Shown: positions 1-43,405 of the stretch, piece by piece
Numbering within the stretch: position 1 is the stretch's first letter
Layout: each line of letters begins with the position of its first letter
Origin: a virus
Strand: one strand, 5' to 3'
IMG/VR virus record: IMGVR_UViG_3300048033_001552
Span: 1 to 43,405 of that record
Length of the DNA stretch: 43,405 bases
Program-made: the position numbers and the translations under genes
Notes under the pieces: model-generated
Database searches by the model: none
What the model was told of the DNA's origin: nothing
Seen by the model: only the letters and a program-made list of their open reading frames with translations

Positions 1-3000
1 ATGACAGGACAGTATTCAAAAACAGTAAGCGTATCGACTTCTGTTTACACGGGAACTAAAACAATATATTGGGGTGATATAACGGTAACTTGTTCAGGAG
101 ACTTTAGCACAGCTAGCATGATATTTGATGATGGGCTTAGGTCTACAAAGGATTGGATTAGGTATGAAGATAGCTGTGTTGTTTCGTACACATCGGCTTC
201 AACTTTACAAATTGAAGATAATGATTTGCTTAACGTCATTAAAATAGACGATTGCGAATATGTGGGCACTGGAGCAACAACAACTTATCGTGAGGTTTTG
301 CATTCTAAAACTAACGGATTTAATTTTGCATTAAAATACCAGTATGATAATATATTAACAACCTCTTTATCAAAAAAAGAAAACAACATTTATGTTTCAG
401 TCGTTCAAGACGGTGCGGTAGGTCAAGGAACTTTAGTTAGATCAATTGATGGTGTTAATTTTCAAATCTGTGAATTTAACCCTACAGAGAGTCAGCTTTT
501 AGCAACATTTGGGTCAAGTTCATCACTAGTTAATTTTAGAAGACAAACATACATAGAGGACTTTTGTTATGCTGGAGTAGATTCTAGTGGCAACCATGTT
601 TGGTATGCATTATGTATGTTAAATGATTCTCAAAATATATCAGGACCTTTATCTTCTGCAGTAAATAAGCTTTTTTTAGCCAAATCAACTGACAACGCTG
701 TTACCTTTTCTATTTTAGATTTTGACGAAACAAAGACAGGAAATGCAGATTTTTTTGGTGAATTGTCAGTTTCAAGAGGAACAGGATCTGGAACAGCTAC
801 TACGTTACACAAATTCAATGATGTACGAATATATGCTAGTATTGAGCATGATTATTTGTTTATATGGAGAGCTAAAGGTATTACTTATTTAGATCAAAAT
901 AACAATACTGCATATAATTCAGTATTATATAGATATTTTCCTAGTCAAGATAACAATACTACTAGCGATGACTGCGTTATAAAGCCTATAGTTTCTGGGA
1001 AGTATGCTCAAGGAGGTCCATATAACACTGGTGTAGACACATTTGAAACATATTATCTAGAGCAAGACTATCCAAACAATAAGTCTAATATTCCCCTTTT
1101 AGTACTAGACAATGGATTGTGTATTTTACCTGGAATAGGAGAATATGCAATTTCTTGGAACTATGGTATTAATTGGACTGTAGCCGATCTGCCAACGATA
1201 AGTGCCGCACACACAAATGGAAGCACTTATATATACCCAGAAGATCATCCCGCCCCTTATGAAAAGAACGGAAACATCTATTTTGTTACAGGCACCACAA
1301 AATCTATTTTTCAAAGAAACACACCTTATAGACAAGGCGTTGTTAATGGAGCAAATTCTTTATCTTTTGGTCTTTTTAATGCATTCATGAGAATAAATAT
1401 AAAGGGAGAAAACACAAGACTAGGAGGCACAGTACCAACATCATGGGCAGACGCAACAGATTATAGCACTGTCACGACTAAAGTTGTTACAGTACAAACT
1501 TACACTCCATCACCAAATAATAACATATTTGTTATAGATGGCGATTCATCATTTAACCAACAAATTTCAGCCCCAAAAGGAAGTATAATTAGGTTTGATC
1601 AAAGTGATACCTCTAATACAGGGAAACAAATACTATTTTCTACAGAGTCTGCTGCTGGGCTACAATATGCAAATCAATACACTACACAAGTCACTGTAAA
1701 CGGAACACCTGGAACATCTGGTGCGTTTACTGATATAAGAATGCCTGGAACTGGAACAGTTTATTTTTTCCATAACACTGGCGGAAGTGTGTCTTCTGGT
1801 CATACATATGGTCATACTGTTAGCGGGTCTTATTCTGTTAATGTGTCTAATATAGTCGAAGATTGGACTTTGCTAAAAGAATATGATTACAGTTCAGCTA
1901 AATTAGTAAAACGTGTTTCTGACATTTTTGTAGACGCAGAAGAAAATAGAACATTTATATCACACGGAGAATCTGATGTAAACAGTGAATTTGGTTTGAC
2001 AATAATTCCGTCACCACCATCTCCAACAATTTCAAACACAGGGATATTTACAACAATAACAACCCCAACACTTCCTTCAGGAACAAGTCTTACACAAGCT
2101 CCAGCTAATCAAGGATACTATTATGAAGTTTACTCTGATGACCCATTTTCTATTGTATTTACAACTGGTAATGGAGTACAGCGAAAGTTTGATGGAGTAT
2201 TTGATATAGTTGTATTAAGTAAAACTCTTCCTGTTGTTTTAGACACGGTGTCGAATCAACAATACACAACTCATCAAGGTCTATTTGATATGGGAGATGC
2301 TCCTACATCTATTGTTCCGAACCCAGCAAATAATGGAACTCTTGTGTCAGGTTCTTTTGGAACTTCAGGATTAACACAACTCAACCACTATATTATTAGG
2401 GATGCATTCTTGTATTATGGATTTATTCCTAAAGTTTATGTAAATGGATTTTGGAGAACAGACCCAGAAGCAAGTGATGCAAATGCAGCATTTAATTTAA
2501 AAACATATTCTAGGACCGAACTAACTGTTGGGGATAGACCAAGACAAGTTGCATCTGGGCAATCAATAGAGTATCTTTTTGATCCAGCTAATGGACCTAT
2601 ATTAACAACTCCGTCTGGATATACTTTTACTCATATATTAGGCATGTATTCTGGTGGAACAACATTAGGAACTGGAAATGCTGACTATAGATCTATTAAC
2701 GGTAGCTTACCCTTGCATGGAGATGTTATATTTTGTTTTCCTAAAAGAAATTCTGACGGATACACTGTTCCTACATTTTTTAATGGCAACACCTCAAGTA
2801 ATATATTTACAAACTCTGGGGATATAAACACAACAGGGCTTAAATTTTACTCAGACTATACTGGTACTGCCTTTATATCAGGATATTATGGCTCAAGAAC
2901 TACTGAAGAGGCTTCTATATATAAAAGAATAAATCCAGATTCATCAGTTCAGCTAGATTTTGCAGATAAGTATAATAAAAATTATATACATGTCAATTCA

Positions 3001-3063
3001 GATGGGTTTGTAGACGAGGTAGGAGATGTAGCATCCTTACCAAATTATAATCAGTGTAGTTAA
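1..3063 (+). CDS. large tail/receptor-binding-type structural protein
   Basis: A 1020-residue beta-rich protein, high in Ser/Thr/Gly/Asn, with no signal peptide or membrane segment. Residues about 505-610 form a domain that resembles one in the 1165-residue tail fibre at 38677 (shared IDGxS, DQSDxSN, TVxGTPGxxGA patterns), but the Cys-His-Met cluster found there is replaced by a Gly/Ser-rich stretch with histidines. It lies directly upstream of another tail-associated gene and the ejection-protein genes, which supports a tail or fibre role. The ATG is the first base of the window, so the true start may lie further upstream. No enzymatic motif was recognised; a surface-exposed tail protein is the best guess. 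Confidence 0.6.
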   Translation: MTGQYSKTVSVSTSVYTGTKTIYWGDITVTCSGDFSTASMIFDDGLRSTKDWIRYEDSCVVSYTSASTLQIEDNDLLNVIKIDDCEYVGTGATTTYREVLHSKTNGFNFALKYQYDNILTTSLSKKENNIYVSVVQDGAVGQGTLVRSIDGVNFQICEFNPTESQLLATFGSSSSLVNFRRQTYIEDFCYAGVDSSGNHVWYALCMLNDSQNISGPLSSAVNKLFLAKSTDNAVTFSILDFDETKTGNADFFGELSVSRGTGSGTATTLHKFNDVRIYASIEHDYLFIWRAKGITYLDQNNNTAYNSVLYRYFPSQDNNTTSDDCVIKPIVSGKYAQGGPYNTGVDTFETYYLEQDYPNNKSNIPLLVLDNGLCILPGIGEYAISWNYGINWTVADLPTISAAHTNGSTYIYPEDHPAPYEKNGNIYFVTGTTKSIFQRNTPYRQGVVNGANSLSFGLFNAFMRINIKGENTRLGGTVPTSWADATDYSTVTTKVVTVQTYTPSPNNNIFVIDGDSSFNQQISAPKGSIIRFDQSDTSNTGKQILFSTESAAGLQYANQYTTQVTVNGTPGTSGAFTDIRMPGTGTVYFFHNTGGSVSSGHTYGHTVSGSYSVNVSNIVEDWTLLKEYDYSSAKLVKRVSDIFVDAEENRTFISHGESDVNSEFGLTIIPSPPSPTISNTGIFTTITTPTLPSGTSLTQAPANQGYYYEVYSDDPFSIVFTTGNGVQRKFDGVFDIVVLSKTLPVVLDTVSNQQYTTHQGLFDMGDAPTSIVPNPANNGTLVSGSFGTSGLTQLNHYIIRDAFLYYGFIPKVYVNGFWRTDPEASDANAAFNLKTYSRTELTVGDRPRQVASGQSIEYLFDPANGPILTTPSGYTFTHILGMYSGGTTLGTGNADYRSINGSLPLHGDVIFCFPKRNSDGYTVPTFFNGNTSSNIFTNSGDINTTGLKFYSDYTGTAFISGYYGSRTTEEASIYKRINPDSSVQLDFADKYNKNYIHVNSDGFVDEVGDVASLPNYNQCS

Positions 3064-3074
3064 AAATTAATATT

Positions 3075-4043
3075 ATGAAGTTTAGATCAGGATATAGAGT
3101 AGTAAAAACACTTAGAAAATATATAAATGGCAAGCCAACAAATGTAACTAAGGCTAATGTTTCTGGACAGCCAGACTATATTGAAAAATACTTGTCTGAT
3201 GATTGTCCTGTAAATACGCTACCATCTGGCGTAACACAAAGTATTGTTAACGCTACACCACCGACGATGCCTAATCCAACACAAACTTTTGCCACTGACA
3301 AAACATTGAGCTTCAGTCAGTATGTGCAAGGGTGGACTACATTTCATTCGTGGATTCCTGAGTCTATGGTTAATATGAACGGAGATTTTTATACTTTTAA
3401 GAGTGGACAGTTATACAAGCATCATAAAGATGGCAATGAAAGAAATGTTTTTTATGGCACACCTTATAGTACTGAAATAGAATTTATTGTCAATAAAGAT
3501 CCGTCATCTGTAAAAATGTTTAGATCTATGAAAACAGAAGGTAGTAGTGATAATTGGAATATAACTGTCACAACTGATACTGAATCAGGATTTATAAATA
3601 AAGAAACTTTCCAGAAGAAGGAAGAAATGTATTATGCATACATAAGGAATAACAACACTTCGATTAATTATAAAAAGTTGAGTGTACAGGGAATTGGAGT
3701 CTGTGATTCTGTTAATTCAGGAGCAATCTCTTTGACTGTAATAAACATAAATAATGAAAGCCTGTCTATTGGAGATAAACTTTTGAAGGCAGACATTTTA
3801 AATAATAAAATATCAAACATTATTGAGATAGGAGTAGTTTCAGCTGTTTCAGCTAATTCTATAACATGCGCTAGTTTTATTAGCGCACCTGCAATAGGAG
3901 ACTTCATATTTTCTGCTAAAAATCAAACTGCAGAATCAGAAGGGGTAAGGGGATATCATGCTAGCGTCAGAATGACTAACGACAGCACAAGCCCAGTTGA
4001 GTTATTTGCAGTTGATTCGGAGGTAACGAAGAGTAATCTGTAA
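3075..4043 (+). CDS. conserved tail-associated structural protein
   Basis: A 322-residue protein. A central block at about residues 85-135 has a WTTFHSWIPESM...GDFYTFKSGQLYKH...RNVFYG pattern, which I recall from tail-associated proteins of aquatic Bacteroidota phages and cyanophages. The family function is not known to me. The C-terminal third is rich in beta-forming residues. The ATG follows the preceding stop by 11 bases in an AT-rich context (TATTATG) without a Shine-Dalgarno. It probably belongs to the tail knob or collar because it lies between a tail protein and the ejection set. Confidence 0.6.
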   Translation: MKFRSGYRVVKTLRKYINGKPTNVTKANVSGQPDYIEKYLSDDCPVNTLPSGVTQSIVNATPPTMPNPTQTFATDKTLSFSQYVQGWTTFHSWIPESMVNMNGDFYTFKSGQLYKHHKDGNERNVFYGTPYSTEIEFIVNKDPSSVKMFRSMKTEGSSDNWNITVTTDTESGFINKETFQKKEEMYYAYIRNNNTSINYKKLSVQGIGVCDSVNSGAISLTVININNESLSIGDKLLKADILNNKISNIIEIGVVSAVSANSITCASFISAPAIGDFIFSAKNQTAESEGVRGYHASVRMTNDSTSPVELFAVDSEVTKSNL

Positions 4044-4049
4044 AATTTG

Positions 4050-4057
4050 TATATTTG
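4050..4057 (+). promoter_or_regulatory. candidate -7 promoter element (TATATTTG)
   Basis: A perfect match to the Bacteroidota -7 consensus TAnnTTTG in the 28-base gap before the ejection-protein genes, 14 bases before the ATG at 4072. I see no good -33 TTG at the usual distance, so this may be a weak internal promoter or chance in AT-rich DNA. Confidence 0.3.
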
Positions 4058-4071
4058 TAAAAATTAATTAG

Positions 4072-4623
4072 ATGGATCCATTTACAGCCGTATCATTAGG
4101 AATTGGAGCAATCGGTGGTATAGCAAAAACAATCGATGGTTTTGTCCAGGCAAAAAAACAAAAAGAACAAATGCGCAAGCTTGAAAGATCAGCTTTGCCT
4201 ACTAATGCCTTTAAGGGAATGCAACTGCCTACACAAGGCGTAGAGCTGGCTGAGAAAGGTATTGAATCAGGATTTGCTACTCAAACCCAACAGTTAAAAG
4301 AAGCTGGCGTAAGGGGTGTCCTAGGTGGTTTAGGGGCAGCAGGGCAAGCGCAACAAAAAGGATATATGCAATTAGGAGCTCAACTAGGCGATATGGCATA
4401 TGATAGAGATATAGCTATTGCACAAGAAGATGCAAACATAGGAGCTGTAAAAGAGGCTAGATTAAGAGGTAAGATTGCTCAAACAGGCGCAGCTCTTGCT
4501 GGCGCAAAACAACAAGCTTTTTCAGGAATAGCCGACATAGGAAGCACAGCTGGATCTTTTGGAGCTATGAGGACACAAGCATTAGCTGCAAAGACAGGCG
4601 ATATAAATAAAAAAAATGGCTAG
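4072..4623 (+). CDS. small internal virion / DNA-ejection protein (T7 gp14-like position)
   Basis: A 183-residue protein. The N-terminus (MDPFTAVSLGIGAIGGIAKTI) is a short glycine-rich hydrophobic segment, followed by a charged helix (QAKKQKEQMRKLE) and Ala/Gly/Gln-rich helices to the end. This build is typical of small podovirus ejection proteins that sit in the capsid core and enter the host envelope. It is followed by a 657-residue and a 2277-residue gene with 8-base and 1-base overlaps, matching the gp14-gp15-gp16 order of T7-like phages. The assignment rests on composition and order rather than a diagnostic motif. Confidence 0.6.
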   Translation: MDPFTAVSLGIGAIGGIAKTIDGFVQAKKQKEQMRKLERSALPTNAFKGMQLPTQGVELAEKGIESGFATQTQQLKEAGVRGVLGGLGAAGQAQQKGYMQLGAQLGDMAYDRDIAIAQEDANIGAVKEARLRGKIAQTGAALAGAKQQAFSGIADIGSTAGSFGAMRTQALAAKTGDINKKNG

Positions 4624-6589
4624 AAGACCATCAAGATTTACTGGATCAAGAGGGGGTAATAGATATGCATCTGTTCCTCAGTATGATTATGGACCAGCGG
4701 GTGCTATTACAACCGACTTTGGACAAATAGGGAAAGATGCTTTAGAACAACAGCAAAAGGCTATGGAAATAGCTGGTAAGGCTAGAGAACGAATTGATAA
4801 ATATGAAAAGGAAGCGCAAGAATCTCAAGACTTTCCATACACAGGAGTAGCTAGTCTTGATGAAGCAACCATGAATATTGCTCAGCAAGCAAAAGAAGGT
4901 TTATTTGCTGCCAAGCAGAAAATAGGTACTATGCAGCCTGACCCTAATAGGCCTGGCAAAAATAAATTATTCACTATAGATGATTTTGCTAGTTATAAAA
5001 ATAATCTTATTAACGGATCAAAAATATACAAAGGCACCCCTGAATTAGTTCAAAAACAATTAGAAGAGTTTTCAAAAAACGAAAACATTTCTGGCATTTC
5101 TTCTGAAGGCATAACAAAAACATTAGGGTCTAGATTAAGTTCTTCAGGAGCATATGATATTGGTATTGATGATAATGGAAATTTTAAAGGATCGTCTAAA
5201 GATGAAAACGGAGAACAACAGGATTTTGATTTCAAAACCATGGCTTTGAATGGGGTTCAAGAAGTCAATAAATTTGATTCTATTTCTGATATTCAGAATT
5301 TCCAAAAGGTTTATGCTAATCAACAAAAAGATTTTGAAATTGATGGAGAGAGTTTTACAGCAGAACAGGTTCTAGGAAATCCTGTTTTATTTACAAAGCA
5401 TGTAGAAGGTCAGGCACCTGCGTTTGAATCTGCAAAATTACAATACTTAGAAAACTTTAAAACAGACGACAACAAAGTTATATCATATCTTTATGATAGG
5501 ATGGGTGTCAAATTAGGCAGTAAGGGGGGTGAGGAAAATAGTATTATTATGAATAGTGATACTGGTAAATTTGAAATATCAGAAACATTAAGAAAAAAAG
5601 CAAAGGATGCGTTTGCTCTTGAACTTGAAGGTGCTTTCGGAACTAAAACTACTAGCAAGGCTCAAATTATGGCTAAAGACAGGCCAGTTAGAGGAAAGAT
5701 AGATACTGATAGAGCTGATGTTGTTATAGGTGAAATGAATCAAACATTCAGCACAGAAGGCAATCAGGCAATTACAGTAAATGAGAAAGGGCAAAGCAAT
5801 AGAGCTGTTCACAGTTTTAAAGATTTAGATTTCTCTCTTCATTTAACAAATAGTATTGGACAAGAAAAAGTAATTGATGCTGCTTCACAATCAATGGATA
5901 GTGAAGAAAATTCTACGTTAGTTTTGTCCAAACAAGCACAACAATTCTTGAATGACAATAAACTAACTGGTAGAAATAGTGATTTGTATGCTGGTGGAAA
6001 TATAAGACCAAAATTTGTTAGTGAAAATACATCTGAAGCATTAAATATTGATCCAGAAACAAATGAAATTGCAATAGAAAAAGACATTAGTAGCGGTGCA
6101 TTAGGAATTCAAGGGTTCTCATTAGGACTTGATCTTAATGAGTCTGACCTTACTGAACTAGGAGCTGTTGGAATGAATGGTAATGCTTTGTCTGGAATTA
6201 CGGGAGTTTCGTTCACATACGAAAGATTTAAAAATAAAGACTTTGTACAAGACGCTAGTAAAACAGATCTTGAAGCGGCTTATCCTAGAAGACCTGTTGG
6301 AATTAGATTTGTTGGAAACACTACCTTGAAAAGTAAATCAGACACTAAAGGTACTTTTGAGTCAGGACAACAATTAGAAAAAGGAACAAAAATTGTTGGT
6401 GAATCAAAAGAAGTAGGTCAAATGATGACCAATATGGTAGAAGATCAACAAATAGCAGCTTACGTCAAAGTTTTAGGTAAAAATCAGCCTGGAATACAAA
6501 AAGCATTTAATGATGCTATCAAGAACAACATGACAAATACTGAAGCTTTTTATAAAGCTATGATAACACTTAAAGCACTCAAAGGTTAA
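4616..6589 (+). CDS. putative internal virion protein (T7 gp15-like position)
   Basis: A 657-residue hydrophilic protein with a basic, Arg/Gly-rich N-terminus, a predicted coiled stretch at about residues 42-70 (EQQQKAMEIAGKARERIDKY) and long mixed alpha/beta segments. There are no cysteines, membrane segments or enzyme motifs. It overlaps the preceding ejection-type gene by 8 bases and shares its last base with the start of the giant lysozyme-domain gene, so the three are probably translated together. Position and size suggest the middle ejection protein, but I do not recognise the family from sequence. Confidence 0.5.
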   Translation: MARRPSRFTGSRGGNRYASVPQYDYGPAGAITTDFGQIGKDALEQQQKAMEIAGKARERIDKYEKEAQESQDFPYTGVASLDEATMNIAQQAKEGLFAAKQKIGTMQPDPNRPGKNKLFTIDDFASYKNNLINGSKIYKGTPELVQKQLEEFSKNENISGISSEGITKTLGSRLSSSGAYDIGIDDNGNFKGSSKDENGEQQDFDFKTMALNGVQEVNKFDSISDIQNFQKVYANQQKDFEIDGESFTAEQVLGNPVLFTKHVEGQAPAFESAKLQYLENFKTDDNKVISYLYDRMGVKLGSKGGEENSIIMNSDTGKFEISETLRKKAKDAFALELEGAFGTKTTSKAQIMAKDRPVRGKIDTDRADVVIGEMNQTFSTEGNQAITVNEKGQSNRAVHSFKDLDFSLHLTNSIGQEKVIDAASQSMDSEENSTLVLSKQAQQFLNDNKLTGRNSDLYAGGNIRPKFVSENTSEALNIDPETNEIAIEKDISSGALGIQGFSLGLDLNESDLTELGAVGMNGNALSGITGVSFTYERFKNKDFVQDASKTDLEAAYPRRPVGIRFVGNTTLKSKSDTKGTFESGQQLEKGTKIVGESKEVGQMMTNMVEDQQIAAYVKVLGKNQPGIQKAFNDAIKNNMTNTEAFYKAMITLKALKG

Positions 6590-9500
6590 TGGATCCATAT
6601 ATTAAAGATATATTAGAAAAAATAAAGCAAGAAAATTCTGAGGCTTATGAAAGTGGGGATTTTCAAACTTTGTTTGATTCTTACAATAAAAGAGCACCTT
6701 TCAAGGTGGCTAGTGTTGCCACACTCCAAGGGTTTTATAATGAATTAGATTCATTGCAAGTTGAGGATGAAAAAAAAAATCCAGTCAACAACGAACCGAT
6801 AGACAGCTTGATTTCAGGCGTGGATTCACCATCAGAATCTTCAGAAGAACAATCACCTTCTCAATCAATATTCGAAAAGCATAAAGACACTACCACAAAA
6901 ATCCTTGATTATATTGGTGATAGTGAAGCTGTAGATAACGACTACAATTCTTATCAAGGATCTTTTATAAAAGACACACCTCAATATGATTTCCAAAGTA
7001 TGTCTATTGCAGGTGTTATGGATTGGCAAAAAAAACACAGCGATAAAGCTGTGGGTAGATATCAATTCAAGCGAAAAACACTCCAAGACATATTAGAAAA
7101 GACTGGCTTGAAAGATAGCGATCAGTTTAGTCCAACAAATCAAGATATTTTAGCTACTGAACTTTTAAAACGTAGAGGGTATGAAAAGTATCTTAATGGT
7201 GAGGGCTGGGAAGATTTCTCTGTTGGATTAGCAAAAGAATGGGCTGCAATACCATTGCTTATGGAGACCAATGGTAAGCTTGCAGGTGAATCATATTATC
7301 AAGGCGTAGGCACAAATCAAGCCAGGGGAAATAAAGAAAAGTTAGAAAAACTTCTCAGAGAGGGTCCTGTAAAAGCATATACTAAATACACTCAAAATTA
7401 TTTTGAAAGACAAAATGATCAAATGATGAACGAGTTGTTTTCTGGTATCACTCCTGATTTGCTTCGTAATAAAACTGAAGAAGAATTAGAGGTTGAACTA
7501 AAAAAGTCCTTTCAGCATTTAGGGTTTAATGTAAGACAAGCTGGGCAAGGAAACATAGATACAGTAATTATTTCACACCCTGCTATTGATAATGAATTTG
7601 AGCTGAACTTAGACGACTTAGATACAGATCTAGAGTTTTTCGACATGGCTTACGACAGACCAGACGAGCAGCTATTAGTTCAGAAAGCTAAAGAATTAAA
7701 ATCATTCATGCGACAAGCTTCTTTAGAGGCAAATCCAGAAGTTCGATACAATGCCATTTTTGAGCAAGGTCCAGCTCCTGCTTTAATGGCCATGACAAAT
7801 GAAATTCTTTTAAATCCAAAACAAGTTGATGCTGCAAAATTAAGGATACAAGAGTTGACTAAAACACTACAAGAAACGCCAAAACACCTACCAAATCCTG
7901 ATGGTCCTTTTCTTTTAGTCAACGAACAGTATCAAAAAATAAAAAAAGAACTCTCTGGTGCACAATCTGTCCTAAGAACAGCTGACAAAAGAAAACAACA
8001 ATTAACAAGAACGTTTGATAATCTAGCTGATAAAAATGGTGGATTACAAGAACTTTTAAAAGATCCTCAGTTTGCTCAGTTATTTAATCAAAAAGCTTCA
8101 GTTGGACAAATTAATCCTAGAGAATTAAGAATGCCGTCGATAAGAATAGATGGCAGACTTAGCAGTATTGAGACTTTAAGAAATATGATGCTCGATACGG
8201 ATATGCGTGGAGCTGTTATGGATGGAAAAATAAACGTTGAAATTATAAACGACGGAACTGCTTTTCAAAGAACAGTATTGCAAGAGCCAGCAAAACTTAT
8301 GACTAAAGAAGCTGAAGATTTGATGAAAAAAAACACCAAAGCTTCTGGAGTTGCAGGTCAGGTTGGATGGGTAATGAGGAGCACGTTCGCCCCTTTAGCC
8401 GCATCTATAGTTGATATGACTGCAAACGTAGGTGAATTTATATATGATGTAGCTCAATGGCCAGGTGATGCTTTTGATTCAGTTAATAGATTGATATACG
8501 GAGATGCTGACTCGGAGACTGTAGCTAATGCTTATTATGATTCTGCTGGTGAAATCTATCAATCTAAATTTGATTCGATGAGGGCTTTTGCTGATAAAGA
8601 AATTAGAAGCGTTGTTCCTGAAACTTCAGGGGATTTGTCTTCTTCAGAGTCTATAGCTGAGTTTTTTCAAAAAGGAACAGTGGCAGGATCAGAAAGTATT
8701 CCATATATGGCACTTTTTGCTATAAACCCAACTTTAGGAGTTGGCATAACAGGTATGGCGACATATGGTGAAACTTTAAATCAATCAAGACAATATAAAA
8801 GTCTGGCTCAAGAAATAATGAAAACCGATGGCTATGTGCCAGACGACCTAGATGAATATTTAAATATTAGTAATTGGCAAATGAGGTCTATGGCGTTGGC
8901 AAAAGGTGGTGGAGAGGCAGCTTTGACAGCTTTTTTCACAGCTAAATATTTTAAGAACCTTTCGAATCTTGCAAAGCCAGGCATGAGTTCAACTCAGTTT
9001 AGAGAAGCAGCAAAGGCTTATAGAAGAGGTTATGTCAGTAATTTCATGAATCAAGTACCTCGAGCAGGAATGAATGAAACGTTAGAAGAGGGATTGATTG
9101 CTGTTGAGAGCATGGCTGTTGATGAGCTTTTTGGAATGAAAGATTACAGCGCAGGTGATTATTTTAAAGGCGTATATAATGCTGGCTTGCAATCTGTATT
9201 TACAACTACTCCTTTGGCTACGTTAGGGTCGATGCGTCAAAAAAATGCAGCCAGAGATTTATTTCAAAACCAAGTTTTCAAAACAATGTTTTTGAGAAAC
9301 GCTGAGAACAATGGTTTATTTAATGAAAAGCTTGCCATAGACACTAAGTTAGGACAGCTTAATAAAAACAAAAGAACCAACCAATCTCTCACAGATCAAT
9401 CGGTTGCGTTAGCAAAAGAAATAGCTATTCGTGAAAACAGAGTCAGAACCATTTTATCAGAAGCACCGATAGAAAAACTTGCTGATTTTGTAGATGCGGA

Positions 9501-12500
9501 AGTTCAGATACAAAAAACACTTCAGAACGCAAAAGAAGCTAGTATTGAAATGACTGCTAACCAAGCTAGAGAAGGAACAGGAATATCGGAGACAGATAAC
9601 ACCCTTAAAAATGTGCCATCTGATATTAAAACAAGAACGCAGGCAAGGATTAAAAGCTTGGTAGAAAAGCAACAAAAGATAATGAATGATATTGACCCTC
9701 AATATCAGTATAATGCTAGCAACGATGTTAAAATATACATAGATTCTTTTATAGGTGCAAAATCAGATTCTGAAGAAACTGATGAAGTTATCATGCACTC
9801 TACAACAGATATAGATAATGTTATAGCAGGTGATAGACTTGTTACCAATAAGAAAGCTAAAGAATCTGGCACAGAAACATTATTTGATACACCTGATCAA
9901 CAAGGAGGCGAGAATGCTGTTTTCTTTACTTCAGACCCCAAATGGGATATGGGGAATAGAAATGGTAAGTTTTATTTTAGCAAAAATAAAATGCAAGAAC
10001 AGCTCACTCCAGGTAGAAGTGAAAAAGAATTTGAATTGCTTTCAAACGGCGATGTTATTCTTTCAAGAGAAAATGGCTTGATGGGAATTGAGTTCGTTGA
10101 AGGAGTTGATATATCTGATGAGATATATTCACAGCCAGCTATCAAAGGTCAAGAAGTTGAATTTTCTATAAGCAATGAAGAAAAAATAAAAAAGATTGAC
10201 GAGCTTGATAGACAAAATTCTGCTGATTATTTATTGAAGAGAAAAGCAATTCTTGAAAAAGCTCAGAAAACTGCCGATAAATTTGGAGTGCCTGTAGTTA
10301 TTACACAGCATAGAGGTAATTATCAAATGTTTGAGTCCGCAGGAATCGAGAGTAGAATTAAAGATGAAGTTGTCTATCCAAAGAATGCAACCGAACAAGA
10401 TTATGCAAGCTTTGGTCAAATGATACAGGATCAGGTTCGAATGGCTCCTGCTGAAAATGATCAAGAAAGAAAATATAGAAATGCAGCTAGTATTTTGACA
10501 GGCTTCAGAACAGCTGTATCAAATAAAATACCATTCCAAGAAGGTGTAGAAACTTTGGGGGATGACAACCATTTTTCTCGTGCACCACAGGACGTTCAAA
10601 ACTTAATTGAATACTTATCATATGTTAGAGACGGAGATTTAAATACTAAGGAGAGAACTAAGCTTGATGATTTTGTAAATAAACTTATTGATATAAAAGA
10701 AAACCCAAGCGCTTTTGAATCGATTGCTATTTCACAAATGGCAAACGAATTGCATGGTTCAATGGAGTTACTAAAACAGGTTAGATTAGGAACGCCTGTT
10801 GACCTTGAAAATAAAAAAATAAATCCACAAACTTGGTTAGAATCCTTATTTACTATTAAAGGGTACGAGTTTGCTACAACCAATCATATATTATCAAATA
10901 TATTTAAGAGATCTTCAATGAAGCAGCCTCTACTTACTGTTTCTAATAACATTGATGCATCGATTGCTAGAAATTCAAAAGAAGGAGATTTAACTAGACA
11001 GTCTTATAATAATTTGGATCATCTTTCTGAAAAGGTCAATCAAAAAGTTTATTTCAAAGATGAAAATTTGTTAGAGCGTCATTTCATGAGCTTTTTAGGT
11101 AAATATGAAGACACTGGTGTCGAAGGATTATCTAAACAAGAAAGCATGATTACTCAATTTGAAGCCAAAAAAATGCGCCTTCAGGAGCACATAAACGAAA
11201 TGGCTGAAGATAGCTCTCCAAAATCACTGAAAGACAAGCAGGCTCTTTATCAAAAAGTTTATGATAAAATAGTTCTGAATGCTCAAGATTATGCTGCTGT
11301 AGAAACTAGATCTGAGTCTTTTAACAAAGAAGGAGTAGAGTATTTGCGTTCCTTGTTTAATCAAGACACAAAAAAGGTCTATGACTTTATGAAAAATTTT
11401 CATGGTCGTGTACCAACTAAGTTTGAAAAATATCTGCCAACAGTTTATTCTAATGTTGGTGAAAATAAAGGTGCTGGTGAAGGATTTGTTACTGATTATG
11501 ATGCGACAAACACGAACTTTAACAGATCTACAGGTACAATGAAAGAATCATCAGCTCAGCTAGGAAAGCCAGCAGGTGAACTCAACTTTGAAAACTATGA
11601 AAACGTTTTGTTTGATCTTTTAGCTAGTGGAAGAATGCAAATGGAGACTATGGCTGATATTTTCAAGCTAAAAGGTTTTTATGAATCCAAAGGATTTGAA
11701 AGCTTTTTTGATCTTCAAGCAACAAAAGGAATTGGAAGTAGAGGTGAGGCTACAGATTTCACTAGAATGAGAGATTATTTACTTGCTACTCTACAACAAA
11801 AAGTAGATCGTGTAAATAAAGTAAGTGTCAATGAAAGAAAAAAGAATACGGTAGCTAGAAATTTCGCTAGGGTAGGAAGAACAATTGCAAAAATCGCATC
11901 AGCAAAAAGATTAAGCAGTGTTTCGATGAGACCGAAGCAATATTATTCAGCGACTTTGGCGCAACTTCCTAACTTAAATTATAAGGCGAGAACTTTCATG
12001 ACTAAAAGAATTCTGTCTTTTACGTTTGGACAAGATGGTAGAACACTATCAAATGATAGAAATCAGCAAGCCTTGCTATCTGCATCTTTAACTCAAGGAA
12101 GGACTGGTAAGTCAAAAATACAAACAGAGTTTCTTGATAATATGGCACAGGAAACATCTAAAACCATATTAGGCAAAGGCGTTGAGAAAGGATTTAAAGG
12201 TCTGGATAATGTTTCAGAAAAACTTATGGATGCTTTCTTAGCTCAGACTGATAGATTGGCAGCAAATAATACCTTTCTTGCTTTTTATATGGATTACGAA
12301 CATAGGAACAATCCAGAAACACAGAAGCTTAGTGATAAGGAATTCTTTGAATATGCTGCTAATAATATAAACAAAAAAGCTGTTGCATATGCTGATGAGC
12401 AAGTAGGAAGATCTCAAACTCAATCTGATGAGTGGAATAGCTTGGGTGTTTACGGACAAGGAAATAGTGAAAACAAAAGAACGCTTGCAAACTTTTTATT

Positions 12501-13422
12501 TCTTTTTGGAAGATTCCAGAACAACAGAAAGGTTGGTATAGCAAACGATTTGAGTGTTTTATCTGATGATTTTGCGTCCTCTACAGACAAAGCAAACGCA
12601 GGAAGAAGATTAGCTTCAGCTGCTATTGAAATAGGTGTTTTCAAAGCATTAGGCCCAATGTTTTCAATGGCTTTTGCTAAAGGAATGGAAGATGAAATAG
12701 CTGGTTTGCTTGGGTGGGATGAAGAAATTGATGAAGCCGCTAAGATATATGAAGCTTATGCGGGTGCATCAGGATATGAATGGATGAAAAAAAACCAGTT
12801 TTCTTTGAATAATTACAAAAGAAATATTTCTAAAGAATTCTCCACATCTTTGTTTGATGGCATGTCGCCTTTACCTGTACCTCAAGTTGCATCAGAGTTA
12901 ATGTATTCTTCACTAAATAAATTATCTTCAGAATTAGGAGGTGATCCAGATTTATTGAATGTTTATAGTCCTTTTGCTAGATCTATATTCGATGAAGAAA
13001 GAGGTCCTGTAACTGATATTGCTATTGCTGATGGTATATTTAATAATGCTGGTCTTTATACTTTGATGGCTCAAGATATGATTGACGTTTATCAATCACT
13101 AAAATATATTCAAACCAATAAGTTTCCTCCTTACATGAACTTAGGCAAGGACAGATATGTGCGTGAATATGGACAAAAAGCAGCAGACGTACTATCTTAC
13201 ACAACCTTACTAAACACCATAGTCCCTTCAGCAGATCTCAACACTTTTAACAGAATACTCAGAGGAAAGATTGAGAGAGATTATTTAACAACAAGACCAA
13301 ACGTAGAGCAGAAAAAAATAGAGCAGAAACCGATAGTTAGAAAGCCAAAACAACAAGCAGATAAGATTTTGAGAAAGCGAAGATTAGATGACGCAATCAA
13401 AAAAACTCTAATCAACGATTGA
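6589..13422 (+). CDS. giant ejection protein with N-terminal lysozyme-like domain (T7 gp16-like)
   Basis: A 2277-residue protein. Residues about 105-265 form a lysozyme/transglycosylase-like domain: IGDSEA with Glu113 as likely catalytic acid, then AVGRYQF (154-160), F.PTNQDILATELLKRRG (180-197) and FSVGLAKEWAAIP (210-222). An acidic, Ser/Glu-rich linker precedes it (about 70-100). The rest is mostly helical, with an Ala/Gly-rich, partly hydrophobic stretch near residues 690-740 that could meet the membrane, and a basic C-terminus. Role by analogy with T7 gp16: local peptidoglycan cutting and a conduit for DNA entry. It is far longer than gp16 (about 1300 residues). Its end overlaps the converging endonuclease gene by 15 bases. 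Confidence 0.7.
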   Translation: MDPYIKDILEKIKQENSEAYESGDFQTLFDSYNKRAPFKVASVATLQGFYNELDSLQVEDEKKNPVNNEPIDSLISGVDSPSESSEEQSPSQSIFEKHKDTTTKILDYIGDSEAVDNDYNSYQGSFIKDTPQYDFQSMSIAGVMDWQKKHSDKAVGRYQFKRKTLQDILEKTGLKDSDQFSPTNQDILATELLKRRGYEKYLNGEGWEDFSVGLAKEWAAIPLLMETNGKLAGESYYQGVGTNQARGNKEKLEKLLREGPVKAYTKYTQNYFERQNDQMMNELFSGITPDLLRNKTEEELEVELKKSFQHLGFNVRQAGQGNIDTVIISHPAIDNEFELNLDDLDTDLEFFDMAYDRPDEQLLVQKAKELKSFMRQASLEANPEVRYNAIFEQGPAPALMAMTNEILLNPKQVDAAKLRIQELTKTLQETPKHLPNPDGPFLLVNEQYQKIKKELSGAQSVLRTADKRKQQLTRTFDNLADKNGGLQELLKDPQFAQLFNQKASVGQINPRELRMPSIRIDGRLSSIETLRNMMLDTDMRGAVMDGKINVEIINDGTAFQRTVLQEPAKLMTKEAEDLMKKNTKASGVAGQVGWVMRSTFAPLAASIVDMTANVGEFIYDVAQWPGDAFDSVNRLIYGDADSETVANAYYDSAGEIYQSKFDSMRAFADKEIRSVVPETSGDLSSSESIAEFFQKGTVAGSESIPYMALFAINPTLGVGITGMATYGETLNQSRQYKSLAQEIMKTDGYVPDDLDEYLNISNWQMRSMALAKGGGEAALTAFFTAKYFKNLSNLAKPGMSSTQFREAAKAYRRGYVSNFMNQVPRAGMNETLEEGLIAVESMAVDELFGMKDYSAGDYFKGVYNAGLQSVFTTTPLATLGSMRQKNAARDLFQNQVFKTMFLRNAENNGLFNEKLAIDTKLGQLNKNKRTNQSLTDQSVALAKEIAIRENRVRTILSEAPIEKLADFVDAEVQIQKTLQNAKEASIEMTANQAREGTGISETDNTLKNVPSDIKTRTQARIKSLVEKQQKIMNDIDPQYQYNASNDVKIYIDSFIGAKSDSEETDEVIMHSTTDIDNVIAGDRLVTNKKAKESGTETLFDTPDQQGGENAVFFTSDPKWDMGNRNGKFYFSKNKMQEQLTPGRSEKEFELLSNGDVILSRENGLMGIEFVEGVDISDEIYSQPAIKGQEVEFSISNEEKIKKIDELDRQNSADYLLKRKAILEKAQKTADKFGVPVVITQHRGNYQMFESAGIESRIKDEVVYPKNATEQDYASFGQMIQDQVRMAPAENDQERKYRNAASILTGFRTAVSNKIPFQEGVETLGDDNHFSRAPQDVQNLIEYLSYVRDGDLNTKERTKLDDFVNKLIDIKENPSAFESIAISQMANELHGSMELLKQVRLGTPVDLENKKINPQTWLESLFTIKGYEFATTNHILSNIFKRSSMKQPLLTVSNNIDASIARNSKEGDLTRQSYNNLDHLSEKVNQKVYFKDENLLERHFMSFLGKYEDTGVEGLSKQESMITQFEAKKMRLQEHINEMAEDSSPKSLKDKQALYQKVYDKIVLNAQDYAAVETRSESFNKEGVEYLRSLFNQDTKKVYDFMKNFHGRVPTKFEKYLPTVYSNVGENKGAGEGFVTDYDATNTNFNRSTGTMKESSAQLGKPAGELNFENYENVLFDLLASGRMQMETMADIFKLKGFYESKGFESFFDLQATKGIGSRGEATDFTRMRDYLLATLQQKVDRVNKVSVNERKKNTVARNFARVGRTIAKIASAKRLSSVSMRPKQYYSATLAQLPNLNYKARTFMTKRILSFTFGQDGRTLSNDRNQQALLSASLTQGRTGKSKIQTEFLDNMAQETSKTILGKGVEKGFKGLDNVSEKLMDAFLAQTDRLAANNTFLAFYMDYEHRNNPETQKLSDKEFFEYAANNINKKAVAYADEQVGRSQTQSDEWNSLGVYGQGNSENKRTLANFLFLFGRFQNNRKVGIANDLSVLSDDFASSTDKANAGRRLASAAIEIGVFKALGPMFSMAFAKGMEDEIAGLLGWDEEIDEAAKIYEAYAGASGYEWMKKNQFSLNNYKRNISKEFSTSLFDGMSPLPVPQVASELMYSSLNKLSSELGGDPDLLNVYSPFARSIFDEERGPVTDIAIADGIFNNAGLYTLMAQDMIDVYQSLKYIQTNKFPPYMNLGKDRYVREYGQKAADVLSYTTLLNTIVPSADLNTFNRILRGKIERDYLTTRPNVEQKKIEQKPIVRKPKQQADKILRKRRLDDAIKKTLIND

Positions 13423-13437
13423 TTGCTTGATTATTTT
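13399..13437. terminator. bidirectional terminator-like hairpin between converging arms
   Basis: A perfect 7-bp inverted repeat (TAATCAA at 13409-13415, TTGATTA at 13427-13433) with an 11-base loop. It is preceded by seven A (T-run on the minus strand) and followed by TTTT on the plus strand. It spans the stop codons of the plus-strand giant gene and the minus-strand endonuclease, where a two-way terminator is expected. The stem is AT-rich and so weak. Confidence 0.5.
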
Positions 13438-13866
13438 AACGACCTCTGCACAATCTTTTTGATTTCTAGGCATAAAAAGGTCAGCTTTGATGTTTTTATT
13501 TATTAAATACCGCTTAAAAAGCTTCCATCGGATAGGAAAAGCTTCGTTTGGATTACCTTTGCATTCAATAATAAATCTAGGGGGGTCCTGAATATCTAAA
13601 AAATCTGGCGTATATTTGATTGGCAATACATTTTTATTGCCTCTATCATGCAAGAATTTCTTAACTCGAGTTTTCTCGTAGCTTGCATTTGTAAAATCAA
13701 AACCCTCAACTAATGAAAATGTTTTACCTTCGTATTCTACTGGTATCTTTGCTTGTTTCAGGAGCTTGTACATATGCATTTCTAATTTGGATGCAAAATT
13801 TAATCCTTGATACTGTACTTTCGTTGATCTCGTTATTTGCTTATTCCGCTTAACTTTTCTTCTCAT
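13408..13866 (-). CDS. endonuclease I-like Holliday junction resolvase (PD-(D/E)XK)
   Basis: A 152-residue protein with the layout of T7 endonuclease I (149 aa): basic N-terminus, FASKLEMHMYKLL with Glu29, then KYTPDF with Asp88 and FIIECKG with Glu101 and Lys103 as the metal-binding and catalytic set. Such enzymes resolve branched DNA before packaging and can degrade host DNA. It is the last gene of the early arm, overlapping the cysteine-cluster gene by 4 bases (ATGA). A general phage PD-(D/E)XK nuclease is the alternative. Confidence 0.75.
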   Translation of the reverse strand: MRRKVKRNKQITRSTKVQYQGLNFASKLEMHMYKLLKQAKIPVEYEGKTFSLVEGFDFTNASYEKTRVKKFLHDRGNKNVLPIKYTPDFLDIQDPPRFIIECKGNPNEAFPIRWKLFKRYLINKNIKADLFMPRNQKDCAEVVKIIKQSIVD

Positions 13867-14147
13867 AGTTTGACTCGTTCATATTCAGACTTGTCCTCTT
13901 CCATCCATGTGTTGCATGAATTAGCTACAACCTTATAGTAGAAATCAGCATCCACGTCATATTTTTTGTGATCGACAATGCATATCTCAGGTCTATCTTC
14001 GTATATGCTACATTTGTTGTTCTCCTGTAGATTTTCACATCGTCCAGACTGGTCATGCTTTAGCCCGTGCTCTTCTATCAAATCCTTAGGAAAAAGATGT
14101 AGCCTTCTGCAGCAGGCGCCGCAAGATGTACATGGAAAATTACTCAT
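13863..14147 (-). CDS. YkgJ-type cysteine-cluster protein
   Basis: A 94-residue protein with the signature of the YkgJ Zn/Fe-chelating family: CTSCGACC at residues 6-13, then GRCENL...NKCSIYEDRPEIC. All core cysteines are present. The biochemical role of this family is poorly defined and it is found in phages as well as bacteria. It lies between an unknown gene (8-base overlap) and the resolvase gene (4-base overlap), so it is co-expressed with a DNA-processing enzyme. A metal-dependent partner or scavenger role is only a guess. Confidence 0.75.
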   Translation of the reverse strand: MSNFPCTSCGACCRRLHLFPKDLIEEHGLKHDQSGRCENLQENNKCSIYEDRPEICIVDHKKYDVDADFYYKVVANSCNTWMEEDKSEYERVKL

Positions 14148-14598
14148 CTATATCAACAACATACATTAAATCACTATATCCGATATCTTTAAAAAGCAAT
14201 TCTGCTTCTTGTTCTGTCTTCGCAAAGACACAATCGTTTTCAATAACCGACTCAGTACCATTTACTGTTTTAATTTCACCTGTACAAGGTACATATTTTT
14301 TGTAGTCACCTATACTATTCCAATACAAAACTTCTCTGAGTTCCTGATAAAAACTAAAAGAATCGAACAAATATTCTATAACCTGATCAACTGAAAAATT
14401 ATATTTTTTAGATATGTGCATCACTCTTGAAGTCTTGTATAGTTTAAAAAACACTTCTTCTGGTTTTTCGCTCAAGAATATATACATGTGATGTTTTTCA
14501 AGTAATTTATCGTATCCTTTCTCTTTCAGAAATGTTGTCATTAATATTTCCTGTTCGACGGTAGGCTCTTCACTCCAATAAATTTTTTCGATAAGCAT
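14140..14598 (-). CDS. uncharacterised early protein
   Basis: A 152-residue acidic, soluble protein with no motif I recognise. It is rich in Glu, Lys and aromatic residues, with helical stretches near residues 45-90, and ends in an acidic tail (YVVDIDE). It starts 14 bases after the T-run of a hairpin terminator on the same strand, so its expression may depend on read-through. It overlaps the YkgJ-type gene by 8 bases. Confidence 0.6.
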   Translation of the reverse strand: MLIEKIYWSEEPTVEQEILMTTFLKEKGYDKLLEKHHMYIFLSEKPEEVFFKLYKTSRVMHISKKYNFSVDQVIEYLFDSFSFYQELREVLYWNSIGDYKKYVPCTGEIKTVNGTESVIENDCVFAKTEQEAELLFKDIGYSDLMYVVDIDE

Positions 14599-14611
14599 AA
14601 GGCTAAGTTAC

Positions 14612-14642
14612 AAAAAAACACCTGGCAGTATTTTATCAGGTG
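14612..14642 (-). terminator. intrinsic terminator or attenuator inside the early arm
   Basis: Read on the minus strand: CACCTG, a 12-base loop, CAGGTG, then seven T. Stem arms are at 14619-14624 and 14637-14642, and the T-run at 14612-14618. It lies just after the 56-residue gene at 14681 and 14 bases before the next start, so it probably lowers expression of the last three genes. Confidence 0.55.
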
Positions 14643-14680
14643 CTTTCCATAATCAGACTTCTAAAATAATGATAGGGATA

Positions 14681-14851
14681 TTATCGATACCAAATTATTG
14701 AAAACCCAAAGAACAAACAAAATATTTGAATCATGTGTTGTTCTTCTTCTTCGTCGTCTTCCATCCAGTCAGGCCATTGATCCATAGTAGTATTCCAGTA
14801 GTTAACTCCTACTGTAACTCCATATAACGGAAAAAATACAACTTCAAACAT
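14681..14851 (-). CDS. small acidic protein with hydrophobic C-terminus
   Basis: A 56-residue frame. The start A is shared with the last base of the metallophosphoesterase stop (TAATG), indicating translational coupling. It encodes an aromatic N-terminal half, a strongly acidic centre (EDDEEEE at about residues 31-37) and a hydrophobic end (IFCLFFGFSIIWYR) that could associate with membrane. I know no family for it. The coupling and the terminator just downstream support a real gene. Confidence 0.5.
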   Translation of the reverse strand: MFEVVFFPLYGVTVGVNYWNTTMDQWPDWMEDDEEEEQHMIQIFCLFFGFSIIWYR

Positions 14852-15996
14852 TAGAATAGGTGTGTGATTCTAGCTATTTGCCCGTGATCCTTTGAATGTA
14901 CAAATCCTTCAACCGCTTTCGGTGAGTGTTGATACCCATTTCTATGGTGCCACGAATCTGTTCCAGATGGAGATCGTAAAGCTTCAACAGTAACTCCAAT
15001 GAAATCTTTAGACATTTTATGGTGTATGTGATGTATGTATACATACCTGTTTTTTGCCTCAGCCCAGTCTTTTTTCGCTTCTTGCGCCATAAGTAAGGGG
15101 AGGTCTTGGGCTTTAGCTCCATCTCCATGTGTTGTGCCAATTAAATTATTGTGATATTTATAATATTTTCTATGAGCAATGCTTACGTCAAACGAAACGT
15201 TTTTACATTTTTTAAACCAAGAACTTATTGAATCTGCTAAGAAAAATCCACTTTGATAATCATGATTAGATGGATTGAACATAAAACGAACATCAGCTAC
15301 TTGCATCAGCTGATCCACAACATCAACATATAATCTTTTTGCTAACAAAAAATTATCGTACCACATTCCATCTGTATCTTGTGGTGTACCAGATGTAGTT
15401 ACTCTTTTTGGGGTGTCGACATGCATAATATCATTACCCGCTATAAAAAGTATTTTATCTATATTAAATCCAGCTGTTTTATCGAGTATTCCTTGTACGC
15501 CGTCTTTAACTCGTTGCACTGCGATTTGACTATTGTATTCTTCTCCTGTTTCGAAACTTCTAGCCAACTTCCCAATATGTACATCAGCAGGATCAATAAC
15601 GAGTAAGCAAGAATCAGGATATCTTTCTCTGACAATAGGTTTATAATTGAACGTATGATTTTTAACATTTTCTATGTGTTCTTTTAACATTTCATCAAAA
15701 GTCGGTCCAGAAGAGCTTGGTTTAAAATTTATACTCCAATGTTCTCCTTTATACCACGCATGTCGCACATCATTTGGATCAATGCCGACAGTCTCGCATT
15801 CTTCTGACAAAGCAGGGTTTTCTTTTTTTATTGCATTTCTATTTAGCCATGATGATAGTGAACGTCTCAGCCTTTCAACTGGGATGTCGATTTTCCATTT
15901 CTCAATCATCATTTTAGCGAGCAAAGTTTTATTAGTAAAGCCCGCCTCATAGTGATCAAGGGCATACTTCTTTTGCTCTTCACTCATTGTTGTCAT
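14851..15996 (-). CDS. metallophosphoesterase with N-terminal helix-turn-helix-like region
   Basis: A 381-residue protein. Residues 1-60 look like a helix-turn-helix. From about 130 it is a calcineurin-like phosphoesterase: DPADVH (Asp138/His140), AGND (186-189), NPSNHD (241-246), THGDG (289-293) and IHHIHH (321-326), the five conserved metal-site blocks in order. The fold includes Mre11/SbcD nucleases and DNA 2'-3' phosphatases. In a replication operon a DNA- or nucleotide-directed substrate is likely but not shown. The start overlaps the 57-residue gene upstream by 17 bases. Confidence 0.75.
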   Translation of the reverse strand: MTTMSEEQKKYALDHYEAGFTNKTLLAKMMIEKWKIDIPVERLRRSLSSWLNRNAIKKENPALSEECETVGIDPNDVRHAWYKGEHWSINFKPSSSGPTFDEMLKEHIENVKNHTFNYKPIVRERYPDSCLLVIDPADVHIGKLARSFETGEEYNSQIAVQRVKDGVQGILDKTAGFNIDKILFIAGNDIMHVDTPKRVTTSGTPQDTDGMWYDNFLLAKRLYVDVVDQLMQVADVRFMFNPSNHDYQSGFFLADSISSWFKKCKNVSFDVSIAHRKYYKYHNNLIGTTHGDGAKAQDLPLLMAQEAKKDWAEAKNRYVYIHHIHHKMSKDFIGVTVEALRSPSGTDSWHHRNGYQHSPKAVEGFVHSKDHGQIARITHLF

Positions 15997-16153
15997 GCAA
16001 ATGTCTTCTTAATTCTTGAAGCTTATATATAAGCTTATTAATTTTATTTTTTGCCGTACTGTGTGACTGATCCATACAATCTTCGTACACCTCATCTAAT
16101 AAAGGTGAAAGTTCATCGTTAAAATAATTGTTTAAAAAATCAGCCGCTTTCAT
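15980..16153 (-). CDS. small helical protein
   Basis: A 57-residue frame beginning directly after the stop of the 81-residue gene (TAGATG) and ending 17 bases inside the metallophosphoesterase gene. It has an acidic N-terminal half and a basic helical C-terminal half (KNKINKLIYKLQELRRHLH). No family is recognised. Close packing in a same-strand operon is the main support. Confidence 0.5.
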   Translation of the reverse strand: MKAADFLNNYFNDELSPLLDEVYEDCMDQSHSTAKNKINKLIYKLQELRRHLHDNNE

Positions 16154-16399
16154 CTATACCCTTAAATCCTTCTCCATCATATGTGCCTCAAGCGCATATC
16201 CATCTGCTGGACTAACTTGAGTTATCGCTCTATATATTAATCTGCTACTTTTTTTAACTTTTTGTATTTCTTTTTTTGTAGAATCACAACCTAGATTCAT
16301 ATACATTTCGTGATCGATACGAAGCAGTTCATCTACTTTTTTCCTTAAAGTCCAGGTTTTGTAACCTACAATCTTTTTAATTTGCTTTTCTAGATCCAT
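16154..16399 (-). CDS. uncharacterised small early protein
   Basis: An 81-residue, very basic, helical protein (many Lys/Arg, for example KKEIQKVKKSSRLIYR) with no recognised domain. It overlaps the MazG-like gene upstream by 10 bases and abuts the 57-residue gene downstream. Basic charge and setting are compatible with nucleic-acid binding, but nothing diagnostic is seen. Confidence 0.55.
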   Translation of the reverse strand: MDLEKQIKKIVGYKTWTLRKKVDELLRIDHEMYMNLGCDSTKKEIQKVKKSSRLIYRAITQVSPADGYALEAHMMEKDLRV

Positions 16400-16782
16400 T
16401 TTAACAAAATTTTTTTTAAGTCAGGTTTAAAATAATTTTTTCCCTTAAGCACTTTGCCGTCATCCCTTCTAAGGGCTTTCCCATTTTCAAGTTTACTCAT
16501 ATTAGAATCATGGACTTCATTGAAGAGGTCTTCGAAAACATTTTCTAAGCCATGTGCTATAATAATCCCCGACAATATATACTGCATATCAACAATGGCG
16601 TCTGCAACCTCAACAAGATCGCCTTGTTTGCATGCCTCTATATACTCAGAAAGCTCTTCCGTCATGAGGTTGGCTTTGAGCGTCCACTCCTCTTCAGAAA
16701 GAACTCCTGGATTTTTGTTAGCTTTTACACTAAATGATTTATTAAACTGTTTTACCAGATTTAAGGTCCTTTTAATATGCAT
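16390..16782 (-). CDS. MazG-like / PRA-PH superfamily nucleotide pyrophosphohydrolase
   Basis: A 130-residue all-alpha protein with the MazG/PRA-PH pattern: MTEELSEYIEA at about residues 36-46 (Glu metal ligands), then LVEVADAIVDMQYILSG (about 51-67) with the second acidic set. Family members hydrolyse (d)NTPs or related nucleotides to monophosphates and pyrophosphate. Phage versions are thought to adjust nucleotide pools or alarmone levels during infection. The single-domain length fits phage members. It lies downstream of the primase-helicase. Confidence 0.75.
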   Translation of the reverse strand: MHIKRTLNLVKQFNKSFSVKANKNPGVLSEEEWTLKANLMTEELSEYIEACKQGDLVEVADAIVDMQYILSGIIIAHGLENVFEDLFNEVHDSNMSKLENGKALRRDDGKVLKGKNYFKPDLKKILLKWI

Positions 16783-16816
16783 AAATATTTAATTATTACA
16801 TTCATACGCCCATAAT

Positions 16817-17089
16817 TTACAATTTTTTTTTCAAACTTGAACAAATTTGTTCATATAACTTCCATATTGCTTTTTCTGCTTCAGCTTGTTTTTCATAAAA
16901 TATTTGACCAGGTTTAATTGTGCCTTTATAATTGAGCTCTATTTTAAAACCTTTTCCATCAAGTACTATATAAGCTTTTATGTCGTTTTGTAAACAATAA
17001 CTTACAGATGCATACATATTTTTTGTTGGTGTCCAAAACAATAATTCTCTAGAAGATATTTTTTTCGATTTCATTAAATTCTTTTTCAA
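16817..17089 (-). CDS. uncharacterised early protein
   Basis: A 90-residue basic protein overlapping the 3' end of the primase-helicase gene by 41 bases. An internal ATG at 17074 would cut the overlap to 26 bases. The predicted order is beta (FWTPTKNMYASVSYCL, KAYIVLDGKGFKIELNYKG) followed by a C-terminal helix (EAEKAIWKLYEQICSSL), a compact alpha/beta fold. No family is recognised. Confidence 0.5.
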   Translation of the reverse strand: MKKNLMKSKKISSRELLFWTPTKNMYASVSYCLQNDIKAYIVLDGKGFKIELNYKGTIKPGQIFYEKQAEAEKAIWKLYEQICSSLKKKL

Positions 17090-18836
17090 TTATTACAGTT
17101 TGTTTGACTTTATTGCTATGATTTTTCAACCAGTTTGAATTGTCCCATTGTGGATTATCATCTACAATGTTATCATATCTTCCGTTATTCACGTTCCATA
17201 CAAAATTACACGACGCGTCATTTGTTCCTAAGTTAGCGAACTTGACTTTAAGAACTTTGATCATAACTGAATTATTTTGCAACCCTTCTTCTGTCCTGTC
17301 TCTATGAACCAATATTCCATGTGGGCTCATATCATAAAACTCTCCCCCACCTTTCACGTCGTAGAAAGTAGGTGGTTGAAGTTTGCCATCTATCTTCTCA
17401 GGTTTTGTAGGGTGTGCCACAACTATAACAAGCACATCATGCTTTTTACAAAAGTTGTCTACTTTGTTTAGGTATTCATTAGTATAATCATTTATGCCAA
17501 GATTTTTACCATCCTTGTATCTAACTTTATTATAAGGATCAATTACTAAACATCTGATTCCTTTCCTTTTAACAAGCTCTTCTCCCTTTTTTAAAACTTT
17601 ATCTAAATCATATCCATCATCATAATTGATATGAAAAAAATTTTCACTCACATAATCAACAGTCTGCTTCCAAGCATGGTTTTTAACTTGATCTTTATCA
17701 GGTTTGTTTCCGTAAAATTTTCTTACAATTTTATCTACATGAAGATATGCTGGAAAGTTTTCAGTAGATGCATATGCAATTTTCCAATTATGTAAAATGT
17801 TGTAGCCTACACACATCTGGTCTACAAAATCAGATTTACCTGAAGATGGAAATCCAGTGACTACAATAAATTGTTTTGTATAGGTTGTAAATATGTTGTC
17901 AAATTCCTTCAACCCAATTCCGAATCCTTTTTGATGGCCATGAGCGTAAAAGCTTTCAAGATCAGTCGCAACATCTTTTGCAGTTACAACATTTTCAAGA
18001 GGACACTGTGGTGCAGACACAATTGCTTCTCTCAATGCATCTTTTCCATACTTGACTAGATATTCGTTTGCATCTTTACAATCAATCAGGTCAACAATAA
18101 AACAATTTTCTGCTCCGAATCTTCTTATCAATTCTGCTTTTCCTTTTCGCCCTGCTTCATCGTTGTCTGTAGCTAAATAAATCTTCTTTTTGTTTTCAAA
18201 AAATTCATAGTAATCTGATAGAAAGTCAAGATTAATGTTTCCATTTGCAGTGAATCCATTTGGTACACTTACACAGTAATTTATACCAGATTCTATAACT
18301 GAAGCCACATCCATTTCGCCTTCAACAATTACCACTTGTTCTGTAAACCTTATAGAATCCAGATTGTAAAATATTTTTTCTGCATCTTTAATCATTTTAA
18401 AATTCTTTCTAGCATCACGATACTTTGTGTTGACTAGTTGAGAATCTAAATAGTAATTAAATTGTATGGTGTGTACTTCTGTTTTTGTTTGAGGCATCCA
18501 TTCTATACCATCTGTTATTCTGAGATAATTGATTGTTTTTGCGCTTATGCCTCTGCCCTTAAACCACTGAACAACCTTTTCGTTCAAAGGTGTGTAGTTT
18601 TTTTCTACAGGACGTACATATGTTTTGGTTTGATTTTTTTTCTCGTATTCATGCATCTGCATTACACTTCCACAATGCTGACATGTCGCAAGAGCTCTTT
18701 CCCAATCTAACATCACACATTTATCTTTCTTTTTCTTTCTTTCGTGTGAGCATTTAGGACAAATATCAGTTTTTGCATCCTGTTTAAATGCGTATTGGTT
18801 ATATGTTTTTATTTTAAAGCCGTTAATTTCGTTCAT
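17049..18836 (-). CDS. DNA primase-helicase (T7 gp4-like)
   Basis: A 595-residue protein (T7 gp4 is 566). Zinc-binding domain: Cys26/Cys29 and Cys52/Cys55. TOPRIM primase: VEGEMD (171-176) and ATDNDEAG (222-229). RecA-like helicase: Walker A GFPSSGKS (328-335), Walker B CLVIDPYNK, and a later IVVAHPTKP motif. It would synthesise primers and unwind the fork as a hexameric ring. It overlaps the winged-helix gene upstream by 4 bases (ATGA). No DNA polymerase is seen nearby. Domain order and key residues are complete. Confidence 0.93.
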   Translation of the reverse strand: MNEINGFKIKTYNQYAFKQDAKTDICPKCSHERKKKKDKCVMLDWERALATCQHCGSVMQMHEYEKKNQTKTYVRPVEKNYTPLNEKVVQWFKGRGISAKTINYLRITDGIEWMPQTKTEVHTIQFNYYLDSQLVNTKYRDARKNFKMIKDAEKIFYNLDSIRFTEQVVIVEGEMDVASVIESGINYCVSVPNGFTANGNINLDFLSDYYEFFENKKKIYLATDNDEAGRKGKAELIRRFGAENCFIVDLIDCKDANEYLVKYGKDALREAIVSAPQCPLENVVTAKDVATDLESFYAHGHQKGFGIGLKEFDNIFTTYTKQFIVVTGFPSSGKSDFVDQMCVGYNILHNWKIAYASTENFPAYLHVDKIVRKFYGNKPDKDQVKNHAWKQTVDYVSENFFHINYDDGYDLDKVLKKGEELVKRKGIRCLVIDPYNKVRYKDGKNLGINDYTNEYLNKVDNFCKKHDVLVIVVAHPTKPEKIDGKLQPPTFYDVKGGGEFYDMSPHGILVHRDRTEEGLQNNSVMIKVLKVKFANLGTNDASCNFVWNVNNGRYDNIVDDNPQWDNSNWLKNHSNKVKQTVIIEKEFNEIEKNIF

Positions 18837-19546
18837 TGTTTTATAATCTTTATTAGTTTAAAATCAAATCCCTCTACATCATAGGTTTTTTTGGCACGAT
18901 CATATTGTTGTTTAGTTCCAGTCAATAAAGCCTGACCATTCCATTTAAATTGATACATATCCTGGCTTTTTACCTCATGTTCTTTTATGTTTTGATAACG
19001 AAGCCAATTAGTAAAATGTGTTTTGAATTCTTTAAAATTTGGTTTTCGATCATCTGATGATTCAATATGTTTCATAAATCTATCAAGCATAAATTTCATT
19101 TGACCTACTGTAATATTATTATGCATGCATAGCATTTCCTGCCATCCCACATCTTTCATAGCCATTTGTAAAAATATTTTATTATTACTTTCATGCTTGA
19201 CTAAAACATCTGTAGCTATAATGTCAGCTTGATAATTTTCGTAATTCAAAAGAATAATCTTAGTAAAACGTTTAGATTTTACTGTATCAATCTCTCCAGT
19301 CTGATTTAATTTTGTTAATGAAGTTCTGATTTGTGAAACAGTCATGCCAAGATCATCAGCTAACTTTCTGTAAGAAGTCATAACCTCTCCTCTTGTGACT
19401 AATGCATCATTTTGTAAGCATTTATCTTGGCATGCTGTTATTAATAAATGAAAAAATACTGATTTAGTTAACGGCTCCTTGTACCACCTCCATTTTAAGA
19501 TCTTTGAATGAATCTTGATTGGATGTTTCGTTGTTTCTTTTTTCAT
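18833..19546 (-). CDS. winged-helix replication protein, Bacteroidota-phage type
   Basis: A 237-residue protein. The N-terminus (IKIHSKILKWRWYKEPLTKSVFFHLL) and the winged helix at about residues 58-86 (SYRKLADDLGMTVSQIRTSL) match the replication-initiation or helicase-loader-like proteins common in Bacteroides and Flavobacterium phages. The C-terminal part ends in KEFKTHFTNWLRYQN, a DUF7833-like pattern. It overlaps the DnaA-IV gene by 83 bases. The start is kept because the conserved N-terminus lies inside the overlap. A helicase-loading role next to the primase-helicase is inferred. Confidence 0.7.
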   Translation of the reverse strand: MKKETTKHPIKIHSKILKWRWYKEPLTKSVFFHLLITACQDKCLQNDALVTRGEVMTSYRKLADDLGMTVSQIRTSLTKLNQTGEIDTVKSKRFTKIILLNYENYQADIIATDVLVKHESNNKIFLQMAMKDVGWQEMLCMHNNITVGQMKFMLDRFMKHIESSDDRKPNFKEFKTHFTNWLRYQNIKEHEVKSQDMYQFKWNGQALLTGTKQQYDRAKKTYDVEGFDFKLIKIIKQ

Positions 19547-20039
19547 TTAAAGTTTTGATTAAAAAGTCCACCTCTTCTGAATCGTTTCTCTCGCATAAAT
19601 TGTAATTTAAATGTCCGAGCATTTCATGATAATGTAAAGTTGGGTTATATGTGTCTAATTGTGTACAATCCATGTTTTTTATAAGATCTGAAATTTCTTT
19701 ATCATTCTTTTCCATATGTGAATTGTATACTTTATCTACATCTCTCCTACCATCTATCAATCTTACTGCATGTAATACTGAAGCATGATCCCATACTTCT
19801 TTTATATCCCATAGAGTTGAGCATCTGCCTATCTCACTCAAAGAAATTTTAATGCCATTGCTGGCTCTTACATGTCTTCGAATAAAATACCAGGCTTCTT
19901 GTCTTGCTTCGACTAAAGGTCTTTTTCTCCTCTTTTTAAACAAGGAGTGAGGGAAGAGCCCGTGCCATTCACAGGCTTTTTCCACTACCGCTTTGACCTT
20001 TTCGTTTCTTTTTCCTATAATATTAGAAAGGGAGGTCAT
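19464..20039 (-). CDS. free-standing DnaA domain IV-like DNA-binding protein
   Basis: A 191-residue protein. Residues about 36-100 resemble the C-terminal DNA-binding domain of DnaA: RPLVEARQEAWYFIRRH, ISLSEIGR, then DHASVLHAVR, close to the DnaA signature DHTTVLHA. There is no AAA+ ATPase domain. The remaining 90 residues are acidic and helical. It could recognise a phage origin or control replication genes. The ORF overlaps the SSB gene upstream by 17 bases and the winged-helix gene downstream by 83. Confidence 0.8.
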   Translation of the reverse strand: MTSLSNIIGKRNEKVKAVVEKACEWHGLFPHSLFKKRRKRPLVEARQEAWYFIRRHVRASNGIKISLSEIGRCSTLWDIKEVWDHASVLHAVRLIDGRRDVDKVYNSHMEKNDKEISDLIKNMDCTQLDTYNPTLHYHEMLGHLNYNLCERNDSEEVDFLIKTLNEKRNNETSNQDSFKDLKMEVVQGAVN

Positions 20040-20352
20040 CTGCTACATCATTTGGTTCTCCTGCAGGTTGAAAATTTGCTTCTTTTTGTGCAGGTTGTGA
20101 CATTTCTCTTGAAGTTTTTGGTGTTAATCCATCCGTCCAATAAGTTGATCCATTGCCTAACCATATAGGAGCTTCATCAGGATTGTTTTTGTCTTTTGAA
20201 AACTTAACAGAAATGTTTTGATTATACTGATCGACTTCGTCTTTGACTGCGATCTCTAAATTTGCCCACTTCTCGCCTTTTTTTGACGTTGAAATTTTGG
20301 CTTGATTTTGACCAAGTTTGGTCAGGTTGATTGAAATGTTTGCTTTGATCAT
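20023..20352 (-). CDS. ssb: single-stranded DNA-binding protein
   Basis: A 109-residue protein with a compact beta-rich N-terminal part (KANISINLTKL, KWANLEIAVKDEVDQYNQNISVKF), a Pro/Gln-rich linker and an acidic tip ending DDLPF. That matches the C-terminal protein-interaction tip of bacterial SSBs (DDDIPF). It would coat single strands during replication and recruit partners. The leader is very AT-rich and follows a hairpin at 20388-20409. Short for SSB, but the tail and setting are convincing. Confidence 0.75.
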   Translation of the reverse strand: MIKANISINLTKLGQNQAKISTSKKGEKWANLEIAVKDEVDQYNQNISVKFSKDKNNPDEAPIWLGNGSTYWTDGLTPKTSREMSQPAQKEANFQPAGEPNDVADDLPF

Positions 20353-20387
20353 AATTAAAAAATAAATAAATAAAAATAAATAAATAT

Positions 20388-20409
20388 GATGATACTACTT
20401 ATTATCATC
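20388..20409 (-). terminator. hairpin between the exonuclease and SSB genes
   Basis: A perfect 7-bp inverted repeat (GATGATA at 20388-20394, TATCATC at 20403-20409) with an 8-base loop, followed on the minus strand by a T/A-rich run (ATTTATTTATTTTTATTT). It may be a weak terminator, attenuator or mRNA-stabilising stem in the 75-base gap before ssb. Confidence 0.35.
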
Positions 20410-20427
20410 GGTTCTACACTGTCGTTT

Positions 20428-21156
20428 TTAAATGATCCCATACTCTACATATTGAGCTGGATCAATGCTTTTGTTGACGAACATATCTAGATAGTTTTGT
20501 TCGGCTTCAATTGCTTTCATTTTACCTTTCTCTAAAGTTTCGTCTGAAACTTCAATTTGTTTCATACGCATGGTGTCTTTTTCTATAACAAAAAACATCA
20601 TGTCTAAATCAAAAAGTTGTTTGTATATCCAAGCTTGACTGTCATAGTTGTACATTCTAGCTTTGCTTGCAAATGAGTCAATATTACTTGTCGTTTTTAG
20701 ATCAATAATTTTATTGACAACAGGGCTAATAATATCTGCTTTGCCTTTCCATAAAACACCGTTGCCAAATAAATCTTTAACCATAGGCTCTTCATAGATG
20801 TTTGCATCTTCAAACAAAACTTCAGCAGCTTTAGTTTTTCTTAATGTTTCAGCAATTCTATGACATTCATCCAGTTCTTTTTGTAGAAGCACAGGACCAT
20901 CTACATCCCTATCTTTATATGCTTTTGTGATCCTAGAAGAAACATCAATTGCTGGTAGGCTTGTTGATCCAAAGAATGTAATTTCATGTACTGCATTACC
21001 CATTAGCATTGCAACAGTTTTTTGCTTTGGCACACCATATTGTTTTGGATTTTTTAAAAGTGTTTCAATGTTAGAGTTTGACAAGTACTTTTTGCCAATT
21101 CCATCGTAATACTCGTCGTCTTGACGAAGGGTTTTGATAATTTCTTTATATTCCAT
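20428..21156 (-). CDS. RecE/Cas4-like PD-(D/E)XK exonuclease
   Basis: A 242-residue protein with the motif order of phage exonucleases: YLSNSNIETLLKNP (24-37), MGNAVHE with His57 (52-58), GKADII with Asp141 (138-143), IIDLKTT with Asp152 and Lys154 (150-156), and YDSQAWIYKQL (171-181). It should degrade duplex ends to give single strands for annealing. It shares the base junction (21156) with the ERF gene upstream, making a classic exonuclease plus annealing-protein pair. Confidence 0.85.
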   Translation of the reverse strand: MEYKEIIKTLRQDDEYYDGIGKKYLSNSNIETLLKNPKQYGVPKQKTVAMLMGNAVHEITFFGSTSLPAIDVSSRITKAYKDRDVDGPVLLQKELDECHRIAETLRKTKAAEVLFEDANIYEEPMVKDLFGNGVLWKGKADIISPVVNKIIDLKTTSNIDSFASKARMYNYDSQAWIYKQLFDLDMMFFVIEKDTMRMKQIEVSDETLEKGKMKAIEAEQNYLDMFVNKSIDPAQYVEYGII

Positions 21157-21656
21157 TAGATTTTAAATTTAGATTTGATTAATTTTTGATGATCTGGTTT
21201 CACTGTGCGTTTTGTTAGCGCATCAATCCCATCCTGTTTTGTCCCTTTTGTCAGTATGTAATCAAGACCGGCTTGACTTAGCATAGGTTTGCTGGTTGCA
21301 GAATTAATTGTGCTGTTGCCATCATCATCTTGTGCCTGAAGTCCTAATAGAGATGCTAAACTATATCTTCTGTAATAAGTTATGGCGCCTCCCATTTTTT
21401 GTGGATCAGCTATGTCAGGTAGAGGTATACCCCCCTCTACAAAATTTCCTTTTTCTACACAGGTCAATCTAGTCATAACAGTACCATTTTCTATTGGTTG
21501 TGTGAGCAACACCTTATTCTTCTTTAGAAGAGGCATAAGCTGTGCAATAAGACTGTTAATGTCAAAGTATGCTGAATTGTAAAAAGGGTTCTTAGAATCC
21601 TTCGAAATAGCTCCTATTTCCTGTTGGATGTCAAACAGTTTGGCATATATACTCAT
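21156..21656 (-). CDS. erf: ERF-family single-strand annealing protein
   Basis: A 166-residue protein with the ERF core: N-terminal IYAKLFDIQQEIGAISKD, KNPFYNSAYFDINSLI (about 22-37), then MGGAITYYRRYSLASLLGLQ and an acidic DDDGN (about 88-113). ERF proteins form rings that anneal complementary strands during phage recombination and concatemer formation. The C-terminal third is variable. Its start overlaps the 49-residue gene by 4 bases (ATGA). Confidence 0.9.
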   Translation of the reverse strand: MSIYAKLFDIQQEIGAISKDSKNPFYNSAYFDINSLIAQLMPLLKKNKVLLTQPIENGTVMTRLTCVEKGNFVEGGIPLPDIADPQKMGGAITYYRRYSLASLLGLQAQDDDGNSTINSATSKPMLSQAGLDYILTKGTKQDGIDALTKRTVKPDHQKLIKSKFKI

Positions 21657-21802
21657 ATTTCAATAATTTTATTTGTTTTAGTGTCTATAATTTCCTGATG
21701 CTCCCCTCTGAAAGCGATACGTTTTGCATCACTGATTGTTTCGGCGTACCATGTTTCATCGTCGCCATCGCCTCCGTGGTAAATATTTATTTTGTATCTC
21801 AT
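21653..21802 (-). CDS. small uncharacterised protein
   Basis: A 49-residue frame joined to its neighbours at both ends: its ATG shares a base with the upstream stop (TAATG) and its TGA overlaps the ERF start (ATGA). The sequence (RYKINIYHGGDGDDETWYAETISDAKRIAF) suggests one beta-hairpin and a helix. No family is recognised. The coupling makes a real gene likely. Confidence 0.6.
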   Translation of the reverse strand: MRYKINIYHGGDGDDETWYAETISDAKRIAFRGEHQEIIDTKTNKIIEI

Positions 21803-22221
21803 TAGTTAAGTATTAATTTTTTTGTGTGTCTTAATTGCCTCATTCTAGATATTAGTTGAGCAATTTCTAGTTCTTTTTCTTGAATTTTTTTAAATGCGCC
21901 ACGTGCTTTATTTAAATACAAATGTTCTCTAAGCGCTTTTAATTTAATCCATGATTTAGTGTAAGCAATTTTTCTTACTCCTTCTAAAACACCATCATTT
22001 AAGATTGTGTCGATGTCCTGGTCTGTTATATCCGGATACAGGTTTGAATCAGTATATACTGCGTTTAATTCTCCACCTTCTATAGTTACCTTCATGTAGG
22101 GCATTATAAACCCAATCTCGCCTGTAAATACGTTTATCACGTGCGGCGTACTGTAAGCGGCTAATGTTGCCCACAGTTGTTCTTTTTTAGTGGTTGAGTC
22201 CACATTGATTAATTTTTCCAT
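21802..22221 (-). CDS. uncharacterised early protein
   Basis: A 139-residue protein: a beta-rich N-terminal half (HVINVFTGEIGFIMPYMKVTIEGGELNAVYTD, split by charged turns) and a helical, strongly basic C-terminal half (KIQEKELEIAQLISRMRQLRHTKKL). No recognised domain. It overlaps the preceding gene by 13 bases and is coupled to the 49-residue gene. It may assist recombination, as it sits upstream of ERF. Confidence 0.55.
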   Translation of the reverse strand: MEKLINVDSTTKKEQLWATLAAYSTPHVINVFTGEIGFIMPYMKVTIEGGELNAVYTDSNLYPDITDQDIDTILNDGVLEGVRKIAYTKSWIKLKALREHLYLNKARGAFKKIQEKELEIAQLISRMRQLRHTKKLILN

Positions 22222-22403
22222 TTGTTTAAAACTAGATTTACGATATCAAGAATTTCATTATAATAATATTTTGAGCGATTAGCCGTAATATCTTCTAACA
22301 CATCGCTGTCATCGGGTCCGATATTAAAGCTTTTAACTTCCATATCTACACGCTCATCTACGATTGAACTTATTCTATCGTAAACTTCACTAAACACTTT
22401 CAT
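22209..22403 (-). CDS. small acidic protein, first gene of the replication block
   Basis: A 64-residue acidic frame (SSIVDERVDMEVKSFNIGPDDSDVLEDI) with no recognised family. The reading frame is open to an ATG at 22448, but the ATG at 22403 is preferred because a textbook AAAGGAG lies 5 bases upstream, the best Shine-Dalgarno I noticed in the window. It is followed by an overlapping 139-residue gene. Confidence 0.55.
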   Translation of the reverse strand: MKVFSEVYDRISSIVDERVDMEVKSFNIGPDDSDVLEDITANRSKYYYNEILDIVNLVLNKWKN

Positions 22404-22408
22404 GTTAT

Positions 22409-22415
22409 CTCCTTT
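22409..22415 (-). promoter_or_regulatory. Shine-Dalgarno site (AAAGGAG) deciding the start at 22403
   Basis: AAAGGAG with 5-base spacing (ATAAC) to ATG. Most starts in this window have only AT-rich context, as is usual in Bacteroidota, so this site stands out and argues against the longer start at 22448. Confidence 0.5.
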
Positions 22416-22465
22416 GCTGAGTTTTTCAGAGTGTAATATGTCTCTCATATATCAGATTATTTTAT

Positions 22466-22497
22466 GTAAATATAATTAATGTTATTCACAATTACAA
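22466..22497 (-). promoter_or_regulatory. candidate promoter for the replication block
   Basis: On the minus strand: TTG (22495-22497), a 20-base spacer, then TATATTTA (22467-22474), a 7-of-8 match to TAnnTTTG. Spacing fits Flavobacterium promoters. It would give a leader of about 55 bases to the ATG at 22403. Confidence 0.4.
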
Positions 22498-22545
22498 GTT
22501 AATAAGCGTTAATTTTTATAAATACGCCACATTTTTTTTATTTTA

Positions 22546-22595
22546 CCCTGCGTCGCCCTACGTCGCCAAAGTTTACCCTGCGTCGCCCTACGTCG
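22546..22595. repeat. phased GC-rich decamers, candidate iterons
   Basis: Four copies of CCCT(G/A)CGTCG at 22546, 22556, 22576 and 22586, two adjacent pairs separated by a 10-base AT-rich spacer. All copies therefore fall on the same helical face. The array is the most GC-rich stretch of a very AT-rich gap between the accessory cassette and the replication genes. Candidate origin iterons or an operator. Confidence 0.6.
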
Positions 22596-22603
22596 CTCTC
22601 TAT

Positions 22604-22613
22604 GATAGTGAAC
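22604..22613 (-). repeat. GATAGTGAAC motif copy next to decamer array
   Basis: One copy of a 10-base motif also found exactly at 15854, 24384, 27754 and 27939, and with one change at 26988. Here it overlaps the last base of a perfect -7 element on the minus strand, so it would lie at the transcription start, a good operator position. Confidence 0.4.
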
Positions 22614-22646
22614 AAATTTAAAATGTAACTTTTTTTATATTCACAA
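22613..22646 (-). promoter_or_regulatory. candidate promoter upstream of the decamer array
   Basis: On the minus strand: TTG (22644-22646), a 23-base spacer and a perfect TAAATTTG (22613-22620). The start would fall inside the GATAGTGAAC copy, putting the decamers in the leader RNA. Confidence 0.4.
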
Positions 22647-22647
22647 T

Positions 22648-22737
22648 TTAATTACTTAATAAGTAAACAAATAAAGCAATCAATAAAACAATACATATTA
22701 TATTAAAAAATATATCCGAATATTTATTTCTAGGCAT
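22648..22737 (-). CDS. small single-pass membrane peptide
   Basis: A 29-residue frame overlapping the end of the 102-residue gene by 8 bases. A charged N-terminus (MPRNKYSD) precedes about 18 hydrophobic residues (IFFNIICIVLLIALFVYLL), a clear membrane segment. Very short, so support comes from the hydrophobic pattern and the gene-like overlap. It could be an accessory membrane or toxin-like peptide; function unknown. Confidence 0.4.
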   Translation of the reverse strand: MPRNKYSDIFFNIICIVLLIALFVYLLSN

Positions 22738-23038
22738 AATTATTGTTTTTATTATTTTGGTATTTAAATAATTCATATATAGTGTCTATAAAGTGTTCAG
22801 TGTCATTAGCATCACCCTGATGATAAAATTGTAACAGTAGTTCATTTAAAGTTTCTTTCTGCATTTCTAATTGTTTTATATCACAAATAAACTGTTGAAT
22901 TTTTTGTTCAATGTTTTTACCTTGATAATCTTTCTCCTTGAATTGGTTTGGAACAGAACACCAATTACTTGCGTATATTTTTGTGAATATTTTTAATTCA
23001 TTTTCATCGAACATGAACTGATTTTTGTTTTTATACAT
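22730..23038 (-). CDS. uncharacterised helical protein
   Basis: A 102-residue Gln/Asn/Lys-rich protein with a likely coiled-coil (about residues 45-75, NIEQKIQQFICDIKQLEMQKETLNELL) and an Asn-rich tail. No recognised domain. It is the last sizeable gene of the accessory cassette before the decamer spacer. Confidence 0.55.
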   Translation of the reverse strand: MYKNKNQFMFDENELKIFTKIYASNWCSVPNQFKEKDYQGKNIEQKIQQFICDIKQLEMQKETLNELLLQFYHQGDANDTEHFIDTIYELFKYQNNKNNNYA

Positions 23039-23068
23039 TATATTATATTTTAATTTATTAATTTTATT

Positions 23069-24955
23069 TTAAGCATTTTCGTTTATATTTCTATGGTTAA
23101 GTGGAAATTCACTTGTTATTGCACACATTACCTCCATGAATGGTTCCATTGATGTTTCAAACATATCTGCAAAATCATTTGCATTATTAGCATCTGTAAT
23201 CCTTAGTTCACCAGAAACAATTAAATCTTTATATTGATTGTATGTTGTTGCGTCAAAGTTTATTTGATGAATTGCACCATCCCAGTTTACATTAATACTT
23301 TCTATACCATACTTACACCATATAGCATGTATATATCTGTACACTTTTGCCCAACAATATGCATCATAGTTTTCATTTGTAGAACAATCCATCATTATAT
23401 TATTAGTTATAGCATCATTACTTGTTTTATATTCATAGTTATAATTCGCCATATACTGCCCTCTGTTTCTAGTAAATGCTTCTGTATTTGATGGCATGTA
23501 TGGTATTGTATCTGAATTTATTCTTATCACACCAGTATTCGCTTCGTTAATGATATCGTCTATTGTTGTTATACTTAATTGTACTGTATCATCGCTTGTT
23601 AAATATGGTACAGGTGTACCTTGATTACTAATTATATCATTTACTGCTACAAAACTTTCTTCATCAAGATAACATTGCACAGTTTCGTCAATATGTGTGA
23701 ATTCACCGCTACGAGTACCGTGAGTTATTTCATATGCATCCTCATGCCATATATATGCGTTAAGTACTTCCGAATATGTAACTTCATCACTTCTATAATC
23801 TTGGTCATCATATTCAGAATAAGTTACACATTCATCACAATAACGTTCATCATTAACCCACCTTACATCATCATCGTTGACACTGTTGCCACAATCATAA
23901 CATTCTATAACGTTAGCTTCTGATGTACCACCACCTGTTTCTGTAAGCATATCACCTTCACCATGATTTTTTATACTTTCTGTATCATACGACATTGTGT
24001 TGAATGTATCTACATATGGATAGTAATCAAAGTTATATGTAGTTAAATTCATTCGCATACGTTTGTGCTCTGTTGTATATATACCATCTTCACCTTTGAA
24101 CATAAAGTTTTGATTATCTGTAAAGTTTTGTGTTTTTTTATGAACCCAACCTTTATTTTGTGCATGCATGATAAATCTTTTGATTGTTACTTCTGTACCG
24201 TATATACGGTCCATTATGATATCGGTATCACTATAGTAATTTTTATTCCACATTGATCTTGGCCATAATAATGCTCGACCATGTAGTTTACCTTCAGAAT
24301 CAGTTGCAATCAGCATCTGACAATCGTTTTCACAGTATATATCTAGATATTTTTGACAACTAGTATATCTCATACAGCTATTTGATAGTGAACCGCTTTT
24401 ATTTTTATATTTACTTTCATGGTACCATTCTTTTATTGCATCACCTTTAACAATACTAAACGTTAGGTCTGGAACATAATATGCTTTTATCATGTTTACC
24501 ATTTGTTCTATTTGTGCATCACTTTTCTTATAAATCCAAGGAAGTTTTCTTAACGTTTTACCAGCTGTTTCTTTTATATGTTTACCATCTATCATATATT
24601 CACCTATTAGATTCATATCTGGATCAAGTATAAATACAACTGTGTGCATGTAAAAATCATTTGTTCTAATGTATGACATATACTGTGCTTCCTTTTGTAA
24701 TTCCTGATCTTCTATTTTACATGCAATAAGTGGAAAATCTTGTGATCTAAATAAGTTTTTACATTCTGTTGGTAATATACATTTGACATGTTTATGGTCA
24801 AATAAACTATTTATGAATATTAATTCTGTACCAGAATTCGTATTCTTAATACAAGGAGGAAGTTCAGATATATTTATTATACCAGACTCCAGTAATTGTG
24901 TATATTTTCTTACTATATTATATACAGATTCTGATTCACTTCCTCTGTTCATCAT
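23069..24955 (-). CDS. large zinc-ribbon protein of unknown function
   Basis: The frame extends to 25033 (654 aa), but that overlaps the peptidase gene by 98 bases. The ATG at 24955 (628 aa, MMNRGSES) leaves 20 and is preferred. Numbered from 25033: residues about 215-260 contain LSNSCMRYTSCQKYLDIY and GRALLW, a pattern I recall from uncharacterised phage proteins. Cys378, Cys381, Cys399 and Cys402 form a zinc ribbon, followed by tyrosine/acid-rich repeats (SEYDDQDYRSDEVTYSE). It is acidic and Asn/Tyr-rich. Zinc binding is likely; any catalytic role is unknown. Confidence 0.65.
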   Translation of the reverse strand: MMNRGSESESVYNIVRKYTQLLESGIINISELPPCIKNTNSGTELIFINSLFDHKHVKCILPTECKNLFRSQDFPLIACKIEDQELQKEAQYMSYIRTNDFYMHTVVFILDPDMNLIGEYMIDGKHIKETAGKTLRKLPWIYKKSDAQIEQMVNMIKAYYVPDLTFSIVKGDAIKEWYHESKYKNKSGSLSNSCMRYTSCQKYLDIYCENDCQMLIATDSEGKLHGRALLWPRSMWNKNYYSDTDIIMDRIYGTEVTIKRFIMHAQNKGWVHKKTQNFTDNQNFMFKGEDGIYTTEHKRMRMNLTTYNFDYYPYVDTFNTMSYDTESIKNHGEGDMLTETGGGTSEANVIECYDCGNSVNDDDVRWVNDERYCDECVTYSEYDDQDYRSDEVTYSEVLNAYIWHEDAYEITHGTRSGEFTHIDETVQCYLDEESFVAVNDIISNQGTPVPYLTSDDTVQLSITTIDDIINEANTGVIRINSDTIPYMPSNTEAFTRNRGQYMANYNYEYKTSNDAITNNIMMDCSTNENYDAYCWAKVYRYIHAIWCKYGIESINVNWDGAIHQINFDATTYNQYKDLIVSGELRITDANNANDFADMFETSMEPFMEVMCAITSEFPLNHRNINENA

Positions 24956-26021
24956 CCATACTTGGATTTTTTGGTCCAATTTGTATAGGTCGATCCACTG
25001 TAGGTATCTGAGTGTAAAGTTCGTTTTGTTCATCTTCTTCTAAATAAAATTCTATTGCTTCTTCTGCTGATATCATGCATGCATCACAATAACCGTCATA
25101 CATACCACATCCTGTACCACATATTTTTTTGATTTTTTTCTCTGCTTCAGACAGCTGATCTTTATCAAAAACGTGGTCATACATCATATGTGAATTATAA
25201 TTCCAATCGTAATCATTATATCTACCGTATATATGATAATTATAACTTTCACGTTTTGTTTTAACAACATATTTTGTATTTATATACTTGAATATATCTG
25301 AACACAATTTGTATGTTTCAACAAAGTCATTGATATTTATATATTCTGTATCCGTATGCGGATTGTAATATCCACACGACATATTGGCTACTGGTAAATC
25401 TGTTGCATAAGCAACCTCTAACACATCAGTCATACCACCGCTCACTTCTATCCTATTGTATTTTTGCAGAATGTATTTGATTGCATCTTGAAAATTTTCT
25501 TCATATAATTTTGTACCTGATATTCTATTTACAAAATCATCTGCTCCACGTCTATCACATTGTAGTACGTACAAGCAATCATTGAAGAACTTTTTCTTTA
25601 GTTTTGATGATCCCAAGCATCCAACTTCTTCATCTAAAAAGAATACTGCTTTCATACTTGGTTGGGTTTTTAATAATTGAAGTGTAATTGCTATACCACA
25701 TTTATCATCTCCACCAGTACCAATTTGTTTCATTGTTTTACTGTTGATAGCAATAATATTACCTTTTACTTTCACTGGTAATACATTTGCTTTTACAATA
25801 TCATGAACTGTATCTGTATGACACACCATAGCTTTGTATGGTCCATCACCCTTTGTTACATATAAGTTTCCGTAACTATCAGTAGATGTAGTACAACCTT
25901 GAATTGATTGCACTACATTACCAATATGTTTCATCATACGTCCTGTTTCATAACTACATGACTGTATTGAAACTAATGTGCAAAGGTCATTAATGATTTT
26001 AGACCTTTTCATAGTCTGCAC
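24936..26021 (-). CDS. M20-type metallopeptidase
   Basis: A 361-residue protein with a full di-zinc peptidase site: CHTD (His68, Asp70), GGDDK (Asp105/106), LDEEVG (Glu131 catalytic and Glu132 ligand), CDRRG (Asp156) and PHTDTEY (His222). The order matches peptidase T-like M20 enzymes, but the usual inserted dimerisation domain is absent, so the catalytic domain ends near residue 250. The C-terminal 100 residues are unrelated and contain Cys301, Cys305, Cys312 and Cys315, a possible zinc cluster. An internal start at 26012 (MKRSK) is also possible. A small-peptide substrate is expected; its use to a phage is unknown. Confidence 0.8.
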   Translation of the reverse strand: MQTMKRSKIINDLCTLVSIQSCSYETGRMMKHIGNVVQSIQGCTTSTDSYGNLYVTKGDGPYKAMVCHTDTVHDIVKANVLPVKVKGNIIAINSKTMKQIGTGGDDKCGIAITLQLLKTQPSMKAVFFLDEEVGCLGSSKLKKKFFNDCLYVLQCDRRGADDFVNRISGTKLYEENFQDAIKYILQKYNRIEVSGGMTDVLEVAYATDLPVANMSCGYYNPHTDTEYININDFVETYKLCSDIFKYINTKYVVKTKRESYNYHIYGRYNDYDWNYNSHMMYDHVFDKDQLSEAEKKIKKICGTGCGMYDGYCDACMISAEEAIEFYLEEDEQNELYTQIPTVDRPIQIGPKNPSMDDEQRK

Positions 26022-26424
26022 TAATTAATGCACCGTTTTTAGTATCTGTTTGTTCGAATATAATAGTGTTATAAAATTTTATAACAATATCAAGTTGTTC
26101 ATCATTGAAAGTTTTTTCAATAACATCCCAAGCAGATTCTGTATTTTTGAAACCAACAACTCTAGGTTTGAGATAAACTCTACCTTTTGGAGTATTGTTG
26201 TCTTTTTTACGTGCATCATACTCACCACGTGCCATTCTTGTATAGTATTGTTTGTTGATATATTGAACATCATGATATTTTAAACCATACATTTTTGCAA
26301 CTTTCGTTAATCCATGTTCCTGAACTGCTTTTGCAATATTTAGACAATAATCATTATCATATTTGCGTGCTACAGGTCTTGGACCCCTACGCTTTGTAGG
26401 TTTCATTTTACGTTTTGTACTCAT
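25999..26424 (-). CDS. basic helix-turn-helix-like protein
   Basis: A 141-residue protein with a very basic N-terminus (MSTKRKMKPTKRRGPRPVARK) followed by a helical pair (CLNIAKAVQEHGLTKVAKMYGLKYHDVQYI) with the spacing of a helix-turn-helix. The C-terminal half is mixed. It may bind DNA and regulate the accessory cassette in which it lies. It overlaps the peptidase gene by 23 bases. Confidence 0.55.
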   Translation of the reverse strand: MSTKRKMKPTKRRGPRPVARKYDNDYCLNIAKAVQEHGLTKVAKMYGLKYHDVQYINKQYYTRMARGEYDARKKDNNTPKGRVYLKPRVVGFKNTESAWDVIEKTFNDEQLDIVIKFYNTIIFEQTDTKNGALISADYEKV

Positions 26425-26441
26425 AATTAATAAATTTTAAA

Positions 26442-26723
26442 TTAGTTAGTTGCAAGTTGTATCAAATCGCGAACGGTTTGAGCACTTGCTTCTTGTTGTT
26501 CTGCTCTGTTTTGTTCTATTTTAGAACGCAAAAGCCAATCAGGTATTAAACCCTCGATATCACACGGAACTGATAGTTCGTGGACGTTTACATCATTTAG
26601 TAATTGTATTTGTGATGTTGCTAGATACGCTTGGTCGATGATAGTGACACCATCTAGCTTGATATCTTCAGCTAGTATACTCATACCAACTGTATCAACG
26701 AATGTGAAATTAATTTTAATCAT
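26442..26723 (-). CDS. uncharacterised small protein
   Basis: A 93-residue acidic protein: beta-rich first half (KINFTFVDTVGMSILAEDIKL) and a helical C-terminus (LLRSKIEQNRAEQQEASAQTVRDLIQLATN). No family is recognised. It is 17 bases upstream of the HTH-like gene. The 105 bases before it hold no gene, only a weak CCAGG/CCTGG stem. Confidence 0.5.
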   Translation of the reverse strand: MIKINFTFVDTVGMSILAEDIKLDGVTIIDQAYLATSQIQLLNDVNVHELSVPCDIEGLIPDWLLRSKIEQNRAEQQEASAQTVRDLIQLATN

Positions 26724-26828
26724 ATTGAATATTTTAGAAACCAGGATAACCCCAAACCTGGATAGTTACAAATCTATTCGACAATCTCCAGAGGTTTTGA
26801 ATAGGAGATATAATAAAAAAATCATAAA

Positions 26829-26975
26829 TCAAAACGCGAATAGCGCATTAAATATGCATCCTATATGGTTATCGGTTAATAGATGTACTAACCATTCCAT
26901 TATTACAGTATATAATCCAATGAATACAAGTCCAACATGTATACAAAAAGCAATTTTAGTTTCTATATTTTTCAT
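26829..26975 (-). CDS. small membrane protein
   Basis: A 48-residue frame coupled by ATGA to the 173-residue gene upstream. Residues about 8-30 (AFCIHVGLVFIGLYTVIMEWLV) form a membrane segment, and the C-terminus is also hydrophobic. No family is known. The coupling favours a real gene. Confidence 0.5.
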   Translation of the reverse strand: MKNIETKIAFCIHVGLVFIGLYTVIMEWLVHLLTDNHIGCIFNALFAF

Positions 26976-27493
26976 GATATACCGTATGATAGTGAATCAA
27001 ATTCTTCTACTATTTCTTGAGATATGTTGATAGGAGAATCGAACATCTGTGTTTGTAACCCTCGCATATCAAGAGTACGTTCATCTGATGATTGTGTGTA
27101 ATCTGCAGACTGCTCTTCGATGATAGTGATAGGATTGTCATCGTTACTGAACTCTATCTTAGCTTGTTTTGATACAACCTCTCGTTTGAGATTTTTTTGT
27201 AACCATTCTGGTACTTGAAACTGAAACCGTTTGATATGTACTTCTGGTTCTTTTGTAACAGGATTGTATACCTGAACTTCTTCTGGATTAACCTCTCTGA
27301 ACATTAGTTGTTGACGCTTGTTCTTCTTGGTGTACCACTCGAAAGGTAACCAACAGTCTTTGAACTTGACGTATGTTGATGAACCAGTTACTTCATCATA
27401 ATGATAACCGAAGACTTTAGCAATGCGTATTGATTGGCTACGTTCTCTTTCTATTCTTTTAACGACTGTACAAGTAATTGTAGTGAATTTCAT
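26972..27493 (-). CDS. uncharacterised first gene of the early arm
   Basis: A 173-residue protein beginning MKFTTITCTVVKRI. The frame is open to 27667, but the extra 58 residues would cross the structured segment at 27519-27680 and read as low-quality Cys/Tyr-rich sequence, so the ATG at 27493 is chosen. The protein is charged, with an acidic, Ser/Glu-rich C-terminal third, and no recognised domain. As the first leftward gene it is a candidate for immediate-early expression and host takeover. Confidence 0.6.
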   Translation of the reverse strand: MKFTTITCTVVKRIERERSQSIRIAKVFGYHYDEVTGSSTYVKFKDCWLPFEWYTKKNKRQQLMFREVNPEEVQVYNPVTKEPEVHIKRFQFQVPEWLQKNLKREVVSKQAKIEFSNDDNPITIIEEQSADYTQSSDERTLDMRGLQTQMFDSPINISQEIVEEFDSLSYGIS

Positions 27494-27518
27494 AATAATA
27501 TAAATTAAATTAGATAGA

Positions 27519-27680
27519 TGTGTGACGATCACACAACATTTGCAAGCGAAGTAAAAGTACAGCGTAGCTGTATCAAAACATCTGTTGCAACACCGAGCGA
27601 AGCGAGCTTGTATAGTGTTGTTGCTGTATGTTTTGACAAAACTATAGTTGCAGCTTTTAGATTGCAATAATGTTGTGTGT
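27519..27680 (-). ncRNA. multi-helix structured leader or non-coding RNA
   Basis: Nested complementary arms: P1 27530-27545 with 27662-27679 (2-base bulge); a 6-bp hairpin TACAGC-gta-GCTGTA at 27558-27572; P3 TCAAAACAT with ATGTTTTGA; P4 GCAACAC with GTGTTGTTGC (3-base bulge); and a separate 7-bp hairpin at 27519-27535 that shares bases with P1. The layout resembles a branched RNA just upstream of the first early gene. The strand is assumed from that gene. It is unlike any RNA class I know. Confidence 0.45.
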
Positions 27681-27753
27681 GTGGGACAAGTGATAGGGTC
27701 AATTTATATTTCATTATAAAATAAATAAAGAGTGAACGTAATCGACGATAGGA

Positions 27754-27763
27754 GATAGTGAAC
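27754..27763 (-). repeat. GATAGTGAAC motif copy
   Basis: An exact copy in the divergence region. On the minus strand it follows TATATTTC (7 of 8 to the -7 consensus) by three bases, the same arrangement as at 22604. Confidence 0.4.
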
Positions 27764-27917
27764 GGGGAAATATAAAGTGTGACAGTGAAGTATCGATCAT
27801 CAACGAAGTTGTGAGAGATACGAACGATAGCACGTTGTTTTGATCTCGAGCGACAGGATGGAGCGCCACAAACGGAGCCACGCGGAGTTCATAGTAAGTA
27901 GACAACGAACATATAAT

Positions 27918-27925
27918 CAAATATA
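27918..27925 (-). promoter_or_regulatory. candidate -7 element for the early arm
   Basis: A perfect TATATTTG on the minus strand. Nineteen bases further upstream lies GTTC of a GATAGTGAAC copy, so that motif may act as the -33 element or an activator site here. Confidence 0.35.
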
Positions 27926-27938
27926 CCGTTAAGATGTT

Positions 27939-27948
27939 GATAGTGAAC
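27939..27948 (-). repeat. GATAGTGAAC motif copy
   Basis: An exact copy about 14 bases upstream of the minus-strand TATATTTG at 27918-27925. Confidence 0.4.
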
Positions 27949-28232
27949 ATAATCAATGTAAAGCAAACACCAAACAATTATTTAATGGGGTGGTATATAG
28001 CTTGCTGTGATAGCCTCCCCTCTCTATATACGCAATTTCTACTGCAAAATGGTAGCTTAAAACGGCAAAAGTGTTGTATAACGGCAGCTATGGTAACAAA
28101 ACGCTAAAAAATTACGGAATACAAAAGCAAAAGGGGTAGGGGGTGGGGTGTAAGAAAGTGTTTTTCTATAATGTACGACTAACCTGAGATGTAAGAGAAC
28201 CTCAACACTCTACATTTCTGCAGCCCTAAAAC

Positions 28233-28303
28233 ATGTGGCAGTTTTTTAAAGCTCTATCAAGTAATTAAATAGGTGTGTTAGGCTATTTTTTTTTGTGCCA
28301 CAT
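28233..28303. repeat. inverted repeat ATGTGGCA / TGCCACAT
   Basis: Perfect 8-bp arms at 28233-28240 and 28296-28303, 55 bases apart. The right arm ends 6 bases before a perfect -7 element, so the pair could be a looped operator. GCCACATTTTT also occurs in the spacer near 22527. Confidence 0.35.
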
Positions 28304-28309
28304 TTTTCT

Positions 28310-28317
28310 TATCTTTG
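28310..28317 (+). promoter_or_regulatory. candidate -7 element for the rightward arm
   Basis: A perfect TATCTTTG. The nearest TTTG upstream is only 14 bases away, shorter than usual. It is the best plus-strand promoter signal before the first rightward gene at 28423. Confidence 0.35.
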
Positions 28318-28339
28318 TTATAGATTTTTTTTCATTAGT

Positions 28340-28409
28340 AACCCAGGCTTATATGAAGTTTTTTTCATTTGTTTATTCTTTGTTTGTTTTAGTGAAGTAA
28401 GTCTGGGTT
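28340..28409. repeat. long-armed inverted repeat in the 28423 leader
   Basis: AACCCAGGCTTA (28340-28351) pairs with TAAGTCTGGGTT (28398-28409) at 11 of 12 positions across a T-rich 46-base loop. It sits between the candidate promoter and the ATG at 28423. Possible leader hairpin or operator. Confidence 0.4.
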
Positions 28410-28422
28410 TTAATTCTATAAT

Positions 28423-28725
28423 ATGCCAAATAAGAAAGATCATCAAGGGAGAACGTTAGATCAGGAGTATCGTCTTTTAAAAAAAATGGAAGGTTCTGAC
28501 AGAAATGTTATTAATTATCTACTAACAGACCGTTATTTTGCCGTCAGAAACATGATAGATGTAAGAAACAAGGCCGTTAACATAATATTAAAGAATTTGG
28601 GTAATATTATTGAAACGGATGAGTCGTTTAAGGTTTCTAAAAAGATTATGGATCAAATCAAAGAGATAGACCGCTTAGTTTTTGAGTTTAAACATGTGGC
28701 TGACGCTAAAGATCATATTTTATAA
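28423..28725 (+). CDS. first rightward gene, small helical protein
   Basis: A 100-residue, highly charged, all-helical protein (NKKDHQGRTLDQEYRLLKKM; YFAVRNMIDVRNKAVNIILKNLG) with no recognised domain. It forms a one-gene unit: an inverted-repeat leader precedes it and a strong hairpin terminator begins one base after its stop. Such isolated, strongly bounded genes are often early or regulatory. Function unknown. Confidence 0.55.
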   Translation: MPNKKDHQGRTLDQEYRLLKKMEGSDRNVINYLLTDRYFAVRNMIDVRNKAVNIILKNLGNIIETDESFKVSKKIMDQIKEIDRLVFEFKHVADAKDHIL

Positions 28726-28726
28726 T

Positions 28727-28812
28727 GAGAGCATCGCACAAACTCCGCACACTATATTCCACCTTAAATACCACTGAATTCAATGGTTTGCGGAGGCTTG
28801 CTCTCTTTTTTT
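28727..28812 (+). terminator. bipartite hairpin terminator
   Basis: GAGAGCA (28727-28733) pairs with TGCTCTC (28799-28805). Inside, CTCCGCA (28743-28749) pairs with TGCGGAG (28789-28795), and an inner near-palindrome (ACCA..TGAATTCA..TGGT) closes the loop. Seven T follow at 28806-28812. It looks like an intrinsic terminator with an unusually elaborate stem. Confidence 0.65.
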
Positions 28813-28843
28813 ACACGAAGTATCGCACAGTGAGGGGGGTTGC

Positions 28844-28904
28844 TATACACTGTATAATTACTAGTTATTACAGAGTTATTGTATACTACAGAGTAATTAT
28901 ATAG
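28844..28904 (+). promoter_or_regulatory. operator-like repeats upstream of groEL
   Basis: A 13-base palindrome TATACACTGTATA (28844-28856), then two head-to-tail 18-base repeats (28869-28886 and 28887-28904) sharing 15 positions (TACAGAGTNATTNTATA). The remaining bases up to the ATG at 28977 are almost pure A/T. Likely a regulated promoter for the chaperonin operon; no clean -33/-7 pair is seen. Confidence 0.45.
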
Positions 28905-28976
28905 CTATTGTATATAATATATATATAATATATATAAAATAAAATAATATTACATTTAATGCAAATTTAATTTATA

Positions 28977-30572
28977 ATGATAGAAAAACAATTAACTTTT
29001 AAGGAAGATGCCTGGATTAAAATGAAATCTGGTATATCTAAATTAAATAGAGCTGTGGGTTCTACTCTAGGACCAAACGGTAAGACAGTTATACTAGAGG
29101 ATGTGCACGGAAGACCACACGTTACAAAAGATGGTATAACGGTTGCGGAAAGCATAACGCTCACAGATCCGATTGAAAACTTAGCGATGAATACAGTTAG
29201 GCAGGCTAGTAAAAAAACAGCCCTACGGGCTGGAGATGGAACTACCTCCTCCATTGTGCTAAGTAACGCAATAATCTCATTGACTACTCGAAGTGAAATT
29301 GCCAACATTCATAAATTTAAAAGTGGTATGCATGATGCTAAAGATTATGTTGTTGATGCTTTAAAGAAGATGAATAAAAAATTAAGTAAAACCGACCTAG
29401 TAGCAGTTGCTTCAATATCGGCAAACAACGATAAAAAGATTGGAAAGTTAATTGCAGAAGCATATGAAAAGGTTGGAAAGGATGGAGTAGTAGCTGTAGA
29501 GGAATCTTACAACGAAGAAAGCTATGTAACCATCAAAGAAGGAACTAAAATTGATAGAGGCTGGGCATCCCACCACTTAGTCACGGATATTAATAAACGT
29601 GAATTTGTTGCTCAGTCTCCCCTTATTTTTATTTGTTCATCTGAAATACAAAGTGCTCAGCAGATTCTGCCGATACTCCAATATTGCGCAGAGAACAGTA
29701 AGTCAATAATTATCGTAGCTGACACATCAGATGAATTTTTAGCTACAATGATTCTCAACAACAACAAAGGAAGGTTTAAAGCTTGTGTGGTAAAGCCTGC
29801 TGGTGTAGGATACAAAAGAGATGAACTTTTACAAGATCTAGCAAGTATGACTGGATCGAAAGTTTTTTCAGAAGCACAAGGTAGCGACTTCGGTCAGATC
29901 ACACCAGAATATTTAGGGTCTTCAGATAAGGTTGTTGTTTCAGAAGGAGAAACAGTTTTGTTTGTAGAGCCAAAAGATCAGAAGGTGATATCAGAACTGA
30001 AAGAACATTTAGAGCAAAAAATAGCTGACGAGAAAGAAGCAGATAATGAGTGGCACTTGAGAGATAGACTGTCGAAGTTGACTGGAGGAGTTGCAACAGT
30101 ACATGTAGGAGCTTCTACTGAAGTGGAGATGAAAGAGAAGATGGACAGAGTGGATGATGCAATAAGTGCTACTCGTGCTGCTATGAAGATGGGCGTGGTT
30201 CCTGGTGGAGGTACAGCACTTCTTCATATAGGCAGAAAAATGAGAGCTCATGTAGAACAGGAAAAATTTGCCGATTGGGATGATTCCTATAGAAAAGGTT
30301 GGTTTTGCCTTTGTGCATCTACATCATCGCTTTTAACCACAATCATGTCCAACACAGATATGAAAGATAAAGCCTTTACTGTTGTTACAAAAGAAGTTGG
30401 AAAAGAAGATTATAAAAAAGGATATAACGCTATAACAAACCAAGTGGTTGATATGTTTAAAGAAAAAATACTCGACCCTACAACAGTAACCATAAATGTG
30501 GTTGAAAATGCAGTTAGCGTGTCTTGTGAAATTTTAACAACTGATTGCGTAATCACAAATATTAGAGCATGA
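28977..30572 (+). CDS. groEL: GroEL-type chaperonin (Hsp60)
   Basis: A 531-residue protein (bacterial GroEL about 545) alignable by eye along its length. Landmarks: STLGPNGKTVILED and KDGITVAESI near residues 28-60, AGDGTTSSIVLS (ATP site, about 82-93), a divergent apical domain, then DDAISATRAAMKMGVVPGGGTALL carrying the catalytic Asp. The C-terminal Gly-Gly-Met tail is missing. It should fold proteins with ATP and the adjacent GroES, which it overlaps by 4 bases (ATGA). Divergence argues against recent host acquisition. Confidence 0.96.
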   Translation: MIEKQLTFKEDAWIKMKSGISKLNRAVGSTLGPNGKTVILEDVHGRPHVTKDGITVAESITLTDPIENLAMNTVRQASKKTALRAGDGTTSSIVLSNAIISLTTRSEIANIHKFKSGMHDAKDYVVDALKKMNKKLSKTDLVAVASISANNDKKIGKLIAEAYEKVGKDGVVAVEESYNEESYVTIKEGTKIDRGWASHHLVTDINKREFVAQSPLIFICSSEIQSAQQILPILQYCAENSKSIIIVADTSDEFLATMILNNNKGRFKACVVKPAGVGYKRDELLQDLASMTGSKVFSEAQGSDFGQITPEYLGSSDKVVVSEGETVLFVEPKDQKVISELKEHLEQKIADEKEADNEWHLRDRLSKLTGGVATVHVGASTEVEMKEKMDRVDDAISATRAAMKMGVVPGGGTALLHIGRKMRAHVEQEKFADWDDSYRKGWFCLCASTSSLLTTIMSNTDMKDKAFTVVTKEVGKEDYKKGYNAITNQVVDMFKEKILDPTTVTINVVENAVSVSCEILTTDCVITNIRA

Positions 30573-30823
30573 AAGCATTAGGTCAATACATTGTTATAAC
30601 TCCAATCAAAGACGAGATAGAATCAGGGGGTGTTATCTTGTCAAGCAAGACGGATAAAAATGTTAGATATGTCAGGGGGGTTGTCGACTCGGTGGGGGCA
30701 AAGGTAAAAGAAGTTAGTCCTGGTGACAACGTGTACTATGATAAAATGGCTTCTTCAGAAATGAGAATGTCAGGTGAAATCAAATTGGTTTTACTTGAAA
30801 GTGGGATTGTTGTTAAGGAGTAA
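30569..30823 (+). CDS. groES: GroES-type co-chaperonin
   Basis: An 84-residue protein (bacterial GroES about 97). It begins KALGQYIVITPI, has a mobile-loop region with the hydrophobic GGVIL, then YVRGVVDSVG and VSPGDNVYYDK, and ends IKLVLLESGIVVKE, all in GroES order. It is shorter in the mobile loop and roof. It would cap the phage GroEL. Coupled to GroEL (ATGA) and to the next gene (TAATG). Confidence 0.9.
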   Translation: MKALGQYIVITPIKDEIESGGVILSSKTDKNVRYVRGVVDSVGAKVKEVSPGDNVYYDKMASSEMRMSGEIKLVLLESGIVVKE

Positions 30824-31548
30824 TGTACATACCACTCTTCGAATATGAAGAAGATAGGATTATTATGGAATCCTCTTTTAAGTTCGGAGGTCAGAAATAT
30901 CTTTTCTTTCCAAAGGGCATCGAATTCTATAGTCTTTTTAGAACAACTAGAAAAATAAACTCTATTCAGGAAGTTGAGTACGTGGCGGAAAAACTTAGGT
31001 GGCTAAATCCAAAAATTGAATACTCTGTTTTTGTACGCCACATGAAGCAAATGACAGACAGATCTAATGGTCATGTTATTAGAACATACAGTGACAGAAG
31101 AATAGATGCAATTTGTGAAGATGTTTGGGAAAAAACTCTAACAAAACCTTATTGTAGAAAAAAGAGAAAGGTTATATTTAACCCATCGAAAATGATACCA
31201 ATTGAAGAGAAGCGAAAGATCGTGCAGCAGTTAATTCATCCAAGTATAAGATTTGAATCATCAGATATATGGAGAGCCTGTAGCCAAATCCAAGGTAAAC
31301 TTACAATGAAAAAAATTGGAGAAGTTCTTGGATGTAGTGCACCTACGGTGCGCAGAAGTTTCGATAATAAGATGCTATTAAATCTAAAGCTTCGAAACAA
31401 GGACATAAAAAATGAATCGGAGTTTCTTAAGTGCAAGCATGCTGTGGCTGAGATAAAAGGCGAAGGTCTACCTGTTACAATGAGAGAACTTAAAAGCAGG
31501 GTTTCCGTAAGAGATTACGATGTTTTGAAAAAGGCGGTCAGTCTTTGA
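30823..31548 (+). CDS. putative DNA-binding regulator downstream of GroES
   Basis: A 241-residue basic protein. Residues about 160-190 (IQGKLTMKKIGEVLGCSAPTVRRSFDNK) form a convincing helix-turn-helix, and a second helical motif follows near 215-235 (LPVTMRELKSRVSVRDYDVLKK). The N-terminal part is aromatic and charged. Co-translated with GroES (TAATG). It converges on the minus-strand winged-helix gene with an 11-base overlap. A transcription regulator is likely; no family name can be given. Confidence 0.55.
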   Translation: MYIPLFEYEEDRIIMESSFKFGGQKYLFFPKGIEFYSLFRTTRKINSIQEVEYVAEKLRWLNPKIEYSVFVRHMKQMTDRSNGHVIRTYSDRRIDAICEDVWEKTLTKPYCRKKRKVIFNPSKMIPIEEKRKIVQQLIHPSIRFESSDIWRACSQIQGKLTMKKIGEVLGCSAPTVRRSFDNKMLLNLKLRNKDIKNESEFLKCKHAVAEIKGEGLPVTMRELKSRVSVRDYDVLKKAVSL

Positions 31549-32026
31549 TTTTTCGATTCATCTTTTTTATTGCCATTCTATAAACCCTGTCAGTATAAGT
31601 TGTGCCCTTCATGATAGGGTTTATTCTTGGGTTTTCTGAAATCTTCTCCTCAAGCAACAACCTTTTGTAGACTAAGTTGCATATTCTAGCTGATTTTACA
31701 GAGAGCTCGTATATAGGCCTTCTGTTGCTAACTTCGTTTCTTTTCCTCCAAACATTTATAAATCCTTTTTCTTTTAGATTCCAAAATCTATTTCTGTCCC
31801 AATGCATAATGTTTGCATACTCTTTAAAAGCTTCCATATCGAAACGACCTTCATCATAAAGGTAGAGTAGCATCTCGAGATCTGTTTCAGATAACTCGTA
31901 CTTTCTTTTTACATAATACTTAACTATCCTCCAATATTTTAAAAAACCATACCTTCTTTCTTTTTCGTATGATATATGATACTTGTCTGTAGCTTTTTGT
32001 CTGATGCGTTTTGCTGGTCTTTTCAA
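31538..32026 (-). CDS. lone winged-helix regulator candidate
   Basis: A 162-residue basic protein with a winged-helix-like core: LSETDLEMLLYLYDEGRFDMEAFKEY, then RNRFWNLKEKGFINVWRKR and a beta wing (RRPIYELS), resembling MarR-type folds. The start codon is TTG, because TAG lies directly upstream and no ATG occurs before the core. It is the only minus-strand gene in the rightward arm, and its promoter region is shared with the late operon. It may repress or activate late genes and itself. Confidence 0.6.
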   Translation of the reverse strand: MKRPAKRIRQKATDKYHISYEKERRYGFLKYWRIVKYYVKRKYELSETDLEMLLYLYDEGRFDMEAFKEYANIMHWDRNRFWNLKEKGFINVWRKRNEVSNRRPIYELSVKSARICNLVYKRLLLEEKISENPRINPIMKGTTYTDRVYRMAIKKMNRKIKD

Positions 32027-32044
32027 CTAGATATGATTTAGAAT

Positions 32045-32078
32045 CAAAAATAGCGAACTTTTTTTTATCGTATATTTG
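32045..32078. promoter_or_regulatory. divergent promoters between the wHTH gene and late operon
   Basis: Minus strand: a perfect TATTTTTG at 32045-32052, 18 bases before the TTG start. Plus strand: a perfect TATATTTG at 32071-32078, only 4 bases before the ATG at 32083, which would make the late mRNA leaderless or nearly so. No clear -33 TTG on either side, which suggests activator dependence. Confidence 0.45.
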
Positions 32079-32082
32079 TTGC

Positions 32083-32382
32083 ATGGCAAAAAGAGTTGAT
32101 AAATCTAAAATGGCTTGTAACTCACCACGTTCGAGTACAAGGCCAGGAAAGAAAAGAATGGTTAAAGCTTGTTCTGGAGGAACAGAGAAAATTATACATT
32201 TTGGAGCAAAAGGATATGGGCATAACTATTCATCCGCTGCTCGCAAATCTTTTAAGGCTAGACACAACTGCTCTTCTGCAACAAACAAATTAACAGCTCG
32301 TTATTGGGCTTGTAAAAACTTATGGGCTGGAAAAGGAGGGTCCACTAAATCATCTCCTTCTAACAGAAAAGGTAAATATTAA
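32083..32382 (+). CDS. small basic conserved phage protein (DUF5872-like)
   Basis: A 99-residue protein. The frame is open from 32011, but the ATG at 32083 gives the usual MAKRVDKSKMACNSPR start. Core: MVKACSGGTEKIIHFGAKGYGHNYS, then KARHNCSSATNKLTARYWACKNLW, a pattern common in marine phages and some algal viruses. Its role is unknown. Basic charge and conserved Cys/His suggest a DNA-associated or virion protein. First gene of the late block. Confidence 0.65.
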   Translation: MAKRVDKSKMACNSPRSSTRPGKKRMVKACSGGTEKIIHFGAKGYGHNYSSAARKSFKARHNCSSATNKLTARYWACKNLWAGKGGSTKSSPSNRKGKY

Positions 32383-32386
32383 AATT

Positions 32387-32704
32387 ATGGATCCATACTT
32401 AAAGAAAAACAAAATGGGGCCTTTAACGAAGGCAGAACACGATAGTTATGGTTTTAAAAATAAAGATGTAGATTACATAACAAATAAATACAGGAATATA
32501 AATAAACCTTATTTAGTTGGAACAAAAAAAGCAACTAAAAAAGACAGTATAAGTTACGATGCTGGTTATAAGTTTGGAAGAAAAAACGCTTATAACAAAA
32601 ACGTTAATATGAGAGAGGCTAATAATTATTATAGAGCAGGAGTTAAGGAAGGTAGAATGGTCGGTAGTGGTAAAATAAAGCCGAAAGATAAAAAAAACCA
32701 GTAA
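32387..32704 (+). CDS. small basic late protein
   Basis: A 105-residue, very Lys- and Tyr-rich protein (KNKDVDYITNKYRNINKPY; YDAGYKFGRKNAYNKN). No hydrophobic core is obvious and no family is recognised. Starts 4 bases after the previous stop in the recurrent AAAATTATG context. Probably a minor virion or DNA-binding protein, by company. Confidence 0.5.
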   Translation: MDPYLKKNKMGPLTKAEHDSYGFKNKDVDYITNKYRNINKPYLVGTKKATKKDSISYDAGYKFGRKNAYNKNVNMREANNYYRAGVKEGRMVGSGKIKPKDKKNQ

Positions 32705-32711
32705 CTAAGGC

Positions 32712-32885
32712 ATGAGTCATCCACTAAAAGGACACAAAGGTTTTGGAGATACTGTCGAGGCGTTCACAAAATCGACAGGAATCAAAGCTATTGTGGAAGC
32801 AACGTCAAAAGCCACTAACACACCTTGTGGATGTGATAAAAGAAGAAAAACATTAAACGAAATATTTCCTTATGGCAAAAAGTAA
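32712..32885 (+). CDS. small late protein with CGC motif
   Basis: A 57-residue frame. A Gly/His-containing N-terminus (MSHPLKGHKGFGDTVEAFTK), an amphipathic helix and a C-terminal TPCGCDKRRKTLNEIFPYGKK. The CxC before a basic run recurs in small marine-phage proteins, as far as I recall. It overlaps the next gene by 14 bases. Confidence 0.55.
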   Translation: MSHPLKGHKGFGDTVEAFTKSTGIKAIVEATSKATNTPCGCDKRRKTLNEIFPYGKK

Positions 32886-33039
32886 AACAAAAGCAAACAG
32901 GGGCAATAAAATATGTTCGGCAGGGATAGCATGGGCAAAGAGGACATTTGATCGATATCCATCAGCTTATGCAAATATGGCTGCAAGTAAATATTGTAAG
33001 GATCCTAATTATGCTAAAAAATCAAAAGGCAAAAAGTAA
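32872..33039 (+). CDS. small basic conserved marine-phage protein
   Basis: A 55-residue, strongly basic protein with the pattern ICSAGIAWAKRTFDRYPSAY and ASKYCKDPNYAKKSK, which I recognise from many aquatic phages and some large algal viruses; function unknown. The two cysteines and the aromatic core suggest a compact fold. It lies in a run of similar micro-genes. Confidence 0.6.
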   Translation: MAKSKTKANRGNKICSAGIAWAKRTFDRYPSAYANMAASKYCKDPNYAKKSKGKK

Positions 33040-33044
33040 ATATC

Positions 33045-33224
33045 ATGAAAATAAAAGGTATAGATGTAAGTTGTTTATCAAAAAGACAACAAAAAACAAT
33101 GAAAGAACATTCTAAACACCACACAGGGAAGCATATTTCGGACATGGTAAAAAAAATGTGTGGTAGTTCTAAAATGTCATTTACTGGATCACATAAATCA
33201 GCAATGAGTAAAATAGGAAAATAA
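33045..33224 (+). CDS. small basic late protein
   Basis: A 59-residue Lys/His/Ser-rich frame (LSKRQQKTMKEHSKHHTGKH) with two cysteines and a C-terminal MSFTGSHKSAMSKIGK. Starts 5 bases after the preceding stop and ends 4 bases before the next start. No family name; packing and charge match its neighbours. Confidence 0.55.
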   Translation: MKIKGIDVSCLSKRQQKTMKEHSKHHTGKHISDMVKKMCGSSKMSFTGSHKSAMSKIGK

Positions 33225-33228
33225 AATT

Positions 33229-33687
33229 ATGCAACTTCCAAAAAACGGTGTGGCGAAAGAGCTACGTTCATACATAGGGTCCTTATTTATTTTTCTATTT
33301 GTTATAGGAATTATAGTAACTTTATTACAGTTTCCTGTATTAGATTCCAATAAAGAAGTTGTGATGATGTTAATAGGAACAATTGCGGCCTCAATTCCAG
33401 TTATTATATCAAGCATTACTGGAACTAAACCAGATGACATAAATGCATTAAGAGGGGAAATTGATAAAAAAAATAACCAAATAGATTTGCTTGTTACTGC
33501 AAAAGACAGGTTAGAAGATATGGTTATTACATTACAAAAGCAGATCCTAGAAAATCAAGATGGCATTATGGATAAAATTGTATTGAAAGCTGCATTAGAC
33601 TATGATGATAGAGCAACAGCAAAAAGTATTATGAAGCAATGTACATGTGGTAAAAACAAATGTATCTGTAAAGGAAAAAACTCGTAA
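33229..33687 (+). CDS. two-span membrane protein, lysis or envelope candidate
   Basis: A 152-residue protein with two membrane segments (about residues 16-35 and 43-63), a coiled-coil (about 75-110, DKKNNQIDLLVTAKDRLEDM) and a Cys-rich tail (CTCGKNKCICKGK). Two-span topology with a soluble coil fits a holin-like or membrane-tethering protein. It directly abuts the first glycine-rich fibre gene. A true holin seems more likely at 38113. Confidence 0.5.
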   Translation: MQLPKNGVAKELRSYIGSLFIFLFVIGIIVTLLQFPVLDSNKEVVMMLIGTIAASIPVIISSITGTKPDDINALRGEIDKKNNQIDLLVTAKDRLEDMVITLQKQILENQDGIMDKIVLKAALDYDDRATAKSIMKQCTCGKNKCICKGKNS

Positions 33688-34869
33688 ATGGCACTAACTA
33701 AAGTATCAACACACGTTATAAATTTTGGAGATCAACTCGGCGGAGGTGGTGGAGCTGAATGGGATAGTACTATCCAGACAAGTAATTTTACAGCTGTAGC
33801 TGGAAAAGGTTATTTTGTTAATACTACATCAGCAGAAATAACAGTTACTTTACCAGCAGGAGTAGTTGGTAGCGAAGTTATTATACAAGACTATGCTGGT
33901 ACATTTGCTACTAATAAAGTGATATTTGTTTCTAATGGTTCTGAAAAAATACAAGGATCAACTGATGATTACAAATGTATAATTAACAATGCTACAGTAA
34001 CGCTTATATATCAAGATACAACTAAAGGATGGAATGCAGATAACATTGAAACAAATGCTGCTTCATCTGTCCCATTAACAGTCCACTATCTAGTTGTAGC
34101 AGGAGGTGGAAGCGGAGGTTCTAATTCAAACTCTGGTGGTGGCGGAGCAGGAGGTTATAGAACTAATTATGGAGGCACTGCTTTATCTTTAAATGTAGCT
34201 ACAAATTATAATGTTACAGTTGGGGGTGGTGCTGCCGCAACAACTTCCTCACCTTGGAATGGTACAGTTGGTTCAAATTCTGATTTTAATAATATTTCAG
34301 CAACTGGAGGTGGCGGCGGTTCTGGTCAAGGTGGATCATCTAGTTCTGGAGGCTCTGGAGGTGGAGGAGCTTATGACACGAATGGAAACAGTGGTAATGC
34401 TGGTGGCTATAGTCCAGTTGAAGGATACGCTGGCGGTAATGGACAAGCTAGTGGAAGTCACCCTGGTGGTGGAGGTGGTGGTGCTTCGGAATCTGGTAAT
34501 ACTGATGGTGCAGGATATGGTGGAGATGGTGCAAGTAATAGCATAACTGGTTCCGCTGTAGTTTATGCAGGGGGTGGTTCTGGCGGTGTTTCTGCTGGAT
34601 ACTCAATAATTCCAGGCGGAGACGGCGGTGGCGGTGCAGGCAGCAATAACAGCGCGTTAGGAACAAGCGGAACACCAAACACAGGTGGTGGAGCTGGAGG
34701 AGGATCTGGAGGTTATGGCGGTGGAGCTGGCGGTTCTGGTATAGTTATACTTCGCTACCCATCTGGATACACTATATCTGGATTATCAGGACATCATACA
34801 ACAACAACCGTAGGAACTGACAAAGTAACAAGTTTCACATCAGGAACAGGAAACATACAATTTAACTAA
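33688..34869 (+). CDS. glycine-rich tail fibre/adhesin A
   Basis: A 393-residue protein. Residues about 25-130 form a beta module (NFTAVAGKGYFVNTTSAEITVTLPAG...TKGWNAD). From about 135 the sequence is dominated by Gly runs (GGGG, GGSGG) ending in GGSGIVILRYPSGY and a short C-terminal module. Polyglycine stretches like this pack as polyglycine-II bundles in some phage adhesins. Followed by a chaperone-like gene and a paralogue at 35250. Confidence 0.65.
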   Translation: MALTKVSTHVINFGDQLGGGGGAEWDSTIQTSNFTAVAGKGYFVNTTSAEITVTLPAGVVGSEVIIQDYAGTFATNKVIFVSNGSEKIQGSTDDYKCIINNATVTLIYQDTTKGWNADNIETNAASSVPLTVHYLVVAGGGSGGSNSNSGGGGAGGYRTNYGGTALSLNVATNYNVTVGGGAAATTSSPWNGTVGSNSDFNNISATGGGGGSGQGGSSSSGGSGGGGAYDTNGNSGNAGGYSPVEGYAGGNGQASGSHPGGGGGGASESGNTDGAGYGGDGASNSITGSAVVYAGGGSGGVSAGYSIIPGGDGGGGAGSNNSALGTSGTPNTGGGAGGGSGGYGGGAGGSGIVILRYPSGYTISGLSGHHTTTTVGTDKVTSFTSGTGNIQFN

Positions 34870-34873
34870 CAAT

Positions 34874-35248
34874 ATGGCACATTACGCTTTTTTAAACATG
34901 CAAAACATCGTCACCGAAGTAATAGTAGGTAAAGACGAAACAGACGGAAATACAAACTGGGAGATACACTATGGTAACATACGTGAGCAAGTTTGTAAAA
35001 GAACTTCTTATAATACATATGGTGGTGTACACTCAGGTGATGGCACTCCATATAGAAAAAATTATGCAGGCATAGGGTATACGTATGATGAATCTAGAGA
35101 CGCATTTATTCCACCTAAACCATATGCTAGCTGGACGCTAGATGAAACATCATGTTTATGGCAAGCACCAGTTGAGTATCCAGACGATGGAGAAAGATAT
35201 GTTTGGAATGAAGAAACACAAACTTGGGACGCAGTAACAACAGAATAA
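34874..35248 (+). CDS. tail-fibre-associated / assembly chaperone-like protein
   Basis: A 124-residue protein with a pattern I know from cyanophage and pelagiphage fibre loci: MAHYAFLNMQNIVTEVIVGKD, EQVCKRTSYNTYGGVH, RKNYAGIGYTYD, FIPPKPYASW and an aromatic, acidic C-terminus. It sits between two glycine-rich fibre genes (4- and 1-base gaps), as small fibre assembly factors do. Chaperone versus structural role is not settled. Confidence 0.55.
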   Translation: MAHYAFLNMQNIVTEVIVGKDETDGNTNWEIHYGNIREQVCKRTSYNTYGGVHSGDGTPYRKNYAGIGYTYDESRDAFIPPKPYASWTLDETSCLWQAPVEYPDDGERYVWNEETQTWDAVTTE

Positions 35249-35249
35249 A

Positions 35250-36488
35250 ATGGGGCAAACCAAAGTACTTGGCGGATTAATAGAAGGAGCTGGAACGGCT
35301 TGGCAAGAGGGGTTAAAAACAACAAACTTTACAGCTGTGGCAGGTGAAGGTTATTTTGTAAATACTACAAGTGCTGCAATAACTGTAACACTTCCAAGCA
35401 GTCCAACTGCTGGTGATGAATTAACTATTGTTGATTACGCTGGTACTGCTGATACTAACAATATCACAATAACATCTTCTGATAATATTAATGGTGCTGC
35501 TAATGATCTATTAATAAATTATGAAAGAGGTGGGGTATCTATGGTTTATGTAGATGCTACTCAAGGATGGATAGCCTACAATGCTGCTAATGAAACTGAC
35601 ACTGCTTTAAATCCGGATTTAATAACAGTTGATTATTTAGTAATAGCTGGAGGCGGTTCTGGAGGTAATAATTATGCTGGAGGTGGAGGTGCTGGAGGTT
35701 ACAGAACATCTTATAATTCGGAAACTTCTGGAGGTGGTGCTTCAAGTGAAACATCTTTGACTTTAGATCCAAGCACTAATTACACTGTAACAGTAGGTGC
35801 AGGAGGAGCAGCACAATCCACTTTAAATACTAAAGGTAATAGTGGATCAAATTCAATATTTTCAACAGTTACCTCAATAGGGGGTGGTTTTGGAAACGCA
35901 AATGTGGGTGTTGGAGGAGCATCATCTGGTGGGGATGGTGGTTCTGGTGGTGGTGGCCATTATCAGACTCCAGGTAATGTCGGCGGAGCTGGTACAGCTA
36001 ATCAAGGCTATGCTGGTGGTAATGCTGTTTCTGGCTTAACTCCTTATACAGCTGGAGGTGGAGGTGGAGCTGGATCAGTTGGAGGCAACGGATCAAGTTC
36101 AAGTTCTGGATCTGGTGGAAGCGGTGTCGCTTCAACTATTACAGGATCATCAGTTACAAGAGCTGGAGGTGGTGGTGGAGGTTACGCATCGGACGTAAAC
36201 AAACCAGCTGGAGCTGGTGGTTCTGGTGGAGGAGGCGCTGGTGGAGCAAGTGCAAGTGGTGCTGGAGGCAATGGCGTGGCTAATACTGGCTCTGGTGGCG
36301 GCGGAACTGGAGGACAAAATAGTGGCGGATCTAATAGTGGCGCTGGAGGCTCTGGAGTAGTTATATTACGCTATCCAGATGCTTACACAGTCAATATAGG
36401 TTCTGGATTAACTGGCTCAACCGCTACAGATGGCTCTGATAAAGTAACTACCTTTACAGCTGGAACAGGAACAATATCATTTACTTAA
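35250..36488 (+). CDS. glycine-rich tail fibre/adhesin B
   Basis: A 412-residue paralogue of the 33688 product: same N-terminal module (NFTAVAGEGYFVNTTSAAITVTLPSS...TQGWIAY), polyglycine core from about residue 130, and GGSGVVILRYPDAY near the end. The glycine blocks differ in length and order, as expected if they exchange or slip. Probably an alternative or co-assembled receptor-binding tip. Confidence 0.65.
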   Translation: MGQTKVLGGLIEGAGTAWQEGLKTTNFTAVAGEGYFVNTTSAAITVTLPSSPTAGDELTIVDYAGTADTNNITITSSDNINGAANDLLINYERGGVSMVYVDATQGWIAYNAANETDTALNPDLITVDYLVIAGGGSGGNNYAGGGGAGGYRTSYNSETSGGGASSETSLTLDPSTNYTVTVGAGGAAQSTLNTKGNSGSNSIFSTVTSIGGGFGNANVGVGGASSGGDGGSGGGGHYQTPGNVGGAGTANQGYAGGNAVSGLTPYTAGGGGGAGSVGGNGSSSSSGSGGSGVASTITGSSVTRAGGGGGGYASDVNKPAGAGGSGGGGAGGASASGAGGNGVANTGSGGGGTGGQNSGGSNSGAGGSGVVILRYPDAYTVNIGSGLTGSTATDGSDKVTTFTAGTGTISFT

Positions 36489-36498
36489 ATACAGATAA

Positions 36499-36747
36499 AT
36501 GGGAGAATTAAAAAAATGGAGAGAACAAAAATGGGTGAGAATCGGAACGGATGGGAAGATAAAAGGTGCTTGTGGGACAAGTAAAAATAAGAAAAACCCA
36601 GACAGATGTTTACCTTTATCAAAAGCTAGAAGCCTATCGCAGGCTGAAAGGGCTGCTACTGCTAAAAGAAAAAAAAGATCTGGAGGTAGTAGCAAGCAGT
36701 TTGTTTCAAACACAAGAAAAGCGAAAGTTAAATTTAAAAAACAGTAA
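36499..36747 (+). CDS. small basic conserved phage protein (DUF6321-like)
   Basis: An 82-residue Lys/Arg-rich protein with WREQKWVRIGTDGKIKGACG, CLPLSKARSLSQAERAATA and a basic tail. This arrangement is widespread in aquatic phages; its function is unknown. High positive charge suggests nucleic-acid contact. First of a second run of micro-genes. Confidence 0.6.
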   Translation: MGELKKWREQKWVRIGTDGKIKGACGTSKNKKNPDRCLPLSKARSLSQAERAATAKRKKRSGGSSKQFVSNTRKAKVKFKKQ

Positions 36748-36749
36748 TT

Positions 36750-36875
36750 ATGGAGTTAAGAGGAAAAAATGAAAAAAAGGAAGATTTCCTAATCAGAATG
36801 GGAGTAGCACCAGCTAAGAAAAAAGCAAAAGCTAAAGAAGAGAAAAAAGAAGTTGAACCAACAAAAGAAGATTAA
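36750..36875 (+). CDS. lysine/glutamate-rich micro-protein
   Basis: A 41-residue frame: MELRGKNEKKEDFLIRMGVA followed by an alternating Lys/Ala/Glu helix. It has the TAATTATG start context shared by neighbours and 2-base gaps on both sides. No family is known and it is probably disordered or a single helix. Confidence 0.45.
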   Translation: MELRGKNEKKEDFLIRMGVAPAKKKAKAKEEKKEVEPTKED

Positions 36876-36877
36876 TT

Positions 36878-36964
36878 ATGCCGTACGGAAAAGGAACTTA
36901 CGGAGGAAAAATGGGGAAAAAAACCAAAACTACCTCTAAGAAAAAGAAAAAAAAGAAAAAGTAA
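36878..36964 (+). CDS. polylysine-tailed micro-protein
   Basis: A 28-residue frame beginning MPYGKGTYGGKMGKK and ending in eight consecutive lysines. The MPYGKGTYG start is one I recall from tiny genes in marine phage late operons. The tail would bind nucleic acid or membranes. Short, so uncertain. Confidence 0.45.
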   Translation: MPYGKGTYGGKMGKKTKTTSKKKKKKKK

Positions 36965-36970
36965 ATAATT

Positions 36971-37213
36971 ATGAGTTTAGGCAGAACTGCTTTATATTAC
37001 AGGAGCAACCCCAAGGCGAGAGCTAAAAAGGCTGCTTATGATAGCGTCTTTCAGAAAAAAAAGAAGCAAGTCAAAAAACGTGTAGAGTGTAATGCTTTTA
37101 ATCGTAAATTTGGAAAAAAGGGAGATAACATGGATTGTTCTCATAAGAACGGTACTATAGTCTCAGAACGAAGAAAAATAAATAGGGCTCGAGGAGGAGC
37201 AAAAAGAAAATGA
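36971..37213 (+). CDS. small basic protein, possible HNH-like remnant
   Basis: An 80-residue, very basic protein: YDSVFQKKKKQVKKRVECNAFNRKFG, then DCSHKNGTIVSERRKINRARGG. The C-terminal SH...N...R pattern resembles part of an HNH fold or of a conserved marine-phage family. A complete nuclease site is not seen. Coupled by ATGA to the next micro-gene. Confidence 0.55.
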   Translation: MSLGRTALYYRSNPKARAKKAAYDSVFQKKKKQVKKRVECNAFNRKFGKKGDNMDCSHKNGTIVSERRKINRARGGAKRK

Positions 37214-37290
37214 AAACTAAACCATGTGTATGCGGAACAACTCAAAACTCACTAGGGATTTGTGATGGCTCACACTTAAATATAAAATAA
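37210..37290 (+). CDS. CDGSH-like micro-protein
   Basis: A 26-residue frame: MKTKP, CVCGTTQNSLGICDGSH, then LNIK. It holds the Cys-x-Cys ... CDGSH signature of 2Fe-2S CDGSH proteins (mitoNEET type), with one extra residue between the second and third cysteine (nine instead of eight) and no proline before CDGSH. It is too short for the normal dimeric fold. Translationally coupled (ATGA) to the preceding gene. Iron-sulfur or zinc binding is inferred from motif alone. Confidence 0.55.
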   Translation: MKTKPCVCGTTQNSLGICDGSHLNIK

Positions 37291-37291
37291 A

Positions 37292-37588
37292 ATGCAAACT
37301 TTAATTATAATAACAATAATATTACTAGTTGTATTAATTACAATCAATGTATCTGCTATTTGGCTTGCCAAAAAAGGATATACAAAAGATGATAATAATA
37401 ATATGATTCCTGATATTTTAGAAGAAAAATTTATGGATCTTAAAAAAGATGTTTCCATAAGAGTTGATAGAGTAGGTCAAGAATTATCTGATGTAGGTAA
37501 AGCAATCAAAGAAGTTGGAAATCAACTTGGAGATATACCTAAAGCTGCTACAGGTAAAACAAGACCAGGAAGAAAACCAAAAAAATGA
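37292..37588 (+). CDS. N-terminally anchored membrane protein with EF-hand-like loop
   Basis: A 98-residue protein: membrane helix at about residues 3-25, then GYTKDDNNNMIPDILEE (about 30-45), which resembles a Ca-binding loop, a long helix (MDLKKDVSIRVDRVGQELSD) and a basic tail. It precedes the endolysin by one gene, so a role in lysis (spanin- or holin-like) or the envelope is possible. Coupled by ATGA to the next gene. Confidence 0.55.
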   Translation: MQTLIIITIILLVVLITINVSAIWLAKKGYTKDDNNNMIPDILEEKFMDLKKDVSIRVDRVGQELSDVGKAIKEVGNQLGDIPKAATGKTRPGRKPKK

Positions 37589-37734
37589 TAGAAGATTTGA
37601 AGATATACGGATTAAGTATCTCAGCGATTGGGACTAGTTTTTTTCATGACATAAACCCAATATTATCAACGTTTGTTTTATTAGCAACTTTGATATACAC
37701 AGTAATTAATATTTCACATAAATTAAGAAAATAA
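37585..37734 (+). CDS. small membrane protein, holin-like
   Basis: A 49-residue frame overlapping the preceding stop (ATGA) and ending directly before the endolysin start. Two hydrophobic stretches (YGLSISAIGTSFF; ILSTFVLLATLIYTVINI) separated by a short polar turn, with a basic C-terminus (SHKLRK). Size, topology and place fit a small holin or antiholin. Confidence 0.55.
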   Translation: MIEDLKIYGLSISAIGTSFFHDINPILSTFVLLATLIYTVINISHKLRK

Positions 37735-38109
37735 ATGCAACTCAAATACTTTAGTATTCAAGATTTTGATTCTCCTGATGAACCAGGAAGCGGAACCTTG
37801 ATGAATGAAGAATTTTTGCTTTTACTTGACAAGGCTAGGGAAATATCAGGGACTCCGTACAGAATTAACTCAGGAGTCCGTACACCTTCTCATAACAAGT
37901 CTGTTGGAGGAAAATCTAACTCGGCTCATTTGTCTACAAGACAAGGCGGCCCTTGTGCAGTTGATATAGCTGTTAAAGGTTCAAGAGATAGGTTTTTGAT
38001 TCTGAAAGGACTTATAGAGGCTGGGTGTCATAGAATAGGTGTTGCTAAAACATTTATTCATGCGGATGGAGCAAAAGACCTTGATCCACAGGTAACTTGG
38101 GTTTATTAA
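37735..38109 (+). CDS. M15-family peptidase endolysin
   Basis: A 124-residue protein with the peptidase M15 zinc site: NSGVRTPSHN (45-54), SAHL with His65, AVDIA with Asp77, and TFIHADG with His109. Such enzymes cut peptide cross-links of peptidoglycan (D-Ala-containing bonds). It has no signal peptide and so would depend on a holin. It lies between membrane-protein genes in a compact lysis block. Confidence 0.8.
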   Translation: MQLKYFSIQDFDSPDEPGSGTLMNEEFLLLLDKAREISGTPYRINSGVRTPSHNKSVGGKSNSAHLSTRQGGPCAVDIAVKGSRDRFLILKGLIEAGCHRIGVAKTFIHADGAKDLDPQVTWVY

Positions 38110-38112
38110 AAA

Positions 38113-38532
38113 ATGTCTCAACAAAGAAAAAAATTCAAAGACACGAAGGTAGGACAATTCCTACTTAACAAAATACCAAATGTTGTTGGCGCAGTAGCTG
38201 GGGATACATTAGCAGGTAGTGTAATTCAGGCTATTATAGGAGGTTCTGAAATGAGTGAAGAGGACAAAAAAGTTGCTCTGAAAAAATTAGATATAGAACG
38301 CGCTGAAATTGACGGTGTTACAAGAAGGTGGGTGGCAGATGCCAGAAGTGGATGGCTCCCCTCTAATGTAAGGCCACTAACATTAATATTTCTTACAGTT
38401 TCTTTTGTTATTGGCTGGTATATGCAGATAGAAGGTTTATCAGTTGTTAAAGAGCTTTTATTTGTTGTATTCGCAGGCTACTTCGGCGGAAGGTCTTACG
38501 AGAAGGTTATGGGAAACAAGAACCATCACTAA
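38113..38532 (+). CDS. holin (3TM-type)
   Basis: A 139-residue protein: amphipathic or weakly hydrophobic N-terminal segment (VVGAVAGDTLAGSVIQAIIGG), a charged helix, then RRWVADARSGWLPSNVRPLTL and two membrane segments (about 89-105 and 112-126) ending AGYFGGRSYEK. This matches phage holins of the 3TM/GTA kind. Immediately downstream of the endolysin. Confidence 0.65.
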   Translation: MSQQRKKFKDTKVGQFLLNKIPNVVGAVAGDTLAGSVIQAIIGGSEMSEEDKKVALKKLDIERAEIDGVTRRWVADARSGWLPSNVRPLTLIFLTVSFVIGWYMQIEGLSVVKELLFVVFAGYFGGRSYEKVMGNKNHH

Positions 38533-38582
38533 CTACAAGTTAGAAATGGAGCTTACTTTTTATTGGTATCTTTGTATTAATT

Positions 38583-38672
38583 ATGCCTAGAATTAACACA
38601 TACGATCTCGATACTACCCTAAGCCTTAGCGATAAGTGGATTGGGACAGATTCAACAACAAAGACAAACTGA
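38583..38672 (+). CDS. 29-residue copy of the tail-fibre N-terminal leader
   Basis: The frame reads MPRINTYDLDTTLSLSDKW..GTDSTTKTN and stops 4 bases before the tail-fibre ATG at 38677. It parallels the fibre's own start (MARIQTYLQDSNVTLGDKL..GTDQATNTTKN). At the DNA level the two copies are clearly diverged, so this is an old tandem duplication, a truncated former fibre gene, or a functional mini-gene. Could be called a pseudogene. Confidence 0.5.
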   Translation: MPRINTYDLDTTLSLSDKWIGTDSTTKTN

Positions 38673-38676
38673 CAAG

Positions 38677-41600
38677 ATGGCTAGGATACAAACATATCTT
38701 CAAGATAGTAATGTTACTTTAGGTGATAAGCTTTTAGGAACTGATCAAGCTACAAATACTACAAAAAACTTTACTCTTCAAAGTATTGTTGATTTGATTA
38801 ATAGCCTTAGTGCTGTTGCTATATTTGATGGCATAGCTTACAGATTTCAAAATTATGATCCAACCAATACCGATCCTCAAGGAGTTTTAAGTTTAAATGG
38901 AGGTGTTGCAACTTCAACTGCATTTTCTGCTACAACACAAATTATATTATCGAAGGAAGTTATTAGTGGAATTAATGTTTCAAATTACCTTCAATTTTTT
39001 CAAGGAAAAAGAATCAAAGTATCAAAACAGGATGATTTTGATGTATTTGGAATATTTAGAGTTGATAGCGCTCAAACTTGGGGTGTAAATTCAAACTATA
39101 TAATATTCAATGTTACACACCTATCGTCAAACGGGTCTTTTAGCCCTACAGCTTATTTCTTTTTAGCTTTTGTAGAGTCTGCTAGTGTAGTTGATTTTGA
39201 TGGCGTAACAAATGCAGGTTCAGGAGAAATAATTACTTCAGCTGAAAGAACAACTTTAACAAATTCCTTGTTACACTCTGATGTAGTTGATGATGTTACA
39301 TCTACTAGTACAGACACACCTTTATCTGCAAATCAGGGAAGAGTTTTGAAAGGGTTGATTGATTCTATAAATACTCTGTTATTAAGTGACGAATCAACTT
39401 TAGATACCCTTCAGGAAGTTGTTGACTACATAGAACTCAATAGGTCTACATTAAATGCTCTTAATATATCTAGTATAGCAGGTTTACAAACAGCTTTAGA
39501 TGCAAAGGTTGATGAAGTTGTTGGCAAGGAGTTAACGGATAATAATTTTACAGATCTTTTACTATCAAAACTTAATGGTATTGCTTCTGGAGCCGAAGTA
39601 AATGTAAAAGCAGATTATAATGCTACTACTGGAGATTCTGAGATTTTAAATAAGCCAACAGACGTAACAGATCTTTCTTTACACAATGCCACAGAACTCG
39701 CAGATATTACAAACTCAGGATCTGGACAGATTATTACTGGATCAGAAAGAACAAAGTTAACTGACATAAACGTTAATACAAATACTCGAGTTGTTACAGA
39801 TGGAACCAGTAGTATTACAGTACCCACAAACACAGACACAACTTATGATTTAACTGTCGCACAAAGTGGAGATGATGCAGTTATAAGTTTAGAGGGATCA
39901 GATAATGTCGATGATGATGTAACTTTAGCTGCAGGTACTTATATAGATATAACTGTAAATAGTGGTACAGCAACTATTGATGCTGATTTAACTACAGGGG
40001 CAGTTGCCGATGGCGCAGCAACTTTAGTTACTGGTGATCATGTTTTTGATTACGCAGACCCTAAGTTTGCTAGAAAGGATCAAGCGGAAACATTTTCAAA
40101 TAACGTAACCATTCAAGGTGATTTAATTGTATCAGGAAGCACAACGACTGTAAATTCTAATCAATTAAATATAGGTGATAACATAATAACACTCAATAGT
40201 GATCTTCTAAGTAATGTTGCTCCTTCACAAAACGCAGGAGTAGAGGTTAACAGAGGAAGCTCTTCTGCTGTATCAATAAGATGGAATGAAGCTAATGATA
40301 ACTGGGAATTTACAAATGATGGATCAACGTATGAGGCTATCAATGCTGATCACCCTATCAATGATTTGACTGATGTAAATATAACTAGCTTATCTAACAG
40401 TCAAATATTAAGATATAACAATGTTTCATCAAAATGGGAAAATGTTACCTTATCTATATCAGAAAGCGGACAGGTTGTAGATGTTGATACCACGGGAGCT
40501 ATTAAGGTTCCAGATGGAGGCACATCTGCAAGACCAACTGCATCAGCGGGTATGTTCCGATACAACACCGACACAGGGAAGTTTGAAGGATACACAAATC
40601 AGTGGGGAGATATAGGAGGCGCATCAGAAAACATTGTAAACGTAACTGTAGCTCAAGTATCAGGAAGTAATAAATATCATATAGATGGTAGTGCACAGAC
40701 AGCCCTTATACTTATTCCTGGACAAAAATACATTATAGACCAGTCAGATTCTTCTAATGCAGGACATCCTTTAAGATTTAGCGCTACTGAAGATGGAACG
40801 CATGGTTCAGGAACAGAATACACTACAGGAGTAACAGTAACTGGAACACCAGGAAGTACAGGCGCTAAAACAGAAATTACACTAGAGCAGGATTCACCTG
40901 CTTTATACTACTACTGCACTAACCATTCAGGAATGGGGAGTAAGGTTCAGAACCTTAGAGGCTCAGGAGCAGCGGTAGTAGAAAGAAGAACTTATAGTCC
41001 TAATGGAAGCACACTTACTTTTGGCATGGGACAAAGTGTTACTGACGAGAATAATGTATTTGTATATATAGATGGTGTATACCAGAACAAAAGTACCTTT
41101 ACAGTTAGTGGTTCAGACTTAGTGTTTGGAACAGGTAATGAGCCACCAAATGGAACAGAGCTTGAAATTATTAGCTACGCATCACTTCAGAGTACAGACG
41201 GAAGTAGTATGTTTACTGATGTTTTTGTTGGTAATGGCTCAGATACGGCTTATTCACTTTCTAGTCAACCCGCTTCTAAAGACCACACTCTAGTTTACAT
41301 ACAAGGAGTGTATCAGGAGAAAGAACACTACAGTTTATCGGGGAGTACAATAACATTTACAACTCCACCACAGAATAATTATAGCGTTGAGATTATATCT
41401 ATTACTTCTGCACTTACTGTTGCAGATGTAGGGCAGATACAAAACAATACATTTACGGGTAACGGAACAACAACAGACTTTACGCTTTCATTAGCGCCAA
41501 CAAACGAAACACATACGCTAGTATATATCAACGGTGTATACCAAGAGAAGTCTACATACTCTGTTACAGGAGCAACATTAAGCTTTACTACAGCCCCTTC

Positions 41601-42174
41601 AAGTGGTGACTCAATAGAAGTAGAGTCTAGAAAAAATTTACAACCAACCTCTATAACGTTCTCAGACGTTGATTCAGACCTTTTTTCAGGAACAGGGAGC
41701 CAGACATCGTTTACGTTAGTTAACGGATCTCCTGAGTCAAAAAAAGAGACGATGGTATATATTAATGGTGTGTACCAAAACAAATCAACGTATAGTTTTT
41801 CGGGAAGTAGTCTAACCTTCTTAACAGCGCCTTCCAGTGGAGACGAGGTTGAGGTGGTTTCTGTAAGTAAATTAATATCTGCTACTTCAGACAATAAAAA
41901 ATATAACGTTCAGGTTGTAAGTCAGGACGCAACGGCGGATGCATTTTATGTGTATGTTTTAACAGCTTCTGTAACATTAACGTTACCTGCATCGCCTTCA
42001 GTCGGTCAGTGGATTAAGATATCAAATCGCTCTGGAGTTGCAACATGTGTGCTTGGAGCTAACACAAACAAAATAATGGGTGCATCAGCTGATCTTACTT
42101 TAAACACGGCATCTGCGAGTTTTGAATTAGTATATAGTGGAACTGCCCAAGGTTGGGTAATAATAGGACAATAA
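38677..42174 (+). CDS. large tail fibre with cupredoxin-like domain and tandem beta repeats
   Basis: A 1165-residue protein (start MARIQTYLQ; an upstream in-frame TTG at 38641 is unlikely). N-terminal leader typical of marine-phage fibres; helical/beta shaft; RKDQAETFSNNVTIQGDL module; cupredoxin-like domain at about residues 650-760 with His697, Cys747, His750 and Met753 in type-1 copper order; four repeats built on YINGVYQ (nt 41056-41874); and a C-terminal module ending AQGWVIIG that resembles the N-terminal modules of the glycine-rich fibres. Host recognition is the likely role. Confidence 0.75.
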   Translation: MARIQTYLQDSNVTLGDKLLGTDQATNTTKNFTLQSIVDLINSLSAVAIFDGIAYRFQNYDPTNTDPQGVLSLNGGVATSTAFSATTQIILSKEVISGINVSNYLQFFQGKRIKVSKQDDFDVFGIFRVDSAQTWGVNSNYIIFNVTHLSSNGSFSPTAYFFLAFVESASVVDFDGVTNAGSGEIITSAERTTLTNSLLHSDVVDDVTSTSTDTPLSANQGRVLKGLIDSINTLLLSDESTLDTLQEVVDYIELNRSTLNALNISSIAGLQTALDAKVDEVVGKELTDNNFTDLLLSKLNGIASGAEVNVKADYNATTGDSEILNKPTDVTDLSLHNATELADITNSGSGQIITGSERTKLTDINVNTNTRVVTDGTSSITVPTNTDTTYDLTVAQSGDDAVISLEGSDNVDDDVTLAAGTYIDITVNSGTATIDADLTTGAVADGAATLVTGDHVFDYADPKFARKDQAETFSNNVTIQGDLIVSGSTTTVNSNQLNIGDNIITLNSDLLSNVAPSQNAGVEVNRGSSSAVSIRWNEANDNWEFTNDGSTYEAINADHPINDLTDVNITSLSNSQILRYNNVSSKWENVTLSISESGQVVDVDTTGAIKVPDGGTSARPTASAGMFRYNTDTGKFEGYTNQWGDIGGASENIVNVTVAQVSGSNKYHIDGSAQTALILIPGQKYIIDQSDSSNAGHPLRFSATEDGTHGSGTEYTTGVTVTGTPGSTGAKTEITLEQDSPALYYYCTNHSGMGSKVQNLRGSGAAVVERRTYSPNGSTLTFGMGQSVTDENNVFVYIDGVYQNKSTFTVSGSDLVFGTGNEPPNGTELEIISYASLQSTDGSSMFTDVFVGNGSDTAYSLSSQPASKDHTLVYIQGVYQEKEHYSLSGSTITFTTPPQNNYSVEIISITSALTVADVGQIQNNTFTGNGTTTDFTLSLAPTNETHTLVYINGVYQEKSTYSVTGATLSFTTAPSSGDSIEVESRKNLQPTSITFSDVDSDLFSGTGSQTSFTLVNGSPESKKETMVYINGVYQNKSTYSFSGSSLTFLTAPSSGDEVEVVSVSKLISATSDNKKYNVQVVSQDATADAFYVYVLTASVTLTLPASPSVGQWIKISNRSGVATCVLGANTNKIMGASADLTLNTASASFELVYSGTAQGWVIIGQ
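41056..41874 (+). repeat. four tandem beta repeats inside the tail fibre
   Basis: Units of 76-79 codons starting near 41056, 41286, 41516 and 41753, each with (V/L/M)VYI(D/Q/N)GVYQ(N/E)K, a short serine turn, L.F.TAPSSGD-like sequence and an EIIS/EVES end. DNA copies are well diverged. Such modules can be gained or lost by recombination. Confidence 0.7.
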
Positions 42175-42175
42175 T

Positions 42176-42859
42176 ATGAATAATTTTACAGATTTTTTTG
42201 CAGCAGCAGGCGGTGGAGGCGGAGGGTTCTCTTTATCAAATATGTTTCAAGTTATTGGAACGGGTTCAGATGTTTCGAGTACATTTTCACCATCTACATA
42301 TGATTTAGAAGTTGGTAGTAAAATATTTGTTGTATTAATAGGAGGAGGGCAGGGAGGTCAGTCCGCGGCTCACAATGGTAGTGGATATAATCATGGTATT
42401 TTACACGGAGCACCAGGATCTTATTATCAAGGAATATATACTTTAACAAGCACAGCTGATATAACTTGTTTAGCTGGAGCTGGAGGAGCGGGGGATGCAT
42501 CGTCTGCGAGTGCTAGTCAACAAGCATTTAAATCTGCAGTTGGAACATTAGGCAACGTTTCTACACTAACACAAAATTCTTCTGTAATTATTTCTTCAGA
42601 TAATACAACGCTTCTTGGATATGGCCTTCCTTTAGATGGGGATAGTTCCGCAAGATCATTGCAGTTTTTAGCACAAGACACAAATTCCGTGAGCTCGGTT
42701 CATTGGAGCAGCAGTGCTATAGTGCGTACAATAGAAAAAGGTGTTGATGGCACAGGTTCTGGAGGACAGGGGGAGCATTGGAATAGTTATGCTGCCGGAG
42801 CAAGAACTGCTACAACACCAAGAGGTAAAGGGGGATTAGTATTAATACAGTGGACATAG
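42176..42859 (+). CDS. glycine-rich fibre-tip protein C
   Basis: A 227-residue protein beginning NNFTDFFAAAGGGGGGFS, with Gly/Ser-rich core and the end GKGGLVLIQWT, like the VILRYP ends of the other glycine-rich fibres. Starts one base after the tail-fibre stop. It may form the tip attached to that fibre, with the next gene as its chaperone. Confidence 0.6.
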   Translation: MNNFTDFFAAAGGGGGGFSLSNMFQVIGTGSDVSSTFSPSTYDLEVGSKIFVVLIGGGQGGQSAAHNGSGYNHGILHGAPGSYYQGIYTLTSTADITCLAGAGGAGDASSASASQQAFKSAVGTLGNVSTLTQNSSVIISSDNTTLLGYGLPLDGDSSARSLQFLAQDTNSVSSVHWSSSAIVRTIEKGVDGTGSGGQGEHWNSYAAGARTATTPRGKGGLVLIQWT

Positions 42860-42863
42860 AATT

Positions 42864-43055
42864 ATGATATATACAGATGAATATTTTATAGAAAAAGATG
42901 CTAGAGAGTGGAGAAATGCAGAACTACAAGCAACAGACTTTATAGTTCCAACAACTGATTATCCTAATCACGCTGCATGGGTAACATATAGGCAGGAGTT
43001 AAGAGATTGGACTGATACAGATGCTTTTCCTACCACAAAACCAACTAAACCCTAA
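42864..43055 (+). CDS. tail fibre assembly chaperone-like protein
   Basis: A 63-residue protein with the pattern of phage tail assembly chaperones (T4 gp38/DUF4376-like): REWRNAELQATDFIV, DYPNHAAWVTYRQELRDW, and a Pro-rich end FPTTKPTKP. It follows a fibre-tip gene by 4 bases, the usual place for such chaperones. Confidence 0.65.
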   Translation: MIYTDEYFIEKDAREWRNAELQATDFIVPTTDYPNHAAWVTYRQELRDWTDTDAFPTTKPTKP

Positions 43056-43113
43056 TTAAATTGCATTCACTAAAGTAAAAGATTTTATAAAAAACATGTG
43101 TTCAATAAAAGCG

Positions 43114-43121
43114 TAAATTTG
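43114..43121 (+). promoter_or_regulatory. candidate -7 promoter element (TAAATTTG)
   Basis: A perfect TAnnTTTG match in the 102-base gap before the last gene, 36 bases before its ATG at 43158. No good -33 at 17-23 bases. The gap is otherwise AT-rich and holds no gene. Confidence 0.35.
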
Positions 43122-43157
43122 CATTATCCAAGATAGTCACACAGAAACACTAAAATT

Positions 43158-43405
43158 ATGGCAAGAACAAAAATAAAAAATTCAGTACTAGGATCGGAGT
43201 TCTTTGGAACAGTAGTAGCTTTGAGTCCTTCTTCGACTATAAATGTTGATTTTGATTCTGCTTCAACTTTTACTGTTGCACCAAACGACAATACTACTTT
43301 TAATATTCAAAATGCTGAGGCTGGAATGGTTAAAAACATCGTTTTAACAGGAGATGGAACAGCAAGAACATTGGCATTTACTGCTAGTGGAGGAAGTCCA
43401 GGAGG
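43158..43405 (+). CDS. structural protein, N-terminal part (cut by window edge)
   Basis: An open frame of 82 codons running off the right edge: MARTKIKNSVLGSEFFGTVV, then a beta-rich stretch (STFTVAPNDNTTFNIQ; KNIVLTGDGTARTLAF) and the start of a Gly/Ser run. This resembles the beta module ahead of glycine-rich fibres in this window. Probably another tail or fibre gene; the C-terminus is unknown. Confidence 0.55.
   Translation, partial: MARTKIKNSVLGSEFFGTVVALSPSSTINVDFDSASTFTVAPNDNTTFNIQNAEAGMVKNIVLTGDGTARTLAFTASGGSPG

Follow-up and report, generated by a model that had tools for sequence, protein, structure and literature searches.

What is the long self-complementary stretch that lies directly before the first leftward gene of this viral genome, and does it act as RNA or as DNA? 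The window, that is, the whole stretch of DNA analyzed, is a 43,405-base record of an uncultured virus. Its primase/helicase is closest to the counterpart in Cellulophaga phage phi10:1 (43.9% identity), its gene order resembles that of Flavobacterium phage elemoC, and its gene starts have an AT-rich upstream context without Shine-Dalgarno sequences, which together point to a member of the Bacteroidota as the likely host. Genes for GroEL/GroES are also present. A divergent intergenic region (27494-28422) containing the hairpin separates a leftward gene of 173 aa (26972-27493, minus strand) from the rightward genes, which begin at 28423. The 173-aa gene, conserved in relatives, is the first of a leftward operon that forms the replication module, encoding a primase/helicase, a helicase loader, Erf, exonucleases, MazG, and a resolvase. 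Its leading position suggests that the gene is early; the protein matched no known family in family searches, and its predicted structure (pLDDT 47) gave no usable model.

The preliminary description had proposed a non-random fold at 27519-27680 (162 nt), right before the leftward operon, and this was borne out on both strands. Folding against dinucleotide-shuffled controls with RNA energies gave -54.9 kcal/mol on the plus strand (z = -4.26) and -47.4 kcal/mol on the minus strand (z = -4.53), far better than the shuffles, 0 of 200 of which were as low in either case; with DNA energies the plus strand gave z = -4.43. Among 1604 windows of 162 nt taken from both strands of the whole record the segment ranks third by energy, and when the 24 most stable windows are ordered by z, its two strands take second and third place. 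The boundaries of this segment were picked by eye, so that these z values are somewhat flattered, an objection that is removed because the palindrome scans were unbiased and used no gene positions. These boundaries also proved too short, the segment being the core of a giant imperfect palindrome of 214 nt (27497-27710, minus strand) that nearly reaches the start codon. Its symmetric self-complement alignment comprises about 100 columns per arm around a 2-nt center, with 74 of 99 columns Watson-Crick, and its 3′ arm stops 3 nt short of the ATG at 27493 (minus strand). The corresponding minus-strand leader (27494-27720) folds with a z of -5.66. The branched architecture first described did not hold up for RNA, for which both the minimum-energy and the centroid folds are a single long, unbranched hairpin with interruptions; the small self-contained side hairpins (e.g. 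ACAGC-GTA-GCTGT) were recovered with DNA energies only and are absent from the RNA folds. A small dyad, TGTGTGA-CGA-TCACACA, can be read directly within the 3′ arm (27519-27535, no strand assigned), and GAGCGAAGCGAGC is located close to the hairpin apex (27595-27607, plus strand). A search for tRNA and tmRNA genes found none.

Folded stretches were also noted elsewhere in the window. The segment 25813-25974 (minus strand), within a peptidase gene, has a fold z of about -5, equal in strength to the leader. The 200 nt upstream of a 109-aa gene (20023-20352, minus strand), whose product ends in DDLPF, a C-terminal tail typical of single-strand binding proteins, fold with a z of -3.1. The leader at 22449-22612 (minus strand) opens with TTCACTATCAT, after which come GC-rich units resembling GCGACGCAGGG, and a similar leader occurs in two related records, G001 (at about 3300) and G003 (at about 60900).

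The area had been called gene-free, which is not literally the case, as a 61-aa ORF (27529-27714, minus strand) overlaps it. Were this ORF to encode a protein, the fold would be incidental, and its ATG does have the AT-rich upstream context of other starts in the phage. Its codon score of -0.09 per codon, however, lies below that of every small gene listed and within the range of spurious ORFs, it has neither relatives in viral contigs nor a Pfam match, and the related records hold no alignable counterpart. The ORF is therefore unlikely to be a real feature, and a protein-coding explanation of the locus is hardly credible. A conserved protein frame, which the preliminary description had named as an argument against a structural element, was found nowhere over the segment.

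Comparison with relatives decides the case. The 173-aa protein matched three other viral-contig records, with identities to the window protein of 64% in G001 and G003 and 54% in G002. G001 and G003 represent one species (over 99.9% identical) with the same hairpin sequence, and the comparison accordingly covers four virus records and three independent sequences (window, G001/G003, and G002). From 27922 rightward, G001 and the window can be aligned at about 79%, whereas the stretch adjoining the ATG has no alignable sequence between the window and any relative. In that stretch G001 has an imperfect palindrome of 166 nt, with 61 of 73 columns Watson-Crick, that is separated from the ATG by 1 nt, and G002 has one of 185 nt (68 of 77 columns) that runs directly up to the ATG. 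The palindrome scores of the window, G001, and G002 are 117, 99, and 109, compared with shuffled maxima of 77, 75, and 79; the centers are tight in all three (2, 2, and 4 nt), and the helices are interrupted, the longest unbroken run being 9-12 bp. As RNA, the leader hairpin folds with z values of -4.1 in G001 (L036) and -4.0 in G002 (L037), and fixed 200-nt leaders on the sense strand gave -4.3, -3.1, and -4.1 for the three sequences. In a scan of the records that made no use of gene positions the leader was the top long palindrome in 4 of 4 records, both raw and composition-corrected, with shuffle z values of 8.0, 5.7, 6.5, and 6.7; for the seven controls, which were phage genomes or large stretches of them, the long-palindrome z was at most 5.3. 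Except for one 16-nt match between the window and G002 (CGCTCGCTTCGCTCG type, E = 0.004), the leaders share no notable sequence. GAGCGAAGCGAG is found near the window hairpin apex and twice in the corresponding region of L037. Since two other lineages carry hairpins of similar size and unrelated sequence at the same place, the comparison suggests that the feature kept is fold and position, not sequence.

Several further searches were made. No relatives were found in the bacterial genomes searched, and a conserved noncoding 17-mer used as query returned the same two records and one unrelated phage. A transposon-like hairpin (MITE) was rejected, the hairpin being single-copy in the record and without a match in phage records. 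GAGCGAAGCGAGC was considered as a widespread repeat, and its occurrence as a 16-mer in 32 viral contigs is about the chance level by a rough estimate. Cellulophaga phage phi10:1 also has a long palindrome in its divergent region, but this apparent parallel was dismissed because AT-richness is sufficient to explain it (fold z of -1.4).

The contigs of related phages (starts of L053 and L055-L059) end close to the hairpin locus; for the G002 species, L057 begins inside the hairpin and L058 about 25 nt outside it. These positions suggest that assembly or amplification breaks off here, or that the molecule physically ends. A fragile site would also break contigs in or beside the hairpin, as seen in the G002 species, and this would fit a process, such as template switching or hairpin-primed copying, that repeatedly makes inverted duplications in a fast-evolving, unconstrained leader. 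Sequences unrelated between lineages and tight centers agree with a mutational by-product of this kind, which is nevertheless improbable given that three lineages share the same boundary at the ATG and a similar spacing to TTCACTATC, that the palindrome is the strongest in every record, and that the arms carry many substitutions, so that they are not fresh duplications, and have kept their pairing nonetheless.

Against 0.4 expected, the window contains 8 copies of the nonamer TTCACTATC, all on the minus strand, and over the four related records the strand count of this motif is 19:0 for minus. One copy (27754-27762, minus strand) is located about 43 nt upstream of the hairpin and a second (27939-27947, minus strand) in the block conserved with G001 (27922 onward). 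The gap between TTCACTATC and the 5′ arm of the hairpin is 43, 37, and 41 nt in the window, G001, and G002, respectively. The hairpin-proximal copy of G001 is the orthologue of the outer copy of the window at 27939; compared with G001, about 185 nt are additional in the window, which also contains a second copy, at 27754. Motif, about 40 nt, hairpin, and start codon thus follow one another in this order in three lineages, with the sequence in between replaced. Sites of GATAGTGAA (8 on the plus strand, 0 on the minus strand, 0.4 expected; 19:0 over the four records) are at 5897, 6919, 15854, 22604, 24384, 26988, 27754, and 27939; some of the intragenic copies fall at orthologous coding positions, and the intergenic ones resemble operator or promoter elements.

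The abutment of the hairpin to the start codon (0-3 nt) speaks for a role in translation. The computed cost of opening the start region (-20 to +15) with the leader intact is 10.3, 12.9, and 20.6 kcal/mol in the three sequences, and falls to 6.2, 4.8, and 2.3 kcal/mol when the leader is cut at the loop; most other gene starts in the window have computed opening costs of 2-7 kcal/mol. In these calculations the difference between intact and cut leaders is what a translation lock would show. Long dsRNA is a substrate of RNase III, which makes little demand on sequence, needs a target of at least about 22 nt, processes phage RNAs (lambda, T7), and can expose start sites (PMC5371410). The lock profile, together with these enzyme properties and a likeness to the lambda N and T7 leaders, leads us to propose that the hairpin is a cis-acting, structure-only 5′ leader that would lock translation of the first gene until opened by cleavage or unfolding. 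We hold this reading tentatively, at a probability of about 0.45. Leftward transcription would start near the TTCACTATC block, and the mRNA would begin with an imperfect double-stranded hairpin of 165-215 nt whose 3′ arm reaches the start codon of the first gene. The intact hairpin would close the ribosome landing site, and cleavage by a double-strand-specific RNase, for which host RNase III is the natural candidate, would free the start region and turn the gene on; alternatively, a protein may melt or bind the hairpin to the same effect. An enzyme that reads the helix rather than the sequence would allow the fold to persist while the sequence is fully replaced. A regulatory leader was among the options listed in the preliminary description, and it is this option, without the branching, that matches our proposal.

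RNase III processing of the lambda N leader affects N translation, and the T7 leader before gene 0.3 is an RNase III site, one of several such early sites in T7. The hairpin shares with such processed phage leaders a long double-stranded stem just upstream of a presumed early gene and, by computation, a start that is occluded when the stem is intact and open when it is cut. With regard to transcription of the full stem, TTCACTATC stands at a near-constant distance, and the leftward promoters are candidates, one of them inside the stem: the best leftward -7-like match is at 27637-27644, and a transcript starting there would lose most of the hairpin (z of -1.0). The lambda N leader (fold z of -3.7 with the same tool) likewise precedes the first gene of a leftward early operon and contains a long hairpin. 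About 20 nt lie between that hairpin and the AUG, compared with 0-3 nt in the window and its relatives, there is no sequence relation, and neither a nut-like site nor an N-like antiterminator was recognized in the window. Processing of the lambda N leader by RNase III is known, as cited in PMC5371410 (its ref. 19), whereas for the window hairpin we infer it. The T7 gene 0.3 leader is similar in that a stem directly precedes the first early gene, and the T7 stretch 761-980 before this gene ranked third by z (4.4) in the same palindrome scan; the T7 stem is, however, much shorter, with a fold z of only -2.4.

The leader lock would act through the minus-strand transcript, yet the plus strand folds as well as or better than the minus strand in all three sequences (-60.5, -52.4, and -61.4 kcal/mol). 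This stability would be in keeping with an independent structured RNA on the plus strand, for example a small RNA transcribed rightward. There is no convincing plus-strand promoter just left of the hairpin, Rfam covariance models gave no match to the hairpin at the gathering score or at E values up to 2, and the excess of wobble pairs on the plus strand follows from composition, as the apparent 16:6 bias between G.T and A.C mismatches does, with no strand signal left. A plus-strand RNA is consequently quite improbable.

Significant folding of both strands without a strand signal is also what an element acting at the DNA level would show, and this is the main rival to the leader lock, although an unlikely one. 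An extruded cruciform or single-strand hairpin could serve as a single-strand initiation site, as an origin at the divergence point, or as a hairpin-nuclease site starting recombination-dependent replication. The tight centers (2, 2, and 4 nt) would suit such an element, as would a leftward operon encoding primase/helicase, helicase loader, Erf, exonucleases, and resolvase. Cumulative GC skew reaches its minimum at the site, but gene direction switches there too, which confounds the signal. The single-strand origins (sso) of rolling-circle plasmids and ICEBs1 are noncoding stem-loops in which structure can outweigh sequence (PMC4595007), and SbcCD processes long DNA palindromes, among them an interrupted one of 246 bp in E. 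coli (PMC3315005). Sequence drift would also be compatible with an origin or nuclease site that depends on structure (PMC4595007, PMC3315005). In contrast to the window hairpin, sso elements serve the ssDNA intermediates of rolling-circle elements and are not tied to a start codon, and the genes scanned in the window included neither a rolling-circle initiator nor a Rep/HUH protein. The E. coli SbcCD substrate is of similar length, and the phage has a "DNA repair exonuclease" match; the window palindrome differs in being imperfect, natural, and fixed in position, and its processing is conjecture. Two nuclease-type genes, at 14851-15996 and 13408-13866 (minus strand), match phrog_704 (the DNA repair exonuclease, regarded as SbcD-like) and a Holliday junction resolvase, and either product could act on DNA palindromes. 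A DNA-level role leaves unexplained why, in three lineages, the arm stops 0-3 nt short of the start codon. A more specific form, a long shot in our judgment, would be a structure-only DNA element fixed between motif and start codon and serving as a programmed origin or as the target of a hairpin nuclease, perhaps the SbcD-like enzyme of the phage itself; it would couple the start of replication to expression of the first early gene.

The rightward operon also has a structured leader. TATCTTTG, the -7-like element of a Bacteroidota-type rightward promoter (28310-28317, plus strand), is conserved in L036 and L055, and is followed by a hairpin (28340-28409, plus strand) with arms at 28340-28351 and 28398-28409. 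Compensatory changes in relatives support this hairpin: among the window, L055, and L036, 6 of 12 pairs are changed on both sides, compared with 1.8 in shuffles, a count that leans toward structure because the arms were aligned by hand. The CCAGG/CYTGG core is kept, and sliding the partner arm abolishes all support. The start of the first rightward gene in the window is strongly occluded, with a computed opening cost of 20.8 kcal/mol. With a structured leader on each of the two divergent operons, the locus is consistent with early control of a common style. An inverted pair, ATGTGGCA and TGCCACAT (28229-28240 and 28296-28307), flanks the rightward promoter region and is likely an operator; L036 and L037 have copies of TGCCACAT in the corresponding region as well.

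Neither sequence searches nor covariation tests pick up an element that keeps its fold and position but exchanges its entire sequence. This hairpin locus is one of that kind, and it came to light when the architecture of orthologous gene starts was compared. If the RNA lock is true, early-gene control of the lambda N type becomes testable in phages of Bacteroidota; if instead the role is at the DNA level, the hairpin would mark how these phages start replication.
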